Source of the DNA: Ignavibacteriales bacterium
Lineage (GTDB): Bacteria > Bacteroidota > Ignavibacteria > Ignavibacteriales > Melioribacteraceae
NCBI GenBank assembly: GCA_026390795.1
Contig: JAPLFG010000003.1
Location: forward strand, 1,488,001 to 1,552,000
DNA: 64,000 nt
Reading direction: 5' to 3'
Below are positions 1-64,000 of this stretch, piece after piece. Every line of letters begins with the position of its first letter. Position 1 is the stretch's first letter. A program made the position numbers and the translations under genes. The notes under the pieces are model-generated. The model did not search any database and was not told the DNA's origin. It saw nothing but the letters and a program-made list of their open reading frames with translations.

Positions 1-11
1 ACAAATTTGAA

Positions 12-932
12 GTGCGATCTATTTCAAATGATTTCTCGGTGCCGGCTATAAATCTAAACGAAAGACATCTTAAAGAAATTTTAATTCTTTTGCATAATAA
101 ATTCGCGGCAGCCGAGATAAAAGAATATTTCAAGCTTAGCGATAACGATTATAATTTATGCATTAACGATCTTTTTGGTGAAGGATTAATTAGAGTAACA
201 TCCAATGGTGAATTTGCGCCTTCTTGTGTGGTGATTAATTTCGAAGATGGGAATAAAATTAAAATAACTGCCGATTCGCTTGGTAAAGAAATGAGTCTTA
301 TTGCAATTGACCGGCTGGCAAAGATTAAAGAAGCATGTCAAAAAATACCGGCATTCAAAAATATTTCATTTGATGCGGCATCACTTTTTATACTTGGAAA
401 TGTAGTTCATAATTATTGGCAAATGCCGAATGTTGCAGATAAATTCATTAAAGCGGACCCGACTCACCGCGGTGCCAATAGATATTACCTGACGATCCTA
501 GAAAATAAAATTGATAACAATTCTGAACCGTTCGACCTTTTCTCGAATAGATTTCAATTGAGCGGGAATTATATTTTCGGTTGTTACGGAAATAGATTCG
601 CGAAATCAGATTCATTAATTAAACGCGCAGAGTTGGATAAATTGTTGAATGATAAAAATTCAGCAGTGCCTGTGTTAAACGCAAAAGATCAAAAAATGTT
701 GAGCGATCTTGCATCAATTATTTCGCGGGACTTGATAAACTATCTTGAGCGGAACCGAACTCTCTTTGTGAAGTTGTACCTCAATTCTATTTATAAAGAT
801 CAAACATCTTTCCGGGAATGGTTTGCATGGTTTTATCAATTCATTATTACACAAACGACTAAGACATTAATTGAAAAAGGATTTATAAAACCTCCCCCGA
901 CTGAATATTCAGAGTTTATTTTTACAAAGTAA
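12..932 (+). CDS. Unrecognised protein, possibly winged-helix N-terminus, may be 5'-partial
   Basis: I do not recognise this 306-residue protein. The N-terminal 70 residues (from HLKEILILLHNKFAAAEIKEY) read like a short helical winged-helix domain, and the rest is mixed helical with no clear catalytic motif. There is no signal peptide or membrane segment. The assigned start is a GTG, but the frame is open to the window edge, so the true start may lie outside. It is followed by about 140 nt of non-coding sequence and then the PPK2 gene on the same strand. Regulatory or DNA-binding function is only a guess. Confidence 0.6.
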   Translation: MRSISNDFSVPAINLNERHLKEILILLHNKFAAAEIKEYFKLSDNDYNLCINDLFGEGLIRVTSNGEFAPSCVVINFEDGNKIKITADSLGKEMSLIAIDRLAKIKEACQKIPAFKNISFDAASLFILGNVVHNYWQMPNVADKFIKADPTHRGANRYYLTILENKIDNNSEPFDLFSNRFQLSGNYIFGCYGNRFAKSDSLIKRAELDKLLNDKNSAVPVLNAKDQKMLSDLASIISRDLINYLERNRTLFVKLYLNSIYKDQTSFREWFAWFYQFIITQTTKTLIEKGFIKPPPTEYSEFIFTK

Positions 933-1070
933 ATTGAGAAGGCGAATGTTTTCGTCCCTTATTTTTCTGGGCAACTACTATCAATCAATTTTGAAATCAA
1001 TCTAACTACCTACTTGATTATTCAGCTGGCTTCATATATCATCACAATGTAAAAAAAAGGATGCGGTAGC

Positions 1071-1937
1071 ATGGACAATGAAAAGTTTAGAGTTCAAAAA
1101 GACGAGAAAATAAATCTTTCAAAATACGATACCGATTACACCGGTAAACTTGAATCGAAAGAAGAAGGTGAAGAATTACTTGAAAAAAATATCAGAAAAA
1201 TGGCGGAGCTTCAAGAAAGGTTATATGCGCAGGATAAATATTCGCTCCTCATTATATTTCAGGCAATGGATGCCGCAGGTAAAGACAGCGCTATTAAACA
1301 TGTGATGAGCGGACTGAATCCGCAAGGAACGCAAGTCTTCAGTTTTAAACAGCCTTCAACGGAAGAACTTAATCATGATTATATGTGGCGGACGAGCAAA
1401 TCATTGCCGGAACGGGGACGCATTGGAATTTTTAACCGGTCATACTACGAAGAAGTATTAATTGTACGTGTCCACGATTTGATAAAATCGCAAAAAATTC
1501 CGGCTGAATTTATAACCAATAATATATGGGAAGATCGATTCGATCAAATCCGGAATTTTGAAAAATATCTTTATGAAAACGGAACGTACATTATAAAATT
1601 CTATTTAAACATTTCGAAAAAGGAACAAGCAAAAAGATTTTTAGAAAGAATTGATGACCCTTCTAAAAATTGGAAATTCTCCGCCGGCGATTTAACAGAA
1701 CGAGATTATTGGAACAACTATATGAAATGTTACGAAGATGCAATCAGCGCCACCAGTACTAAGTTCGCGCCATGGTATATAATTCCGGCAGATAAAAAAT
1801 GGTTTACACGGCTTGCAATATCCGAGGTGATAATTGAAACAATGAAAAGCATGGATTTAAAATATCCCGAAGTAAGTGAAGAGCAAAAGAAAAGTTTAGA
1901 AGTGTGTAAAGAAAAATTGCTGAATAGCAATTCGTGA
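1071..1937 (+). CDS. ppk2: Polyphosphate kinase 2 family nucleotide phosphotransferase
   Basis: PPK2 enzymes move phosphate between polyphosphate and nucleoside mono- or diphosphates in the cytosol. The 288-residue length is typical of a single-domain PPK2. The Walker A-like stretch FQAMDAAGKDSAIKHV lies at residues 63-78, and the Walker B/lid region GIFNRSYYEEVLIVRVH at about 119-135. Both are hallmarks of the family. AGGA precedes the ATG. It has its own upstream spacer and a leftward gene follows, so it is probably monocistronic. The sequence alone does not settle whether it makes or consumes polyphosphate, or whether AMP, ADP or GDP is preferred. Confidence 0.93.
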   Translation: MDNEKFRVQKDEKINLSKYDTDYTGKLESKEEGEELLEKNIRKMAELQERLYAQDKYSLLIIFQAMDAAGKDSAIKHVMSGLNPQGTQVFSFKQPSTEELNHDYMWRTSKSLPERGRIGIFNRSYYEEVLIVRVHDLIKSQKIPAEFITNNIWEDRFDQIRNFEKYLYENGTYIIKFYLNISKKEQAKRFLERIDDPSKNWKFSAGDLTERDYWNNYMKCYEDAISATSTKFAPWYIIPADKKWFTRLAISEVIIETMKSMDLKYPEVSEEQKKSLEVCKEKLLNSNS

Positions 1938-1994
1938 TTTAAGATGCTCGATAAATATTTCTAATTCCGCTACCGAGCACCTTGATTCCTTAGT

Positions 1995-2513
1995 TTACTT
2001 CTTTAATTCTTCCTCAATTAAAGCTATCATTTTCTCAAATTCTTTTTGAGCAAAACCGGTGCTAGCCCATTTTATCTTCCCGTCTTTACCAATAACAAAA
2101 TTTCTTGGAATATATTTTGTCGCGAACTGACTATATGTCTTAGTGTCGGGGTCAAGATAGACCGGGAAAGTGTACTTATATTGCTCGATGAATTTTTTAA
2201 CAACTTCTTCTTTCTCTCCGCGGGAGATGCAAAGGACCGCAAAATTTGCATTTTTAATTCTGTCGTAAATATTTTTTTGCAGAAGGGGAAGTTCTGCTTT
2301 GCATGGCGGGCACCAGGTAGCCCAGAAATTTATTAACACCACTTTATTTTTTAGCGACTCGGAAGAAAACGAATTTCCGTTTAAAGATGTTGTTGTAAAC
2401 GCCGGACTATTATCGCCAACATTTTTGAGTGTTGTAGAATTAATATCATCTTGCGCAAATGTGAGCGAACTAAAAAAAACTAATAGAACAATTACCGTTA
2501 ACTTTGATCTCAT
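1995..2513 (-). CDS. Secreted TlpA/ResA-like thioredoxin-fold protein
   Basis: This is an extracytoplasmic thiol-disulfide oxidoreductase of the TlpA/ResA type. From the preferred start (MRSKLTVIVLL) a signal peptide runs to about residue 21 (ending TFAQ). The redox motif WATWCPPCKAELP puts the CPPC cysteines at about 68-71, and the family cis-Pro region YIPRNFVIGKDG follows. I chose the second Met because GGAGAG lies 4 nt upstream of it. The first ATG (A at 2537) overlaps the stop codon of the upstream GNAT gene and lacks such a site. It is the last gene of a compact group with the GNAT and histidine kinase genes. Family members reduce cytochrome c apoproteins or other exported thiols; the partner here is unknown. 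Confidence 0.88.
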   Translation of the reverse strand: MRSKLTVIVLLVFFSSLTFAQDDINSTTLKNVGDNSPAFTTTSLNGNSFSSESLKNKVVLINFWATWCPPCKAELPLLQKNIYDRIKNANFAVLCISRGEKEEVVKKFIEQYKYTFPVYLDPDTKTYSQFATKYIPRNFVIGKDGKIKWASTGFAQKEFEKMIALIEEELKK

Positions 2514-2536
2514 TTTCTCTCCAAGACTTATATTCA

Positions 2537-3097
2537 TTATAGATAGTACCTCATAATAGGTCGTGATTTGCTTCTTCTTTCAACTTCTTTAAATCCGGCT
2601 CTTTCAAACGAGATTGGAATGCCTGTCCATGCAAAAGCCGCGGGAATATTTTTATTGTATGGAACGGTTGGATATCCTTCAAGTATTTTTACTTTTTTCT
2701 TTTTACAGTAGTTGATAACGCCATTAAGCAATTCAGTCGATAATCCTTTTCTCCGGAATTCTTTAATTATGAAAAAACATGTTATTGACCACACGGATTC
2801 ATTATCAACTCTTTCTAATACACGTGAATTATCTAACCGTATAAATTTTTCTCTTGGCGCAACTGCGCACCAGCCAATCGGTCGTTTCCCAATATATGCT
2901 ATTATTCCAATCTGTTCTTTTTTCTTTACCAAACCCCGCATTGTTTTTTTATTGCCAATACCTTTTTGCTTTTCAAAATCGGAGGACTTTAATCGCCAGC
3001 TCATACACCAGCATCCACCGCAAGCTCCCCGTTCACCAAATAGGTTTTCAAAATCATTCCATGTTTTTTCTGTTAAAGGTTTAAATGTAGGCGTCAT
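2537..3097 (-). CDS. GNAT-family N-acetyltransferase
   Basis: A 186-residue GNAT acyltransferase. The acetyl-CoA pyrophosphate-binding loop appears as FFIIKEFRRKGLSTELLNGV (about residues 107-126), and a C-terminal region ending FERAGFKEVERR is typical of the fold. The N-terminus carries a Cys-rich signature (GACGGCWCMSWR, about residues 24-35) that I associate with a subgroup of GNATs of unknown substrate. The gene lies 5 nt downstream of the histidine kinase and its stop overlaps the alternative ATG of the thioredoxin gene, so the three are probably co-transcribed. The substrate cannot be inferred. Confidence 0.82.
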   Translation of the reverse strand: MTPTFKPLTEKTWNDFENLFGERGACGGCWCMSWRLKSSDFEKQKGIGNKKTMRGLVKKKEQIGIIAYIGKRPIGWCAVAPREKFIRLDNSRVLERVDNESVWSITCFFIIKEFRRKGLSTELLNGVINYCKKKKVKILEGYPTVPYNKNIPAAFAWTGIPISFERAGFKEVERRSKSRPIMRYYL

Positions 3098-3102
3098 AAT
3101 TA

Positions 3103-5667
3103 TCAGCCTTGATTCGAAAAGGTAACGCGAAACGTTGTTCCTTTACCCTTAACGCTTGTTGCTTTTATATTAGCTCCGTTAAGGTCGCAATATTTTTTTG
3201 CCAAAGCCAGTCCCAATCCATTGCCCTCAAAATTCCTAGTATAGCCCTGTTCTTCTCTTGTGAAAGGTGAAAACAATTTTGGCAGAAACTCACTTCCAAT
3301 TCCAATCCCTGTATCAATAACATCAACATATAAATTATTGCGGGGATCTCGCCCGATTATAATATCAATTTTTCCCGTAGAAGTATATTTAATAGCGTTC
3401 TCAATTAAATGATGAAATACCTGGTTAATAGAATATTCATCGGCATCTATCATTGTCTCGGCGCTGTTATTATAAAGACCAAAAAGAATTTTTTTCTTCT
3501 CGGCAATTTTTTGAAAACTTTTATGACTCTTTTGAAGCACATCTTTCAACAGATCAATTTTTTTAGAACAGAAGGAATAAGATCCGGTTTGAAGCTCGGA
3601 CATGTTAAGGATAAGCTCGACGGTTCTCATTATCCGTCTGCCTTCATCTTCTATAACATCAAATGCATTTTTCAGTTCATCATCAACTTTGTCCTGAAGT
3701 TCATCTTTCATCATTCCGGTAAAACTTAAAATCACATTCAGTGGTGTGCGGATTTCGTGGGACATCTGCGCGAGGAACTCCGATTTAAGTTTATCCGATT
3801 GTTCGGCATGTTCCTTTGCCTCAACCAGCGCTTCTTCAATTCTCTTTTTATCATTTATATCTTCAAGAGTACCTTCGTAATACAAGATGTTTCCTTCATC
3901 ATCTTTAACAGCACGGGCGCTTTCCCGAACAAAAATTATTGATCCGTCCTTTTTTCTCCATTTGGTTTCGAAGCCGAATATCTTACCGTATTGCTCAAGT
4001 TCAGCTTTAAAAAATTCACGGACCTTGGGATCTATGTATGTTTCCATTGCTTCTAAGTTAGCAATTTCTTCAAATGAGCTGTAGCCAAGAATTTTTTGAA
4101 GAGTAGGGTTTGCCATAAGGATTTTACCTTCCGGAGTGGTACGGTAAATTCCGATGGTCGCATTTTCATATAATCCTCTAAACCGAAGCTCGCTTTCTCT
4201 TAATGCTTCTTCTGCATTTTTTCGTTCCGTAACGTCCTGTTTAATTTCAACGTAATAAATAATTTCGTTAGATAAATTCTTAACCGGTGTAATTGTAAAT
4301 TCTTCCGTATAAAGAGAACCGTCTTTTCGTTTATTAATTATTTCTCCTCTGAAGATCTCGCCTGTTTTTACAGCATGTTCAATATACTCGTAATAGGTTT
4401 GCGGGTGCACGCCGGATTTCAGAATACTAAGGGATTTACCAAATATCTCGCTGCTTGAATAGCCTGTCAGCTTAGTAAAAGCGGAATTGACCCATATAAC
4501 CTTTCCTTCGAGATCAGAAATAACAATACTATTTGCCGCCGCTTCAAGCGCATTACTCTGAAGAGAGATCTGATCTTCGCCTGTCTTTTGTTCTGTGATA
4601 TCGGTAATAAAACCTTCGAGCGCAACTAATTCATCCTCATTTTCAGAAAAAATTCCAACGCCTTGTTCCCAAACCCATTTTTCATAACCGCCGGTTGTTT
4701 TAATTCTATAAACTAACTGGTAAGGTTTTCTCTCTTCAACGGCGTTTCGAACCTGTTCAAGTATCTTCTTCTTGTCGTCGGGATGAATTAGATCGTAGTA
4801 GGGAACAGATTTACCCGACATAAATTCGGTAGCTTTATATCCCGTAATTACAATGCATTTATCACTAACGAATTCGAAAGCCCATGGGCTATCAAGTCCG
4901 CACCGGTAAACCATTCCCGGTAAATTTTGAATTAGTGTATCTAACTGCCTTTGGCTTTTTTGAAGCGCTTCTTCGATGCGGGTAGTTTTTCTCAATCCCT
5001 TTTCCAGGCTGAGGTTTGCGTTTTCAATTTTGTGTATGAATGCTACCCTGCTTTTTTCGGAACGGTAAAATACGAATGCGGTGCTAAACGAAAGTATTAG
5101 ACTTATTCCGATTAAAACAAATTGAGTAATTCTAAAATTATTGACCTGCGCTTTTAATATTGTATGAATTTCTTTTTCTATCTCGGCGGATCTATTTTCT
5201 ATTTGATTGAAAAGATCTTCCCAATTAGCTCTTAATTCAGCTTCTTCGCTATTTCTAGCGTTGGAGGAAATTTTTAAAGAAAGCGCCCGGTAATCGAAGA
5301 GCAGAACCTGGAGTTTTTGAACACTAGATTTTAAATTTTTGTTATCGATAGAAATTGGAAGAATATTTGTGGCGTCTTTTTGTTCAAGAACAAGTACAGC
5401 ATTGTATTCTACAAATTCAAGGTACTCCAAAGCGCTTCTGACTGTTTCCTGGGACGGCTGTTCAATGTTTTTGATGAATTCCGTGCGTGCCTTTAACATG
5501 TTGGATTTGATTTCGAAGGCTGAGTTTAAAAGAGTTGAATAAAAGAAATTTGTTCTGAGTCCCATAAACAAACTGAATAGAACGGTAAGCGCCATCACTA
5601 ATCCGGCGCTTAGAATTAGGATATAAACGATCTTGTTGGAGGAAGATATTTTTTCTTTATGACCCAT
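3103..5667 (-). CDS. Membrane-bound multi-PAS sensor histidine kinase
   Basis: An 854-residue sensor kinase. A first membrane segment at about residues 13-35 and a second at about 178-200 bracket an extracytoplasmic helical region. Three PAS/PAC units follow, seen from their PAC-type endings (YKTTGGYEKWVWEQG, KRKDGSLYTEEFTI, RKKDGSIIFVRESA). The HisKA box MSHEIRTPLN has its phospho-accepting His at about 637. The ATPase part has the N box (IENAIKY, about 757), DTGIGI (about 785-790) and GNGLGL (about 815-820). No receiver domain is fused and no response regulator gene is adjacent, so it is an orphan kinase whose partner lies elsewhere. Each PAS unit could bind a ligand or cofactor, but none can be named. 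Confidence 0.94.
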   Translation of the reverse strand: MGHKEKISSSNKIVYILILSAGLVMALTVLFSLFMGLRTNFFYSTLLNSAFEIKSNMLKARTEFIKNIEQPSQETVRSALEYLEFVEYNAVLVLEQKDATNILPISIDNKNLKSSVQKLQVLLFDYRALSLKISSNARNSEEAELRANWEDLFNQIENRSAEIEKEIHTILKAQVNNFRITQFVLIGISLILSFSTAFVFYRSEKSRVAFIHKIENANLSLEKGLRKTTRIEEALQKSQRQLDTLIQNLPGMVYRCGLDSPWAFEFVSDKCIVITGYKATEFMSGKSVPYYDLIHPDDKKKILEQVRNAVEERKPYQLVYRIKTTGGYEKWVWEQGVGIFSENEDELVALEGFITDITEQKTGEDQISLQSNALEAAANSIVISDLEGKVIWVNSAFTKLTGYSSSEIFGKSLSILKSGVHPQTYYEYIEHAVKTGEIFRGEIINKRKDGSLYTEEFTITPVKNLSNEIIYYVEIKQDVTERKNAEEALRESELRFRGLYENATIGIYRTTPEGKILMANPTLQKILGYSSFEEIANLEAMETYIDPKVREFFKAELEQYGKIFGFETKWRKKDGSIIFVRESARAVKDDEGNILYYEGTLEDINDKKRIEEALVEAKEHAEQSDKLKSEFLAQMSHEIRTPLNVILSFTGMMKDELQDKVDDELKNAFDVIEDEGRRIMRTVELILNMSELQTGSYSFCSKKIDLLKDVLQKSHKSFQKIAEKKKILFGLYNNSAETMIDADEYSINQVFHHLIENAIKYTSTGKIDIIIGRDPRNNLYVDVIDTGIGIGSEFLPKLFSPFTREEQGYTRNFEGNGLGLALAKKYCDLNGANIKATSVKGKGTTFRVTFSNQG

Positions 5668-5725
5668 TATCTAGATAGTTTATGGAATATTATTTTATTA
5701 TCATTTTATTATCGAACAATTCCCC

Positions 5726-7111
5726 CTAATTCTTAATGAATACCTCGTAGCCCCATGGCTCAAGAATTAATTGATACGGCGAACTTAATTGCGCACCACT
5801 GCCGGTGAAAAGATTTTTGTATGTTCCCACAAGTTTGGGATCAGAAATTGTTACCTGTTTTTTAATAGCCGAGAAATTAAAGAAGGCGGCAATCTTATTG
5901 CCATCTTTTTCTCTAACATACGCAAAAATATTTTTATCATCGGCATTAATTTTTTGAAATCCGCCGCCTGAAGAGCCGTTCCACAAAGCTTTATTTTCTT
6001 TCTTGAGTTGAAAAAGCTTTGTATAAATATCTCTCATTTTATTTTCTTTCCAATCAATTAGATCTTTTTCAAAAAAAAGTAAACGTTTATCCAACCCTGC
6101 TTCTTGACCGTTATATAAAAGCGGCATTCCCGGAAGAAGTGCAGCTGCAACAGCAAACGGTTCCGCGGCATCGCCATATCTTTCTTTATCAGATCCATTC
6201 CACGAATTTTCATCGTGATTCGATGTGAAGACCATTCTGTAAGAATCAGCCGGATATTCACTTTTCTCTTTTTCGAAATATTTGTAAAAGTCTATTGCGT
6301 CTTTTGTCCCTTTAGCACAGCCAACAAACAGATCCTTCAATTGCCAATTGTATGTCATATCAAATGCCTGGTGAAGTTCCGGTTCGTTCGCTTCCGCAAG
6401 CATAAAAATCGGTTTTATTGCTTCAAGCTGCGGGCGAACCCATTTCCAAAAATCAAGTGGAACCATTGCCGCTACATCGCAGCGGAAGCCATCAATATCG
6501 CACTGTTCAATCCAAAATTTCATCGCATCACGCATCGAGTTCCATAATTCTTTATTGCTGTAATCTAATGAGATGACATCTGTCCAATCGAAAGGGGAAA
6601 CATGATTTCCATTTTTATCTTTCTTGTAATAATCGGGGTGAGTTTTAGTCCAAACATTATCCCATGAAGTATGATTAGCAACCCAATCAATAATTACATG
6701 CATCCCCAGCGCATGAGTTTGACCAACCAAAGTTTTAAAATCTTCTAATGTTCCAAACTCGGGATTTATTGCTGTATAATCTTTAACGGAATAATAACTT
6801 CCGAGAGAACCTTTTCTATTTAATTCCCCAATCGGATTAATTGGCATGAACCATAGAATTCCAATTCCCATTTTACTTAGGCTGGGTAATGTTTGAGCGA
6901 AAGCATTAAATGTTCCTTCGGGTGTATATTGCCTTACATTCACTTCGTATATTGTTGAATTGACGCTCCAGACAGGATGAGTTAGCAAAGAACTCTTATT
7001 CGATTCGGTGAGATTCTTATCCCTCTCGCCATTTGCCAAAATGGAAAAGGCAATAAATGAAAAGAGAATAACGAGAAGGTTATTTTTTATTTTAAAGAAT
7101 TGCCTAGTCAT
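5726..7111 (-). CDS. Secreted alpha-amylase family (GH13) glycoside hydrolase
   Basis: A 461-residue GH13 enzyme with an N-terminal signal peptide or anchor (about residues 10-27, ending ILANG). All four conserved GH13 regions are visible: DWVANH (142-147), GFRCDVAAM with the nucleophile Asp212, LAEANEPE with the acid/base Glu240, and FTSNHDENS with His299-Asp300. A short C-terminal beta domain follows. It probably hydrolyses alpha-1,4-glucans outside the cytoplasm. An AAGGAG ribosome site precedes the ATG. It is divergent from the AI-2E/PerM gene and appears to be a single-gene unit. The exact specificity (amylase, neopullulanase or glucosidase) is open. Confidence 0.93.
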   Translation of the reverse strand: MTRQFFKIKNNLLVILFSFIAFSILANGERDKNLTESNKSSLLTHPVWSVNSTIYEVNVRQYTPEGTFNAFAQTLPSLSKMGIGILWFMPINPIGELNRKGSLGSYYSVKDYTAINPEFGTLEDFKTLVGQTHALGMHVIIDWVANHTSWDNVWTKTHPDYYKKDKNGNHVSPFDWTDVISLDYSNKELWNSMRDAMKFWIEQCDIDGFRCDVAAMVPLDFWKWVRPQLEAIKPIFMLAEANEPELHQAFDMTYNWQLKDLFVGCAKGTKDAIDFYKYFEKEKSEYPADSYRMVFTSNHDENSWNGSDKERYGDAAEPFAVAAALLPGMPLLYNGQEAGLDKRLLFFEKDLIDWKENKMRDIYTKLFQLKKENKALWNGSSGGGFQKINADDKNIFAYVREKDGNKIAAFFNFSAIKKQVTISDPKLVGTYKNLFTGSGAQLSSPYQLILEPWGYEVFIKN

Positions 7112-7220
7112 TAACTATCTCCTTGTTAAGAATTGAAATCGTGTATGAATTTAGCTAAAAATTCACGTTATATAAATTCATTTTTAGTAAATTATCTATA
7201 GTAAAAATAGAAATTAGACT

Positions 7221-8357
7221 ATGAAGAAATCACTTGGCGACCCAGTCGTAAAATTTTTTGTTTCCTTTATCGGTTTATTTTTTATCTGCGTTGTGCTTAA
7301 AGAACTTCAGCACATTTTTATTCCCCTTGTAATTGCATACTTACTTTTTTTCTTTTTTGAGCCGTTGAACGAATTTTTAAAATCAAAAAAAATACCGTTG
7401 CCGATAATAATATTCATCGACCTTTTGCTGACAACTTCTTTATTCTACGGAATTTCCAAAATAATTATTGATCGGTTCATAGCATTCAGTTCACAATTTC
7501 CAATGTACGAAGCAAAACTTAATCATATAATTAGCTCGTCGGCAGTGTCTTTGGGATTAAAGAACAGGCTGCTTACTCACTTTAACATCTCTAAAATTAT
7601 TCAATCTGTTGATGTGGGCGATTTGGCTAGCGGTGTTTTCTCTTCCACCCTATCCGTGATTGTTGCTGTATTGCTCGTATTTTTCTTTTTTATTTTTATC
7701 AACAGCGGACACGATAAAATTTTTGAAGCTATCAGAATGCGATATGTTGAAAAAGGAGTTCGGTCTTCATTAAAAAAAATTAGGCGGGGAACTAAAATTA
7801 ATATAACAGAAACAATAGATGCCGGAGAGACCGATCTTGAAACGATGACTATACAGAGAGAAATAAAACTTCAGAAGACAATAAAAGATATCACCGAGCA
7901 AGTTCAAAAATATGTAATTACTAAATTGTTGATTAGTTTATCGGTCGGTGTGATTGTCGGTTTTATTTTATGGCTCTTTAAGATCGAGTTTTTTATTATC
8001 TGGGCATTTCTTGCCTTTCTATTAAATTTCATTCCTAATGTCGGGTCTGTGATTGCTGTAATTCTTCCCGCATTGATGGCGCTTGTACAATATGAATCTT
8101 TCGGGTACGCGGCGTTGCTTGCCGCGGTAATAATCGTTGTGCAGAATATAATCGGCAACATAATAGAGCCCAAAATATTCGGTGACCGTCTAGGATTGAA
8201 TCCGCTTGTAATTCTTCTTTCTCTTTTAATCTGGGGCTATATTTGGGGAATTGTAGGAATGTTTCTGGCGGTTCCGCTAACTGCAATTGGAAAAATTATC
8301 ATGTCAAACGCAACCTCAAAAAACATGCGTTTCATTACTAGTCTTATGGGCAGTTAA
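7221..8357 (+). CDS. AI-2E/PerM family membrane protein
   Basis: A 378-residue polytopic protein of the AI-2E transporter (PerM/UPF0118) family. Hydrophobic segments group in the usual pattern: two or three at the N-terminus, one near residue 145-160, and a C-terminal block from about residue 240 with the family signature region NFIPNVGSVIAVILPAL. The soluble loop between them is longer and more charged than usual (about residues 165-230: KKIRRGTKINITET and following). Members have been linked to AI-2 export or to Na+/H+ antiport; neither can be assigned here. The gene precedes the RNase P RNA but is separated from it by about 190 nt. Confidence 0.88.
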   Translation: MKKSLGDPVVKFFVSFIGLFFICVVLKELQHIFIPLVIAYLLFFFFEPLNEFLKSKKIPLPIIIFIDLLLTTSLFYGISKIIIDRFIAFSSQFPMYEAKLNHIISSSAVSLGLKNRLLTHFNISKIIQSVDVGDLASGVFSSTLSVIVAVLLVFFFFIFINSGHDKIFEAIRMRYVEKGVRSSLKKIRRGTKINITETIDAGETDLETMTIQREIKLQKTIKDITEQVQKYVITKLLISLSVGVIVGFILWLFKIEFFIIWAFLAFLLNFIPNVGSVIAVILPALMALVQYESFGYAALLAAVIIVVQNIIGNIIEPKIFGDRLGLNPLVILLSLLIWGYIWGIVGMFLAVPLTAIGKIIMSNATSKNMRFITSLMGS

Positions 8358-8547
8358 TAGGATGGTATAATTGAATACTGGACATATAGAATCATTATTA
8401 GTAGATCAAACCTCTAAATAAACTCATGAATGTGGAAATACGAATAAAGTATAAGCAGAATTTTTGCTGATGCACCGGCTTACATTTTTTGTTATATTTA
8501 CCCCAGTTGAAAATAAATTGTTAAATAATAATAAGTAGAAGAACAGC

Positions 8548-8950
8548 AGATGATTCATGTTGGGCAGTTGCTATTTAAGGAGTATCTTCTTGAATAGAGG
8601 AAAGTCCGAACTCCGCAGAACGAAGTGCCGGGTAACACCCGGGATTCTCATATTGTGGGAATACGGAAAGTGCCACAGAAAAAATACCGCTCCGGGCTTG
8701 TCTTGGAGTAAGGGTGAAATGGCAGGGTAAGAGCCTACCGCGTCGGTGGTAACATCGGCGGCAGGGTAAACCACACTTGGTGCAAGGTCAAGCAGAAGAT
8801 TTTCTGTAGGGTTCGCCCTCAGACAAGGTTGTTCGCTTTGAATATCTTCGGGTAGACTGCTAGATCCCGGAAGTAATTTCGGGACGAGACAAATAACTGC
8901 TACCCCGATTAATCGGGGAACAAAATTCGGCTTACATGCATGAATCATCT
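8548..8950 (+). ncRNA. rnpB: RNase P RNA (type A)
   Basis: This is the catalytic RNA of RNase P, which matures tRNA 5' ends. Diagnostic conserved blocks are present in order: GAGGAAAGTCCGAACTCC at about 8597-8614, AGGGTGAAATGGC near 8711-8723, AAACCACACTTGG at about 8768-8780, AGACAAATAACTGC near 8887-8900, and the closing AAAATTCGGCTTA. The ends are set by a perfect 12-bp P1 helix, AGATGATTCATG (8548-8559) with CATGAATCATCT (8939-8950), giving about 403 nt. No protein gene overlaps it; open frames on the opposite strand are shadows. Confidence 0.96.
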
Positions 8951-8973
8951 GGTACTCTTCTCTAGAAGGTACC

Positions 8974-10722
8974 ATGCAAAACAAACGCTGGAACTTAAAA
9001 GAAGCGCCGGACGAAAAAATTACTCTTGCGCTGGCTGATAGTTTAAATGTCTCAAATATTCTTGCCAATCTTTTAATACAACGGGGCATTACAAATTTCT
9101 ACGAAGCAAAAAATTATTTCCGCCCTTCCCTTGAAACACTTCACGATCCCTTCTTAATGAATGGAATGCATGAGGCAACTCAACGGGTAATTCATGCTCT
9201 TACACATAATGAAAAAATTTGTGTATACGGAGATTACGATGTTGACGGGACTTGTTCCGCAGCATTGATGTATCTTTTTTTGAAAGACCTTGGAGCTGAA
9301 GTAGAAACATATATTCCTAACCGTCTTACCGAAGGTTACGGTGTTTCGATAACTAGTATTGATATTCTTAAAGAACACAATGTCGGTCTAATCATTACTG
9401 TTGATTGCGGAATAACTGCCGTTGAAGAAATTGATTATGCAAATTCTCTCGGGATTGAAACTATAGTTTGTGATCATCACCAATCGAAAGAAAAAATTCC
9501 GAATGCATATGCAGTTTTGGATCCCATTAAACCGGGCTGTAATTATCCGTTCAAACACCTTTCTGGTGCCGGAGTTGGTTTTAAACTTGCGAGTGCAGTT
9601 GGCGAACGAATTGGAAAAAAAGAATTAGCACTTAAGTATCTTGATCTTGTTGCGCTTGCGGGCGCGGCAGATATTGTCCCGTTGGTTGATGAAAATAGAG
9701 TTCTTGTAAAAGAAGGACTTGATCTCATCAACACAAATCCGCGTCCCGGAATTGTTGCGCTATTAAAAAGTGCGCGTATGGAACCGGGAAATCTTAATGC
9801 TGGACAAATTGTTTTCACTATAGCACCCCGTATTAATGCTGTTGGAAGACTCGGTGATGCTAATCGCGCTGTTGAGCTTTTCACGACTGACGATCCACAG
9901 CGAGCATTGGAACTAGCTCAGGTTCTTGAAGACGAAAACACGGAACGCAGAAAAATTGACGAGATGACTTTCTCTCATGCGATGCAATTAGTTGATTCCG
10001 AAATTAATATGGATTCCGACCTCGGCATAGTTTTGCATTATGACGATTGGCATCCCGGTGTTATTGGAATAGTTGCATCTCGTCTGGTAGAGAAATTTCA
10101 TCGTCCGGCTGTGATGTTAACCACTATCGATGGAGTTGCAAAAGGTTCAGCGCGTAGTATCCATGGATTTAATATTTATGAAGCGCTCCAAAGTTGTGAA
10201 GATTTATTATTACAATTTGGAGGACATGAAGCAGCAGCAGGTCTTGCAATTGAAATTGAAAAATTGGATGAGTTCAAAGAAAGATTTAATTTCATACTTC
10301 GTCAAAACATGACGGCAGAAAATAAACTGCACGAACTTCACATTGATACAAAACTTTCGTTCTCCGAAATTTCTCCGAAATTTATCCGTGTGCTCGATCA
10401 ATTTGCTCCGTTTGGACCGGGAAATATGCGTCCTGTTTTTATGAGTGAAAATGTTACTGTTGTAAACTCACCAAGAATTGTAGGCATTAATCATATTGTT
10501 ACAAGTTTACGCCAGAACGGAAATGAAAAAGTTTTTGATGCGATCGGTTTTAACCTTGGCGCCTTCGTTTCCATTATTGATAAAGGTAAAGATTTGATTG
10601 ATATTGTGTACACAATTGAGTCGGTTCAAAAGGAAGGAAAAACCTATCCTCAAATTCGTATTAAAGATATTCATATAAAAGAAAACCAGGCTGTTTCACA
10701 AAGTTCAAACGGAAATTCATAA
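8974..10722 (+). CDS. recJ: Single-stranded-DNA exonuclease RecJ
   Basis: RecJ degrades single-stranded DNA 5' to 3' in recombination, base-excision and mismatch repair. The 582-residue protein has the DHH phosphoesterase metal motifs VYGDYDVDGTCSAALM (about residues 84-99) and CDHHQSKE (166-173). The DHHA1 part follows with FGGHEAAAGLAI. An OB-like C-terminal segment (FAPFGPGNMRPVF onwards) completes the bacterial RecJ layout. It starts 23 nt after the RNase P RNA and is followed 12 nt later by the YebC-family gene, so transcription from the rnpB promoter may continue into it. Confidence 0.96.
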   Translation: MQNKRWNLKEAPDEKITLALADSLNVSNILANLLIQRGITNFYEAKNYFRPSLETLHDPFLMNGMHEATQRVIHALTHNEKICVYGDYDVDGTCSAALMYLFLKDLGAEVETYIPNRLTEGYGVSITSIDILKEHNVGLIITVDCGITAVEEIDYANSLGIETIVCDHHQSKEKIPNAYAVLDPIKPGCNYPFKHLSGAGVGFKLASAVGERIGKKELALKYLDLVALAGAADIVPLVDENRVLVKEGLDLINTNPRPGIVALLKSARMEPGNLNAGQIVFTIAPRINAVGRLGDANRAVELFTTDDPQRALELAQVLEDENTERRKIDEMTFSHAMQLVDSEINMDSDLGIVLHYDDWHPGVIGIVASRLVEKFHRPAVMLTTIDGVAKGSARSIHGFNIYEALQSCEDLLLQFGGHEAAAGLAIEIEKLDEFKERFNFILRQNMTAENKLHELHIDTKLSFSEISPKFIRVLDQFAPFGPGNMRPVFMSENVTVVNSPRIVGINHIVTSLRQNGNEKVFDAIGFNLGAFVSIIDKGKDLIDIVYTIESVQKEGKTYPQIRIKDIHIKENQAVSQSSNGNS

Positions 10723-10734
10723 GGGAGAATCTTT

Positions 10735-11460
10735 ATGTCGGGTCACTCCAAATGGGCAACTATAAAAAGAAAGAAAGGAGCCCTTGACGCTAAACGCGGA
10801 AAAATTTTTACTAGACTGATTAGAGAAATTACAATTGCCGCGCGGCAAGCCGGCGGAGATCCGGATGGCAATCCAAGATTACGTCTTGCAATTGATAACG
10901 CAAAATCGGCAAATATGCCCGCCGATAATATTGAACGCGCAATTAAAAAAGCCACCGGCGAACTCGATGGTTCTCAAATTTCCGAATTGACTTATGAAGG
11001 ATATGGACCGGGAGGAGTAGCGCTTCTTATTGAAGTAGCTACAGATAATAAAAATAGAACTGTCGCAGAAATCCGTCACATTTTTAGTCGTGGTTTAGGC
11101 AATATGGGCGAGACCGGTTCGGTTGCATGGATGTTCGAGCGTAAAGGAATTATTACTCTTAAACGCGATGGAAAAAGTGAAGATGATTTGATGGAAATTA
11201 TTCTAGATGCAGGTGCCGACGACCTTACTTCCGAAGAAGATTTTTTTGAAGTAACAACTACTATGGAAAATTTTGAAACGGTTAGAAAAAAAATAATCGA
11301 AAATAAATTAATTGTTGAAAACGCCTCTCTGCAATGGATAGCAAAAAATAGTGCTCCAATTAAAGGTGATGACGCTGAAAAATTGATGAAATTGATTGAA
11401 GCTTTGGAAGAGAGCGATGATGTTCAGAATGTTTTTTCAAATGCGGATTTTATTGAATAA
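10735..11460 (+). CDS. YebC/PmpR family (TACO1-like) DNA-binding or translation regulator
   Basis: A 241-residue YebC-family protein, with the family N-terminus MSGHSKWATIKRKKGALDAK and the region NIERAIKKATGEL near residues 67-79. Bacterial members have been described as transcriptional regulators and, more recently, as helping ribosomes through proline-rich stretches, as the mitochondrial TACO1 relative does. It sits between recJ and ruvC-ruvA, a very common linkage of yebC with the Holliday-junction genes. A GGGAGAAT site precedes the ATG 12 nt after recJ. Confidence 0.95.
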   Translation: MSGHSKWATIKRKKGALDAKRGKIFTRLIREITIAARQAGGDPDGNPRLRLAIDNAKSANMPADNIERAIKKATGELDGSQISELTYEGYGPGGVALLIEVATDNKNRTVAEIRHIFSRGLGNMGETGSVAWMFERKGIITLKRDGKSEDDLMEIILDAGADDLTSEEDFFEVTTTMENFETVRKKIIENKLIVENASLQWIAKNSAPIKGDDAEKLMKLIEALEESDDVQNVFSNADFIE

Positions 11461-11469
11461 AGGATAAAG

Positions 11470-11544
11470 GAACGCAGATTGTTAAGATTTTTTATGATTA
11501 TTTAAGATCATAACAAATCATAATAATCATAAATATCAGCGTTC
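11470..11544. repeat. Intergenic imperfect palindrome (GAACGCAGAT...ATCAGCGTTC)
   Basis: A roughly 75-nt nested palindrome fills the yebC-ruvC gap. The outer arms GAACGCAGAT (11470-11479) and ATCAGCGTTC (11535-11544) pair with one mismatch. The inner arms TTATGATTAT (11492-11501) and ATAATCATAA (11523-11532) pair perfectly. The layout resembles dispersed intergenic repeat units seen in this lineage. No terminator-like U tract follows. Confidence 0.7.
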
Positions 11545-11556
11545 TATTAAAAATAT

Positions 11557-12093
11557 ATGAGAATACTCGGCGTTGATCCAGGAACAATTTTTACAGGCTA
11601 CGGGATAATTGATTTTGACAGCAATGAACTGAAATATGTCTCTGCGGGAGTTATCAAAATCTCCGTTACAAAAGAGATGCCTCCGCGCCTTCAAACGATT
11701 TACGATGATCTCAATAAATTAATAAAACAATTCAAACCGGATGAGTTTGCTCTTGAAACTGCTTTCTACGGAAAGAATGTTCAGTCGGCATTAAAGATCG
11801 GTTATGCACGCGGTGTTTCAATGCTGGTTGCAATACATAACGATCTAGCAATAAAAGAATATTCGCCACGCGAAATAAAAAAAGCTGTAGTCGGCAACGG
11901 CGCTTCATCAAAAGACCAAGTGCAGTTCATGATCAAAAAACTTTTAGCCATTCGAAAAACCAAGATGAAATTTGATGAAAGCGATGCATTGGCGGTTGCA
12001 ATCTGTCATGCTTTTAAAATGAATTCATTTTCAAAAAAAAGTAAGAACTGGAAAGAATTTATTGCAGAAAATCCGGATAGAGTAATTGAATAA
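11557..12093 (+). CDS. ruvC: Holliday junction resolvase RuvC
   Basis: RuvC cuts Holliday junctions symmetrically, working with RuvAB. The 178-residue protein starts MRILGVDPG with the first catalytic Asp at residue 7. It has the second acidic position in FALETAFYGKNV and the C-terminal metal-binding pair in DESDALAVAICH. The C-terminal tail past the core (about 20 residues, basic then acidic) is slightly longer than in Escherichia coli. The ribosome site is weak. It is followed 38 nt later by ruvA. Confidence 0.95.
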   Translation: MRILGVDPGTIFTGYGIIDFDSNELKYVSAGVIKISVTKEMPPRLQTIYDDLNKLIKQFKPDEFALETAFYGKNVQSALKIGYARGVSMLVAIHNDLAIKEYSPREIKKAVVGNGASSKDQVQFMIKKLLAIRKTKMKFDESDALAVAICHAFKMNSFSKKSKNWKEFIAENPDRVIE

Positions 12094-12131
12094 CAAATTG
12101 TATTTTGTCAACAAGTAATTTCTAAAAACTT

Positions 12132-12719
12132 ATGATCGGTTACCTGCACGGAAAAATAATATCGAAAAAACCAACAAAACTTTTGATTGATGTTAACGGC
12201 GTTGGTTACATTGTAAATATTTCAATCACCACATTCGAAAAGATTGCAGATAAAGAAGAAGCTTCTCTCTTTACATACCTAAGCGTGCGTGAATCAGCAA
12301 TGGACCTCTTCGGATTCTATACGATGGCGGAAAAAGAGATGTTTGAATTACTCATCGGCGTCAGCGGCATTGGACCAAAATCCGCCCAAAGCATATTATC
12401 CGGAATTCAAATTGAAGATTTGAAAGACGCGCTCAAAAGCGGAAACGTATCAAGATTAATTTCAATTCCCGGTATCGGCAGAAAAACCGCGGAAAGAATG
12501 GTGATTGAATTACGAGATAAAGTTGAATCGGTTGCCGAAATAATTGACGGCGTTTCTTTCAACAAATCGACTGTTCCCGGAGATGCTATTGCGGCGCTAA
12601 TTAATCTTGGCTATAATCAAAAAGTTGCAGAACGAATGGTGCGGGCTATTTCCGATAAGACTCCGGATATTTCGATTGAAGAGTTGATAAAGGAAGCGTT
12701 GGTAAATCTTAACAAGTAA
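12132..12719 (+). CDS. ruvA: Holliday junction DNA helicase subunit RuvA
   Basis: RuvA binds four-way junctions and loads RuvB. The 195-residue sequence has an N-terminal OB fold (MIGYLHGKIISKKPTKLLID). Two helix-hairpin-helix motifs follow, LIGVSGIGPKSAQSIL (about residues 76-91) and LISIPGIGRKTAERMV (about 111-126), and then the C-terminal RuvB-contact domain GDAIAALINLGY. No ruvB follows; the next gene is convergent. A 10-bp hairpin marks the end. Confidence 0.96.
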   Translation: MIGYLHGKIISKKPTKLLIDVNGVGYIVNISITTFEKIADKEEASLFTYLSVRESAMDLFGFYTMAEKEMFELLIGVSGIGPKSAQSILSGIQIEDLKDALKSGNVSRLISIPGIGRKTAERMVIELRDKVESVAEIIDGVSFNKSTVPGDAIAALINLGYNQKVAERMVRAISDKTPDISIEELIKEALVNLNK

Positions 12720-12726
12720 AACAGCA

Positions 12727-12763
12727 TTCAGTTCCCGCTCCATTAAGAGAAGAGGGAACTGAA
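12727..12763. terminator. Hairpin between convergent ruvA and blaR1-like genes
   Basis: TTCAGTTCCC (12727-12736) and GGGAACTGAA (12754-12763) form a perfect 10-bp stem around a 17-nt loop. It lies exactly between two convergent stop codons. There is no clear run of T on either side, so it is a likely bidirectional end but not a textbook intrinsic terminator. Confidence 0.55.
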
Positions 12764-12777
12764 CTTAGAATATTGAA

Positions 12778-14865
12778 CTAATCATTAATTCTGAACTTCT
12801 GATCCCCGGTTATTTCCCTTCCAAAATATTTCTTGTAAAGCTCTAAATATTTTTTGTGAAGCTCCGGTGAAACTTTTTTCCCGGCGACAATCATTTCATC
12901 TTTTGAAAGAGTAAAATCATCGAGATCGTCTCCTTCTTTAATCAAGTTATCTTTTACTAGCTCATCTTTGGTGGCGTGTATAAACTCTTTTAACTTTTTC
13001 ATTTCCACTTTCAGGTTATCCATATTTACTTTTAAATCGCTCATACTTTTCTTAAACTTATCACTGCCGGGTCCGTTTTCCTTCATCTCTTTGTTGAATT
13101 TTTCCATGTTTACCTTAAAATCTTTCATATCAACTTTCCAATTAGCCATCTCTTTGCTGAATTTTTCCTTCCAATCCTTCATGGACTCTTTGAATTCTTC
13201 GTTGTTGAATTCTGTACTATCCCAGCCATGTTTAAATTCTTTCATATCAATCCGCGGGACATGAATTGGGGGAATGTGAATTTTCGGCATATGTTTCATA
13301 TGGCGGGCAAGATTTTCTTGAACATTATATTGAATCTCCTTTGCCATTTTTTTCCATTGAGTTGTATCCATATCCGGTATATTAACGGAGATGTCCGGGA
13401 TCGCCGGCATCTCAAAGTCAAAATCATAATTATAATCAAAATTATGACTGCCTCTGAATTTTTTCATCTTTTCCTTGAATACTTTCATTTTCTCTTTATA
13501 ATCTTTCATGTTTTCGCGGAATTCTTTCATCGACGAATCATATTCGTTAAGTCTATCATTTACCATTGTATCATATTTCGGCAATTCCTTTTCGTCAACT
13601 TTCTCACCGTCAATAGATAGATCCTCAAGCTTACCGTTATTTAATTTCGCTTTGTATCTCTTATCATCATCGGAGAACTTAAGAGTGCGCTTTCCTTTTT
13701 TGATGGAAGTTGTATCACGGTCAAAAGTTGTATTGCACGAAGGGTCTGTAAAAATATTATTGCCGGCAAACGAAAGCGGGTTTACAAAAGATGCCGCAAT
13801 TACACTGTGTGTATTTTCTTTTGCCGAAGAAGTTGAATAAACGGATGCTGCTGCTATGATTAAAAGCAGAACTGCAAATGCCGTGAACTTAACTCCGTAC
13901 GATGTAATCTTATTGTTCGAGTTCATTCTATTTATCCTCCTGAATAATTGATTTTTCTTTCCTATCACCGCAAGTGCAATTTCGTTTTCTTCGGAACAAA
14001 TTTGCTGAAGATTGTAAAGCGCCTTGAAGTAGATTAACGAACCGCCGCACAATTTTAATGTGAGATCATCACAGCAATTTTCTCTTTCATTTTTGATCGT
14101 TGATGAAATCCACCAGACAGCCGGATGGTAAAAGAAAATTGTTTCAATGAATGTTTGGACAAGGTTAATTAAAAAATCATAACGTTTTATATGCGCTAAT
14201 TCGTGAATAATTATTGCTTCAACTTGTTCTTGCGGTAAACCGCTTATCATTCCGATTGGAAGAAGAATCAAGGGTTTCAAATAACCAATTGTAATAGGTG
14301 TTTTCACCTGTTCGGATTCGAAAATCTGAACAAGTTTTTTCAATTTGAATCTGGCGGTAAGTTCTTCCAACCTATAAAACCAAGGATCATCTACGGGGCT
14401 AATCCCTTTAGATCGCAATCGTTGTACATAAAAAACTCCACCGGCAAATCGAAAAGAGAAAACGAAAAATCCTAAAAACCAAATGGTGACAATCATTGGT
14501 AAGTTTTGTGCGAAATAAGATTTCAATAAACCGGTAAGGTCTTCATTTGAATTTGGTGCGGCTGAATCCGGCTGTTCCGAAACATTTGAACCAGTATTAG
14601 AAGCGGATGCAGATTCAAATCTTTCTGAATTGCTAATAGCATTTGAGCTGTAAACTTGTGTAAATGTAATTATTGAAATTCCGAACATAAAAAAGAGAGC
14701 GGTAACCGTGAGGTTATAACGAAGCTGCGCGCTTTTTTTGCCGGTCATTAATAATACTCCGGCAAGTAAAACTGAAATTACCGCACCCTGCCAGAGAGAA
14801 TGAAAAATAGTCCAGCCGATTGCTTTTATAAATTCTTCCGGGATTAATTCGTAAATGATAGTCAT
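12778..14865 (-). CDS. BlaR1/MecR1-type M56 membrane metallopeptidase with unusual coiled C-terminal part
   Basis: A 695-residue BlaR1-family sensor protease. Membrane segments lie near residues 25-41, 52-70, 120-142 and about 325-345. The zincin motif is HELAH (221-225), within IIHELAHIKRYDF. In known systems the protease cleaves the cognate BlaI-type repressor when its external domain senses a ligand. Here the external part (about 350-695) has no penicillin-binding signature. It carries long Met/Lys/Phe/Asp-rich heptad-like repeats (units such as MKDYKEKMKVFKEKM) and a His/Pro/Met stretch (HMPKIHIPPIHVPRID). The ATG overlaps the stop of the blaI-like gene by 4 nt, so they are co-translated. 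The inducer is unknown. Confidence 0.88.
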   Translation of the reverse strand: MTIIYELIPEEFIKAIGWTIFHSLWQGAVISVLLAGVLLMTGKKSAQLRYNLTVTALFFMFGISIITFTQVYSSNAISNSERFESASASNTGSNVSEQPDSAAPNSNEDLTGLLKSYFAQNLPMIVTIWFLGFFVFSFRFAGGVFYVQRLRSKGISPVDDPWFYRLEELTARFKLKKLVQIFESEQVKTPITIGYLKPLILLPIGMISGLPQEQVEAIIIHELAHIKRYDFLINLVQTFIETIFFYHPAVWWISSTIKNERENCCDDLTLKLCGGSLIYFKALYNLQQICSEENEIALAVIGKKNQLFRRINRMNSNNKITSYGVKFTAFAVLLLIIAAASVYSTSSAKENTHSVIAASFVNPLSFAGNNIFTDPSCNTTFDRDTTSIKKGKRTLKFSDDDKRYKAKLNNGKLEDLSIDGEKVDEKELPKYDTMVNDRLNEYDSSMKEFRENMKDYKEKMKVFKEKMKKFRGSHNFDYNYDFDFEMPAIPDISVNIPDMDTTQWKKMAKEIQYNVQENLARHMKHMPKIHIPPIHVPRIDMKEFKHGWDSTEFNNEEFKESMKDWKEKFSKEMANWKVDMKDFKVNMEKFNKEMKENGPGSDKFKKSMSDLKVNMDNLKVEMKKLKEFIHATKDELVKDNLIKEGDDLDDFTLSKDEMIVAGKKVSPELHKKYLELYKKYFGREITGDQKFRIND

Positions 14866-15251
14866 TTCCGTTCCCTTTCGATTTGATTCAACAACTCTTT
14901 TATTTTTTTCAATTCTTCTTTTGATGGCTGAGAATTACCAAGAGCCTGCATTACAAGATTTGCGGCAGATCCGCTGAATGCCGTTACCAATAGTTTATCA
15001 AGTAAAACTTTTTGTATTTCGTCCTGATTAATTGCCGCCTTATAAACGTGGCTTCTTTCATTTTCATCCCGCACCACAAGATTTTTCTCAAACATAATTT
15101 GAAGCATCTTTAAAGTAGTTGTGTAACCGCTCTCTTTTTTCTCGTTCAATTTTTCGTTAACAGATTTAACTGTAGAAGCGCCGTTTTCCCAAAGTATTCT
15201 AAGGATTTCAAGTTCTGAATCTGTTGGTTTCGGTGTCTGTTTCTTTGTCAT
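14862..15251 (-). CDS. BlaI/MecI/CopY family repressor
   Basis: A 129-residue winged-helix repressor of the BlaI/MecI family. The N-terminus KPTDSELEILRILWENGASTVKSV is the family recognition domain, followed by the typical linker TTLKMLQIMFEKNLVVRDE and a C-terminal dimerisation helix region, the usual cleavage target of BlaR1. It is upstream of, and overlaps, the M56 protease gene. AAGGA lies 7 nt before the ATG. A perfect inverted repeat about 43 nt upstream (15294-15309) is a candidate auto-operator. No beta-lactamase gene is nearby. Confidence 0.92.
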   Translation of the reverse strand: MTKKQTPKPTDSELEILRILWENGASTVKSVNEKLNEKKESGYTTTLKMLQIMFEKNLVVRDENERSHVYKAAINQDEIQKVLLDKLLVTAFSGSAANLVMQALGNSQPSKEELKKIKELLNQIERERK

Positions 15252-15293
15252 CTCAAATCCTTTTGCTTTTCAACCCTTGAGACGCCATGTTCA

Positions 15294-15309
15294 TACGAAA
15301 AGTTTCGTA
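15294..15309. promoter_or_regulatory. Candidate operator for the BlaI-type repressor
   Basis: TACGAAA (15294-15300), a 2-nt spacer and TTTCGTA (15303-15309) make a perfect 7-bp inverted repeat upstream of the repressor ATG. BlaI-family proteins bind short palindromes at their own promoters, so autoregulation through this site is a reasonable inference. The sequence differs from the staphylococcal TACA/TGTA operator. Confidence 0.5.
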
Positions 15310-15417
15310 GTTCGATAAAAAATTTTTTCCTTTCTAATTCATTAAAAACGCAATATTTCTTTACAAATAACGGATATGGACTTATTTTGAAACCGTCTTC
15401 TAAAAAGGAATCTGTTT

Positions 15418-16584
15418 ATGAGCTATTTCTCTCACCTGGAATGCGGTTATTGCGGAAAAATTTACGATAAAGATAAAATTTGGAATTTATGCCCCGAGTG
15501 TGGAAAGCCACTACTTGCTAGATATGATATGCAATCGGCACAGAAAGAATTTGCAAAAGATAAATTGAAGGATAGAGAATCAACTCTTTGGCGGTACCAC
15601 GAAATGCTTCCAATTATTGATCAACAATTTAAGTTATCACTGGGAGAAGGATTTACACCTTTGATTAAGGCATCGCGGCTTGGTAAAGAAATTGGAATGA
15701 AGAATGTTTTTATAAAAGATGAAGGGCTCAACCCGACAACTTCATTCAAAGCGCGGGGACTTTGTTTGGCAATTTCGAAAGCCAATGAATTTGGAATTAA
15801 AGAAGTCTCGATTCCATCAGCGGGAAATGCTGCGGGAGCTATGAGTGCTTATGCTGCGTTAGCTGGAATGAAATCATTTGTGTTTATGCCGAAGGATGTA
15901 CCGCTTCCATTTATTTCTGAATGTAAAGCTTTGGGTGCCGAAGTCACTTTAGTTGATGGACTTATAACCGACTGCGGTAAATTAGCAGCAGAAGGAGTTA
16001 AAAAATTCGGAAGGTTTGATGTATCTACCTTGAAAGAACCATACCGGATTGAAGGGAAAAAAACAATGGGGTATGAAGTTGCCGAACAAATGAACTGGAA
16101 TCTGCCCGATGTTATTATTTATCCAACCGGAGGAGGTACAGGACTAATTGGAATGTGGAAAGCATTTGATGAAATGGAAAAATTAGGATGGATTGGTTCA
16201 AAAAGACCTCGGATGGTTACGGTTCAATCAACCGGATGCGCGCCGATAGTAAAAGCATTTGACGATGGTAAACAATTTGCCGAGATGTGGAGCGGGGCAA
16301 AAACAATCGCCGATGGTTTACGTGTACCGGCGGCAGTAGGAGATTTTTTGATTCTTCGCGCAATAAGAGAAAGTAACGGAACCGCTATTGCCGTAAGTGA
16401 TGAAGAAATTTTTGAATCAACAAATATAATTGGAAGAACTGAAGGGATTTTTGCCGCACCGGAAGGCGGCGCAGCACTTGCCGCATTAAAAAATCTGCTG
16501 AAAATGAACTGGGTAAATAATGATGAATCGGTTGTTCTGTTCAATACGGGAAGCGGGCATAAGTATATGAATCTCTGGAAATGA
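15418..16584 (+). CDS. thrC: Threonine synthase
   Basis: A PLP-dependent lyase converting O-phosphohomoserine to threonine. The 388-residue protein begins with a rubredoxin-like zinc ribbon (CGYC at about residues 9-12, CPEC at 25-28), as in many thrC products of the archaeal/Bacillus type. The PLP lysine lies in NPTTSFKARGL (Lys111), and the phosphate-binding loop is PTGGGTGLIG. The related enzymes threonine dehydratase and cysteate synthase are less likely given the N-terminal ribbon. It stands alone: divergent from the blaI-like gene, and followed by a 190-nt gap before a sigma factor gene. Confidence 0.92.
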   Translation: MSYFSHLECGYCGKIYDKDKIWNLCPECGKPLLARYDMQSAQKEFAKDKLKDRESTLWRYHEMLPIIDQQFKLSLGEGFTPLIKASRLGKEIGMKNVFIKDEGLNPTTSFKARGLCLAISKANEFGIKEVSIPSAGNAAGAMSAYAALAGMKSFVFMPKDVPLPFISECKALGAEVTLVDGLITDCGKLAAEGVKKFGRFDVSTLKEPYRIEGKKTMGYEVAEQMNWNLPDVIIYPTGGGTGLIGMWKAFDEMEKLGWIGSKRPRMVTVQSTGCAPIVKAFDDGKQFAEMWSGAKTIADGLRVPAAVGDFLILRAIRESNGTAIAVSDEEIFESTNIIGRTEGIFAAPEGGAALAALKNLLKMNWVNNDESVVLFNTGSGHKYMNLWK

Positions 16585-16772
16585 GAATGACTTGAGAAAC
16601 AGTTACTATTTATCAAATGAATTATCATGACATAATCTCAGATTCAATTTTCGTTCCCGCATTCCTAATTAAATATTCGATTTCTTCATTCTATTAAAAA
16701 GCAACTTTTTCTCTCTTTGCAGGACAACCTTTTATTATAACACAAAGTCTAAACAACCAGAAGTAATACAGA

Positions 16773-17354
16773 ATGAGTTTGAGCGACAATCAATTAATAA
16801 TTAACGCACAACAAGGCGACATGGCAGCTTTTGAAGAGTTGGTATACCGTTACGACCGGCATGTTATAAACATCGCCAAATCTTTTCGTAACAACGATGA
16901 TGATGCTAAGGATATCTACCAGGAAGTATTTATGCGTGTTTACCGCGGACTTAAAAACTTCCGGTTCAAAAGCGAGTTCTCAACATGGATTTTTAGAATT
17001 ACAACAAACGTCTGTATTACTCATCAATCTAGAAAGAAAGATCATGAATCGATACACAAAGAAATTTATTCCGGCGATGAGAACTCAACAACACTTGCGG
17101 AAACACTTACCGACAATAAATTATCTGATGAGCTTACGGTAGGAAAAGATATTTCAAAACATATTAACAAGGCATTGAACGAACTTCCGCCGCAGCAGAA
17201 GATGGTTTTTACATTAAAATATTTTGAAGAATATAAGATTCGAGAAATAGCGGAAATGATGCAATGCAGCGAAGGAGCCGTTAAGAAATATCTCTTTACA
17301 GCAACTCACAAAATGAGAGACCGATTGAAAAATGTTATGAGAGATGTAAGATGA
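16773..17354 (+). CDS. ECF-type RNA polymerase sigma factor
   Basis: A 193-residue group 4 (ECF) sigma factor. Region 2 is visible as DIYQEVFMRVYRGLKNFRFKSEFSTWIFRI (about residues 47-77 overall, core-binding and -10 recognition). Region 4 is LPPQQKMVFTLKYFEEYKIREIAEMMQCSEGAVKKYL (about 137-173). It is the first gene of a rightward module containing a putative anti-sigma/HEAT protein, two DUF4097 proteins and a thioredoxin, which it probably controls in part. Confidence 0.94.
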   Translation: MSLSDNQLIINAQQGDMAAFEELVYRYDRHVINIAKSFRNNDDDAKDIYQEVFMRVYRGLKNFRFKSEFSTWIFRITTNVCITHQSRKKDHESIHKEIYSGDENSTTLAETLTDNKLSDELTVGKDISKHINKALNELPPQQKMVFTLKYFEEYKIREIAEMMQCSEGAVKKYLFTATHKMRDRLKNVMRDVR

Positions 17355-17360
17355 CGGTCG

Positions 17361-17422
17361 TTGTCATTCCGGACTTGATCCGGAATCTATTATCAGATGC
17401 TGAAACAAGTTCGGCATGACAG
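17361..17422. repeat. Intergenic palindromic repeat (TTGTCATTCCGG type)
   Basis: The arm TTGTCATTCCGGACTTG (17361-17377) pairs, with three mismatches, with CAAGTTCGGCATGACAG (17406-17422). The unit sits between the sigma gene and its downstream partner inside an apparent operon. The style (GTCATTCCGG...GCATGAC) matches dispersed repeat elements found in many bacterial genomes. Confidence 0.7.
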
Positions 17423-17436
17423 TTAAAGGAGAAAGA

Positions 17437-18369
17437 ATGAACAGAGAAAAATTCATAGAACAAGTTTACCTCTATCTATTGGATGAACTTCAAGATAAAG
17501 AAAGAATTGAACTTGAAAATGCGATGATGGAAGAAAATCAGTTAAGAGAAGAATTCGAGAAGATCAAAAATGAATTCACTTTAATTGCGAAGAGTAAACC
17601 GTCCGAAGCCGATGAACGCTTACTGATCAACTCACGTCAGTCATTACTGAGAAAAATCAGACAATCATCAAACGAAACTTCTTTTATGCCGGATTTAATT
17701 GAAAGAGTTAGATTCTACTTCTACCGCAATCATAGTTTGGTTTTGGGCGGAGCCGTTACTTTGATCGCGAGTATTGGAATTGCTTATATGATGTTCTTAA
17801 AAACAGCACAATATCCATCAATTCTAAATAAACAGGCAACCGTCAACACCCCACAAGAGAACACAATTTCCGAGACGAATAATGATAAACAGATGTCAAA
17901 CAACTTTGACTCTCCAAGTTTTGAAAAAAGAAACATTAATAAAAGCGGCTTATATGAATCGCTGATTAAGGCTCTTCTTGAAGGCTCAAACGACGGCATC
18001 AGAATAAAAAGCATTAGCGCAATCTCAAATCAAGTAACAAGTGAAACTTTTAAGCCGGATCTAAAAATTAAGAACGCGTTAATTGCGGCGCTCAAAAAAG
18101 ATAAAAACCCGGCTGTAAGAAGAGAAGCTTTGCTCGCTTTACAAAATTATCCCTTTGATGACCAGATCCGGGATGTAATGCTAAATGTACTTTCAAAGGA
18201 TAAAAATTCCGGAATTCGTGTTGCGGCAATAAATGCGCTGGCTGATTGGAATCATAGGCAGAATATTATAGATGAAGTTTTAAAACAAGAATTAACAAAA
18301 CAATCACAAGTTCAAAAAAATTCGTTTGTTAAAATACGAGCGGCTTCTATTTTGAAGGAGATAGAATAA
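17437..18369 (+). CDS. Putative anti-sigma-like membrane protein with HEAT repeats
   Basis: A protein of 310 residues from the preferred ATG, which has AAAGGAGA 5 nt upstream; an in-frame ATG 21 nt earlier lies in the repeat and lacks a site. The N-terminal 70 residues (REKFIEQVYLYLLDELQDKE) resemble the cytoplasmic part of anti-sigma factors but lack the zinc His/Cys motif. A membrane segment lies at about 102-122 (LVLGGAVTLIASIGIAYMMF). The C-terminal 180-305 region has HEAT-like repeats (NPAVRREALLALQNYPFD, then NSGIRVAAINALADW). Its place directly after the ECF sigma gene suggests it controls that sigma factor; this is inference. Confidence 0.75.
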   Translation: MNREKFIEQVYLYLLDELQDKERIELENAMMEENQLREEFEKIKNEFTLIAKSKPSEADERLLINSRQSLLRKIRQSSNETSFMPDLIERVRFYFYRNHSLVLGGAVTLIASIGIAYMMFLKTAQYPSILNKQATVNTPQENTISETNNDKQMSNNFDSPSFEKRNINKSGLYESLIKALLEGSNDGIRIKSISAISNQVTSETFKPDLKIKNALIAALKKDKNPAVRREALLALQNYPFDDQIRDVMLNVLSKDKNSGIRVAAINALADWNHRQNIIDEVLKQELTKQSQVQKNSFVKIRAASILKEIE

Positions 18370-18370
18370 T

Positions 18371-19522
18371 ATGAAAAGTAAAAAATATTTACTCGCATTT
18401 GCAGCAGTCTTATTACTGACGACAAATATGCTGTATGCAGCCAGCCGGGAAGATGGAAAAACCAAGTCATTCAAAGTCTCCAAAGGCGGAAAATTAAATG
18501 TTGATCTCATGGCTGGCGGAATTATTATACAAACATGGGATAAGGATGAAATACTTATTTCAGTTGAAGGTCTTAGCGACGACACATTTAAAAAACTTGA
18601 AACGGAGATGAAAGGAAACGAACTCTTCGTAAAATTTGATAATGATGAAGACGATACCGAAGATGAAATAACCTTTACATTCACCGTACCGGCAAAGTTT
18701 AATCTTGATCTCAAGACTATGGGCGGAGATGTTTCACTGCAGAACAATGTTGATGGATCTGTGACAATTGATACTTATGGCGGCGAGATTAGTTCAAAGA
18801 ATATAGTTGGTTCTGCTAAAGTTGAAACAAAGGGAGGAGATATTAACCTCAATGAAATAGCCGGTGATTGCGACGTCAATACCTACGGCGGCGATATTTC
18901 GATCGGTTCTATTAACGGTAAAAACGCAAAGGTTTCTACTAACGGCGGGGATATTAAAATTAAAAATTCCAAAGCAGGTGTAAACGCTAAAACTTATGGC
19001 GGCGACATAAATGTTGGTGAATTAGGTGGTGATTCGGATTTGGTAACTTATGGCGGAGATGTAACGGTCAACTTTTCATCGGGAAATCTTAATATGGAAT
19101 CATCAGGTGGCAATTTAATGCTGAATAGCGCCAAAGGAATAATCAAAGCAAAGACAAGCGGCGGAGATATTGATTTTAAAAAAGTGGACGGAAGCGTTGA
19201 TCTAAAAACCATGTCTGGATCAATAGCTATCGGACTTAATCCGGCTGCAAATAGTGAAAGCAAAATCACTACAAATATGGGCTCAATTGATTTAACTCTT
19301 TCTTCATCAGCAAATGTTACGGTGGATGCCCGCATACATGTTCAAGGTGGATGGAAGTACTCAAAAGATGATTATAAAATTCACTCAGATTTTGATTCCC
19401 AATCTTACAATTTAGATGATAAAGCTCGTGATATAGTTGGCATTTACAAGATCAACGGCGGCAGCAGTAAAATTTATTTGAAGTCTGTTAATGATGAGAT
19501 CAAAATTAAAAAAGGTTTATAA
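18371..19522 (+). CDS. DUF4097-type repetitive beta-solenoid exported protein (first copy)
   Basis: A 383-residue exported protein with a signal peptide (about residues 1-24, ending MLYAAS). It is built from about 20-residue repeats centred on GGDI/GGEI, for example TYGGDISIGSINGK and TNGGDIKIKNSK. The pattern is typical of the DUF4097 (adhesin-like) family and predicts a right-handed beta-solenoid. The start lies 1 nt after the stop of the HEAT gene. Function is unknown; members often sit beside ECF sigma/anti-sigma genes and may be part of an envelope stress response. Confidence 0.8.
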   Translation: MKSKKYLLAFAAVLLLTTNMLYAASREDGKTKSFKVSKGGKLNVDLMAGGIIIQTWDKDEILISVEGLSDDTFKKLETEMKGNELFVKFDNDEDDTEDEITFTFTVPAKFNLDLKTMGGDVSLQNNVDGSVTIDTYGGEISSKNIVGSAKVETKGGDINLNEIAGDCDVNTYGGDISIGSINGKNAKVSTNGGDIKIKNSKAGVNAKTYGGDINVGELGGDSDLVTYGGDVTVNFSSGNLNMESSGGNLMLNSAKGIIKAKTSGGDIDFKKVDGSVDLKTMSGSIAIGLNPAANSESKITTNMGSIDLTLSSSANVTVDARIHVQGGWKYSKDDYKIHSDFDSQSYNLDDKARDIVGIYKINGGSSKIYLKSVNDEIKIKKGL

Positions 19523-19537
19523 CTAAAGGAGAAAGAA

Positions 19538-20749
19538 ATGAAAAAGTTTGCAGTAATTATTTTACTAGGAATTTTAGGATTGATTTTTATTGCCGCTGTT
19601 CCGGCGAGCACGAATGTCTTTAAAAATAAAAAAGGTAATTCAGAGAAGAATCTTTCTTCTGACAACAAAGAAATCAAAAAAGAATTTCAAGTTAAAGCCG
19701 GAGGCAAATTAAATTTTGATCTAAAGTCGGGTGCTTCTATTACTGCCGAAGGATGGGATAAAGAACTCGTTAGTGTCGAAGTTCAGCTAAGCGGACGAGA
19801 TGCCGATAATGTGGAATTCGAATTCAGTCAAAGCGGAAATGATGTAAAAGTTGAATCTGACTATAAAGAAAAGAGTAAACACAATAGCACAAATATAAAA
19901 GTGCTGGTTATGATGCCGCGAAAGTATAATATTGAATTTACAACAACAGGTGGCTCTATCAATTTAAAAAAAGCTGAAGGTGAATTTGAAGGAACCACTA
20001 TGGGCGGAGCTATTAGTATGTCCGATCTTAAAGGAACAGCGAAAATGAAAACAATGGGCGGCTCAATTAATGTAGAGAGATGTGATCTTGACGGCAAGGT
20101 TGAAACGATGGGTGGATCAATTGATGTTGATGATCTCATCGGAACTTTAGATTTATCAACTATGGGCGGAAGCATAAAACAAAACAATGTTAGAGGAAGA
20201 AATAATTCATCCGGTAAAGAAATAACAATTTCCACCATGGGCGGATCTATTGAAGTTGATCAAGCGATGAATGGTGCCAAAGTAAAAACTATGGGCGGGC
20301 CAATTACTATTAATAAAGCTGCTAAATTTATTGACGCCGAAACGATGGGCGGCAACATTGAAGTAAAAGAGATCAACGGCTGGATCAAAGCAAAAACAAT
20401 GGGCGGTGATGTTAATGTAAAAATGGTTGGCAATCCAAATGAAGGAAAGAGAGATGTCTCTCTTCAATCGATGGGCGGAGATATTACGCTTACTGTTCCG
20501 GAAGGATTATCAATGGATATTGAAATTGAAATCGCTTATGCAAAAGACAAAAAAGTGAAATCCGATGATGAATTTAACAAGTTAAAAATAGTTAGTGATT
20601 TTCCGGTTAAAGAAGAGAGAACGAAAGAGTGGGATAACTCTAAAGGCTCTCCTAGAAAATATGTTTATGGAACTGGAACGATCAACGGCGGAAAAAATAA
20701 AATCAAGATTAAAACTATCAATGGAAATGTTTACTTGAAAAAAAGCTGA
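19538..20749 (+). CDS. DUF4097-type repetitive beta-solenoid exported protein (second copy)
   Basis: A 403-residue relative of the preceding gene, with an N-terminal membrane anchor or signal (about residues 4-24). It contains ten TMGGSI-like units between about residues 130 and 325 (TTGGSI, TMGGAI, TMGGSI four times, TMGGPI, TMGGNI, TMGGDV, SMGGDI). AAGGAG precedes the ATG 15 nt after the first copy. The tandem arrangement and shared N-terminal template (KAGGKLNFDLKSGA versus KGGKLNVDLMAGG) show an old gene duplication. Binding partner and role are unknown. Confidence 0.8.
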   Translation: MKKFAVIILLGILGLIFIAAVPASTNVFKNKKGNSEKNLSSDNKEIKKEFQVKAGGKLNFDLKSGASITAEGWDKELVSVEVQLSGRDADNVEFEFSQSGNDVKVESDYKEKSKHNSTNIKVLVMMPRKYNIEFTTTGGSINLKKAEGEFEGTTMGGAISMSDLKGTAKMKTMGGSINVERCDLDGKVETMGGSIDVDDLIGTLDLSTMGGSIKQNNVRGRNNSSGKEITISTMGGSIEVDQAMNGAKVKTMGGPITINKAAKFIDAETMGGNIEVKEINGWIKAKTMGGDVNVKMVGNPNEGKRDVSLQSMGGDITLTVPEGLSMDIEIEIAYAKDKKVKSDDEFNKLKIVSDFPVKEERTKEWDNSKGSPRKYVYGTGTINGGKNKIKIKTINGNVYLKKS

Positions 20750-20766
20750 TGCTTAGGAGACGATTG

Positions 20767-21342
20767 ATGAACAAGAGATTATTTCTGATAATTATTTTAT
20801 TTTTTTCCGGATTGATTTACGGTCAAAAATCGGAAATTATTGGTTCCGCACCATCCAAATTGGAAATTGCACCATTGGATGAAAAAGATTCTGCCTACAT
20901 GGATTTGTTAAATATGAAAGATGAAGTAGTACTTTTGGATTTTTGGGCTACATGGTGCAGTCCATGCATACAAGCTTTTCCGCATATGAATGATCTTGTT
21001 GAAAAGTATAAGGACAAAAAGTTAAAAGTAATTTCAATTACGTATGAACCGGAAAGTAAAATTATTCCGCTCTTGAAGAAAAATAGATTGAACACGATTA
21101 TAGCAATGGACAATGATTTCCGCACATTCAGGAAATACAACGCATGGGCAATTCCAAATATCATTTTAATTGGCAGAGATGGAAAAATTTCTGGAAGAAT
21201 TCATCCTAATCAATTGAATGAAAAAGTAATTGATGATCTTCTGAACGGAAGAATTCCCGATGTTGAGCAAACACCGGAAAATTTGTTTAAACCGGATGAA
21301 GCGGAAAAATATTTCAGATCGACGTTGGAAGAGAAAAAGTAA
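20767..21342 (+). CDS. Exported TlpA-like thioredoxin-fold protein
   Basis: A redoxin of 191 residues from the preferred start MNKRLFLIIILFF, which has AGGAG 8 nt upstream. An earlier in-frame ATG overlaps the previous stop codon. A signal peptide ends near residue 19 (GLIYGQ). The redox motif WATWCSPCIQAFPH contains CSPC, and the cis-Pro segment is WAIPNIILIGRDGK. It closes the sigma/DUF4097 group and is followed by a strong terminator. It probably reduces or monitors extracytoplasmic thiols; its target is unknown. Confidence 0.87.
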   Translation: MNKRLFLIIILFFSGLIYGQKSEIIGSAPSKLEIAPLDEKDSAYMDLLNMKDEVVLLDFWATWCSPCIQAFPHMNDLVEKYKDKKLKVISITYEPESKIIPLLKKNRLNTIIAMDNDFRTFRKYNAWAIPNIILIGRDGKISGRIHPNQLNEKVIDDLLNGRIPDVEQTPENLFKPDEAEKYFRSTLEEKK

Positions 21343-21363
21343 TTTCTTATTAATGCTAAAATT

Positions 21364-21402
21364 AAAAACCCGGTCCGGAATAAACCGAAGCGGGTTTTTT
21401 AT
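21364..21402 (+). terminator. Rho-independent terminator after the sigma/DUF4097 operon
   Basis: AAAAACCCG (21364-21372) pairs with CGGGTTTTT (21391-21399) around an 18-nt loop that itself can fold (GGTCCGGAATAAACC), followed by further T. It ends the rightward operon just before the leftward anti-sigma gene and may serve both directions. Confidence 0.8.
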
Positions 21403-21426
21403 TATACGGAAACAATTAATTATTGG

Positions 21427-21675
21427 TCAATCACCCTGCCGGTCGCTTAATCCCAAGCAATCCATTAATCTATTGTGTGCATCTTCAGAGACTGTAACGT
21501 TGTATTTTTTATAAAACTCGATTGTTGTTTCCACAGATTTGAAATAATGTTTGCAGCTCTCACAATTTTCTAGATGAGCTTTAATTGAAACGCACTTTGA
21601 CGAATTTAATTCCTCGCCAAGATTATCGCAGATGTGCGCCATCACATCTTTACAGATAGGTTTATTCTCGCTCAT
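21427..21675 (-). CDS. Zinc-binding anti-sigma factor (zf-HC2 type)
   Basis: A small soluble protein (82 residues from MSENKP; an alternative start 15 nt earlier gives 87). It has the ZAS zinc motif, H-x3-C-x2-C in AHLENCESCKHYF, preceded by a Cys in the first helix (PICKDVMAH). There is no membrane segment, so it would be a cytoplasmic anti-sigma. It overlaps the 3' end of the ECF sigma gene, a coupling that usually keeps sigma and anti-sigma in balance. GAGAG lies 8 nt before the chosen start. Confidence 0.85.
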   Translation of the reverse strand: MSENKPICKDVMAHICDNLGEELNSSKCVSIKAHLENCESCKHYFKSVETTIEFYKKYNVTVSEDAHNRLMDCLGLSDRQGD

Positions 21676-22231
21676 ATTTAAATCTCTCATTTAATTCATC
21701 TCTTAAAAATGCTCTCGCCCTGTGCAGGCGCGATTTTACAGCCGGAATTGACAACTCTACCATTTTTGCCGTTTCTTCAGTTGATAATCCTTCAACATCC
21801 CGAAGCATAAATACAATTCTGTAATCGGCTGGAAGTTTTTCAATTGCCTTATCTAAAATGGCTTTCAATTCATTGCTTTCTGCAACTTTATCGGGAGTCA
21901 CTTTCCAATCGGCAATGCTTTTTTCGTCGATTTTAGCATCTTCATCCTCAAATGAAGCAAATTCATATTTACCGGCTGAACGCGCAAGCATTAGACAATG
22001 ATTCGAAACAACACGGTAGAGCCATGTAGAAAGTTTCGATTCTCCGCTGAACTGTTTTATATTTTTCACCATGCTCAAAAATGTTTCCTGCATGGTATTT
22101 TCTGCTTTTTCTTTATTCCTGCAAATCTTAAAAGAGAAATTGAAAACAGTTTGTTCGTAAAGTTTTACAAGCTCGGTCAAAGCTTTTTTGTCACCGTGTT
22201 GAGCTTGTTCAATAAGTTTTAGTTCGTCCAT
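21662..22231 (-). CDS. ECF-type RNA polymerase sigma factor
   Basis: A 189-residue RpoE-like sigma factor. Region 2 is visible at MQETFLSMVKNIKQFSGESKLSTWLYRV and region 4 at KLPADYRIVFMLRDVEGLSTEETAKMVELSIPAVKSRLHRAR (opening near residue 130). It is followed, with overlap, by the soluble zinc anti-sigma gene. It is a different sigma factor from the one at 16773-17354. The two modules converge on the terminator near 21.38 kb. Confidence 0.94.
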   Translation of the reverse strand: MDELKLIEQAQHGDKKALTELVKLYEQTVFNFSFKICRNKEKAENTMQETFLSMVKNIKQFSGESKLSTWLYRVVSNHCLMLARSAGKYEFASFEDEDAKIDEKSIADWKVTPDKVAESNELKAILDKAIEKLPADYRIVFMLRDVEGLSTEETAKMVELSIPAVKSRLHRARAFLRDELNERFKYERE

Positions 22232-22245
22232 ATCATTTGATGCTT

Positions 22246-22878
22246 TTATTTTAGTTGAGATTCACCTTTTGTATCTAAACTGCGCCATAAATAAAGACTT
22301 GCAACCGAGCAGTATGGATGCCAACCGTTGTTTTTAGCGATTGAATGGATTGTTTTATCTTCCGGTAATTTTTTCAAGCGGTAATTTACCATTATAGACT
22401 TACGAATACCAAGATCGCCAACAGGAAGAACATTCAACCTTCCCAGAGTAAAAATTAAAAACATGTGGGATGTCCAAATTCCGATTCCTTTTACTTTTGT
22501 AAGTTCTGCGATGATTTCGTCATCCGACATTTTTGAAAAACCTTTTAATTTTAGTTCGCCGGAAATAATTTTTTGCGAAAGATCTTTTACATATTTCACC
22601 TTCGAATTTGATAATCCAACCGAACGCAATACCAGGTCATCTGTTTGTAGAACTAGATCCGGTAAAGGATTATTGTTGAAAAGATTTAAAAACCTTTTCT
22701 CAATTGAAGCCGCTGCATAGACGGATAATTGCTGCCCGATAATAGAACAGAGCAGCAATTCAAAATATTTCTTATGACTTGTTAAATTGATAATGCCAAA
22801 GTTTTTTATTATTGTTGAGAGCACCTTATCGTGTTTGGAAAGGTGTTTGACGGCAAGAGCTATTTCGCTTTTGGGCAT
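22246..22878 (-). CDS. DNA-3-methyladenine glycosylase, AlkA-like (HhH-GPD)
   Basis: A 210-residue base-excision glycosylase of the HhH-GPD superfamily, removing alkylated purines. Visible motifs are the helical core LLLCSIIGQQLSVYAAASI, the helix-hairpin-helix LTKVKGIGIWTSHMFLIF, and the catalytic Asp in LPVGDLGIRK. It lacks the N-terminal extra domain of E. coli AlkA, as many bacterial DNA-3-methyladenine glycosylase II proteins do. No iron-sulfur cluster cysteines follow, which argues against MutY or Nth. It ends 14 nt before the sigma gene start and may be co-transcribed with it. Confidence 0.9.
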   Translation of the reverse strand: MPKSEIALAVKHLSKHDKVLSTIIKNFGIINLTSHKKYFELLLCSIIGQQLSVYAAASIEKRFLNLFNNNPLPDLVLQTDDLVLRSVGLSNSKVKYVKDLSQKIISGELKLKGFSKMSDDEIIAELTKVKGIGIWTSHMFLIFTLGRLNVLPVGDLGIRKSIMVNYRLKKLPEDKTIHSIAKNNGWHPYCSVASLYLWRSLDTKGESQLK

Positions 22879-22904
22879 AAATTACCTCAATAAATATCCG
22901 ATAA

Positions 22905-25268
22905 ATGGAAAATCAATTATTAATAACATTAAGCCGTAACAAATTACTTAAAAACGCCGATATATCGAAAATTAGCATGACCGGTGTGCGTGGACGGCTA
23001 ATAACTATCGGAGAAGGAGAAATTCTCTACCGCGAAGGTGATATTGCCGATATAATTTATCTTATTACGAGCGGAGAGATAAATATTCTAAAGAAACGTC
23101 TGCTTGGAAAAACGAAATCATTTATCTTTAGCGAAAATGATTTCTTTGGTCACGAAGAATTTTTTGAGGAGACTGCGCGCACATCAACTGCTGTAGCGTT
23201 AAGAGATTCTTATTTGATAGCATTATCCCGTGAAGAAATTGAAGCATTGATTCAACAGGACGATGAAATTCTGATCAATCTGCGCGAGCCCGTTGCCGAA
23301 ATAGATGAAGAAATGCTCTCTGCAAATAATGTTGCCCGCAACTCATCAGATCAAATAAAAAATGCGGAACCTTCTCCATCGTCAGATTTACACTGGACTT
23401 CGACAGCCGAAACTAAATCAAACAATATAATCGAATCTTCAAAAGACGAAGAACCAAATCCTCAAGAATTTTTTAAATCAATCGCAGATATTTCAAGAAC
23501 TAAGGAAGAAAATATTATTCATCCGATTGATAATTTTACATCAAGCACAGAATTAACCCCGGCGCCGATAAAAGAATTTACCTTTGATGAGAACGCATTC
23601 TTGAATGAAGACGGAATTCCTAAAGCGGATGTTGAATTACCGGAAGAACCGACAAATGCGAGAATTACCCGTCCAACAACTGAATTAAATGATGCGCTAT
23701 TTAATATCTTAAGCGGAAATACATCCTCATTTGAGCCAAGCAAAAAGATAAACGATTCGAAACCGGAAGTAAAAGAAAGCGATGATGCATTTTTTCAAAG
23801 TTTTGGATTAAAAGACGAACCAATCGTTTCCAGGAAACCATTAACCGGTGAAATACCTCCGCAGAATGAAATCCCAATTCTTGAAGTGGAACAATCTATT
23901 CCGGAATTACATGAAGAAGAAATCGCCGAACCGGAAGCTCCAATCACAATTGAAGATTTCGGACCTGAAACTGTTTTTGGTGAAGAAGAAAAAATTATTG
24001 AAGAGATTAAGAAGCCGGAAGTTTCTGAAGAAGTGTTTAACCAACCGCCCTTCCAAGTAAATTCGTCCATGTTTGATTCACAAATGGAGGAAGAGATGAA
24101 TGCCGACGAACTTCAAATGATTATAAAAGCCGCAGAACTTGTTAATTCAACCATTCATGTTGATGAAGTATTAAAAAATATTATCGATGTAGCAAAAGAT
24201 CTGACTCACTCAGACCGCGGCACGCTCTACCTAGTTGATAATGAAAAAGGTGAACTCTGGTCGCTGATAACACTCGGTGATGAGATGCGAGAAATCCGTT
24301 TGAAAATTGGCGAGGGGCTAGCCGGGTTTGTTGCAAAAAGCGGTGAAACAATTAACATAAAGGATGTTCGTAAAGATTCCCGGTTCAAAGCGGATTTTGA
24401 CCGTGAAAGCGGTTATACAACTAAAAATATGATCTGCTTCCCGATCAAAAATAACAAGGGTAATATAGTTGGCGTTCTTCAGCTTCTTAACAGCGCTAAC
24501 GGCGAATTCACAAAACGTGATGAAGAATTTTTAGCGGCACTTTCAATTCATTCCGCCATTGCACTTAACAATGCGGAATTAGTTGAAAAACTTTTGCAAG
24601 GAGAAAGAGTTCATTCACTTGGAAAAATGGCAAACTTTTTAATTCAGGATATTAAGAAACCGGTCTTAGTGAGTAAAAGATATGCCGAGCATTTGCGAAC
24701 TAAATCGTTACCGCCGGATGCTGTTCAGGTTCTTGATATGCTGCTCGACCAACTGAATCAAGTTGCGGATTTGGTTCAAACTACTTCAAGCTATTCCGAA
24801 GGGAAACCAATATTACGAATGTTGAATGTGAGTCTTAATAGCACACTTAGCGATTATGCTTCACGAGTTGAGCAATTAGTTGGAAGCCGTAATTGCCAAA
24901 TACAAAATGAATTTGATAAGGATGTTACGGTTAAGCTTGATGTAAAAGAATTTTTCCAGACATATCAGCATATAGTTAAAAATGCTTGCGACGCAATGCC
25001 GGATGGAGGTAAAATTATTATCTCAACAAAACGGGCAGACAAAAAAGTTGAAATTTCTTTTAAAGACAACGGACTTGGCATTTCCGATGGCTTCAAAGAG
25101 AAAATTTTTGAACCGTTTATGACTCTAGGTAAAAAAGAGGGCACCGGATTAGGTCTTGCGATAACTAAAAAAATTATTGAAGCCCACGACGGTACAATAA
25201 ACGTCCAAAGCGCACTCGGTGAAGGCGCTACATTTATGATTACACTTCCGATCGCTTCGGCATTTTAA
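22905..25268 (+). CDS. Cyclic-nucleotide-binding / GAF / HATPase signalling protein with altered phospho-acceptor site
   Basis: A 787-residue cytoplasmic signalling protein. Residues about 15-130 form a cyclic-nucleotide-binding domain (GEGEILYREGDIADIIYLI). A long acidic, probably disordered linker runs from about 140 to 395. A GAF domain follows (about 410-565, TLYLVDNEKGELWSL), then a kinase-like core with N box HIVKNACDAMP, FKDNGLGI and GTGLGLAITKKI. In the dimerisation helix, where HisKA proteins have His, the sequence is FLIQDIKKPV: Gln replaces the phospho-acceptor. It may therefore bind ATP without classic autophosphorylation, or phosphorylate elsewhere. It is a single gene, divergent from the glycosylase. 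Confidence 0.88.
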   Translation: MENQLLITLSRNKLLKNADISKISMTGVRGRLITIGEGEILYREGDIADIIYLITSGEINILKKRLLGKTKSFIFSENDFFGHEEFFEETARTSTAVALRDSYLIALSREEIEALIQQDDEILINLREPVAEIDEEMLSANNVARNSSDQIKNAEPSPSSDLHWTSTAETKSNNIIESSKDEEPNPQEFFKSIADISRTKEENIIHPIDNFTSSTELTPAPIKEFTFDENAFLNEDGIPKADVELPEEPTNARITRPTTELNDALFNILSGNTSSFEPSKKINDSKPEVKESDDAFFQSFGLKDEPIVSRKPLTGEIPPQNEIPILEVEQSIPELHEEEIAEPEAPITIEDFGPETVFGEEEKIIEEIKKPEVSEEVFNQPPFQVNSSMFDSQMEEEMNADELQMIIKAAELVNSTIHVDEVLKNIIDVAKDLTHSDRGTLYLVDNEKGELWSLITLGDEMREIRLKIGEGLAGFVAKSGETINIKDVRKDSRFKADFDRESGYTTKNMICFPIKNNKGNIVGVLQLLNSANGEFTKRDEEFLAALSIHSAIALNNAELVEKLLQGERVHSLGKMANFLIQDIKKPVLVSKRYAEHLRTKSLPPDAVQVLDMLLDQLNQVADLVQTTSSYSEGKPILRMLNVSLNSTLSDYASRVEQLVGSRNCQIQNEFDKDVTVKLDVKEFFQTYQHIVKNACDAMPDGGKIIISTKRADKKVEISFKDNGLGISDGFKEKIFEPFMTLGKKEGTGLGLAITKKIIEAHDGTINVQSALGEGATFMITLPIASAF

Positions 25269-25325
25269 TCATTTTTGCCGGTGAATAAATGAGAGCGGTC
25301 AACAATCCGGCTTCGATTATAATTT

Positions 25326-26231
25326 ATGCAGAATAATTTAATTACCATTCTTGGTCCTACCGCCGTTGGCAAAACATTTCTCGGTGCCTCGCTTGCTGAT
25401 TATTTTGGAGGAGAGATAATTTCTGCCGATTCGCGCCAGGTCTATAAAGGAATGGATATCGGTACCGGAAAGGATTTAAGCGATTATATTATTAATGGAA
25501 AAACAGTCCCATATCATTTGGTTGATGTAATCGAGCCGGAAGACGAGTTTAATTTATTTCTCTTCAATAAACAGTTCTATCAAATATTTAATGAAATTAC
25601 TTCGCGAATGAAAATTCCTTTTCTTGTCGGCGGAACCGGTTTGTATCTTCATTCTATTCTGAAGAACTATAGCCTAAATAAGGTTGAGTTTGACGATGAG
25701 CGTTATTCGGAAATGAGCGATCTTTCAATCGAACAATTGACTACAATTTTAAAAAATCTGAGTCCGTCTTTGCATAATACAACAGACTTGCTTATTAAAG
25801 ATCGAGTGATACGCGCAATCATGATTGCTGAATCCGAAACCAACAACAAAATAAAAAGCCCGGAGATCAATTCCTTAATAATTGGGGTTAGGCTTGAAAG
25901 GGAAGAAATAAAAAAGAGAATAACCGCCCGCTTAAAGCGCCGGTTAGAAAACGGGATGATTGAAGAAGTTAAACGGCTGATTGATGCGGGACTCTCTTTT
26001 GATCGGCTCGATTTGTTCGGACTTGAGTATAAATTTCTGGGAAGATATTTAAAGGGAGAATTGAACTATAACGATATGTTTCAAAAGCTTAACAGTGCAA
26101 TTCATAGTTTTGCCAAAAGGCAGATGACGTGGTTTAGAAAGATGGAAAGAGAGGGAGTTAAAATTAATTGGATTGACGGACCCGACTATGAAGCTGCTAA
26201 ACAAATCATTTCTCAAAATTACTTTTCATGA
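25326..26231 (+). CDS. miaA: tRNA dimethylallyltransferase MiaA
   Basis: MiaA adds a dimethylallyl group to A37 of tRNAs reading UNN codons. The 301-residue protein has the P-loop ILGPTAVGKTFLGA (about residues 8-21), the DSRQVYKGMDIGTGK block (35-49), and VGGTGLYLHSIL. The tail FAKRQMTWFRKM is the typical tRNA-contact segment. The downstream glycosyltransferase start overlaps its stop by 4 nt. Confidence 0.96.
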   Translation: MQNNLITILGPTAVGKTFLGASLADYFGGEIISADSRQVYKGMDIGTGKDLSDYIINGKTVPYHLVDVIEPEDEFNLFLFNKQFYQIFNEITSRMKIPFLVGGTGLYLHSILKNYSLNKVEFDDERYSEMSDLSIEQLTTILKNLSPSLHNTTDLLIKDRVIRAIMIAESETNNKIKSPEINSLIIGVRLEREEIKKRITARLKRRLENGMIEEVKRLIDAGLSFDRLDLFGLEYKFLGRYLKGELNYNDMFQKLNSAIHSFAKRQMTWFRKMEREGVKINWIDGPDYEAAKQIISQNYFS

Positions 26232-27571
26232 AAATATCCACGATGAATAAAGAATTACCGCCGGAAGTAAAAAAATATATAAATAAGTATAGCGCCGGCA
26301 CCTGGAAGCTCGAACTTTCCGGCGAGAAGAGTTATAACAATATCATAGTTGTTCCTGCTATTCAAGAATGTGAAAACATTCATCGCCTTTTAAAATCATT
26401 TGTTCAGAATGACAATAAATATTTTAAAGAGACATTGGTAATTTTTGTCGTTAATAACATGAATGGTTCGGATGAAGAGATTAAAAACGATAATATGAAA
26501 AGTCTGGTATCCATCCGTGAGATCATTGCCGGAAAAAACGATACTGATCTTTTCGAGAAAATCCGTCAAACCGAATTGAATGTTGGGTTGATTGATGCAT
26601 CAAGTACAAATTTGGAACTGCCGGAAAAGGACGGGGGAGTTGGATTAGCAAGAAAAATCGGGATGGATATAGCGCTAACTCATTTTGATTACACTAATAA
26701 AGAAAAGAAAATATTAATCTGTCTAGATGCCGATTGTACCGTTGACAAAAACTATTTAACCAATATCGTTCAAGAATTTAAAAGCGAAAAGACTAAAGCG
26801 GCTTATGTACAGTATGAACATCTTCTTCCGGAAAATGAAAAAGAAAAATTCGCAATCATTTGTTACGAAATATTTCTCCGGTATTATGTACTTGGATTAA
26901 ACTTTGCAAATTCTCCGTTTGCGTTTCCAACAATCGGTTCTACAATGATCTGCGATTACGAAAGCTATCTCAAAATCGCCGGGATGAATAAGAAGAAAGC
27001 CGCAGAAGATTTTTATTTTATGGAAAAGCTTGCGAAGATAACATCAATAAAAAAAATTAATTCGGCAAAAGTTTATCCGGCAAGCCGCGGCTCGTGGCGT
27101 GTACCATTCGGTACTGGACAAAGAGTTAACAGATATTTTGCCGGGACTCATGACGAATATCTTTTGTATAATCCAAAATCTTTTAAAGTGCTGAAAGAAT
27201 GGCTTCAATGTTTTAATTCTCCAGAGATCCTTGAAGCAGATCAATACTTAAAAAATGCGGAAGAAATTCATCATGCTCTGCATTCCTTTCTAATTGAAAA
27301 TTCATTTCAAGAAAGCTGGGGGAAAATTGTCGCCAACTCTAAAGCTGAAGAGCAAATACAAAAACAGAAAATGATTTGGTTTGACGGTTTCCGCACATTG
27401 AAGCTGATTCATTATTTAAGAGACACCGGTTTGCAATCACTAAATATGTTTGATGCTCTGGATCAGATGTTCCAACACTTCAATCTAAAATCGAATCGAT
27501 CGGGCAATGAAGAATTTCCTTCTCTCGAAATTCAGCAAATGTATCTGGCGGCATTGCGAGAAATGACTTGA
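26228..27571 (+). CDS. GT-A type glycosyltransferase
   Basis: A 447-residue cytosolic protein with a GT-A glycosyltransferase core. An N-terminal nucleotide-binding segment NIIVVPAIQECENIHRLL is followed by a DxD-type metal site ICLDADCTVDKNY (about residues 171-183) and an acceptor-side motif AAEDFYFMEKLAK. It has no membrane segments. Its last 140 residues are helical and unassigned. The ATG overlaps the miaA stop (ATGA), so it is translationally coupled to a tRNA-modification gene, an odd pairing for a glycosyltransferase. Sugar and acceptor are unknown. Confidence 0.75.
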   Translation: MKISTMNKELPPEVKKYINKYSAGTWKLELSGEKSYNNIIVVPAIQECENIHRLLKSFVQNDNKYFKETLVIFVVNNMNGSDEEIKNDNMKSLVSIREIIAGKNDTDLFEKIRQTELNVGLIDASSTNLELPEKDGGVGLARKIGMDIALTHFDYTNKEKKILICLDADCTVDKNYLTNIVQEFKSEKTKAAYVQYEHLLPENEKEKFAIICYEIFLRYYVLGLNFANSPFAFPTIGSTMICDYESYLKIAGMNKKKAAEDFYFMEKLAKITSIKKINSAKVYPASRGSWRVPFGTGQRVNRYFAGTHDEYLLYNPKSFKVLKEWLQCFNSPEILEADQYLKNAEEIHHALHSFLIENSFQESWGKIVANSKAEEQIQKQKMIWFDGFRTLKLIHYLRDTGLQSLNMFDALDQMFQHFNLKSNRSGNEEFPSLEIQQMYLAALREMT

Positions 27572-27683
27572 TCTCTTTTCCTTGATAACTTGCCATAGAC
27601 CACGCTTCTTAGAAATTCATCGCTAACTTGAGTATATTTGCCCGCAAATTTTACCGGATCTGCCGGCTTTAATTAGAGGACCA

Positions 27684-28757
27684 ATGGAAATCTACGACAA
27701 GTTAAAATCAATAAAAGAAAAGTACGATAAGATAAACGAGCAATTGTCGGATCCGGGAAATCTTTCCGTTCAATCGAAACTTATTTCATTAAGCAAAGAG
27801 AGAAGCGGACTTATTGATATTGTTGAAGCTTTTAATGAGTACGACAGCCTTCTTAATAACATCAAGGGCAATCAAGAAATTATCGATAGCGGCGAGGATA
27901 AAGAACTTTCTGAAATTGCCGAGAGCGAATTAAATGAATTAAAAGCCAAACGCGATTTGATGGAAGAAAGAATAAAATTTCTTCTCGTTCCGAAAGATCC
28001 CGATGATGATAAAAACGTAATTATGGAAATACGTGCAGGAACCGGAGGCGATGAAGCCGGACTCTTTGCCGCAAATCTTTATAGAATGTATTCCCGCTAT
28101 GCTGAAATCCGGGGCTGGAAACAAGAGGTAATTGATTTGAACGATACCGGCATCGGCGGAATTAAAGAAGTTGTTTTTAGTCTGATCGGTACAAGTGTTT
28201 TCGCCGATTTAAAATTTGAGAGCGGTGTTCATCGAGTTCAACGTGTTCCGGCAACGGAAGCAAACGGACGCGTGCACACTTCGGCTGCATCGGTTGTTGT
28301 TCTTGCTGAGGTTGAAGATGTTGAAGTGAATATTGATCCCGGTGATTTAAGGATTGATGTTTACAGAAGCGGAGGCGCCGGCGGTCAGAACGTAAATAAA
28401 GTTGAAACCGCAATTCGCATAACTCACCTGCCGACCGGACTTGTTGTTCAGTGCCAGGACGAACGTTCGCAATTGAAGAACCGGAACAAAGCGATGAAAG
28501 TTTTGAAGGCACGCTTATATGATTTGAAGTTGAACGAGCAGAATAGCGAAATTGCCGCCACAAGGAAAACTATGGTTAAAAGCGGTGACCGGAGCGATAA
28601 AATTAGAACATACAACTTTCCGCAAAATAGAGTTACTGATCACCGAATCGGTTTAACTCTCTATAACCTTTCGGAAATTATTGAAGGCGATTTGCATGAG
28701 CTGGTAGAAAAATTAAAATTAGCAGACCGCGCAGAGAAACTTAATGCCACTAATTGA
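27684..28757 (+). CDS. prfA: Peptide chain release factor 1
   Basis: RF1 ends translation at UAA and UAG. The 357-residue length is standard. Visible are the coiled N-terminal domain, the family block [19 protein letters not shown], and the catalytic GGQ in [20 protein letters not shown]. The RF1-type anticodon loop context is [17 protein letters not shown] (the PxT region PAT). An AGAGGA site precedes the ATG. It converges on the leftward lumazine-binding-like gene with only 2 nt between stop codons. Confidence 0.96.
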
Positions 28758-28759
28758 TT

Positions 28760-29200
28760 TTAGTTCTTAATAAAATCCCACAAGACGTTTACAATTTTCC
28801 ACTCACCATTCCATTTGGCAAGATGAATGTAATCGAAAAATCCTTTAGCAACAGTCCGAACACTTGCATTATTCCCGGTGATGTCTAGGATTTTAAATTC
28901 AAAAATTCTTTGATCCGCGGGAATAGATTTGCCGCCGCCGGCTTTTGTAATATTTATTAGCGTCAGCGCACTCATTTGGTCAAAACGTTGTCTGCCGGAT
29001 TGAGGATCGGTTCTTACAATTCTTTTAGCAAGTTCAGGATGTAATGCTTTTTCCATCCGTTCTGCATTGCCCTCATAAAATCCTTCGATATAATTTGAAG
29101 CACAACTTTTGATAGCCAGAGAATCTTCTTTTGTCTGCGAATAAGATCGGGAAAGAAAAATTATTGTAAAGAGAAACAAGAAAGAGATTATTGTTTTCAT
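28760..29200 (-). CDS. Exported NTF2-fold (lumazine-binding-like/SnoaL-like) protein
   Basis: A 146-residue exported protein with a signal peptide (about residues 1-21, ending SRSYSQ). The mature part fits the NTF2-like fold of the 'putative lumazine-binding' family: an N-terminal helix pair ASNYIEGFYEGNAERMEKAL, HPELAKRIV, and a closing strand KWNGEWKIVNVLWDF. Such small proteins often bind a ligand or act as accessory domains; no active site can be named. It is the last gene of the leftward run that includes the asparaginase. Confidence 0.72.
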   Translation of the reverse strand: MKTIISFLFLFTIIFLSRSYSQTKEDSLAIKSCASNYIEGFYEGNAERMEKALHPELAKRIVRTDPQSGRQRFDQMSALTLINITKAGGGKSIPADQRIFEFKILDITGNNASVRTVAKGFFDYIHLAKWNGEWKIVNVLWDFIKN

Positions 29201-29253
29201 AACAACACCATTTTTGTTTGCAGTTAGTTAAAAGCTGAATGATCTATTATGTT

Positions 29254-30234
29254 TTACTTCGTCAAAAACTCACTCTTCACTACTTTGCTTTCTTTTCCGT
29301 TTGTCAGCGCATAAGTAAAACCGTCATATAATGAAAATGCGCCAACGTCACCTTTCTTGTTAATTGCGAGGTAACCAATTTGAATATCCTTGTTGTTCTT
29401 TGCTGTCTTATAGATTCTCTTGATTGCAAACTCACATGCCTCTTGCGGAGAAAGACCGTCCCGCATTTTTTCAACAACTAAAAAACTTCCGACTGTTCTC
29501 ATCACAAATTCTCCGTTTCCAGTCGCAACAGCACCGCCAAATTCATTATCTACAAACATACCAGCACCGATAATTGGAGAATCGCCAACTCTTCCGTGAA
29601 TCTTCCATGCCATTCCGCTTGTTGAAACACCTCCGCTAAGATTGTTGGAATTATCAATTGCCAGCAATCCAATTGTATCATGATTCTTCTCATCAACACG
29701 ATTTACACCATGCGGATTCTCCTTCTTCCATTTCTCCCATGCTTGCCGGGAATTTTCTGTTAAAAGGTTTTCTTCTTTGAATCCGTTTTGTAGCGCAAAC
29801 TTTTTTGCGCCGTCGCCGACTAGCATTACATGTTTTGTTCTCTGCATAACAAGTTTTGCTACAGAGATCGGGTTTTTTATTCCTTCAATACATCCGACCG
29901 AACCTGCATTACCATTCCAGTCCATAACCGATGCATCGAGTGTAACAATACCATCCTCATCCGGAAATCCTCCGTAACCAACGGAACTATTTGTCGGATC
30001 ATCCTCTGCAACACGGATACCGGCTTCTAAAGCATCGAGTGAATTTTTCCCGGCTTTCAAATATTCAAAAGCTTTTTCAGTTGATTTAATTGTACCGCCC
30101 CAGGTTGAAACGGCAATCAAATTTCCGTCAACCGGTTGTTGCCCAAATATATTTGAAGGAGAAAGTTGATTTACCATTAATCCGCCGCTTACAAGTGCGC
30201 CGGCTTTAACAAAATCACGACGGGTGATTTTCAT
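29254..30234 (-). CDS. Exported glycosylasparaginase / isoaspartyl-type Ntn-hydrolase
   Basis: An N-terminal-nucleophile hydrolase of the N4-(beta-N-acetylglucosaminyl)-L-asparaginase family. From the chosen start the protein is about 326 residues and opens with a Tat-type signal, TRRDFVKAGALVSGG. Autocleavage would expose Thr187 in NHDTIGLLAI, with the substrate-binding segments GVSTSGMAWK and GRVGDSPIIGAG and the later GNGEFVMRTV. The start lies 1 nt after the cytidylyltransferase stop and has GGAGAG 5 nt upstream; a longer frame would overlap that gene by 65 nt. The mature enzyme probably removes glycans from Asn or hydrolyses beta-aspartyl bonds in the periplasm. Confidence 0.9.
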   Translation of the reverse strand: MKITRRDFVKAGALVSGGLMVNQLSPSNIFGQQPVDGNLIAVSTWGGTIKSTEKAFEYLKAGKNSLDALEAGIRVAEDDPTNSSVGYGGFPDEDGIVTLDASVMDWNGNAGSVGCIEGIKNPISVAKLVMQRTKHVMLVGDGAKKFALQNGFKEENLLTENSRQAWEKWKKENPHGVNRVDEKNHDTIGLLAIDNSNNLSGGVSTSGMAWKIHGRVGDSPIIGAGMFVDNEFGGAVATGNGEFVMRTVGSFLVVEKMRDGLSPQEACEFAIKRIYKTAKNNKDIQIGYLAINKKGDVGAFSLYDGFTYALTNGKESKVVKSEFLTK

Positions 30235-30235
30235 T

Positions 30236-31000
30236 TTACTCTCCAATTCTTTTTTGTTGAATGTTCTGATTAATCCGGATAAGATCGGGCTGCTCTTCAA
30301 AAAGTTTTAATATATCTTCAAAAAGAAAGATTTTATTTTTCTCATAAAGAGATTTATAGATTTCCTCGATTAGATTAAAATCTTCCTGTGTGTCAACTGT
30401 CCAGCGATGGATTGAATAATCCTTTTCATTGGAAAAATTTTTAATTGCAAATTGCGCGGGATGATTATAAATATATGGAGTTACATGTTCGTGTTCGTAA
30501 ACTTGATTGGCTTCGTTGTATGTTCTTTCCAAAACGGCAAAAGTGAATATCTCCGTATCCAGCCCTCGGGGAAAAGTACGCGGTAAAACATTGCTTAAGT
30601 AATCTAATTTATTTAACCGATTTTCAAAAATAAAAATTTCCAGCATCCTATCAACAATTGAATAATCAATCACGGGACAGTCGGAAGTAATTCTAACTAT
30701 GATTTTGGCTTCAAATGATTTTGCGGCATTAAAATATCGCGAAAGAACATCTTCTGAACTTCCGCGGTAGAACAAAAATTTATTCGCTTCACAAAATTCT
30801 TGAATTTGATCATCCTCGGCTAGATCTGTCGTTGCAATAATAATTTTATTGATCAATTTAGAATATGATAGACGGTTAACTACATGCCATAGAATCGGTT
30901 CATTGTAAATTTTTTTCAGAATTTTTCCCGGCAGGCGGGTTGAGCCGGAGCGCGCTTGTACTATTGCGGTAATTCCAAGATCTTGCTTCTCAATCTTCAA
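30236..31000 (-). CDS. pseF: PseF-like CMP-pseudaminic acid cytidylyltransferase (SpsF/NeuA-type)
   Basis: A 254-residue cytidylyltransferase of the SpsF/NeuA fold. The nucleotide-binding signature is IVQARSGSTRLPGKIL near residues 12-27, with the acid site RITSDCPVIDYSIVD. It overlaps the end of pseI by 11 nt, so in context it should activate pseudaminic acid with CTP. The sequence is of the SpsF group rather than the canonical Campylobacter PseF, hence the symbol is by context. It is the last enzyme of the Pse set in transcription order. Confidence 0.78.
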   Translation of the reverse strand: MKIEKQDLGITAIVQARSGSTRLPGKILKKIYNEPILWHVVNRLSYSKLINKIIIATTDLAEDDQIQEFCEANKFLFYRGSSEDVLSRYFNAAKSFEAKIIVRITSDCPVIDYSIVDRMLEIFIFENRLNKLDYLSNVLPRTFPRGLDTEIFTFAVLERTYNEANQVYEHEHVTPYIYNHPAQFAIKNFSNEKDYSIHRWTVDTQEDFNLIEEIYKSLYEKNKIFLFEDILKLFEEQPDLIRINQNIQQKRIGE

Positions 31001-32039
31001 TTAGAGTCCAGTCTAATGGTGTTCCCCGTTCAATATCCGTTGATGCTTTTTTGCCCAAAATTTCTTTTAGAAATTTTGGCGGCAATCCATATGATGGTCT
31101 TATGGAGCGAACATTATCTTCTGTAAATTTTTCACCGGCGCGAATATCCTGAACAACAAATAATGAGCGGGCAAACATTCTACTCTTTTTTGTTTTATCG
31201 GATAAATCGAAATTAACTTCACCGAGAGCTTTCTCAACTTGCCTAATTTCAGTAACCATTTTTTTAAATTCGGCAGGTTCAAGTGAAAAAGAAGAATCGG
31301 GTCCGCCTAAACTTTTATCAAGTATAAAATGTTTTTCAATAATTTTTGCGCCTAAAGCGGCGGCGGCAACCGGCACTATTGTGCCCAGTGTGTGATCTGA
31401 CAGACCTACAACTGTATTAAACTTTTCTGCGAGAGCCGGAATCATTTTTAGATTAGCATCTTCAATTGATGCGGGGTATTCGGAAGTGCATTTTAAAAGA
31501 GCAATTTGATTATTCCCCATCCGTCTGCATGCTTCTATTGCCTCATTAATCTCAACTTCTGTTGCTATTCCTGTTGAAAGTATAACCGGTTTTCCCTTAG
31601 AAGCAGTGTATTCAATCAAAGGAATATCGACGATTTCGAACGAAGCAATTTTATAAGCCAGGACATTTATCTTCTCTAGAAAATCAACAGCGCTTTTATC
31701 GAACGGAGACGAGAAGCAGATTAATCCAAGTTCTTTTGCATATTGTTTTAATTTCGGCTGCCACTCCCACGGCATGTAAGCTTGTTGATACAGCTTGTAT
31801 AAAGTTGTACCGTCCCAAATGGTTCCTTGCTGAATTTTGAAATTTTCTTTATCGCTGTCAATCGTTAATGTATCGGCTGTATAGGTTTGGAGTTTAACCG
31901 CATCCGCGCCGCAATCTTTAATTGCTTTAATAGATTCAAGGGCTACATCATATTTTTGATTATGATTAGCAGAGATTTCTGCGATAATAAAAATATTATT
32001 TGTTCCGCCGATGGTTCTATTGCCGATTGTAATGGTCAT
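30990..32039 (-). CDS. pseI: Pseudaminic acid synthase PseI (NeuB family)
   Basis: A 349-residue NeuB-family synthase condensing a 2,4-diacetamido-hexose with phosphoenolpyruvate. The TIM-barrel part has AEISANHNQKYDVALE, DAVKLQTYTADTLT and LLKCTSEYPASIED. An SAF (antifreeze-like) domain at about 285-345 (RSLFVVQDIRAGEKFTEDNV) completes the family layout. The assignment to pseudaminic rather than sialic or legionaminic acid follows from the adjacent PseB, PseC and PseG/H genes. The start overlaps the previous gene by 4 nt. Confidence 0.9.
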   Translation of the reverse strand: MTITIGNRTIGGTNNIFIIAEISANHNQKYDVALESIKAIKDCGADAVKLQTYTADTLTIDSDKENFKIQQGTIWDGTTLYKLYQQAYMPWEWQPKLKQYAKELGLICFSSPFDKSAVDFLEKINVLAYKIASFEIVDIPLIEYTASKGKPVILSTGIATEVEINEAIEACRRMGNNQIALLKCTSEYPASIEDANLKMIPALAEKFNTVVGLSDHTLGTIVPVAAAALGAKIIEKHFILDKSLGGPDSSFSLEPAEFKKMVTEIRQVEKALGEVNFDLSDKTKKSRMFARSLFVVQDIRAGEKFTEDNVRSIRPSYGLPPKFLKEILGKKASTDIERGTPLDWTLIED

Positions 32040-33508
32040 ACTTTTCGCGTCAATTTATAGACTAAGAATTTTTCGTCATTCATAACTTCTTCATGAGAAA
32101 AAACATAAGCCGCACTTGCAAAGGCTTTTATTGAAGTAGTATTTGCGTGTCTAATGTATGCAAGAATAGATTTAACTTTTGGTTTTTCTTTCAAACATTG
32201 AAAACTGCTCTTTATCAAAAGTGGAGAGGAGAGTCCTTTCCCCCTAAATTTTTTATCGATGCTTATACTTATAACGGCGTAGTTGAGTCTAATATCAAAT
32301 CTTACCTGCCCTACAAACTCATCGTTACTATTAAAAGCCAAAAAGAAGAGACAATTATTATCATTAATTTTTTCACTATACCACTTTATATGATCTTGCC
32401 ATTTAATTTGAGATTGATCAACCGAATTCAAACGAACAGATCTCTCATTGGATAAATTGAAAACCATCATTGTATCAATGTCTCGGGCAGTGCGTAAATA
32501 ACAGCCGCCGTTTTTTTTAATTACATGCTCTAAAATTGCGCTGATAGTTCTTCGTGCACCAAGACCGTCAACTTTTTTTCTCCCAGTCATGCTCAGTTTT
32601 AAACGGACCTCCCTTTCTTCGTAACTATTAAAAACAGTAAGAAGACGATTTTCTAGATTAACGGTTTCATAGTTGAAATACGTTGTTAAAAACCCTTCTT
32701 TGATCCAACCGGTTAAGTTATTCTCTTGGTTTTCCGCGACTGTAATTGCAATAGTAGGCACACCGACTCTGGCAAGTTCGTAAATTGTTTGACCAGCGGC
32801 AGACATGGCAATATCACTCTCATACATTATTTTCATCATTTCTAAACCTGAAGGAGAATAAAAAATTTCGGTTTGATCGTCTTTGGCTTCGTTTATCAAA
32901 TCGATATTTCTAAAACCGCTTCCGACAACAACATTTTTTTTCATTTCGGGTTGATTTCTAACTAACATACGAAGCATGCGAGGTGTTAAATTTTCTAAAT
33001 CTTGTCCGCCAAAAGTTAATAGGACGGATTGAATATTGCCCTTAATTGTTTTTTCTCTTCCTGCCCAAAAATCTTTTCGTAAAGGTGTAAATTTTGGTCC
33101 AAGCAAGTAAGTAGTGCCCACTTTTGTTGGATATCCTAATTGTTCGGCATTAATTGAACCGTTAACAACAATTCCTTCCGGATAATTCAAGCGCACGTAA
33201 TCATCAATATAGATTGTTAATGTCGCAGTAGCGGCAATTCGTTGATATAAATCCAGCGGGGCTAGATATGAATCAACAATAACAATATCACTATTGGAGA
33301 TTTTTTCAATTAATTCATCTTGATTAGTCATCCAATCGAATAAATCATGCCTTGTTTCCGGGATGAATGGCATGCACTCATTATCACCGTTAATAAATAA
33401 TGTAGGAAAAAGGTTTCTTTCTTCAAACGCTTGATAAAGGGAGAGACAACGGGTAACGTGGCCATAACCTCTATTGTATAACCCTTCTGTAACAATTGAT
33501 ATTTTCAT
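32036..33508 (-). CDS. PseG-PseH fusion: UDP-sugar hydrolase plus N-acetyltransferase
   Basis: A 490-residue two-domain enzyme. Residues about 1-335 match PseG, a GT-B-like hydrolase releasing UDP from UDP-2,4-diacetamido-2,4,6-trideoxy-altropyranose (GYGHVTRCLSLYQAFEER at the N-terminus, LLTFGGQDLENLT, and MSAAGQTIYELARVGVPTIA). Residues about 340-488 form a GNAT acetyltransferase matching PseH (ISIDKKFRGKGLSSPLLIKS). In most organisms these are separate genes. Fusion places acetylation and UDP removal on one polypeptide, in the order H then G of the pathway. It overlaps both neighbours by 4 nt. Confidence 0.88.
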   Translation of the reverse strand: MKISIVTEGLYNRGYGHVTRCLSLYQAFEERNLFPTLFINGDNECMPFIPETRHDLFDWMTNQDELIEKISNSDIVIVDSYLAPLDLYQRIAATATLTIYIDDYVRLNYPEGIVVNGSINAEQLGYPTKVGTTYLLGPKFTPLRKDFWAGREKTIKGNIQSVLLTFGGQDLENLTPRMLRMLVRNQPEMKKNVVVGSGFRNIDLINEAKDDQTEIFYSPSGLEMMKIMYESDIAMSAAGQTIYELARVGVPTIAITVAENQENNLTGWIKEGFLTTYFNYETVNLENRLLTVFNSYEEREVRLKLSMTGRKKVDGLGARRTISAILEHVIKKNGGCYLRTARDIDTMMVFNLSNERSVRLNSVDQSQIKWQDHIKWYSEKINDNNCLFFLAFNSNDEFVGQVRFDIRLNYAVISISIDKKFRGKGLSSPLLIKSSFQCLKEKPKVKSILAYIRHANTTSIKAFASAAYVFSHEEVMNDEKFLVYKLTRKV

Positions 33509-34722
33509 TTTATTTTATCCAGAGTTTCAACAATTGATTTAGTGATGTAAACTAAATCTTCATTTAAAAGAGTAGGGTACATTGGAATTGATAATTCCCT
33601 TTCATAAAATATTTCCGCAATTGGAAAATCGCCGTGCTTAAATCCGAAATTGTTTTTATAAAACGGTTGAAGATGAACAGGCACATAATGAACCTGTAGC
33701 AAAATATTCTTTTCTTTCATTTTCGAAAAGAATATTTTTTTTGAAATCTTTAATTCGTCAAATTTTATCTGAAGAGGATAGAGATGATAAGCGTGTTTAT
33801 AATCTTCCGAAACATTGGGTATGATAAATCTATCATCTTTTCCGAAAAAATCATCGTAGTATTGTGCTATTGCTCTTCGTTTTTCTAAAAAACGATCAAT
33901 TTTTTTTAGCTGGCTAATTCCTAGTGCGCACTGGAAATCTGTTAGGCGGTAATTAAATCCAACTTCATGCATTTCATAATACCACGGTCCGTCATTCTTT
34001 TCTAATACTGATTCATCTTTTGTGATTCCATGAGTCCTTAAGGTTTTGATTCTATTATCCAATGAATCATCATTCGACAAAATAGCGCCGCCCTCACCCG
34101 TTGTTATATGTTTTACCGGGTGAAAGCTCATATTCACAACATCTGCAAATTTTGCGGCGTATTGGATATCATTTTTATATTCGGCGCCGGGTGAATGGCA
34201 GTAATCATTTACAAGTTGGAATTCATATTTGTTCTGCAATGATTTTAAAGCATCCCAATCACAAGGATGACCGGCATAATCAACTGCAACAACAGCTTTG
34301 ACTTTTCTGTTTCGAATTGAATATTGCTTCAACTTCCATTCAAGCTCATTCGGGTCAATTGTATAAGTTGATTCATTGATATCGGCAAAATCGGGTGTTG
34401 CACCGACATATATTGCACAGTTTGCACTTGCAAGAAATGTTATGGGCGATGTGATAACGACATCATCTTTTTTCCATCCCAAACCCATTGCGATAAGATG
34501 CAGTCCGGCGGTTCCATTTACAACTGCAGAGGCATATTTACTTCCAAACTTTTCATTCAGCGCTTGCTCAAATTTCTGGATAGTAGGACCCTGTGTAAGC
34601 CAGTCGCTTTTAAGTGTTTCAACAACAGATTGAATATCGGCATCGTCAATTGTCTGTTTGCCGTAAGAATATATTTTGGTTGTTGGTTTTTGGTTATTAG
34701 TTGTTGGTTGCTTTTTATTCAT
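33505..34722 (-). CDS. pseC: PseC: UDP-4-keto-sugar aminotransferase
   Basis: A 405-residue DegT/DnrJ/EryC1 PLP aminotransferase, the second step of the pseudaminic route. Visible are the start of the fold IYSYGKQTIDDADIQSVVETL, the PLP-lysine region MSFHPVKHITTGEGGAIL, and NYRLTDFQCALGISQL. The first 16 residues (Asn/Gln/Pro/Thr/Lys-rich: NKKQPTTNNQKPTTK) are encoded by a CCAA-type repeat tract (34676-34710) and look like an extension created by a repeat insertion; an original start may have lain nearer IYSYGKQ. The next gene upstream is the four-helix-bundle gene, 6 nt away. Confidence 0.92.
   Translation of the reverse strand: MNKKQPTTNNQKPTTKIYSYGKQTIDDADIQSVVETLKSDWLTQGPTIQKFEQALNEKFGSKYASAVVNGTAGLHLIAMGLGWKKDDVVITSPITFLASANCAIYVGATPDFADINESTYTIDPNELEWKLKQYSIRNRKVKAVVAVDYAGHPCDWDALKSLQNKYEFQLVNDYCHSPGAEYKNDIQYAAKFADVVNMSFHPVKHITTGEGGAILSNDDSLDNRIKTLRTHGITKDESVLEKNDGPWYYEMHEVGFNYRLTDFQCALGISQLKKIDRFLEKRRAIAQYYDDFFGKDDRFIIPNVSEDYKHAYHLYPLQIKFDELKISKKIFFSKMKEKNILLQVHYVPVHLQPFYKNNFGFKHGDFPIAEIFYERELSIPMYPTLLNEDLVYITKSIVETLDKIK
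34676..34710 (-). repeat. CCAAC/CCAAT-type tract, left flank of the four-helix-bundle gene
   Basis: On the minus strand this tract is a run of AACCAACAAC/AATAACC-like units. Its core AACTAATAACCAA (34702 down to 34690) is the inverted counterpart of AACTAATCACCAA (35115-35127) on the plus strand, 12 of 13 matching. It encodes the N-terminus of the pseC product. Confidence 0.65.
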
Positions 34723-34728
34723 ATTTGT

Positions 34729-35100
34729 TTAAGCCGATTTTCTTTTTAAAGAATTAATTAATGAATTAATCATTTTACCAAGAGAATCATATTTTAATGT
34801 TAATTCAGTAAATATGACTTCGGATATATATCCTAAATCTTTGGCTAGTAAAATTAAATATTTGCATTCCTCTACTGAACCACGGGCAATTGTGAGAAAA
34901 TTTATAAACTCTTTTCTTGTGTATCTGCCCATCCCCTCGGCAATGTTTGAAGGAATCGAATATGATGCTCTTATTAACTGAGAAGTAATTCGGAAATTTT
35001 CTTCCTTAGGAAACATTTTCGAGATTTTATAAACTTCTAAAACAAGCTGATGGGATAATTTCCATATCTCCAGATCATGAAAAGATTTAATGCTAGTCAT
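34729..35100 (-). CDS. Four-helix-bundle protein (S23 / 23S rRNA intervening-sequence type)
   Basis: A 123-residue protein of the four-helix-bundle family first noted in 23S rRNA intervening sequences and related to diversity-generating-retroelement Avd proteins. Signature segments are FHDLEIWKLSHQLVLEVYKI, QLIRASYSIPSNIAEGMGR and FLTIARGSVEECKYLI. It lies between pseC and pseB in the pathway operon, though it has no known part in sugar synthesis. Its flanks carry inverted CCAAT-type tracts, so I read it as a small passenger element inserted in the operon. Family members are thought to bind nucleic acid or partner proteins. Confidence 0.88.
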   Translation of the reverse strand: MTSIKSFHDLEIWKLSHQLVLEVYKISKMFPKEENFRITSQLIRASYSIPSNIAEGMGRYTRKEFINFLTIARGSVEECKYLILLAKDLGYISEVIFTELTLKYDSLGKMINSLINSLKRKSA

Positions 35101-35133
35101 GATTAATCACCAATAACTAATCACCAATCACAT
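35101..35133 (+). repeat. CCAAT-type tract, right flank of the four-helix-bundle gene
   Basis: The short gap between this gene and pseB is occupied by TAATCACCAATAACTAATC-like units (35103-35131). Its core AACTAATCACCAA (35115-35127) is inverted relative to the tract at 34676-34710 on the other side of the gene. The tract runs a few bases into the pseB stop region. Confidence 0.65.
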
Positions 35134-36148
35134 TCTTGCTTATAAGCTCTCTCAATTCCTCAACTGAAAGAAACCATTCGTTTGTTCCGCTGTTATACTT
35201 AAAAGTATCGTTGCAAAATTTTCCGGGTTTGGAATTGCTTGTAGTTCTGAATTTTTCGGTATCCCATAATTTTAATTGTTCCGCGCCACCAAGCTGAACC
35301 GAAGGTAGAATGACAAAATATTTTTCAAACTGAATTGTGCTTACGGCATCAGCTTCGGTTATCATTTCTTCGTGTATTTTTTCGCCGGGACGAATTCCGA
35401 CTTCTTCAATTTTTATTCCCGGCGCTATTGCTTCGGCTAAATCTAAAATCTTAAACGAAGGAATTTTAGGGACAAATAACTCTCCGCCCCACATTCGCTC
35501 AAAACTCTCAAGAACAAAATCTACTCCTTCTTGAAGAGTAATATTAAAACGGGTCATTCGTTTATCTGTAATTGGAAGAACGCCCGACTTTTTCTTCTCA
35601 ATAAAAAACGGTATTACAGAACCCCGGCTTCCCATCACATTTCCGTACCGAACGACTGAAAATTTTATATCGTGGGTTCCTCTAAAATTATTTGCAGCGA
35701 TGAAAAGTTTATCAGATGTTAACTTTGTTGCGCCGTAAAGATTAATCGGCGCGGCAGCTTTGTCCGTACTTAGCGCAATTACCTTTTTTACTCCGCTGTC
35801 AATAGAAGCGTTAATTACATTCTGACCGCCGATGATATTTGTCTTAACTGCTTCAAAGGGATTGTATTCCGCCGCCGGTACTTGCTTAAGAGCCGCGGCA
35901 TGAACAACAACATCAATTCCTTCCATTGCGCGTGATAACCTTTTCTCATCACGCACGTCTCCAATAAAATAGCGCATCAACACACCTTCTTTCCGAAACC
36001 GAGTGTCTTGCTGCATTTCATACTGCTTTAATTCATCACGGCTATAAACAATAATTTTTTTGGGGTTGAAACGTTTGAGAACCGTTTCAATAAATTTCTT
36101 ACCGAAAGAACCTGTCCCCCCGGTAATCAAAATAGTCTTTCCGTCCAT
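35117..36148 (-). CDS. pseB: PseB: UDP-GlcNAc 4,6-dehydratase (inverting)
   Basis: A 343-residue extended SDR enzyme, the first step of pseudaminic acid synthesis. The N-terminal NAD(P) motif is ILITGGTGSFGKKF, with the family segment YSRDELKQYEMQQ. The active-site Lys/Tyr region is INLYGATKLTSDKLF, with STDKAAAPINLYG upstream. Length and these motifs separate PseB/FlaA1-type enzymes from longer membrane-bound ones. About 145 nt precede it without a gene, so a promoter for the Pse set may lie there. Confidence 0.94.
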   Translation of the reverse strand: MDGKTILITGGTGSFGKKFIETVLKRFNPKKIIVYSRDELKQYEMQQDTRFRKEGVLMRYFIGDVRDEKRLSRAMEGIDVVVHAAALKQVPAAEYNPFEAVKTNIIGGQNVINASIDSGVKKVIALSTDKAAAPINLYGATKLTSDKLFIAANNFRGTHDIKFSVVRYGNVMGSRGSVIPFFIEKKKSGVLPITDKRMTRFNITLQEGVDFVLESFERMWGGELFVPKIPSFKILDLAEAIAPGIKIEEVGIRPGEKIHEEMITEADAVSTIQFEKYFVILPSVQLGGAEQLKLWDTEKFRTTSNSKPGKFCNDTFKYNSGTNEWFLSVEELRELISKNVIGD

Positions 36149-36293
36149 ACTTCCTCATATTAACTAAGGGCAAATTTATGAAAATTATTTTACTGTTTGG
36201 CGTGAAATTATCCAAAGTCCTAAAGGAGAAATTTATATGTCAAACTAGGTGAAAAGCGATCTATCTTTGGCTTGATCAGAAGCAAAATTTATT

Positions 36294-37241
36294 TTATTTC
36301 TGTTCCTTCTCCAACACAAGTGTATAACTTGTATTGGGAAAATTGCGAATAGTATCTTCTTTATACTCTTTAACAGTACAATTAGGAATTCCTTTTGCGA
36401 TAGCCAATAAATCGCGACAATAACCAAGCTTAGTCATGCGCCACTTTTCATAAGCATTAGCGTTATGAATAGACGGTTCACATAACACGGCACCTTTCTT
36501 ACATACACGAAAAACTTCCTTTAATGCGAGCTCGGCGCTTGCCTGGCCTAGCTGTTCAAGAACGTGATTAGTAAAAACAATATCATAAGAGTTATCTGGC
36601 AAATCAATTTTTGTAACGTCACCTAGGAAGAGTTCTTCATAGAATGATTCATAAATAAGATTGACAATGCATGACGCCATACGAGAATGAGTGTATTCAA
36701 ATCCAGAGATTTTCATTTCGGGATTAGATTTAGCAAGTAGATACATATTAAGACCTGTACCGCAGCCAGCATCAAGCACCGTTGGATTTTGAATCCCATT
36801 GCACATGGTTGAAATGTGTTCTATAAATTCGATCCTGGGCCAAGCATTCTTGCCCATCATAATTTTACCGTGATACTTTAACGGTTGAGAGGTAGTGAGA
36901 ATTCTCAAACTTTCGTAGTCGTCACTATAGCGGGAGAATGTTGATTTTCCATGTCGGTGAACAAATTTTATAATTCCTTTCCAATCACCAAGAATTTTAA
37001 ATATTTTTTCAACTGAGGTTATGTAAGAAAATTTTTCTGGAAGAGACATTAAATAATCACCAAACGATTTTGGATAATAACAATACCCAAGCACACTTGC
37101 AGCTCTATCTAAAATTATTCGAAAATTATTCCAGTCATTGAATTCCGGATGGTCGGTATTTCTTCGGTCGATGACATTAATCTTTTTTTTTAGATTAATT
37201 TCTTTACATGCTATTTCAAATTCTAATTCGCTAAGAGGCAT
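36294..37241 (-). CDS. Class I SAM-dependent methyltransferase
   Basis: A protein of about 315 residues. The SAM-binding motif I is VLDAGCGTGLNMYLLA, followed by the acidic end of strand 2 (ISGFEYTHSRM), motif II YDIVFTNHVLEQL, and a Methyltransf_11-type continuation ELALKEVFRVCKKGAVL. The first 130 residues are a separate, unassigned helical domain. I prefer the ATG with AAGGA 9 nt upstream over a TTG two codons earlier. Within a glycan locus it may methylate a sugar or lipid-linked glycan. Confidence 0.82.
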   Translation of the reverse strand: MPLSELEFEIACKEINLKKKINVIDRRNTDHPEFNDWNNFRIILDRAASVLGYCYYPKSFGDYLMSLPEKFSYITSVEKIFKILGDWKGIIKFVHRHGKSTFSRYSDDYESLRILTTSQPLKYHGKIMMGKNAWPRIEFIEHISTMCNGIQNPTVLDAGCGTGLNMYLLAKSNPEMKISGFEYTHSRMASCIVNLIYESFYEELFLGDVTKIDLPDNSYDIVFTNHVLEQLGQASAELALKEVFRVCKKGAVLCEPSIHNANAYEKWRMTKLGYCRDLLAIAKGIPNCTVKEYKEDTIRNFPNTSYTLVLEKEQK

Positions 37242-37273
37242 TCCCAATTATCCTTAAATTTATTAGGTCACAT

Positions 37274-38713
37274 TCATAATTTAGTATATTGCTGAAAGCC
37301 ATCTTCACTTGAAAATTTATTTGGCAAACCATTTTTCTTATAGAATTCATCAAAGAAAGGAGTATATCTTTTATACAGTTCCTGCAGTTTATTCATTTTG
37401 TAATTTTCAAAAACCCAGAGATGTTTTTTCACCTTATAAAGTTTAGAATAAAAAGCCCGGTTGTAAAACGGTCCCGCGATTCTTATAAGGTAGTAAACTA
37501 AAAAATGCCAGAAGTGGAAATTATACTTTGATTGGTTATTGGTTATTGGTGATTTGTAATCAGTTATCTGTTTTCGGCTTTCGGTTATAAAATATTTATT
37601 AATCGTATTTTGAAGATAGTGTGCCGCCCGGACATGATTCATCCCGTCACCGAATCCAATAATATCTTTAATCAACTTTTTCCGGATCGTTGCTCTTGAA
37701 TCATCGAAGAATTGTTCGATTCTCCCATGAGTATAAAATTCATCAATCAGTTTTTGAAATTGACCATAATTCTGAATGAGAGCAGATCCTTTATAAAGAG
37801 AATCCCGGTTGAAATCTTTTTCGGGATTAATAAAAATTGTTTGCTTGCCCATTAACCAGCTTTCAAGCGCTGAAGTAGATTCGAAGCAAGTCCACAAATC
37901 GGAGACGCTTATTAAATCATGAATCGATTCTTCACTGCATAAATAGAGAACATTTTCATAATGTGCGAGCTCGCTCATTTCATTTTTTACAGGCTTTGTT
38001 CTTTCGGGTGCGTTTTCCTGCGGATGCTGTTTTAGAATAAATAGGGTTGATGGATTATTCTTAATTACTTGTTTAAGAATATCTCTAACCTTTTTGCGCT
38101 GTTCTTCTATCCAGGTCAGTCTGTTCTCGTCACCCTTCGCCCAGACAAGCAATTCGGTTTTGCCCCGTTTGTGATCAAGCTTGCCGAATGCCCATCCGGC
38201 ATAACCAATAATCTTTGAGTATTGAGTTCGACTGTATTTGCGAAGGAAATTCTCTTTGCTCAGATATTCATAAATAATATAGCGGTCAAACCCGACTCCG
38301 CCGGTTACTACAATTTTTTCTTTTGCTTCCGGAACCTCTTTCCTTAAATATTCCGCTGTACGTTCGCTCCAACAACAGACATATTCTTGATAAAATTTTT
38401 TGTCCCGATTAAATCCCCAATAATCAAAGCTTCCATCGGTTCTAAAATTTCCCTCTGAGATCAGAGCAAATATTGGAATGTTTTGTTCATGTGCGATTTT
38501 AGAAATTTCGAAATAGAGGTTGGAGCCAATTGTATTTGCTTGAAGAATGATCTCCGGTCGTTGGCGATAAATCTCATGAATATCAATATTGAGCGCGTGA
38601 TAGAATTCGCAATTGAGAAATCGTTCCGCAAAATAACGGATAGCAAGCATCATCTCCACATCACGTCCGGAAACGTCGTCGGTAAAACAGAGTACTTTAA
38701 TTTTTTTATTCAT
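37274..38713 (-). CDS. Surface-carbohydrate biosynthesis protein, GT-B-like
   Basis: A 479-residue soluble protein resembling the 'surface carbohydrate biosynthesis' group. It has a Rossmann-like N-terminal half (VLCFTDDVSGRDVEMMLAIR; IILQANTIGSNLYFEI) and a C-terminal half with the nucleotide-sugar side segments FILKQHPQE and SDLWTCFESTSALESWLMGK. These look like a GT-B fold related to CDP-glycerol or Kdo-type transferases. Residues about 381-397 (RKQITDYKSPITNNQSK) are encoded by a CCAAT-type tract and look like an in-frame insertion. A role in transferring a nonulosonic or other acidic sugar is a guess from the neighbours. Confidence 0.65.
   Translation of the reverse strand: MNKKIKVLCFTDDVSGRDVEMMLAIRYFAERFLNCEFYHALNIDIHEIYRQRPEIILQANTIGSNLYFEISKIAHEQNIPIFALISEGNFRTDGSFDYWGFNRDKKFYQEYVCCWSERTAEYLRKEVPEAKEKIVVTGGVGFDRYIIYEYLSKENFLRKYSRTQYSKIIGYAGWAFGKLDHKRGKTELLVWAKGDENRLTWIEEQRKKVRDILKQVIKNNPSTLFILKQHPQENAPERTKPVKNEMSELAHYENVLYLCSEESIHDLISVSDLWTCFESTSALESWLMGKQTIFINPEKDFNRDSLYKGSALIQNYGQFQKLIDEFYTHGRIEQFFDDSRATIRKKLIKDIIGFGDGMNHVRAAHYLQNTINKYFITESRKQITDYKSPITNNQSKYNFHFWHFLVYYLIRIAGPFYNRAFYSKLYKVKKHLWVFENYKMNKLQELYKRYTPFFDEFYKKNGLPNKFSSEDGFQQYTKL
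37531..37590 (-). repeat. CCAAT-type tract inserted in frame in a coding region
   Basis: On the minus strand the tract reads as ATAACCGAAAGCCGAAAAC then AATCACCAATAACCAATAACC. It matches the style of the tracts beside the four-helix-bundle gene and keeps the host frame open. It is a third copy in the same locus. Confidence 0.6.
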
Positions 38714-38749
38714 TCATCCTGTCTTTGCACTGTTAGTTTTTTCAATTTA

Positions 38750-40057
38750 CTATACGGAGTGCGAAGAAACTATTTTATTAAAATAGCCTGCCAATTTTTT
38801 CGTCAAATTTCTATTTGAATATTGTGAAATATCGGTTTGATTTGAATGCAAACTGCCTTCTTTATATTTTTTATACAACTCCCGTACAGTTGTTAAAGTC
38901 TTGTCAAGATCTTTGAAATCGCAAGTGAAGCCGGCATTAACACTGTGAACAATTTTAGATGCATCGCTTTCTTCGGGACCAATTACAAGAGTTGGTCTTC
39001 GAGAAGCGAGGTACTCAAAAAGTTTTCCGGGCAATCTTCCTTTCACATTCGGCATGGCATTGAGAATCAGCAGCAATACCTGCGCTTGATTCATCCGTTC
39101 TAGAGTTTCTAGCCTCGAAATATGTGCCGACAGTTTTAAGTTCTTTGACAACCCGAGCGAATTGATTTCATCAACAATTGCATGACCGATAAATCCAACC
39201 AGTTCAATTTCCAGATCGTCTTCAAATTGTTTGTTCTCTTTAGAAAGAATTGAAAGTGCTTTCCACAAAGTTTTTGCATTACGGTCTGGACCCAAACTTC
39301 CGAAATGGCTCAACGTAAATTTTTTTGATAGCGGGACGGAAATATTTTTAAAGTCATCTTCATCATAACCCCACACGATTACTCCGACATCCTGAGCACC
39401 GATTGATTCTAGATCGCGCTTCCATGTATCGCTGCAGATAGTAATCTTATCGGCATTACGGAAGACGCGCTGTTCCATCGCTTCATGAATTCGTTTTGAG
39501 ATTGGATTGAGCATCAACTGCGGAAAGTAATCCACTTGAGTCCACGGATCTTGAAAATCCGCATGCCATGGAATTCCTAAATTATTTTTAACACCGTACG
39601 CAATCATATGAGTTGATTGCGGAGGACCATTTGTAAACAAAAGATCAACCGGATTTTCTTTCAAATATTTCGATAAATATTTAACAGAAGGACGGATCCA
39701 AAATTTGCGGGCATCCGGGATAAAAATATTTCCTCTGACCCAAATACCTAATTTGTGCATAAAACTTGGTTTATCTTCTTCTAAAAAAACATTATGGATT
39801 CGATCTTCTTTTTTCTTTCCGGTGATGAGCTTAAAAAGATTGTACGGCTCCCAAATTTTTGTTTTCAGAATTTTTATGCCGTCGGGAATATCTTTGAGGT
39901 TTCCTTCATCAAGAACAGGATACTCGGCATTCTCCGAAGTGCAAATAACCGGTTCCCAGCCGAACTCTCTCAAATATTTTGCGAACTTCAAACAGCGGTG
40001 AACAGCAATACCACCTGACGGGGGCCAATAATATGTTATGATTAAAACCTTTCTCAT
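38750..40057 (-). CDS. Family 4-type glycosyltransferase
   Basis: A 435-residue GT-B glycosyltransferase. The N-terminus ITYYWPPSGGIAVHRCLKFAKYL is typical of GT4-like proteins acting on undecaprenyl-linked glycans. The C-terminal half has LSHFGSLGPDRNAKTLWKAL and the nucleotide-sugar region GRLPGKLFEYLASRRPTLVI, with an EPLASRRP-like E-x7-E analogue. Its start overlaps the flippase stop by 4 nt. Donor and acceptor sugars are not predictable. Confidence 0.87.
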   Translation of the reverse strand: MRKVLIITYYWPPSGGIAVHRCLKFAKYLREFGWEPVICTSENAEYPVLDEGNLKDIPDGIKILKTKIWEPYNLFKLITGKKKEDRIHNVFLEEDKPSFMHKLGIWVRGNIFIPDARKFWIRPSVKYLSKYLKENPVDLLFTNGPPQSTHMIAYGVKNNLGIPWHADFQDPWTQVDYFPQLMLNPISKRIHEAMEQRVFRNADKITICSDTWKRDLESIGAQDVGVIVWGYDEDDFKNISVPLSKKFTLSHFGSLGPDRNAKTLWKALSILSKENKQFEDDLEIELVGFIGHAIVDEINSLGLSKNLKLSAHISRLETLERMNQAQVLLLILNAMPNVKGRLPGKLFEYLASRRPTLVIGPEESDASKIVHSVNAGFTCDFKDLDKTLTTVRELYKKYKEGSLHSNQTDISQYSNRNLTKKLAGYFNKIVSSHSV

Positions 40058-41571
40058 GTAATTATTGTCTCTGAATCTGCCTGTGATTTGTCCGCCCCTT
40101 TGATTGTTCCCTTGATAAAATCTATAATCTTTGTGGGACTTAATAAAATTTCAAGCTCGGCTTTTTCATAAAAACGAAAAAAGAAAAGTAGAAAAGGAAA
40201 TAAACCAACTAAAACAAGTTTTATAATAATCCCTAATGGGATGCTCATTGCGGGAAGAAAATAAATTATGCCGGAGAGAATGCTGCCCATAGTGACCATC
40301 AAGGTCAGTTTGTAATTTTCGAAAGGAATTTTGTAATATTTGCCGGAAATCGTCAACGTGACGAGATAAAAAATAATAAATGCAACAAGTGTATTCATTG
40401 CTGCGGCGATGGTTCCGAACATTGGAATAAAAATAAAATTAAGAATGATATTCAACGAAGCCGAGCCAATAGTAATCCATGCAATATGCTTTGTGTTTTT
40501 CGTTAAGAGCATTCCAAGTGAAGCAGTTAATCTCATTCCGCTAAAAACATAAGAGAGAAGTATTACCGGTATAAGGATATAAGCGTTGTTGTATTCTTGC
40601 TTTGCAGCAAATACACCAAGGATTTCTTTACAGAAAAGCGACAGAAAAACAAATCCCCACACAAAAAAGAAAGTCGAGTATGTCATTAATTTTGAGAAGA
40701 AGCGTTTATCATCATGACTTCCAAAATATTTATACGCTACCGGCATTAATCCCAAGGTGAATGGAAGAATGAAAAACATATTTAGAACACCAGCCACGCG
40801 GTAAGCTAGACTATAAGGAGCTAAAGCAGACGAACCAAGTAAAAATTTTATGATGTAACGGTCACTCAAGTTTAATAATAGAAATCCCACTGCTGCAAAC
40901 ACAAGCGGTAAACCGAATTTCATAGAAGCAGATAAGATTTGCGTCTCGAATTTAATTTTCATCTGGGGAATTATTTTGGGCAGCAAAACTACTAAACCGA
41001 AAAACTCAGCAATGACAACAGCGTACAGATATCCTTCAATTCCTTTGTCGAGAAATCCGACAAGGTAAATAATAATTCCTGTCATCAACAAAATTTTAGA
41101 TACACTAACGAGTGTGAAAAAAATAGATTGTTCATCTGCCCGGACTTTCGCAAGAAATAAATTATTCAGCACTCTTAAAAGTACGATGTAAGCTATCAAT
41201 CGAATGTAACTTGCATGAATTTGTGCGTTGACAAAAAGTGCCGGGAAAAAAGAAGTGAAAGCTTCCGAAAACAATACAAAGATTGCGCAGATCACGAAGA
41301 CAAAAGTTGTTAGAGTAAACAGAGCAGATTTCTTTTTACTTTTATACTCATCCGAATTATTAAAGAGAATAATTGAAGTTGCCTGGCCAAGTATAAATAT
41401 CTCAGCGAGGATCGTAATAGTTACATCGATGAGATCCCAATTGCCAAATTCACCAAGCGCCAATTTGGCCGTATAAAGAGGAAGAAGTACTACACCAACA
41501 ATTTTAGGGGCAATGTTGCTTAAGCTGTAAATTAAAGTATCGCGTACCGTGCTTTTAAGTCGTGCGAGCAT
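40054..41571 (-). CDS. Wzx-like polysaccharide flippase (MOP superfamily)
   Basis: A 505-residue integral membrane protein with about 14 predicted helices. The N-terminus RDTLIYSLSNIAPKIVGVVLLPLYTAKL is characteristic of MATE/MOP polysaccharide exporters (RfbX/Wzx type). It would flip lipid-linked oligosaccharides across the inner membrane. Its presence in a locus with several glycosyltransferases supports a Wzx-dependent assembly route; I see no Wzy polymerase that I can name, although the adjacent YfhO-type protein is a large multi-spanning candidate partner. Confidence 0.9.
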   Translation of the reverse strand: MLARLKSTVRDTLIYSLSNIAPKIVGVVLLPLYTAKLALGEFGNWDLIDVTITILAEIFILGQATSIILFNNSDEYKSKKKSALFTLTTFVFVICAIFVLFSEAFTSFFPALFVNAQIHASYIRLIAYIVLLRVLNNLFLAKVRADEQSIFFTLVSVSKILLMTGIIIYLVGFLDKGIEGYLYAVVIAEFFGLVVLLPKIIPQMKIKFETQILSASMKFGLPLVFAAVGFLLLNLSDRYIIKFLLGSSALAPYSLAYRVAGVLNMFFILPFTLGLMPVAYKYFGSHDDKRFFSKLMTYSTFFFVWGFVFLSLFCKEILGVFAAKQEYNNAYILIPVILLSYVFSGMRLTASLGMLLTKNTKHIAWITIGSASLNIILNFIFIPMFGTIAAAMNTLVAFIIFYLVTLTISGKYYKIPFENYKLTLMVTMGSILSGIIYFLPAMSIPLGIIIKLVLVGLFPFLLFFFRFYEKAELEILLSPTKIIDFIKGTIKGADKSQADSETIIT

Positions 41572-44118
41572 TTATAATTTTTCCGCCGCATTCTTTTTTC
41601 TTGAATTGTAAAACGCAAATCCCAATCCGCCGAATAACAATAAGTTTAGAATAAACGATAAATATTTTCCGGTAACAAAAGATGCCGGTTGGTAAATAAA
41701 TTCAACTTTATGTTTCCCTTTCGGAACAACAATCCCTTGAAACCCATGGTTGGTTTTATGAATGATTGTAGGTGTTCCGTCAACAAGTGCCTTCCATCCC
41801 GGCAAATAGGTAGTGCCATAAAAAAGAAAATTATTGCCGGCCGCATTTACTTCAGCAACAACATGTTCATCTTTGTATAAAGTAATGGCAGCAGTGTTTG
41901 TTGAATCGCCTTTATCAAACTTGAAATCGAGTTTATCCACGAATGCAAGTTTTTTCGGATCGAATGAATTGCTCTTTACAGCATTCATAATATCCAGAGA
42001 AGATCTTTCTTCAACATTATCTACAAAATAAATACGGGGAAGCGCCTCGTTGTTTCGATTTACAAATGTAGTAGAATCCGACGACATAGAAATTTGTGAA
42101 AAATATTCAAAGGGGAACGGTTTATCCGTAATAACATATTTGACACCAAGCATGCGCCATAAAGTAAAATTCGCCGGTCCAACCGCATCTATAAAATCTT
42201 GATAGCTCCTTGGTTTAACAGCGGAGTAACCTGAAAAATCCTCTTCTAAAAAATAAACGTTAAAATTTGCATTGTAGTATATGCTGCCCATCCCGGTTCT
42301 TCGCATATTCAATAATCTAAACGGATCTTTATCCTTCTGCTGCTTGATAACTGAAATATATTCCGGTTCCGCGAACTGTTGGTTGACTCCCTCCGCATTT
42401 GTATATGTGGCGCCCCGATTTCCAATTCTGAAAAGATCAAATAAAACCAGTACGGTCAACCCGATGATCAAAAATTCTTTATTTAGTTTCGATGTAATAT
42501 AAGCGTAACTAATACCGAAGAGTAAGGTGAGAAGCGCGAACATGATAGCAAGATCGCCGGTGAACATACTTGACAAATAATCAGAGAGTGCGGTGAACAT
42601 TTGACCTTGCTGCTGTGATTGCTGGTCTTTCCCAAGCGATGAAACAAACTCACCGACTCGTTCTTTGAACCAGCCTGCCAAACTGTTATTTAAAAGTAGC
42701 GTGAGTAAAAAGAAAGCAGCAAAACCGATTGCCGTATATCGGAATATTTTTTCAATAGAGACATTTTTTTCTTCACGCAGAGAAATAATTTTCATTACTC
42801 CGAATCCGGCAAGTATTGGAAAGATAATTTGGAGCGAATGAAGAATCATTGAAGGAACACGGAAATTATTAAACATTGGGAAATAATAATACATCAGATT
42901 ATAAACGAGCGGGAAATTTTTTCCGAATGAAATTAGAATAAAAAACAAAACAAGTATTCCAAAGAACTGTATTACCGGTTCTTTCCAGCGCGTAAATAAT
43001 GCAAAGAGCGCTAAAGCTAAAATGATAATTCCCATATACATCGGTACATCAACACTAGTCATTTGTCCAAAATATGTTTTCACAAGTACGTCTTGATTTT
43101 GAGACAGAGGACCATTATAAGTTGAGTTTCCAAAACCATAAAATGACGGGACTAAAAATGTCATAATTTCTCCCGGTGAGAACGAATAACTAGTTGCGTA
43201 TTCGTATGAATCGCCTTGAGCCGGTGCTGATGGATTTTGCATCTCGCTTATACTTTTTGTTCCTCTTGTTGAGTAAGGTTTGTACTCATAAAGCTGGGCA
43301 TATGTATCGAAAGACATTAATACCGCTATCAATCCAACTGCCGCCATAATTCCAAGGGACTTCAATAACTGCTTCTGCAAAAATTTATTTTTTTGAATAA
43401 AAGCATGGATGGAATAATAAACGAAGTATATGAGCACAACAAGAGCTAAATAAAATACTATCTGAACATGAGCGCTTAAAACTAATAAATGTAAACCCAA
43501 TGCAAACAATAATAGATCAAGCAGTTTAATCTCTTTTTGGAATTTAAAAAGCATCATCAGTATAAAAGGAATGAGCGCAAGAGTCATAAGCTTGGTTATA
43601 TGTCCAATGTAGAACAGAAGAAGTATTCCGGTGCTAAAAATTGTTGCTACGGCTACAATAAAACTAACACCTCTACTTGCGCCGAAGCGCCTCATAAAGA
43701 AAAACGAAGTAAACGCAAGAAGGACAAAGCTGAATGTATAGATGGCGTTGTAATCTTTGAAAGCGACAGAATAAATTCTTGACACATATGAAAATGCAAC
43801 AGAAGTCAAATCATACCAGCGTACTGACATCGAAGTGGCAACTGCAGGCACTCCACAAAATATATAAGGATTCCAGAGAGAGACACCATCGCGGTCTTTA
43901 TTGGCATATTCGCGCAGACTCTTGACTTGCATCAAATCCCCCGAGTCCGTAGTCTTATCGCCGAACATAATTGGCGAAAAATAAATTAGAATCAGAATAA
44001 AGATTATGAGCAAAAGTGCAGGTGTCTGATATTTTTCCGGAATGAATTTACTGAACGAAAAATTCGATTCAGAAGATTTCTTCTGTGTAGATAAAACTTT
44101 CTTCGTTTGTTTTGACAT
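41572..44118 (-). CDS. YfhO-family multi-spanning membrane protein
   Basis: An 848-residue protein with about 12-14 membrane helices and a large C-terminal extracytoplasmic domain (about 560-815). It opens with a disordered cytoplasmic tail and a first helix at about 33-50. The loop after it (FGDKTTDSGDLMQVKSLREY) and the end region GTTYLPGWKALVDGT followed by VPKGKHKVEFIYQP match YfhO-type proteins. Gram-positive YfhO relatives glycosylate teichoic acids as GT-C-type enzymes, so lipid-linked sugar transfer on the outer face is plausible. It abuts the flippase gene with no spacer. Confidence 0.85.
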   Translation of the reverse strand: MSKQTKKVLSTQKKSSESNFSFSKFIPEKYQTPALLLIIFILILIYFSPIMFGDKTTDSGDLMQVKSLREYANKDRDGVSLWNPYIFCGVPAVATSMSVRWYDLTSVAFSYVSRIYSVAFKDYNAIYTFSFVLLAFTSFFFMRRFGASRGVSFIVAVATIFSTGILLLFYIGHITKLMTLALIPFILMMLFKFQKEIKLLDLLLFALGLHLLVLSAHVQIVFYLALVVLIYFVYYSIHAFIQKNKFLQKQLLKSLGIMAAVGLIAVLMSFDTYAQLYEYKPYSTRGTKSISEMQNPSAPAQGDSYEYATSYSFSPGEIMTFLVPSFYGFGNSTYNGPLSQNQDVLVKTYFGQMTSVDVPMYMGIIILALALFALFTRWKEPVIQFFGILVLFFILISFGKNFPLVYNLMYYYFPMFNNFRVPSMILHSLQIIFPILAGFGVMKIISLREEKNVSIEKIFRYTAIGFAAFFLLTLLLNNSLAGWFKERVGEFVSSLGKDQQSQQQGQMFTALSDYLSSMFTGDLAIMFALLTLLFGISYAYITSKLNKEFLIIGLTVLVLFDLFRIGNRGATYTNAEGVNQQFAEPEYISVIKQQKDKDPFRLLNMRRTGMGSIYYNANFNVYFLEEDFSGYSAVKPRSYQDFIDAVGPANFTLWRMLGVKYVITDKPFPFEYFSQISMSSDSTTFVNRNNEALPRIYFVDNVEERSSLDIMNAVKSNSFDPKKLAFVDKLDFKFDKGDSTNTAAITLYKDEHVVAEVNAAGNNFLFYGTTYLPGWKALVDGTPTIIHKTNHGFQGIVVPKGKHKVEFIYQPASFVTGKYLSFILNLLLFGGLGFAFYNSRKKNAAEKL

Positions 44119-44130
44119 TTGTTCTCCCGT

Positions 44131-44223
44131 TTGTCATTCTTGAGAGCAGAGAAGAATCAATTAATTTTGATTCTTCTCCGGCGGGGCACACCTAAACCGG
44201 TATGTAATTCGTCAGAATGACAA
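44131..44223. repeat. Intergenic palindromic repeat (TTGTCATTCT...AGAATGACAA)
   Basis: The outer arms TTGTCATTCT (44131-44140) and AGAATGACAA (44214-44223) pair perfectly. The inner arms GAAGAATCAA and TTGATTCTTC (within 44151-44176) also pair. The unit fills most of the 128-nt gap between the YfhO and glycosyltransferase genes and belongs to the same general GTCATTC repeat style as 17361-17422. Confidence 0.75.
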
Positions 44224-44246
44224 AAATGTTTTTAATTAATCAAATA

Positions 44247-45509
44247 TTATCTATTCAAAATGACATTAACGTAATTATTCCAGCTCAGATTTTTTGCAGT
44301 CTCAATAATATTTTCTTTTGGTATCGGATGTTCAACAAATTTCTTCATTGCAAGATACATCGAATCAATATCATTTGGTTCTGCAAGATAACCATTAACA
44401 CCGTGATTAATCGTTTCGGGAAAATGTCCGACTTTTGTTGCAATAGAAGGCAGATTAAAATTATAGGCGATAGATTCTACTCCCGATGGGGTAGCGGCAA
44501 GATAAAATAAAACATTACAATCAGCCACTTGAAAATATTTGTGTACTTCTTCATTCCCCACATATCGATTTATAACTACAACTTTATCTTGTATCCCAAG
44601 TTCATCAATTAATTCAAGTGGGCGATAATTACTTTCATCATCATTTTTACGGATCAATATTTTTTTTATCAATCCAAAGAGGCTCTTTTTAATTTTCGTA
44701 GTTAATTTTTTTGAATCGAGTGTATTCCAAAAAGATTCGCCTACAATAAGAAGAGAAACATCCTCATACTCTGTTGCTAATTTGGCGAAAGAACGAATTA
44801 CATTATGCAAACCCTTGTATTTGCGGATAAATCCGAAGAACAAAAAGACATGTTTACGAAGGCCGAGTTCTTGTTTTACTTTTTCTTTGTCAAAAGAAGG
44901 ATCGGGAGTGAACATATCGTAAACGGGATGATAGAGTTTTAGTATGAACTTATTATCGGCGGTTAGTGACCTGCGATCGGTTATTTCAAATTTTTGATTT
45001 GGAAATATTTTTTTTAGCTCTTTAAATGTTATTAGAGAATGAACAATAAAGGTGTGCGGTTTTGAAAGCGCATAACGAATCAATGCTTTATCAATTATAC
45101 TCCCTTCTTTTTGAGCAACAACATGTAAATCAAAAATAATTTCACATTTGCAAACTTGCTTTAATTTGTTGGCAATATAGCCCATCGGCAAACCTTGAAT
45201 TGCGAGTGCCCATTGAAAAATCGTTATGTCCGGATTAATCTTGCAAATAATATCAACAGTTTCCTTCCATGAGAAAGGATTATTGTAATTGGTTATATAT
45301 TCAACTTTAATGTTACTGCCTTCGAGAAGATTTTTTTTGCTTGAACGGTCAATGAAGTCGCGTGGTATTATTGAAGGATATTGTTGTGTCCAAGAAACAA
45401 TAGAAACTTCGGCGCCTTGATTATCGAATGCTTTTGCAAGCGAAGTAGTATAATTTGCAATTCCTCCTTTGAATTGAGGGCCTGGACCGAAGATGACAAT
45501 TTTTTTCAT
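44247..45509 (-). CDS. Family 4-type glycosyltransferase
   Basis: A GT-B retaining-type glycosyltransferase of about 420 residues. The N-terminal glycine-rich loop is GPGPQFKGGIANYTTSLAKA. The C-terminal half has LFFGFIRKYKGLHNVIRSF and the donor-binding region ATPSGVESIAYNFNLPSIAT with the conserved Glu. I start at MKKIVIFGPG; the frame extends 16 residues upstream through sequence that looks non-coding (QPCPLAGRLSIL). No strong ribosome site is seen. It would add a sugar to the lipid-linked glycan. Confidence 0.88.
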   Translation of the reverse strand: MKKIVIFGPGPQFKGGIANYTTSLAKAFDNQGAEVSIVSWTQQYPSIIPRDFIDRSSKKNLLEGSNIKVEYITNYNNPFSWKETVDIICKINPDITIFQWALAIQGLPMGYIANKLKQVCKCEIIFDLHVVAQKEGSIIDKALIRYALSKPHTFIVHSLITFKELKKIFPNQKFEITDRRSLTADNKFILKLYHPVYDMFTPDPSFDKEKVKQELGLRKHVFLFFGFIRKYKGLHNVIRSFAKLATEYEDVSLLIVGESFWNTLDSKKLTTKIKKSLFGLIKKILIRKNDDESNYRPLELIDELGIQDKVVVINRYVGNEEVHKYFQVADCNVLFYLAATPSGVESIAYNFNLPSIATKVGHFPETINHGVNGYLAEPNDIDSMYLAMKKFVEHPIPKENIIETAKNLSWNNYVNVILNR

Positions 45510-45595
45510 AAGGTAATTGAGGATTGAGAGCCTACCTGCCAGCGGGCAAGGTTGCAAATTGCGAATTTAATAGCGTTTGCTTCACCTTTCACATT

Positions 45596-46651
45596 TCACC
45601 TTTCATTAATCAAGTTTTTCACCGCTACGTTAAACACACGTTTCATTCCCTCTTCCAAAGAAATTTTTGGCTCCCATCCCAATTTCTCTTTAACAAAACT
45701 CATATCGCAATAGCGTGAATGAACTCCCATCGGCTTATCTATAAGAGGTTTAATAGTTGGATCATAATCTGCAAACTTGCAGAAAACTTTTATCAGATCT
45801 ATAAATGTTGTCAATTTGCCGGATCCAATGTTGATAGCTGTTCCATCATGAATTTTATCCATTGCCAAAAACATACAGTCCATTACATCGTCAATATGAA
45901 CAAAATCTCTTCCTTGCTGTCCCGTTCCCCAAACGACGAAAGGATTTTCCTTTTTAGCCGCGCGCGCTGCAATAGCCGGAACCGGATAAGTTAAATCTTG
46001 ATCTTCACCATAACCACTGAATGGACGAATACAAACAATAGAGATTCCGTAGTTACGTGAGGCGATCTTTGCTAAAAATTCTCCGGTCATTTTAGTCCAG
46101 CCGTAAGTTAGATCCGGCATGCCAAGGGTAAATCCATCTATATTAATATCGGCCTCTTTTAATGCAACCGCTTCGCTTTCTGTTTGCATATTGATTGGAT
46201 AGGCGGCGGAAGAACTTGGATACATTACTCGCTCTGGTTTTGCTTTTGCAATCCAATTAAAAAATTCAGCATCAATAGAAAGATCAAGTGCAACCGCCAT
46301 CGGATCACCTTCAATCTTAGCTCTGCCTCCAACTATTGCCGCAAAATGAAACGCATCGCCAAAACGATCTATCTTTAAACCGTATTCTCTTTCAAGCCAT
46401 TTAGGATCTTCTAAAAGATTATTTAGGAATTTTCTAAAATCCATCTTCCAGTAAAAAAGCCGTCCGTCTTTACCGAAAATTTCTATGTCTTTAATTTTTT
46501 TTGTCGTTGTATCTTCAAGCCAAGATGATGGATGTGTCCCAACAGAAAGATCATCAACCATTATTACAGAGTCATTTGTTCTCTTAAGTAATTGTTTAAC
46601 TGTATTTCTTCCTACAAATCCGCATGCGCCGGAAACTAAATGATATTTCAT
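45596..46651 (-). CDS. NAD-dependent sugar epimerase/dehydratase (extended SDR)
   Basis: A 351-residue extended SDR enzyme. The NAD motif is LVSGACGFVGRNTV (GxCGFVG in place of the usual GxxGxxG). The catalytic set is the Ser of YPSSSAAYP and Tyr-x3-Lys in YGWTKMTGE. The segment FHFAAIVGGRAKIEGDP resembles GDP-mannose 3,5-epimerase-like and UDP-sugar epimerases. It supplies a nucleotide sugar for the surface glycan; the exact substrate is not clear. The sequence just downstream holds TTTCACC-type short repeats (45582-45605). Confidence 0.86.
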   Translation of the reverse strand: MKYHLVSGACGFVGRNTVKQLLKRTNDSVIMVDDLSVGTHPSSWLEDTTTKKIKDIEIFGKDGRLFYWKMDFRKFLNNLLEDPKWLEREYGLKIDRFGDAFHFAAIVGGRAKIEGDPMAVALDLSIDAEFFNWIAKAKPERVMYPSSSAAYPINMQTESEAVALKEADINIDGFTLGMPDLTYGWTKMTGEFLAKIASRNYGISIVCIRPFSGYGEDQDLTYPVPAIAARAAKKENPFVVWGTGQQGRDFVHIDDVMDCMFLAMDKIHDGTAINIGSGKLTTFIDLIKVFCKFADYDPTIKPLIDKPMGVHSRYCDMSFVKEKLGWEPKISLEEGMKRVFNVAVKNLINER

Positions 46652-46761
46652 GTGAATAATTTCCTAATGTTGGTCTAAAAATAAGAATTTTATTTGAATG
46701 TCGAATGCAGATCGTAAGGAAGAAAATTGGTAATATTTTCAGTTAGAAACGACTAATAAGA

Positions 46762-47886
46762 TCATTTCTTCTCTTTAATTACGTACTCTTTTTCATCTTG
46801 GAAATTATGGGCGAAAATTTCTCCCAAAAGACCGATTGCAAAGAATTGTACACCTACTATGACCAACAGAATACCTAAAAAGAAGATTGGTCTATTAGCA
46901 ATAGGTGCATGTGGCTTTACAAAAGACCATTCGTATGCTAAAACAAGATTAATTACGAATCCAATAAGCGCGATAAAAAATCCTACAAAACCAAATAAAT
47001 GCATGGGGCGTTTTATGTAACGTGTGGTGAAGATAACTGTGATTAAATCAACAAAACCCTTAAAGAATCTTGATATTCCGAACTTTGTTTTTCCGTACCG
47101 GCGCGGATGATGCTTTACAATAATCTCCGTTACAGAAAATCCTTTCCAATTTGCAAGCACCGGAATGTACCGGTGCAGCTCGCCGTATACATTTATGCTT
47201 TGTACAACTTCTTTACGGTAGGCTTTCAAGCCGCAATTAAAATCATGAATCTTTACATGAGTAAATAAACGAGTTATATAATTAAAAAACTTTGATGATA
47301 TTTTTTTGATTATCGGATCAAATCTTTTTTTCTTCCATCCCGAAACCATATCAAAGCCCTGGTCAAGTTTTTTCAGAAGGTTAGGGATTTCATTCGGATC
47401 ATCTTGAAGATCGGCATCCATTGTTATAACGGCGTCTCCTGTTACATGTTTAAATGCAATTTGAAGAGCCGCAGATTTTCCATAATTCGAACGGAAACTG
47501 TAATAATGAATTTTATTATCAAAACGCGCTAATTCTTTTATCACATTAAGAGATTTATCTGTGCTGCCGTCATCAATAAAGAGAATTTCATAATCTATGG
47601 AAATAGTTTTTAACGATTTTTTTATTTCATTGTAAAGAGGACGAAGAGATTCTTCTTCGTTAAGTAGCGGAACTACAATTGAAACTTTTTTGAAGGAAAC
47701 ACCCTGATTATCGCGTATTGTCTGCGATTGCTCTCCGGGCGGACGGGTTTTTTTTCTATTGTTATAATATTTTCTATAAGGCTTTCTTTGCTGGGGTTGA
47801 CCTTGTTGCTGAGGCTGACCCGGCTGAAGTGGTTGAACTTGAGGGCTCTGTTGAACCGGTACTTCCGGTTTATTCTGACTATCCAA
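46762..47886 (-). CDS. Membrane-anchored GT2 polyprenyl-phosphate glycosyltransferase (DPM1/GtrB-like)
   Basis: A 374-residue GT2 enzyme. The first 60 residues are Gln/Pro-rich and basic, probably disordered (QPLQPGQPQQQGQPQ then RKPYRKYYNNRKK). The GT-A core follows: VSIVVPLLNEEESL, FIDDGSTDKSL, and the metal site MDADLQDDPNEIP. Two C-terminal membrane helices (about 292-316 and 333-360) match GtrB/PglC-like proteins that load a sugar onto undecaprenyl phosphate. It is the first gene of the leftward glycan locus; the Q/P tail is unusual for the family. Confidence 0.9.
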   Translation of the reverse strand: MDSQNKPEVPVQQSPQVQPLQPGQPQQQGQPQQRKPYRKYYNNRKKTRPPGEQSQTIRDNQGVSFKKVSIVVPLLNEEESLRPLYNEIKKSLKTISIDYEILFIDDGSTDKSLNVIKELARFDNKIHYYSFRSNYGKSAALQIAFKHVTGDAVITMDADLQDDPNEIPNLLKKLDQGFDMVSGWKKKRFDPIIKKISSKFFNYITRLFTHVKIHDFNCGLKAYRKEVVQSINVYGELHRYIPVLANWKGFSVTEIIVKHHPRRYGKTKFGISRFFKGFVDLITVIFTTRYIKRPMHLFGFVGFFIALIGFVINLVLAYEWSFVKPHAPIANRPIFFLGILLVIVGVQFFAIGLLGEIFAHNFQDEKEYVIKEKK

Positions 47887-48111
47887 TATTCTTATCCGTC
47901 TTTCTAAATAAATTATTTTTGATTTTCCTAGTCAAAGTTAAAACAAGAAGCCGCTAAAATCAATTTGGACTTATGCCAACGGAAACTTTATGTCTTATAA
48001 TATTTATTCACTTTCAGATGAATAAAGTTATTAAAAAAGGGAGAATACAATTTAATCATTTGAATCTGCCTGAAACTATATTTAGATTTATTACAACAAG
48101 AAAGCAATTTT

Positions 48112-48453
48112 ATGGGCGGAATCATTTTCTGGGGAATTATACGGACTGCGATCCTGATTCCCGCGCTCTGGCTGCTAAGTGGTTTTATGGAGTATAAATA
48201 CTGGTGGTGGTTTGGAATATTATCTGTTTATGGGGTGATTATCCATCCGGCAATGATCCAGTACAGAATGTTTTTGCAAGAAAATGATGAACTAATCAAC
48301 AACACGCTCTGTTCTTCTTGTATACATTTTGATAAAACTGCGGTCATTTGTCAAAAGTACGATCAACACCCAACTCTAAACAATCTTCCGTGTGAAGGAC
48401 TAGATTGGGAACCGAGAGGAATTAAAAATGAAGAGAGAGAAGTTCATTCATAA
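48112..48453 (+). CDS. Small membrane protein with a Cys-rich C-terminal segment
   Basis: I do not recognise this 113-residue protein. It has two hydrophobic segments at about 4-22 and 29-47 (IIFWGIIRTAILIPALWLL; WWWFGILSVYGVIIHPAM). A hydrophilic tail carries four Cys in the pattern C-x2-C-x9-C-x12-C (LCSSCIHFDKTAVICQ, later LPCEGLDWEP), which could bind metal or form disulfides. Its end overlaps the next gene by 26 nt. No ribosome site stands out. Confidence 0.6.
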   Translation: MGGIIFWGIIRTAILIPALWLLSGFMEYKYWWWFGILSVYGVIIHPAMIQYRMFLQENDELINNTLCSSCIHFDKTAVICQKYDQHPTLNNLPCEGLDWEPRGIKNEEREVHS

Positions 48454-48670
48454 TAAAGACAAAGCCATTAGGAACAACGTTCGGTTCTGTACCGAGTGCG
48501 GCGAAGATCTAAATAATTTTGGATTACCCGGCGAAGAAGTTGATATTGCAAAAGTTCAAGCCCATTACAAAGTCTGTCAAGAAAAAGGAAAGTTTAAAGG
48601 CGATATCTGTTCGAAGATGTTTATTTCTAATCTCTCGGAACCAATTTCGTTAAAGGATGATACCGAGTAA
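48428..48670 (+). CDS. Small zinc-ribbon-like protein
   Basis: An 80-residue soluble protein. FCTECGEDLNNFGL (C-x2-C) is followed by AHYKVCQEKGKFKGDICSK, giving further His and Cys ligands consistent with a small zinc-binding fold. It overlaps the Cys-tailed membrane protein gene, with GAAGAGAGA in the region before its ATG, so the two are probably translated together. Function unknown; a role with the membrane partner is inference. Confidence 0.6.
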   Translation: MKREKFIHNKDKAIRNNVRFCTECGEDLNNFGLPGEEVDIAKVQAHYKVCQEKGKFKGDICSKMFISNLSEPISLKDDTE

Positions 48671-49094
48671 ATAAATCATTTACTGCTTTGGCAAAACGCA
48701 TACCAGCCTGAAATTCAAATCTCATCAGCAAAAATCACTCATAATTTTTTATTGCTTTCTTTCACCTCATTCATAATCGCTTTTTTAATATTTATCTCAA
48801 TTTCTTTTCACATCAAATTTGTGGAGTGAAGATTTGATGATATAGTTAGGCTTTCCCTCGCAGAATAATTTTCATCTGGATTACTGAATCCGGAGAATAA
48901 TAGTTGATAATTAGCGATCTAATAAATAAGTTCATCAGCAAAAATTATTCGTTCATAAGTTAACCTATTATAATCGAGGACAATATTAAATCACATTGAA
49001 TCTACACCCGGCAGTATTATTTTTTAATTGCGTTTATTATCGAAGGTTCAGTTTTTATGAAATCAATTGTCTACAAGAACAAACCGGAGTTTAA
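48671..49094. other. 424-nt gene-free stretch with a short direct repeat
   Basis: No coding frame with support is seen. CATCAGCAAAAAT occurs twice (48723-48735 and 48932-48944), each followed by an A/T-rich TCATAA-containing stretch, about 209 nt apart. The region probably carries the promoter of the symporter gene. I see no recognisable riboswitch. Confidence 0.4.
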
Positions 49095-50663
49095 ATGACA
49101 GAACAAATCAAAGAGCGAGAGCAATGGGGCAGCCGGTTCGGCTTAATTCTGGCTGTCGCCGGTAATGCTATTGGTCTTGGAAATTTTCTTCGATTCCCAG
49201 TTCAAGCTGCTTCCAATGGGGGCGGTGCTTTTATGATTCCCTATTTTATTTTTTTCTTGATTGTTGGTATTCCACTAATGTGGATGGAATGGGGTATAGG
49301 CAGGCATGGCGGTAAATATGGGCACGGCAGTGCGCCGGGTATGTTTGATGTGTTGTGGAAAAATAGAATCGCTAAATATATAGGCGCCATCGGATTGTTT
49401 GTCTCAACAATTATTCTGATCTACTACACATATATTGAGTCGTGGACGCTCGGATATAGTTTCTTGTCGATAACAAAAAGTTATTTCGGATTAGAGAATT
49501 TTGGAGAGATGAAATCTTTTCTTTATGGTTATCAAGGAAGAGAGGCAACACCTTACTTTAACGGAATAACAATCGCCTATATTTTTATGATCATCACTTT
49601 CGCAATTAATTTCTGGGTTTTATACAAAGGCATCTCGAAAGGGATAGAAAAACTTGCTAAGATTGCCATGCCGATGCTTTTTTTGTTCGCGATAATAATT
49701 GCTATAAGAGTTATAACACTCGGCACTCCAGATCCAAGTATTCCTGGAAATTCCGTCAGCAGCGGATTCGGATTTATATGGAATCCCGATTTTTCGAAAC
49801 TGGGAGATCCCAAAATCTGGTTAGCCGCTGCCGGACAGATCTTTTTTACGCTCTCTGTCGGTATGGGCACAATACACGCGTATGCAAGTTATTTAAAACC
49901 AAAAGAGGATATTGCACTTTCCGCTTTAACAACTGCAACAACTAATGAATTTGCCGAAGTTATATTGGGCGGCTCAATAGCAATTCCTATAGCGGTTGCG
50001 TTTTTCGGAGTTGCAACTACTACGGCAATGGCAAAAGGTGGATCGTTCGATTTAGGTTTTGCATCAATGCCTCTGGTATTTGAGAAAATTCCGTTCGGAG
50101 AGATTTTCGGGTTCCTCTGGTTCTTGCTTTTGTTTTTTGCCGGCATTACTTCCTCTGTTGCAATGGGTCAGCAAGTCATAGCGTTTTTGGAAGATGAATT
50201 TGGAATGAGTAGAAAGAAAGCCGTTCTTACTCTTGGATTTTTTGTTATGCTGTCAGTTCAGCTTGTTGTGTTCTATCTGAAATTCGGATTCCTTGATGAG
50301 ATGGATTATTGGGCGGGAACATTCGGATTGGTTGTTTTTGCATTAGCGGAGACAATAATTTTTATGTGGGTATTTGGCGCCGAAAAAGCATGGGATGAGA
50401 TGAATGAAGGAGGAGACATAAAAATTCCAAGATTCTTTTTCTATATAATGAAATATGTTACGCCATTGATGTTATTTGTTGTCATGGTCTGGTGGTTAAT
50501 AAATGATGCAATTCCCATTCTATTGCTAAAGGGAGTTAAGCAAGAAAACGTAGCTTATATCTGGGGTTCCAGAATCTTTATGATCGCGGCATTCTCAACA
50601 TTCCTCTATTTAATTCACATTGCTTGGAAAAGGAAAAAGGTTAAAAATGGAATTTCAAACTAG
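49095..50663 (+). CDS. Sodium-dependent NSS (SNF) family transporter
   Basis: A 522-residue neurotransmitter:sodium symporter family protein with about 12 helices. The first helix holds the Na1/substrate motif FGLILAVAGNAIGLGNFLRFPVQ (about residues 15-37), as in LeuT relatives, and helix 6-like region ITSSVAMGQQVIAF. It should import an amino acid or related amine with Na+. Its 3' end overlaps a 36-residue MetS-like gene, so the transporter probably needs that small subunit, as MetP of Corynebacterium does. Substrate unknown. Confidence 0.93.
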   Translation: MTEQIKEREQWGSRFGLILAVAGNAIGLGNFLRFPVQAASNGGGAFMIPYFIFFLIVGIPLMWMEWGIGRHGGKYGHGSAPGMFDVLWKNRIAKYIGAIGLFVSTIILIYYTYIESWTLGYSFLSITKSYFGLENFGEMKSFLYGYQGREATPYFNGITIAYIFMIITFAINFWVLYKGISKGIEKLAKIAMPMLFLFAIIIAIRVITLGTPDPSIPGNSVSSGFGFIWNPDFSKLGDPKIWLAAAGQIFFTLSVGMGTIHAYASYLKPKEDIALSALTTATTNEFAEVILGGSIAIPIAVAFFGVATTTAMAKGGSFDLGFASMPLVFEKIPFGEIFGFLWFLLLFFAGITSSVAMGQQVIAFLEDEFGMSRKKAVLTLGFFVMLSVQLVVFYLKFGFLDEMDYWAGTFGLVVFALAETIIFMWVFGAEKAWDEMNEGGDIKIPRFFFYIMKYVTPLMLFVVMVWWLINDAIPILLLKGVKQENVAYIWGSRIFMIAAFSTFLYLIHIAWKRKKVKNGISN

Positions 50664-50757
50664 CGGTATAATTTTTATGACGCTTGCTTTCTTGGGCATT
50701 AGCGGTCTAATGGCTTATTGTATTTATAAGCTTCTGTTCAGTAAATCAAAAAAATAA
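50647..50757 (+). CDS. MetS-like small subunit of the NSS transporter
   Basis: A 36-residue single-span membrane peptide beginning MEFQTSGIIFMTLAF, with a helix at about 7-28 and a basic end (FSKSKK). It overlaps the transporter's last 17 nt in a different frame. Position, length and topology match the MetS small subunit of NSS transporters, which in Corynebacterium is required for MetP activity. The gene is too short for routine ORF calling. AAAAGG lies upstream of the ATG. Confidence 0.75.
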   Translation: MEFQTSGIIFMTLAFLGISGLMAYCIYKLLFSKSKK

Positions 50758-50782
50758 TTTTAAAAGATTTTAAATTCTTACC

Positions 50783-50818
50783 AACCTCATGTAGACCATC
50801 CTCTACTGAGGTTTTTTA
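50783..50818 (+). terminator. Rho-independent terminator after the NSS transporter genes
   Basis: AACCTCA...GTAG (50783-50794) pairs with CTAC-TGAGGTT (50803-50813) with a single bulged T, followed by a T run. Confidence 0.8.
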
Positions 50819-50937
50819 TATCTGATTTTCTTAAAATAAATTGTAGACAGAAGTAAAGAAATTTTTATGAACATGGTTGAAAAAACTAAGGAAATAAAAT
50901 CAGCGCTGAAAAACCAAATTAATAGGAGCCCCAAATC

Positions 50938-52491
50938 ATGAGTAGTCAACTGTGGCAAAGAAAACCCGTAGAGCATTTTGAAGCGGAAATGAAAGAGAGT
51001 AAACTAAAGCGTGTTCTCGGGAAGTGGGGTTTAACTTCACTTGGTGTTGGAGCTATTATCGGCGCCGGTATTTTTGTTATGACCGGTGTAGGCGCTAAAG
51101 AATATGCCGGACCAGCATTAGCGTTGTCTTTTATTGTTGCGGGAATCGGATGCACGTTTGCGGCTTTATGCTATGCCGAATTCGCGTCGTTTCTTCCTGT
51201 CGAAGGATCGGCTTATGCATACGCATATGCAACAATGGGTGAATTACTAGCCTGGATAATCGGATGGGATCTAATTCTTGAATATGGAATGGCTGCCTCC
51301 GCGGTAGCTGTAGGATGGTCCGGTTATCTTTCAAAATTTCTCCATCTATTTAATGTCAAATTTCCAATCTGGCTTATGAATGATTCTTTCACTGCAAGAG
51401 AAATGATTGCTTCGGCAACTCAGAAAGGAACTTTGGACAATCTTGCAACTCAGTTTTCTTCTTTAACGCTTCCAACTCTTTTCGGATTACATGTTGGTAT
51501 TAACTTGCCGGCTCTATTAATTGTATGGATTCTTACGGCAATTTTAATCCGTGGAATTAAACAAGCAGCAAGTACAAACAACCTTATGGTAGCTATTAAA
51601 GTTGTGGTTGTTCTTTTCATAATTATTCTTGGAGCTCAATATATAAATACCGCCAATTGGAGCCCGTTTATTCCTGATAGAGGTTCATACACCGATTCCC
51701 TTGGCGGATCGCACAGCGCATACGGATTGCTTGGAATTGTTGCAGGAGCCGCATATATATTTTTCGCCTATATCGGGTTCGATACTGTTTCTACGCATGC
51801 CGGAGAAGCGAAAAATCCACAGAAGGATGTTCCATTTGGAATTATTACTTCTCTGATAGTATGCACGATCCTTTATATTCTTGTCGCTCTTGTGTTAACC
51901 GGAATGGTCAATTATAAGGACATCGATATTACTGCTCCGATTGCCGCTGCATTTGGTTCCCTTGGATTAAATTATGCAGTGTTTATCATTTCTGCGGCGG
52001 CGATTGCAGGACTTACGTCGGTTACAATAGTTATGCTTCTCGGTCAATCCAGAGTTTTTTATGCGATCTCAAAAGACGGATTACTTCCTAAAAAAACTTT
52101 TGGCGAACTTCATCCTAAATTCAGGACGCCATGGAAATCAAACCTTCTAATTGGAACCGTAGTATCTCTGGTTTCCGCATTCACACCGATCGACTCCATC
52201 TCAAAGATGGTAAATATTGGAACACTATTCGCGTTTGTGATTGTCTGTATTGCAGTATGGATAATGAGAAAAAAAGAACCGGAAAGACCGCGTCCATTTA
52301 GAACTCCCGTAATATGGTTTGTAGCGCCGATGGGAGTTTTATTTAATCTAGGAATGATGTTAACATTGGAATGGCAGAATTGGGCACGGTTATTTGGCTG
52401 GTTAGCAATTGGATTGTTAATTTATTTCTTCTACGGAAAGAAACATAGCGTAATGGCGCATAAACTTGCACAAGAAAATGGATCAAAGTAA
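50938..52491 (+). CDS. APC-superfamily amino-acid permease
   Basis: A 517-residue transporter of the APC family (cationic-amino-acid-transporter-like), with 12 or more membrane helices. The unwound first helix GVGAIIGAGIFVMTGV (about residues 36-51) and helix 6 region AAYIFFAYIGFDTVSTHAGE are typical. AGGAG lies a few bases before the ATG. It follows the NSS genes but has a terminator between, so it is its own unit, ended by a strong hairpin. Import of branched-chain, cationic or other amino acids is possible. Confidence 0.92.
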   Translation: MSSQLWQRKPVEHFEAEMKESKLKRVLGKWGLTSLGVGAIIGAGIFVMTGVGAKEYAGPALALSFIVAGIGCTFAALCYAEFASFLPVEGSAYAYAYATMGELLAWIIGWDLILEYGMAASAVAVGWSGYLSKFLHLFNVKFPIWLMNDSFTAREMIASATQKGTLDNLATQFSSLTLPTLFGLHVGINLPALLIVWILTAILIRGIKQAASTNNLMVAIKVVVVLFIIILGAQYINTANWSPFIPDRGSYTDSLGGSHSAYGLLGIVAGAAYIFFAYIGFDTVSTHAGEAKNPQKDVPFGIITSLIVCTILYILVALVLTGMVNYKDIDITAPIAAAFGSLGLNYAVFIISAAAIAGLTSVTIVMLLGQSRVFYAISKDGLLPKKTFGELHPKFRTPWKSNLLIGTVVSLVSAFTPIDSISKMVNIGTLFAFVIVCIAVWIMRKKEPERPRPFRTPVIWFVAPMGVLFNLGMMLTLEWQNWARLFGWLAIGLLIYFFYGKKHSVMAHKLAQENGSK

Positions 52492-52540
52492 AAGATAGAT
52501 TTTAGATGTTGAATTCTCTTTAGCAAAGAAAAATTTTATT

Positions 52541-52575
52541 GGGACTTTCGATTTAACCGGAAGTCCCTTTTTTAT
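52541..52575 (+). terminator. Rho-independent terminator after the APC permease
   Basis: GGGACTT (52541-52547) pairs with AAGTCCC (52561-52567), followed by TTTTTTATTTTTG. Confidence 0.85.
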
Positions 52576-52663
52576 TTTTGTAACTCATAACGCAATCACG
52601 GTCAATTTGAAATCTTTTCAGTTATAGTTTTGTCCGCTGGCGATTTTTATTTATTTTTACGCC

Positions 52664-52736
52664 GCACCCTTAGCTCAGTTGGTAGAGCATATGACTCTTA
52701 ATCATCAGGTCGCGGGTTCGAGTCCCGCAGGGTGCA
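52664..52736 (+). tRNA. tRNA-Lys (anticodon CTT)
   Basis: A full cloverleaf of 73 nt. The acceptor GCACCCT (52664-52670) pairs with AGGGTGC (52729-52735), with discriminator A. The D arm is GCTCAGTTGGTAGAGC, the anticodon loop CTCTTAA with CTT, and the T arm GCGGGTTCGAGTCCCGC. CCA is not encoded. A terminator follows. Its 3' part is repeated downstream at several places, which marks it as an insertion site. Confidence 0.96.
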
Positions 52737-53488
52737 CTCTAGGGTACAAGTCGCTTTTCGGAGCGACTTTTTTTTTGCCCTCCGTTAGAAAACCATTGGT
52801 ATCATTGGTCAAAAGCTCTAGCACAAAATTGAGCTTGGGGGTTCTATAACTAATAGATCGAAAAATTAGGGGCAGATGAGGAAAATCATGTACAAACACT
52901 TTGTACTTAGTAAGATGTTTGGTTTTTAAAAATATTTTCAAAGTTGAGTTCGACGTTTACCAATTTATTTAAACTGGGATAAATTATTCTTTTTATGTAA
53001 CCCAGAGATTAAACTTATCATTATAAAAGACACGACATGCAAAATTATTTGTTGACAATATGAGAATTTTTTTGAATTTTGAATTGGTTATTCTCTCCAA
53101 TTATCCTTTTATGGCCAGCTTCTCCTCTTAAGAAACATATGAATACTTATTGAGGTAGTCGTGAAAAGATTATTTGTTGTCCCTTTGCCTTCATTAGTTT
53201 TACTAAGTGCTTACCCAAATTTATCTAAAAAGGTTGACCCGATATATTCCTTTATCCAAAATTTCATACCCCCAAAGAATATCATAAACATAGATGACTC
53301 TTTTAAAAATTGGAAGAGTAAATAGTATTTCAAAAAGAAGTTATTTGGAAGGCTAAACTTTTGGCTTTTGATATGAATTGTAATAAACTCTCTAAGGGTT
53401 GCCAATGCCCAGGGAGTAAAATCAATTTCATTGGTAAAACTATATTGGGCGGGAGAAAAATACACGCCTTGAATCAAATGGAGGAAAA
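52737..53488. other. Gene-poor stretch after tRNA-Lys, left part of a long direct repeat
   Basis: The first 120 nt (to about 52860) hold the tRNA terminator and a sequence closely repeated at 56950-57066. The remaining ~630 nt are A/T-rich. One short rightward frame (53161-53325, 54 codons from GTG, hydrophobic start) and one leftward frame (53211-53477) overlap each other and lack recognisable similarity, so I call neither. The promoter of the LamG gene should lie in the last 150 nt. Confidence 0.5.
52748..52778 (+). terminator. Rho-independent terminator of tRNA-Lys
   Basis: AAGTCGCT (52748-52755) pairs with AGCGACTT (52762-52769), followed by seven or more T. An identical hairpin recurs at about 56961-56990 inside the repeated copy. 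Confidence 0.88.
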
Positions 53489-56400
53489 ATGAAAAAATTC
53501 ATTTTCAGTTTTTTCTTGATGATTGGAGTACTCATATTCAACTCACAATCAATTGCTCAAAACGGTTCCGCTCTGTTCGACGGCGCTGGAAGTAGAATGC
53601 GTGTAGCAGATGGAAATGCAGCCTCGCCAAACGCTTTTAGAATTAACGGATCTGCAATCACCGTTGAAGCATGGATATATCCTTTATCATATCCGAATTC
53701 TCAATTGGGGAATACTATTGTTGCACGAACTCTGAACACCGTTTATTCGGAACCATGGATAAGTTACAGACTTTGGATTAATCACGCAAACGGAGTTTCG
53801 TTGCCTGCCTTTTCAATTTCGGCAGGTACAATTGGCAGTACAGTTACAGTTCAATCACCCGAGGATATTCCATCATTTCAATGGATACATCTTGCCGCTA
53901 CATACGATGGTACGTTTCTCACAATTTATGTAAACGGTCTGCAGAAAGCACAAGTTAACACTTCGATTTCAATTAACTCTGCCAATGGAGTTGGATTCTA
54001 TGTTGGTCGGTATTTAACAGATGCTTTCCAGGGAGCTATCGATGAAGTCCGGCTCTGGAATATTACTCGAAGTCAGTCCCAGATTCAAGCGTTTATAAAT
54101 TCGCAATTGATAGGTAATGAGGCGGGACTCGCCGGTTATTGGGACATGAATTCATCTTCTCTTTCGGGAGGATCGATGCTTGATAGGACTGCAAATCATA
54201 ATAATCTTCCGGTTCAGGGAAGTACCCCAATCATTCCTTTCAATCCTCTCTCAGCATCGGGTACTGCTATACTTATTGCTAGTCCGAATTCGATTGACTT
54301 TGGGAGTATAGAACAAGGATCAACTTCAATCCGTCAAGTAACACTTACAAATAATGGCACCGGACCTTTACTTGGGATGTTCCAACAAAGTTCTAATGTT
54401 GAAGTTACTTCGGGTTCAGTATTTTTTCTTGCAACAGGCCAATCATCAAATATTTCCCTTGGTCTTAAGCCATTAATTCCAGGTAACATTTCCGGATTGC
54501 TTCAAGCTAAATCAAACGCATCGCCTGCAGATATTTCATTCTCAATTCTATCCATTGCCCTTAGACAGATTGATGCGAATAATATCAGTATGTGGACATT
54601 GCGTGATGGCCGCTTTTCCATAAACCCAGTCTATAATATTGCTGGTTTGGAGTGGCCGAAAGGTTCCGGAAAAACTCTGGCCTACTCATCGGGCATTTGG
54701 GTTGCAGCAAAAGTTAACTCACAAGTGAGATCCGCTCTTGCCTGGTATAACTCAGAGTTCCAACCAGGGCCCATACTTGGTGTTGGCGGTGTTGCTGCTA
54801 ATCCGAATGACAATGCTTATAGAGTTTTCAAAATATCGGCGGGTGATAATTCGTCTACAAATGAAGATTATGCTGAGTGGCCCGCTTCACTTGGTGCGCA
54901 GGTTAATTCTGATGGGACACCAAAGATTATAGGAGATCAAACATTATTTGCTGTTTATAATGATCTGAATCAATCCAAACATTCTTTTGGCTCAGCACCT
55001 CTTGGCGCAGAAGTCCAACAAACAACATTCGCTTTTAATAATTCTGATGCTCGATCCAATACTGTATTTTTGAATTTTAAAATTGTAAATAAAAGTAACT
55101 CTACCTGGCAAGATGCATACGTCTCTCTCTGGTGCGATCCGGATCTCGGAAACGGTGAAGATGATCTAAATGGAGTTGATGTGCCTAGAAACATGGGGTA
55201 TTTTTACAATGGAAACCCTGTTGACGATGTATATGGAAATGAACCGCCTGCAATTGGATACAAAGTTCTGAAGGGGGCTTTCTTCACAAAACCGATTCAG
55301 GCTTTTTCTTCCTTTTTGAATATAGGTCCAAGTACACCGCAAGGAGATCCCAATACTTCACAAAAAGCATATAACTATATGCAGGGTCTATGGGCAGACG
55401 GAACACCGTATCTTGATCCAACAAATTCATATTTACCAACTACTTTTGCGTTAAACGGAGATCCTGTACCACCAACAACTGGATGGATTGACAGTTCACC
55501 TAACGATCGCCGTTTCCTTCTTTCAACCGGTCCATTCAATCTTGACCCAGGTCAATCGAAAGACTTTGTTGTTGCAATCATTGTTGGACAAGGCAATAGC
55601 AATATCGAAAGTATTACTGCCCTCCGCTCTGCTTCAGATGATATTCAATCACTTTATGACAATGCTCAGATTTATGGAGGAGCGCTTGTGGATGTTGTAC
55701 AAGCCTCTGCATCGAGCGGAAGTTCAAACACGGTCAATGATATTACAAATTCTGGTTCACAGATAACTTTCACGGGAGGAACAGGGGGTGCTGTTGTTGA
55801 ATCTGCTTCATATGTTGAAGCTCCTCCAGGGGCGACTTCTATTACAACTCCATCGGTAGGCGGTGTTGGAAAATATTTGGATGTCCAAGTACAAGGCACT
55901 GTTAGCTGGCCTGTGAAGATTCGGATTTACTATACCAAAAACGATCTTCTTCAGGCTGGAATTGTTGAAAGTGATCTTCAGGGGCTATACTATTGGAGCG
56001 GATTGACTAATTCGTGGAATTTATATTCCAATTCCGGTTCCGACGATCAAAGTAGAGGGACATCTACAACTTTTGTTGATACTACCAATATAAATATCAA
56101 CTCAGTTAATTATGAGGGCTATGTTGAAGCCGAAGCCTTTCATCTGACTCCAATAATAGTCGGAGCTAAGAAAAAATCAATTACCGAACGGTACAATTTT
56201 GCTGCACAATTCATTCAGTCACTACCCGACGACGCATTTAAAAAACCAGCCGATACTAGAAGAAAGCAGCTGGTAAAAATGTTAGATCAATCTAAATCAA
56301 AATATGATTCAGGTAATTTGCAATCGGCATCACAATACCTATCGACAAATGTATTAAATCATCTAACCACTCAGGGAAAGTCCAAGCAAGATTTATGGGT

Positions 56401-56797
56401 AACTGATGAATCCTCGCGCACTACCGTTTTGCGGATGATTAATGAATTGATCGATGTTCTGCTTAGACCAGAGACTTTAGGTAAGATTGTCGAAGGTGAT
56501 TTGAATATGGCCAATCATATTATTGAAATCCCAACCGAATTTGAATTGTCGCAAAATTATCCAAATCCATTTAATCCAACTACGAGAATACAATTTGGTT
56601 TACCTGCGAATGCTCATACTAAATTGACAATTTATGATATGCTTGGTCGAGAGATTGCAACAATTGTAAATGCTGATTTAGGTGCTGGTTATCATGAGGT
56701 TGAGTTCAATGGATCAAATCTGCCGAGTGGAATTTATATCTATAGAATTCAAGCAGGAGAATTTACTTCTGTAAAGAAGATGATCTTGATGAAATAA
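53489..56797 (+). CDS. Large secreted LamG-domain protein with type IX secretion C-terminal signal
   Basis: A 1102-residue secreted protein. The signal peptide covers about residues 1-23 (ending SIAQ). A LamG/concanavalin-like domain (about 25-220) has the typical VEAWIYPLSYPNSQ, HLAATYDGTFLTIYVNGLQK and GAIDEVRLWNITRS. An ASH-type beta domain follows (about 265-355, IDFGSIEQGSTSIRQVTLTN). A long middle part is unassigned. The last 85 residues are a type IX sorting domain: SQNYPNPFNPTTRIQFGLP, YDMLGREIATIV, GIYIYRIQAGEF, KKMILMK. GGAGGAAAA precedes the ATG. It is probably cell-surface attached, binding sugar or protein. It lies alone between two tRNA-Lys-like repeats. Confidence 0.9.
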   Translation: MKKFIFSFFLMIGVLIFNSQSIAQNGSALFDGAGSRMRVADGNAASPNAFRINGSAITVEAWIYPLSYPNSQLGNTIVARTLNTVYSEPWISYRLWINHANGVSLPAFSISAGTIGSTVTVQSPEDIPSFQWIHLAATYDGTFLTIYVNGLQKAQVNTSISINSANGVGFYVGRYLTDAFQGAIDEVRLWNITRSQSQIQAFINSQLIGNEAGLAGYWDMNSSSLSGGSMLDRTANHNNLPVQGSTPIIPFNPLSASGTAILIASPNSIDFGSIEQGSTSIRQVTLTNNGTGPLLGMFQQSSNVEVTSGSVFFLATGQSSNISLGLKPLIPGNISGLLQAKSNASPADISFSILSIALRQIDANNISMWTLRDGRFSINPVYNIAGLEWPKGSGKTLAYSSGIWVAAKVNSQVRSALAWYNSEFQPGPILGVGGVAANPNDNAYRVFKISAGDNSSTNEDYAEWPASLGAQVNSDGTPKIIGDQTLFAVYNDLNQSKHSFGSAPLGAEVQQTTFAFNNSDARSNTVFLNFKIVNKSNSTWQDAYVSLWCDPDLGNGEDDLNGVDVPRNMGYFYNGNPVDDVYGNEPPAIGYKVLKGAFFTKPIQAFSSFLNIGPSTPQGDPNTSQKAYNYMQGLWADGTPYLDPTNSYLPTTFALNGDPVPPTTGWIDSSPNDRRFLLSTGPFNLDPGQSKDFVVAIIVGQGNSNIESITALRSASDDIQSLYDNAQIYGGALVDVVQASASSGSSNTVNDITNSGSQITFTGGTGGAVVESASYVEAPPGATSITTPSVGGVGKYLDVQVQGTVSWPVKIRIYYTKNDLLQAGIVESDLQGLYYWSGLTNSWNLYSNSGSDDQSRGTSTTFVDTTNININSVNYEGYVEAEAFHLTPIIVGAKKKSITERYNFAAQFIQSLPDDAFKKPADTRRKQLVKMLDQSKSKYDSGNLQSASQYLSTNVLNHLTTQGKSKQDLWVTDESSRTTVLRMINELIDVLLRPETLGKIVEGDLNMANHIIEIPTEFELSQNYPNPFNPTTRIQFGLPANAHTKLTIYDMLGREIATIVNADLGAGYHEVEFNGSNLPSGIYIYRIQAGEFTSVKKMILMK

Positions 56798-56820
56798 AGA
56801 ATATGGAAATATAAAGATAA

Positions 56821-56856
56821 AAGAGCCTCGAGTTTTTCGGGGCTCTTACGTTTTAT
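56821..56856 (+). terminator. Rho-independent terminator after the LamG gene
   Basis: AAGAGCC (56821-56827) pairs with GGCTCTT (56841-56847), extended by a weak inner stem, followed by ACGTTTTAT. Confidence 0.7.
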
Positions 56857-56913
56857 CCAGATTCACATTTAGACGTTAAGATTTCTTGCAACCTCAATAA
56901 TTTTTTGAGGTCT

Positions 56914-57066
56914 TCAATAAAGGGGTTCGAGAATAGTCCCCTAGGGTGCACTCTAGGGTACAAGTCGCTTTTCGGAGCGACTTTTTTTTGCCCGAAGTAA
57001 GAATACCATTGGTATCATTGATCAAAAACTCTATGATAAAATTGCGTTTGGGGGTTCGATGATTCC
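56914..57066. repeat. tRNA-Lys 3'-end remnant plus copy of the tRNA downstream region
   Basis: From 56925 a T-arm-like GGGGTTCGAG...GTCCCC is followed by AGGGTGCACT, the tRNA-Lys acceptor strand and its next bases. The sequence then continues as a close copy of 52737-52850: the GTACAAGTCGC terminator hairpin, then ACCATTGGTATCATTG and a diverged tail. The first 39 nt (56914-56952) are also found, one base different, at 60621-60659. This looks like an attachment-type duplication made by insertion at the tRNA gene. Confidence 0.8.
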
Positions 57067-57074
57067 TGGGTGCA
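57050..57074. repeat. Second degenerate tRNA-Lys T-arm/acceptor remnant
   Basis: GGGGGTTCGATGATTCC followed by TGGGTGCA looks like another worn copy of the T arm and acceptor end of tRNA-Lys, in the same orientation. The following about 100 nt (57068-57173) have a weak partial match at 61076-61181. Confidence 0.45.
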
Positions 57075-57219
57075 ACTCAAACATACAATACCTTTAAAAA
57101 CTTAGCAAACTGGAGAAAAATTTATCGGCAGTTTTTACTGAAAGGTGCAATTGGACAATTAAGTGGCTGATTCATTAATCAAATTAGTAAAGCTGAATTT
57201 ATATTCTTAATTTATATCC

Positions 57220-57477
57220 ATGAAGAAATATTTTTTTATAGTATTTATTCTGGTCGTATCTATTTTTAATGGTGGCGATCTGAAAATTGTGCTGGATTCA
57301 GGTATGAATACTAATTCAATGAATATCTCGCACCATAACCACATTGATGATATGTTCGAATTGGTAGTAGCAGATAAAAAGCCTGAACACACCACATCTC
57401 AAATCATCGCTGAATCATCCCATGTCTTTTCCCAAGAGAATCATAATAAAATCTGGAAACCCCCGGTAAATTCCTAG
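57220..57477 (+). CDS. Small exported His-containing protein, unrecognised
   Basis: An 85-residue frame with a clear N-terminal hydrophobic signal (YFFIVFILVVSIFNGG) and a polar remainder containing HHNHIDDM and several further His. I do not recognise it. Position before a broken zinc-ribbon gene and a P-type cation ATPase makes metal binding conceivable. It lies in a region of repeats and decayed genes, has no clear ribosome site, and could be a remnant. Confidence 0.4.
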   Translation: MKKYFFIVFILVVSIFNGGDLKIVLDSGMNTNSMNISHHNHIDDMFELVVADKKPEHTTSQIIAESSHVFSQENHNKIWKPPVNS

Positions 57478-57600
57478 ATACTCTTTTGGAGAATCCTAAA
57501 CTGGATATCTCCAAATATCTTAAAATACTTTTTAAACAATTCAATTTGGTTAGATTATTTTCTAACTCCATTATTCATAAAACTCAACCAAGGAGAAAAT

Positions 57601-57927
57601 ATGTAAGAGTGTCCAAGTTGCGAAGTAATAATGAATGAAGTAACAAAATCGGGAGTGTTGATAGATGTATGCCCAAAGTGTATGGGTGTTTGGCTGGATA
57701 AAGGAGAACTCGAATAAATAATTGCACAGTCGGATGCATATGAAACCCAATTTAATAATGATCACCCGAGTGACAGCCACAACTATGAAGATGATTACGA
57801 AAATTACGACGGTCACAACGATAAGCATCACGAAAAGTATAGTGGAAAAGTTTTTTATGATAAGAACGGTAAAGCTATTCGGAGACGAGGGGGATTCGGC
57901 GATATCCTTGGAGGACTGTTTGATTAA
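57601..57927 (+). pseudogene. Zinc-ribbon (zf-TFIIB type) gene interrupted by two TAA codons
   Basis: AAGGAG then ATG is followed immediately by TAA, and then a 35-codon zinc-ribbon: ECPSCEVIMNEVTKSG, IDVCPKCMGVWLDKGELE (C-x2-C twice, with the family WLD-x-GEL). A second TAA follows where such proteins usually have Lys (GELEK-I-I). The same frame then continues without further stops to a His/Asp/Tyr-rich stretch and the family-like end GGFGDILGGLFD, stop at 57925. Both stops are one base from AAA. It is in frame over 109 codons, 20 nt before the P-type ATPase, and appears freshly disabled, barring sequencing error. Confidence 0.75.
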
Positions 57928-57947
57928 CCAAAAGCAAAGGAATAGCA

Positions 57948-60524
57948 ATGAAAAATTTTGATTTAAATTCTTACACTGGACTTACCGCTGAACAAGTGGC
58001 AAAGCAATTGCAAGAAAACGGATACAATGAATTACCGACGACAAAGAAACGTGGAATAGGCATAATAGCTTTTGAGGTGATTAAAGAACCTATGTTTCTT
58101 TTGTTGGTTGCTTGCGGCGTTCTCTATCTTCTTTTGGGCGATGTTAAAGAAGCAATGCTTTTATTGGGATTTGTTTTTGTAATCATGACAATTACATTTA
58201 TTCAGGAAAGAAAAACAGAAAGAGCGTTGGAAGCACTAAGGGACTTATCAAGTCCGCGAGCTTTGGTGATTAGAGACGGAAAAGAAATTAGAATTGCCGG
58301 AAGAGAGGTCGTTAAGGGTGATATTATAGTGATGAATGAAGGTGATCGAGTACCGGCAGATGCAATGGTAATTCAGTCAATAAATTTGAGCGCGGACGAG
58401 TCTCTTTTAACCGGCGAATCTGTCCCGGTAAGAAAAATCAATTCTGAGGGAGATGATGAAAAACTTTTTGTTTCGAAAACTCCGGGCGGGGATGACCTAC
58501 CATATATTTATTCAGGATCAATGATTGTACAAGGACAGGGAGTTGCAAAAGTTCTTGCGATTGGTCAGAAAACGGAAATCGGAAAAATTGGAAAAGCTTT
58601 AAGCAGTGTAGAAATTGAAGATACACTACTAAAAAAAGAAACGGGGAGATTAGTAAGAAATATTGCTTTTATCGGTGCGTCATTATGTTTGATAGTAATT
58701 TTAATAATAGGATTTGTAAGAGGCGAATGGATTCAAGGATTTCTTGCCGGATTAACTTTGGCAATGGCAATGTTACCTGAAGAATTTCCAGTTGTTCTAA
58801 CAATATTTCTTGCTTTAGGAGCTTGGAGAATTTCAAAACGGAATGTATTGACAAGACGTATTCCAGTAGTAGAGACTCTTGGCGCTACAACGGTATTATG
58901 TGTAGATAAGACAGGAACCCTCACATTAAATCAAATGGGAATCGGAATGTTCTATGCCGGAGAACAATATTTAAATTCAACGGCAATAGAATCAAAAACA
59001 ATCCCGGAAAACTTTCATTTTCTTGTAGAATATGGAATATTGGCAAGCCGCAAAGATCCATTTGACCCGATGGAAAAGGCATTAAAGAAACTCGGTGAAT
59101 TAAAACTACAGGGAACGGAACATTTACATAATGATTGGGAATTGATTGAAGAGTATCCGTTATCGCGGGAACTGCTTGCGATGTCCAATGTTTGGAAATC
59201 CGAAAGCAGGCGGCAATTTACTATTTCATCAAAGGGTGCACCTGAAGCAATAATCGATCTTTGTCATTTAACAGAAACGGAGAAAAAAAATCTTACTACA
59301 GTTGTTGATAAAATGAGTGGTGAAGGATTGCGTGTCCTTGGAGTTGCCAATGCGATGTTCGATGCAACAAATCTCCCAGATAGCCAGCATGATTTCGATT
59401 TCAAGTTTATCGGCTTTATTGGTTTTGCCGATCCGGTCAGACCGGCAGTACCTCAAGCCATACAAGAATGCTATAAAGCCGGCATTCGGATTATAATGAT
59501 TACAGGCGACCATCCGGGAACGGCAAAAAATATTGCAAAGCAAATCGGACTAAAGAATTGCGAGAAATTTATTATAGGAAGTGAATTAGCCGCAATGAAT
59601 GAGACTGAATTGACAAATCGAATTAAGGATACAAACATTTTTTGTCGGGTTGTACCTGAACAGAAATTGAAAATTGTAAATGCTTTGAAATTATGCGGTG
59701 AAATTGTCGCAATGACAGGAGACGGAGTAAACGACGCACCGGCATTAAAATCGGCACACATAGGGATAGCAATGGGCGGAAGAGGAACGGATGTTGCACG
59801 AGAATCAGCGTCTCTTGTTTTGTTGGACGACGATTTTTCTTCGATAGTAGGCGCAGTTAAAATGGGAAGAAGAATTTATGACAATCTTAAAAAGGCAATG
59901 TCGTATATAGTTTCTATTCATGTTCCCATTGCCGGATTATCCTTGATACCGCTTTTCATTAACAAGGATTTAATATTTTTCCCAATTCATATAGTCTTCC
60001 TAGAATTAATTATCGATCCGGCATGTTCTGTGGTATTTGAAACTGAAAAAGAAGAATTTGATTTATTGAGCCGACCGCCAAGAAAAGTAGGCGAACCACT
60101 ATTCGGTAAGAAAAATGTTTTATTTAGTCTCTTACAGGGTTTAAGCGTATTGTTTGTTTCGTCTGCAGCATATTTTATAGCGATTGACGGCGGCAAAGGA
60201 GATGCAGAAGCCCGCGCGATGACTTTTACAACGTTAATACTTGCCAACTTAGGATTGATTTTGACCAACCGTTCTTGGAGTACAAATTTATTTTCATTAC
60301 TGAAAGAAAAAAACATTGCTTTTATTTGGATTGTGTTTGGTGCGCTTATATTTTTAACAATAGCTTTGTTTGTACCACAAGTTTCAGATTTATTTCGTTT
60401 CAGTTTTCTTCACATAAATGATTTACTGATCTGTTTTGCGGCCGCATTTGTAAGTATGGCAATATCGGAGATAATGAAACTTATTAACAGGTTGTATGGC
60501 ATGAAGGAAAAATATAATGAATAA
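57948..60524 (+). CDS. P-type cation-transporting ATPase (P2-like)
   Basis: An 858-residue P-type ATPase with an N-terminal cation-ATPase domain (LTAEQVAKQLQENGYNELP). The actuator motif is LTGESVPV (154-161), and the phosphorylation site DKTGTLT has Asp320. Membrane helix 4 holds MLPEEFPVVLT (PEEFP at 277-281). The hinge is TGDGVNDAPALK, and about four C-terminal helices follow. The layout is like Ca2+/Mn2+- or H+-type pumps, but PEEFP differs from the PEGLP of calcium pumps, so the ion is uncertain. There is no N-terminal heavy-metal domain. It lies 20 nt after the broken zinc-ribbon gene and was probably once co-transcribed with it. Confidence 0.93.
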   Translation: MKNFDLNSYTGLTAEQVAKQLQENGYNELPTTKKRGIGIIAFEVIKEPMFLLLVACGVLYLLLGDVKEAMLLLGFVFVIMTITFIQERKTERALEALRDLSSPRALVIRDGKEIRIAGREVVKGDIIVMNEGDRVPADAMVIQSINLSADESLLTGESVPVRKINSEGDDEKLFVSKTPGGDDLPYIYSGSMIVQGQGVAKVLAIGQKTEIGKIGKALSSVEIEDTLLKKETGRLVRNIAFIGASLCLIVILIIGFVRGEWIQGFLAGLTLAMAMLPEEFPVVLTIFLALGAWRISKRNVLTRRIPVVETLGATTVLCVDKTGTLTLNQMGIGMFYAGEQYLNSTAIESKTIPENFHFLVEYGILASRKDPFDPMEKALKKLGELKLQGTEHLHNDWELIEEYPLSRELLAMSNVWKSESRRQFTISSKGAPEAIIDLCHLTETEKKNLTTVVDKMSGEGLRVLGVANAMFDATNLPDSQHDFDFKFIGFIGFADPVRPAVPQAIQECYKAGIRIIMITGDHPGTAKNIAKQIGLKNCEKFIIGSELAAMNETELTNRIKDTNIFCRVVPEQKLKIVNALKLCGEIVAMTGDGVNDAPALKSAHIGIAMGGRGTDVARESASLVLLDDDFSSIVGAVKMGRRIYDNLKKAMSYIVSIHVPIAGLSLIPLFINKDLIFFPIHIVFLELIIDPACSVVFETEKEEFDLLSRPPRKVGEPLFGKKNVLFSLLQGLSVLFVSSAAYFIAIDGGKGDAEARAMTFTTLILANLGLILTNRSWSTNLFSLLKEKNIAFIWIVFGALIFLTIALFVPQVSDLFRFSFLHINDLLICFAAAFVSMAISEIMKLINRLYGMKEKYNE

Positions 60525-60620
60525 TATAAACTCACTCATGAAGAAGAAAAGCAAATTGTATTCATTTGTTATTCACTTGATCTTAAAATTATTTGGAGTC
60601 TTATTAATTTTTTTAGATCA

Positions 60621-60659
60621 TCAATAAAGGGGTTCGAGAATAGTCCCCCAGGGTGCACT
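60621..60659. repeat. Third tRNA-Lys 3'-end remnant
   Basis: TCAATAAAGGGGTTCGAG (60621-60638), then AATAGTCCCCC and AGGGTGCACT, match 56914-56952 with one difference. It closes the segment holding the zinc-ribbon pseudogene and the ATPase. Confidence 0.8.
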
Positions 60660-60663
60660 AGTT

Positions 60664-60700
60664 AAGCCCGTTTCTAAATCAGAAACGGGCTTTTTTGTTT
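60664..60700 (+). terminator. Strong hairpin terminator
   Basis: AAGCCCGTTTCT (60664-60675) pairs perfectly over 12 bp with AGAAACGGGCTT (60681-60692), loop AAATC, followed by TTTTGTTTT. It follows directly on the third tRNA remnant. Confidence 0.88.
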
Positions 60701-60707
60701 TAAAACA

Positions 60708-61027
60708 ATGATGTACATGAAGCAGTTGGATGAATATGGAATAAAATTTCACAGCTATACGGAAGAATATCTTACAACCGACAACGAGCTTGTGTCGAAC
60801 ATTCTATTCTCAGTAATGAGTTACTTTGCAAAGCTAGAAAGAGAAAAAATATGTGATCGCACCAAAACATGTCTAGAGTGAGCAAGACTGAAGGGAAACC
60901 AATAGGTAGACCCGTCAAAGAAAAATTGAGAGTGAACATTTTAGAATTGCGGAAGAATAATTCGATTCGTCGAGTTGCGGAGCTCATGAGTATCTCCACC
61001 GGTACTGTGATGAAATACTCAGATTGA
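60708..61027 (+). pseudogene. Remnant of a serine recombinase (resolvase/invertase) gene
   Basis: The frame from 60708 reads as the second half of a resolvase catalytic domain: KQLDEYGIKFHSYTEEYL, ILFSVMSYFAKLEREKICDR. A TGA at 60879-60881 interrupts it where Arg (CGA) is expected in the ...LERARLKG... segment. After a one-base shift it resumes as PIGRPVKEKLRVN and ends in the helix-turn-helix VAELMSISTGTVMKY, stop at 61025-61027. The N-terminal third with the active-site Ser is absent. It is thus truncated, with one nonsense change and one frameshift: a clear mobile-element relic. Confidence 0.85.
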
Positions 61028-61514
61028 ATCAAGGTCTAGATAAATCGAGCAACCCAAATGCATCGTATAACTTTTAGGTACAACTCATATATATCCGCAG
61101 AAATTTAGAAAAGTAAGAAAAAGTTTTTTCAAGCTTCTACTGAATTTGGTAGTTGGAAAACAAGTATTTTAAGGCTGATCTTCAAAGTTGAGGAAAGAAC
61201 CTTTCCCGGAGAATTAAAAACAAAAAGATGAACTCTTCATCGTTGCCTAGATGAGAGCGAAGAGACCTGTCAATCACGCCACACTCCTAAGATTATTCAA
61301 GCAAACTTTTAAGAAATCTCTTTACCTCTAGTAAGTTTTGTATTATGAGCTCATTACTTAGTCGATAAATTTCCGCATAAAACTCAATTGTTTGCATCAC
61401 ACTATTAGGATGTCGGCTCCGCTTAGCACAGAAACAACTTGACAAAGAAAACATTATTTTTTATTCTGTAACAGATATTTCAAAAAATAATATTTTGTAA
61501 TAAATATTACGGCT
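61028..61514. other. 487-nt gene-free stretch after the recombinase relic
   Basis: No frame has support. Sequence at 61076-61181 (starting GGTACAACTCA) is weakly similar to 57068-57173 (GGTGCAACTCA...), including ACTGAA and GGCTGAT blocks. The right edge of the accessory region probably lies in here. The promoter for the M20 peptidase operon should be in the last 150 nt. Confidence 0.4.
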
Positions 61515-62603
61515 ATGGAAAAAAGATTACTCGAAATTTTTTTGGAATTAGTTAAGATCGAAGCCCCCTCTGCCTCAGAAAAAAACATGGCAAAATTTTT
61601 AATCACATTTTTAGAAAAGCTCGGACTTAAGCCCGCGGAAGACGAGTCGGCAAATATTTCCGACGGAAATACTGGAAATATAATTTGCAAAATCGGAACA
61701 GGTGGAAATTATGTTCTGCTCTCACACATGGATACCGCTCGATCTACATTAAATCTGAAACCGAAGATACTTGCTGATCGGATTACTTCCGACGGGACAA
61801 CAATTCTTGGAGCTGATAATAGAGCTGGGATTGCCTCTCTGATTTATTCGCTTGAAAAATTAGTCAAGGGAAATATCCTTTTAAAAGATTTTACTCTGGC
61901 ATTTACAACGCAGGAAGAGACTACTCTTCATGGATCACAAAATTTAGATCTAAACGGAAATATTAAAATGGGTTTTGTCTTTGATTCCCATCTTAAACCC
62001 GGAAATTTTATTTGTGAGTCTGCAGGATCAGTAGGTTTTTGTATCAAAGTTAAAGGGAAGGCTTCTCACTCCGGTTTAGCTCCTGAAAACGGAATTGACT
62101 CTATCAAAATTGCCAGTGTTGCGATCAGCAAAATTAATTTAGGCAAAATCGATTCTGACACTACCGCAAATATCGGAATAATCAATGGAGGAACCGCCAC
62201 TAACGTTGTTCCAGAATTAACTTCTATCCACGGTGAGATTAGATCAACAGTCCCTTCGAAGATTGACGTAAAACTTTCTGAGATAAAACATGAATTTATA
62301 TCTACCGCTAAGTTATACGGCGGGGAATGTGAATTCGAGTCTTTTTGGAATTTCAAACCATATAAAATTACTCCTGATAACGAAACTTACAAAACGATTG
62401 AGCGTGCAATAAGAAATGTAGGAATAATACCTATTCCTGAAATTTCAAAGGGAGGCAGTGATGCAAACTCTCTAAACACGAAAGGGATCCCTACGGTCAA
62501 TCTTGGTATTGGTGCTGAGAATCCGCATGCAAATGATGAATACATCCTTTTCGAAGATCTCCAAAAAACTGCTGAAATAGCAATGGAGCTGATGAAAAAA
62601 TGA
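61515..62603 (+). CDS. M20-family metallopeptidase, tripeptidase T-like
   Basis: A 362-residue cytosolic zinc peptidase. Metal ligands are visible at LLSHMDTARS (His71), ILGADNRAGIA (Asp101), TTQEETTLHGS (Glu134-135, catalytic and metal) and VFDSHLKPG. The lid/dimerisation domain has KGKASHSGLAPENGIDS, and the final ligand is in GAENPHANDEY. It resembles PepT/YqjE-type peptidases removing N-terminal residues from short peptides. Its stop overlaps the cyanophycinase ATG by 4 nt. Confidence 0.9.
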   Translation: MEKRLLEIFLELVKIEAPSASEKNMAKFLITFLEKLGLKPAEDESANISDGNTGNIICKIGTGGNYVLLSHMDTARSTLNLKPKILADRITSDGTTILGADNRAGIASLIYSLEKLVKGNILLKDFTLAFTTQEETTLHGSQNLDLNGNIKMGFVFDSHLKPGNFICESAGSVGFCIKVKGKASHSGLAPENGIDSIKIASVAISKINLGKIDSDTTANIGIINGGTATNVVPELTSIHGEIRSTVPSKIDVKLSEIKHEFISTAKLYGGECEFESFWNFKPYKITPDNETYKTIERAIRNVGIIPIPEISKGGSDANSLNTKGIPTVNLGIGAENPHANDEYILFEDLQKTAEIAMELMKK

Positions 62604-63469
62604 AAATATTTAAACTTTTCTTATCCATTCTCCTCTTTAGTTCGTTTCTCTATTCTCAAACAAGAGGGAAACTATTTATTATCGGAGGCGGAACGGTACC
62701 CGGCTATATGATCGACAAATATGTTGAACTTGCCGGAGGGAAGAATTCAAAATTTTTAGTAGTTCCTATGGCAAGCGGAGTGCCTCAGCAATCTGCTTCT
62801 TCATTCATCAAAAAACTCCAAACAGCAGGATGTACAAAAGTAAAATATCTGATCAGCAATAAAGAAAGTGCCGATGCCGATTCTAATCTAATAAAATTAA
62901 AAAACGTTACAGGCATTTACTTTACCGGGGGAGACCAATCAAAACTAATTGCCGCATTAACCGGGACAAAATTACTTGAAGGGATAAAAAATATTTATAA
63001 GAATGGTGGAGTTATCGGAGGAAGTAGTGCAGGTGCGGCGGTGATGAGCGGTATGATGCTTACCGGAAATGAACTTGTAAACAAAGATACAGTTAACGCG
63101 TTCAATATTATTGTAAAGGGGAATGTGCAGACGGTTGACGGGTTCGGTTTTATTAATAATGCCATAGTAGATCAGCATTTCATTAAAAGAAAAAGAATTA
63201 ATAGACTATTAACTCTGGTGCTAGAAAATCCGAAACTGGTTGGGATAGGAATTGATGAATCTACGGCTATTGTAGTTAATTCCGATGATACTTTTGAAGT
63301 AATTGGAGAAAGCCTGGTCACAGTATTCGACGCATCAAAGGTTAAAGATATTAGCACTGATAAAAATAATAACCTCTCTGCGAGCGATATAAGGATGCAT
63401 CTGTTAAAAAGCGGCGATGCATATAATATTAAAAGTCATGCGGTTACCCATAAAAGGGACAAGCAATGA
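62600..63469 (+). CDS. Secreted cyanophycinase (peptidase S51)
   Basis: A 289-residue peptidase S51 enzyme with a signal peptide (about residues 1-20, ending FLYSQ). The nucleophile Ser143 lies in GGSSAGAAVMSG, with the earlier loop FTGGDQSKLI and VVDQHF-type segment AIVDQHFIKRKR. Cyanophycinases release beta-Asp-Arg dipeptides from cyanophycin; a secreted form points to use of external polymer. It overlaps the peptidase gene before it and the carrier gene after it by 4 nt each. Confidence 0.9.
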   Translation: MKIFKLFLSILLFSSFLYSQTRGKLFIIGGGTVPGYMIDKYVELAGGKNSKFLVVPMASGVPQQSASSFIKKLQTAGCTKVKYLISNKESADADSNLIKLKNVTGIYFTGGDQSKLIAALTGTKLLEGIKNIYKNGGVIGGSSAGAAVMSGMMLTGNELVNKDTVNAFNIIVKGNVQTVDGFGFINNAIVDQHFIKRKRINRLLTLVLENPKLVGIGIDESTAIVVNSDDTFEVIGESLVTVFDASKVKDISTDKNNNLSASDIRMHLLKSGDAYNIKSHAVTHKRDKQ

Positions 63470-64000
63470 AGAAAAATCTCAACTTTAATACACTCGTAAT
63501 GATATTTGCTGTAGTAGCGCTAGTTGCCCTGATAACCTGGATTGTACCGGGGGGCGAATATTCGAGAGAGATAAAAGATGGAAAAACTCTGGTAGTTCCA
63601 AACTCCTTTAAATATGTTGAGGGTAATCCGCAGGGGATCGGCGCTTTGTTCATGTCACCGTTAACCGGATTTGTGAAGGCAGCTGCCATAATTGGTTTTC
63701 TATTCATAATTGGAGGTGCGTTCAGTATAATCCAGAAAACTGGAGCCATTAAAGTTTCCGTTCAAAGACTGGCATACACATTTGCTAGAAAACCTCATCT
63801 GGAAAAATATTTCATTCCTATAACTATGATTATATTTTCAACTGCGGGAAGTATCTTCGCAAGTTCCGAAGAAGCCCTTCCATTCATTTTAATATTTATT
63901 CCTCTTGCATGGACTATGGGTTACGATTCAATTGTAGGAACAGCGATTCCATTTTTAGGATTAGCGGCCGGATTTGCAGGAGCTACTTTGAATCCGTTTA
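63466..64000 (+). CDS. YfcC/DcuC-type membrane carrier, cut by the window end
   Basis: A rightward frame open to the window edge, starting ATG in the ATGA overlap with the cyanophycinase stop. The visible 178 residues have helices at about 9-26, 67-88 and 110-130. The sequence FAVVALVALITWIVPGGEY followed by IGFLFIIGGAFSIIQKTGAI and SSEEALPFILIFIPLAWTMG matches the YfcC (C4-dicarboxylate/basic amino-acid carrier) family. It may import the dipeptides or amino acids released by the two upstream enzymes. Confidence 0.82.
   Translation, partial: MKKNLNFNTLVMIFAVVALVALITWIVPGGEYSREIKDGKTLVVPNSFKYVEGNPQGIGALFMSPLTGFVKAAAIIGFLFIIGGAFSIIQKTGAIKVSVQRLAYTFARKPHLEKYFIPITMIIFSTAGSIFASSEEALPFILIFIPLAWTMGYDSIVGTAIPFLGLAAGFAGATLNPF

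Follow-up and report, generated by a model that had tools for sequence, protein, structure and literature searches.

How a single tRNA gene comes to be followed by several same-orientation copies of its own 3′ end, with cargo genes between them and no intact integrase, is the question raised by this locus of an Ignavibacteriales bacterium. The whole stretch of DNA analyzed here (the window) is 64,000 nucleotides long, and its first base corresponds to C3:1488001. The reading that we consider probable is an accretion array of four elements belonging to a large serine recombinase family whose gene is split at integration.

The tRNA-Lys array and its empty site

ARAGORN found a single tRNA in the 64-kb window, a tRNA-Lys(ctt) on the plus strand. 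The tRNA, its partial copies and the cargo genes are as follows.

52664..52737, plus strand: intact tRNA-Lys(CTT) (ARAGORN), putative integration target and attL of the tRNA-proximal module
52748..52776, plus strand: terminator-like hairpin and T run after the tRNA, module-borne (P′ side); the terminator was called by eye
53489..56797, plus strand: cargo of module E1, a LamG protein with a type IX tail, 1102 aa
56922..56952, plus strand: tRNA-Lys T-arm/acceptor copy 1 (rem1), with a 5-nt T-loop insertion
~57602-57925: disrupted zinc-ribbon gene upstream of the E2 ATPase, named from sequence only
57948..60524, plus strand: cargo of module E2, a P-type cation ATPase, 858 aa
60629..60659, plus strand: tRNA-Lys T-arm/acceptor copy 2 (rem2)
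61515..62603, plus strand: peptidase M20 of module E3, which runs past the window to C3:1566.5 kb
62600..63469, plus strand: cyanophycinase-type S51 peptidase of module E3

The same-strand copies of the tRNA-Lys 3′ end that the first-pass annotation had described behind the intact tRNA are real: when as many as 3 mismatches were allowed, the acceptor-end pattern AGTCCCNCAGGGTGCACT occurred three times in 64 kb (52721, 56935 and 60642, all on the plus strand) and in none of 100 dinucleotide shuffles. The 5-nt T-loop insertion is common to rem1 and rem2, which, taken with ~46 nt upstream, are 84% alike over 77 nt. BLAST on the organism's own genome uncovered further same-strand copies beyond the window, at C3:1566494-1566597 and C3:1568140-1568262; a further arm, at C3:1569147-1569209, has no tRNA end. 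The terminator-like hairpin and T run are also repeated, at 56962-56989 and again beyond the window.

The 8-kb extent first assigned to the array proved too small. The insert covers ~27.5 kb and holds four modules (LamG/type IX, P-type ATPase, cyanophycinase operon and Fic), every one of which ends with a tRNA tail copy joined to a short coding arm; the cyanophycinase operon and the Fic gene also belong to it. The cargo named earlier was correct, namely the LamG protein with its type IX tail, the P-type ATPase and a broken recombinase (PF00239, with one TGA inside). A search of 11 genomes of the same genus with the cyanophycinase-type S51 peptidase of E3 gave nothing at E 1e-30.

An empty site was found in a genome of the same genus (G005). 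There, the upstream permease gene and the tRNA are followed directly by a terminator-like hairpin, orf120 and MEMO. The window genome's own sequence after the fourth copy (rem4) aligns to this site from AGTCCC on, over 79 nt at 85% and then over 734 nt at 86%, a starting point that places the crossover in the T-loop. The prediction of an empty site in a relative was therefore borne out and supports serial same-orientation insertion at one tRNA site, but the junction lies at ~80.2 kb (C3:1568.2 kb) and not at 61.2 kb. Among 38 relatives, only G001 gave a match covering the T-loop end of the arm, and seven others gave short matches to its upstream part (E 0.003-0.01).

The array could also have grown by duplication or by homologous recombination among tRNA ends, with no recombinase involved, and the present lack of an intact recombinase in it would fit such a history. 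This is very improbable, as the polarity and the T-loop crossover point are identical across the copies, other genera carry the same arm at different tRNA ends, and the empty site is exact.

The arm as a probable protein C-terminus

In the short arm that recurs on each copy and at these other tRNA ends, variation is codon-periodic on the antisense strand, which reads FSNxFI[E/D]DLxxxAxL. Over 50 sites the mean column entropy was 1.32 bits at antisense third positions vs 0.67 elsewhere, a difference that 10 of 20000 permutations reached; these sites were kept from a set of 54 after dropping three doubtful ones (L070, L095_877 and L106_754) and own_rem4, which carries a one-base indel. When 301 genomes were searched with the tail peptide, 28 of the 30 loci carried the DNA motif, although this motif covers the same codons as the peptide and the two are not independent. 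The arm search hit 6 genomes, in two of which (G042 and G170) the match resembles ordinary coding sequence.

One could instead regard the tail as a conserved DNA element, a recombinase binding site and not a protein, as it holds the T-loop motif GGTTCGA exactly at the attachment site. We find this quite unlikely, given the three-base periodicity over ~15 tail codons, the conservation of T in the second position at hydrophobic tail positions, the stop read within 23 codons in 42 of the 54 tail sites, and the continuity of the tail in frame with recombinases. A binding site may nevertheless overlap the tail codons, in which case the DNA and protein readings would both be true. Judging from relatives, we take the arm to be a protein C-terminus, and the coding scrap to be the cut-off end of the inserting enzyme.

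No intact gene carrying the tail was seen, the listed open frames over tail matches in the 301 genomes all being 100 aa or shorter; such an absence would follow if the circle were the only form in which attP exists. Five tail peptides found nothing in PHROGs or NCBIfam. Viral contigs gave 0 matches to three patterns, and plasmids gave no peptide match and five short DNA matches at E 2-5. Against the PDB, an 11-residue match to ketol-acid reductoisomerase (E 0.12) was taken as chance.

A second GGTTCGA box was observed inside many of the ends. The box was first taken for an arm site; on the left ends examined it coincides with YRT/HRT codons of the recombinase, which accounts for the left-end boxes.

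Serine recombinases running into tRNA genes

Relatives have large serine recombinases that read antisense into tRNA genes, 7 of 13 of them in the frame of the tail. The PF00239 set comprised 35 matches in tail-bearing genomes, of which 23, chosen mostly for long frames, were read; seven of these 23 stop inside or run through an antisense tRNA, six of the seven in the tail's frame. Six of 30 PF07508 loci (relatives and own genome) enter a tRNA, only one in that frame. Within the organism's own order, four of the six tRNA-reading recombinases enter the tRNA in another frame and a fifth stops before the core, which points to other subfamilies. Frame and residues are shared in G422, where a recombinase ending ..GFVLRAG-IEPAL compares with a tail reading ..GFVLRAG-LFSNQFIEDLKRIVALVA*, and at a tRNA-Glu (..VARRG-IEP in the recombinase, ..VARRG-SFSNPF in the tail). 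At three junctions (L085, L090 and L121) a recombinase C-terminal relic is followed by the tail; a frameshift parts most of the body from the tail at all three, and L090 also has a stop. At L084 and L104 the recombinase lies on the opposite side of the site. The enzymes of relatives carry PF00239 and PF07508, joined by PF13408 in two of three.

Recombinase matches numbered 5 in the 98,046 bp of 33 tail loci vs 4 in the 475,567 bp of 58 tyrosine-integrase loci, one of the latter four being a query itself. Eight were found in 18 longer array loci, of which two were the queries themselves and two were tRNA sequence only. Pfam searches of neighbor ORFs (64 of 84 tested on the left and 53 of 90 on the right, short or repeated ones having been dropped by hand) gave no site-specific recombinase among the families listed, for 25 of 65 on the left and 25 of 47 on the right; transposase families were present among those listed. 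Genes beside such sites include toxin-antitoxin genes, glycoside hydrolases, a permease and defence-type genes.

In the window, the candidate remains of such enzymes are as follows.

52708..52956, minus strand: likely large serine recombinase C-terminus relic at the left end of E1, antisense into the tRNA (..YRTPKLNFVLELL..VHPAGLEPA)
56853..56951, minus strand: putative recombinase C-terminal tail at attR of E1 (VHPRGLFSNPFIEDLKKLLRLQEILTSKCESG*)
56981..57073, minus strand: second likely recombinase C-terminal relic (APRNHRTPKRNFIIEFLINDTNGILTSGKKK), at the left end of E2
60569..60658, minus strand: putative recombinase C-terminal tail at attR of E2 (VHPGGLFSNPFIDDLKKLIRLQIILRSSE*)
60702..60899, plus strand: broken serine recombinase catalytic domain at the left end of E3, PF00239 positions 81-144, with one TGA

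A serine recombinase antisense over attL, intact in relatives, is represented in the window by a weak C-terminal relic only. In tblastn searches, three of 11 recombinases matched the E1 left-end relic in register (E 0.004, 0.11 and 1.3) and the other eight had no match there; with a C-terminal HMM it ranked first of 1424 frame fragments (E 0.0017, the next at 0.89). None of 30 recombinase frames, drawn from the organism's order and from its own genome, matched the E1 left end at E 0.5. At the DNA level the E2 left-end relic is 84% alike to its E1 counterpart, and a G001 element matches it at 85%; alone, it scored only 2.8 bits with the C-terminal HMM. It holds most of what had been called a worn tRNA copy (57050-57074), a segment within which a 79-nt stretch (56982-57060), 84% alike to the post-tRNA sequence, comes to its end. 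The segment is most likely a recombinase coding relic: read antisense, it gives the codons APRNHRTP, part of a stretch that resembles serine-recombinase C-termini. Taken together, the window's own relics hint weakly at serine recombinases. Three other serine-recombinase matches exist in the genome, none with a tRNA near its stop.

A different origin would be ordinary islands of the tyrosine-integrase type at tRNA-Lys whose integrases have since disappeared; the arm would then serve for integrase binding. In order-level relatives the same tRNA does hold tyrosine-integrase islands (G033, 40.5 kb; G026; G023, with a partial domain), but their repeats are 44-47 nt long, start from the anticodon loop and have neither the T-loop insertion nor the tail. 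The array itself, which the first pass rightly described as free of intact integrases, has no PF00589 (tyrosine integrase) or PF07508 match, only the broken PF00239 one; a tyrosine-recombinase C-terminal scrap lies right of the third copy (rem3), in module E4, with 59% over 27 aa to that of G026 (E 6e-4). In 8 genomes, a PF00589 domain fell within 10 kb of only one of 23 tail matches. Conversely, of 58 regions around PF00589 matches in 8 genomes, three (L140, L147 and L174) reached a motif score of at least 31.5. The tail peptide pattern sits at the high-scoring motif in L147 and L174, which add two arm sites near integrases, and a third peptide match (L177) is without the DNA motif. In L147 the module also contains a broken tyrosine integrase, which lies between two tRNA-Glu ends and indicates that mixed arrays exist. 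Four tRNA-Asp 3′-end copies without a tRNA gene have no arm, however, and three of their genomes have a tyrosine integrase behind tRNA-Asp. On balance, we judge the tyrosine-integrase origin unlikely.

A proposed gene split at integration and its known counterparts

In the serine recombinase reading, four integrative elements would have entered the T-loop of one tRNA-Lys, one after another. Each newcomer would have supplied its own tRNA 3′ end and terminator and displaced the earlier modules downstream. In the free circle the recombinase gene would run antisense across the attachment site and end some 17-28 codons beyond it. Integration would cut the gene: the body would stay by the tRNA, now ending in tRNA-antisense codons, and the last recombinase codons (FSNxFIxDLxxLAxL) would be left at the other end of the element, attached to the tRNA end that was displaced. 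The recombinases antisense into tRNAs, several in the tail's frame, and the relic beside the tail at three junctions suggest that the most likely place for attP is within the 3′ end of the recombinase gene and that integration swaps the enzyme's C-terminus. Insertion itself thus appears to cut the gene in two, and large-serine-recombinase elements with attP within the recombinase gene are the best identification of the family. An enzyme of this family would have inserted the four modules, and the tail would matter for its activity. The modules are probably stranded in this genome, their recombinase bodies lost except for C-terminal scraps.

More tentatively, these elements might form a widespread Bacteroidota class in which integration acts as a switch, tRNA-antisense residues replacing a conserved C-terminal helix and changing the enzyme, and in which, in tandem arrays, the leftover tail re-completes the recombinase of an element inserted behind. 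Should the tail matter to the enzyme's activity, a switch would be built into integration, of use in understanding serine integrases and perhaps in their design. The codon-conserved tail is also a searchable mark for integrase-less modules, which integrase-based island finders would miss.

Several known systems resemble parts of this arrangement. Tycheposons pair a tyrosine recombinase with tRNA-bounded cargo, and the array is without the PF00589 match that this would entail. Archaeal SSV-type integrases are partitioned at integration; these are tyrosine recombinases split near the N-terminus, unlike the enzymes considered here. CIME modules, products of tandem accretion, retain att ends without a recombinase and may be mobilized by that of a related element. 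The modules of this array are likewise att-bounded and without an intact recombinase, and the term, which is used in the excerpted text of PMC3146451, would apply to them. Additive flexible genomic islands with tRNA-end repeats occur in Methylophilaceae, at tRNA-Lys(ctt) (PMC10872708), and in Actinomarinales (PMC7771536); the excerpts of both papers describe no cassette recombinase and no split gene. The domain set of the relatives' enzymes is that of large serine recombinases, and the 5-nt extra spacing of attR relative to the tRNA matches, on one side only, the 5-bp shift of the zinc-domain motif from attP to attB given in the excerpts of PMC3783163. Unlike the enzymes of those excerpts, the attachment site here would lie inside the enzyme's own 3′ end.

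The ssrA-specific islands of Dehalococcoides, as presented in excerpts of PMC3146451, are tandem, bounded by 3′-end repeats, inserted at the T-loop and associated with the serine recombinase DsiB, a protein of 540 residues encoded on the reverse strand beside attL, which the 3′ end of its gene overlaps. Each repeat is accompanied by a conserved motif, and some modules are thought to be without integration genes. The array shares the tandem modules, the same-orientation 3′-end repeats and the T-loop crossover, and excision and integration would be carried out by a large serine recombinase as in these islands; the target is a tRNA instead of tmRNA, in another phylum. In the same excerpts the true stop of DsiB was left unclear by the authors and a separate 3′ fragment was only suggested, whereas here such a fragment is seen, codon-conserved over 50 sites, which points to an answer for the question raised in Dehalococcoides, that of the true end of a recombinase gene overlapping its attachment site.

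The tRNA-Lys copies and the inserted DNA

The window spans G000:C3:1488001-1552000; its source genome (4.08 Mb, five contigs) carries a series of tRNA-Lys 3'-end copies on contig C3, each with a short sequence, the arm, beside it.

Copies of the tRNA-Lys end and related features
tRNA-Lys(CTT): 52664-52737, the sole tRNA detected in the window
rem1: 56922-56952, tRNA-Lys end copy
rem2: 60629-60659, tRNA-Lys end copy
rem3: C3:1566494-1566597, tRNA-Lys end copy, outside the window
rem4: C3:1568140-1568262, tRNA-Lys end copy, outside the window
rem5 (L010): C3:1569147-1569209, bare arm without a tRNA end, outside the window

Of the tRNA-Lys end copies reported in the first-pass annotation, rem1 and rem2 are real, the acceptor-end pattern occurring three times in the window and never in 100 shuffles. 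An AATAG inserted between GGTTCGAG and TCCC is common to rem1 and rem2, whose likeness reaches ~46 nt upstream (84% over 77 nt).

For comparison, 20 stretches around tRNA-Lys in 17 related genomes were set against our genes. In G005, of the same genus, a permease gene (named from sequence) is followed by the tRNA, a terminator-like hairpin, orf120 and a gene given here the name MEMO, with protein identities to ours of 85% (permease), 84% (orf120) and 89% (MEMO). The sequence past rem4 aligns to G005 starting at AGTCCC, with 85% identity over a first 79 nt and 86% over a further 734 nt, and hence ~27.5 kb between the T-loops of the tRNA and rem4 is inserted relative to G005. The empty site expected in a relative was therefore found, but the joint predicted at 61.2 kb was not, as that position falls within the insert. 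MEMO lies 1.2 kb past the tRNA, without orf120, in G010, and ~6 kb of different DNA follows the tRNA in G004 and G007; in the remaining same-genus stretches fetched, no right flank was found or it is too short. The fifth arm, rem5, sits in native flank between orf120 and MEMO and is perhaps the scar of an older insertion.

Cargo of the insert modules
E1: LamG/type IX protein
E2: P-type ATPase
E3 (~18 kb): M20 peptidase, two S51 (cyanophycinase-type) peptidases, transporter and TonB receptor (both named from sequence), aminotransferase
E4: Fic protein

We infer that E3 may be an operon for cyanophycin-to-arginine degradation. Its cyanophycinase had no match at E 1e-30 in 11 same-genus genomes and was found in 18 of 27 other genomes of the family or order (best 61%, from a different family), a distribution that fits gain by transfer. 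Oxidase-like proteins with type IX-type tails, closely alike by eye, were also seen in att-site (arm plus tRNA-end junction) neighborhoods of two genera (L059:6573-8315 in G001 and L077:6137-7876 in G073).

The arm as a protein end

Neither PF00589 (tyrosine recombinase) nor PF07508 (serine recombinase) had any match in the array, and the sole PF00239 (serine recombinase) match is a broken piece at 60702-60899, so the earlier statement that no intact integrase is present holds. A 27-aa stretch right of rem3 resembles a tyrosine-recombinase end (E 6e-4).

By its sequence, the arm is the predicted end of a protein. Its antisense reading gives the peptide [FI]SNxFI[EDA]DL[RKQ][RK][IL]Ax[LI], the "tail," a putative serine-recombinase C-terminus. 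Variable columns coincide with third positions of the antisense codons (1.32 vs 0.67 bits; 10 of 20000 permutations; 50 of 54 sites used), and a stop falls inside the 23 codons read at 42 of 54 sites. Compared with tRNAs of five types (Lys, Leu, His, Arg, Glu), the stretch from GGTTCGA to the 3' strand of the T-stem is 5 nt longer at these sites, as read by eye.

Exact matches to the arm pattern AATAAN{1,4}GGTTCGAGAATAGTCCC occur in four Mucilaginibacter stretches, where a tRNA-Leu-like end adjoins the arm; viral contigs had none. At the loose limit of E 0.5, the tail peptide was found in 6 of 296 genomes of the phylum, two of the six being plainly ordinary coding sequence, and in 57 of 301 genomes of the one family that includes Mucilaginibacter; the DNA motif, which overlaps the tail codons, is present in 28 of the 30 loci returned from that family. 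Membership of the same phylum as these Mucilaginibacter genomes makes the source organism a Bacteroidota. An intact same-strand tRNA lies upstream in five arrays (tRNA-Leu in L110, L118 and L119, tRNA-His in L076, tRNA-Arg in L117), the tRNA end at all other sites being assigned by resemblance alone.

Serine recombinases that read into tRNAs

Among the PF00239 loci (35 matched, 23 read), seven of 23 recombinases stop within or traverse an antisense tRNA (Met, Glu, Leu, Ser, Arg, Arg, Leu), six of the seven using the tail's frame. At PF07508 loci of relatives and our own genome, 6 of 30 read into a tRNA (five tRNA-Asn, one tRNA-Arg); one of the six shares the tail's frame, another ends ahead of the core, and the remaining four read in different frames. 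Three intact enzymes were scanned; all contain PF00239 and PF07508, and two contain PF13408. In G605, the frame of a 522-aa serine recombinase enters tRNA-Leu on the antisense strand and terminates inside it as ..VLRAGIEPARL*; tails at tRNA-Leu-type sites read ..VLRAG-LFSNQFIEDL... In G422, body and tail both carry GFVLRAG in the same frame, on separate contigs whose starts share a common repeat, so the two cannot be linked. At the junctions of L085, L090 and L121, the tail is immediately preceded by 72-95 residues that belong to a recombinase C-terminus, and a frameshift (in L090 also a stop) parts most of the recombinase body from the tail.

Recombinase matches number five in 98 kb of tail loci, whereas the tyrosine-integrase loci gave four in 476 kb. 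Of the five, those in L084 and L104 are on the opposite side of the site, an arrangement that the split-gene reading does not account for. Many sites have a second T-loop-like box ~105 nt inside the right end, and in L084 and L104 a recombinase relic reads into this box from the other side.

In the window itself, the antisense stretch 52708-52956, directly past the tRNA, resembles recombinase C-termini that read into tRNAs (in-register hits from three of 11 queries, at E 0.004, 0.11 and 1.3) and ranks first of 1424 fragments in an HMM search (E 0.0017; next 0.89). It had no match at E 0.5 from 30 recombinase frames of our own order and genome. In DNA, the left end of E2 shares 84% of its sequence with that of E1 and 85% with a G001 element, but by itself it scores 2.8 bits with the HMM. 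The supposed worn tRNA copy at 57050-57074 coincides with APRNHRTP codons of this E2 stretch and is most likely a relic of recombinase coding sequence.

Related arrays and known islands

Behind tRNA-Leu(caa) of G348 come, in order, a HigB toxin paired with an HTH protein, an att site, a YoeB toxin, another att site and a PIN-domain protein; behind its tRNA-Leu(taa) lie TacA, its acetyltransferase partner and one att site. In G134, two modules are headed by tRNA-His. Small cargo modules thus recur. At the G348 loci (L118/L119), att-bounded modules of 0.8-1.6 kb follow the two tRNA-Leu genes, each with about one toxin-antitoxin pair, an integron-like layout; the contigs of these loci have no PF00589 match.

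Islands of a different type, with tyrosine integrases and anticodon-loop repeats, occupy the same tRNA-Lys in G026, G023 and G033. At G000:C3:1833337-1867059, a partial tRNA copy is separated by 34 kb from a tRNA-like match, with two tyrosine-integrase matches, and a similar layout in G007 points to a further tRNA island in the genus. At G028:C60:56098-63794, a second match to the 5' part of tRNA-Lys lies 7.6 kb upstream of an intact copy, and a tyrosine integrase occupies the interval; this is possibly an element that exchanges the tRNA's 5' half for its own.

The att sites of the array point to a recombinase gene that is split in two; support for the split is good in relatives and weak within the window. 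No report of the conserved tail was found in the literature searched, where most subscription papers lay out of reach. The locus is a real accretion array of a kind already known; the comparison papers cover Dehalococcoides ssrA islands (PMC3146451), large serine recombinases (PMC3783163), Methylophilaceae (PMC10872708) and Actinomarinales (PMC7771536).
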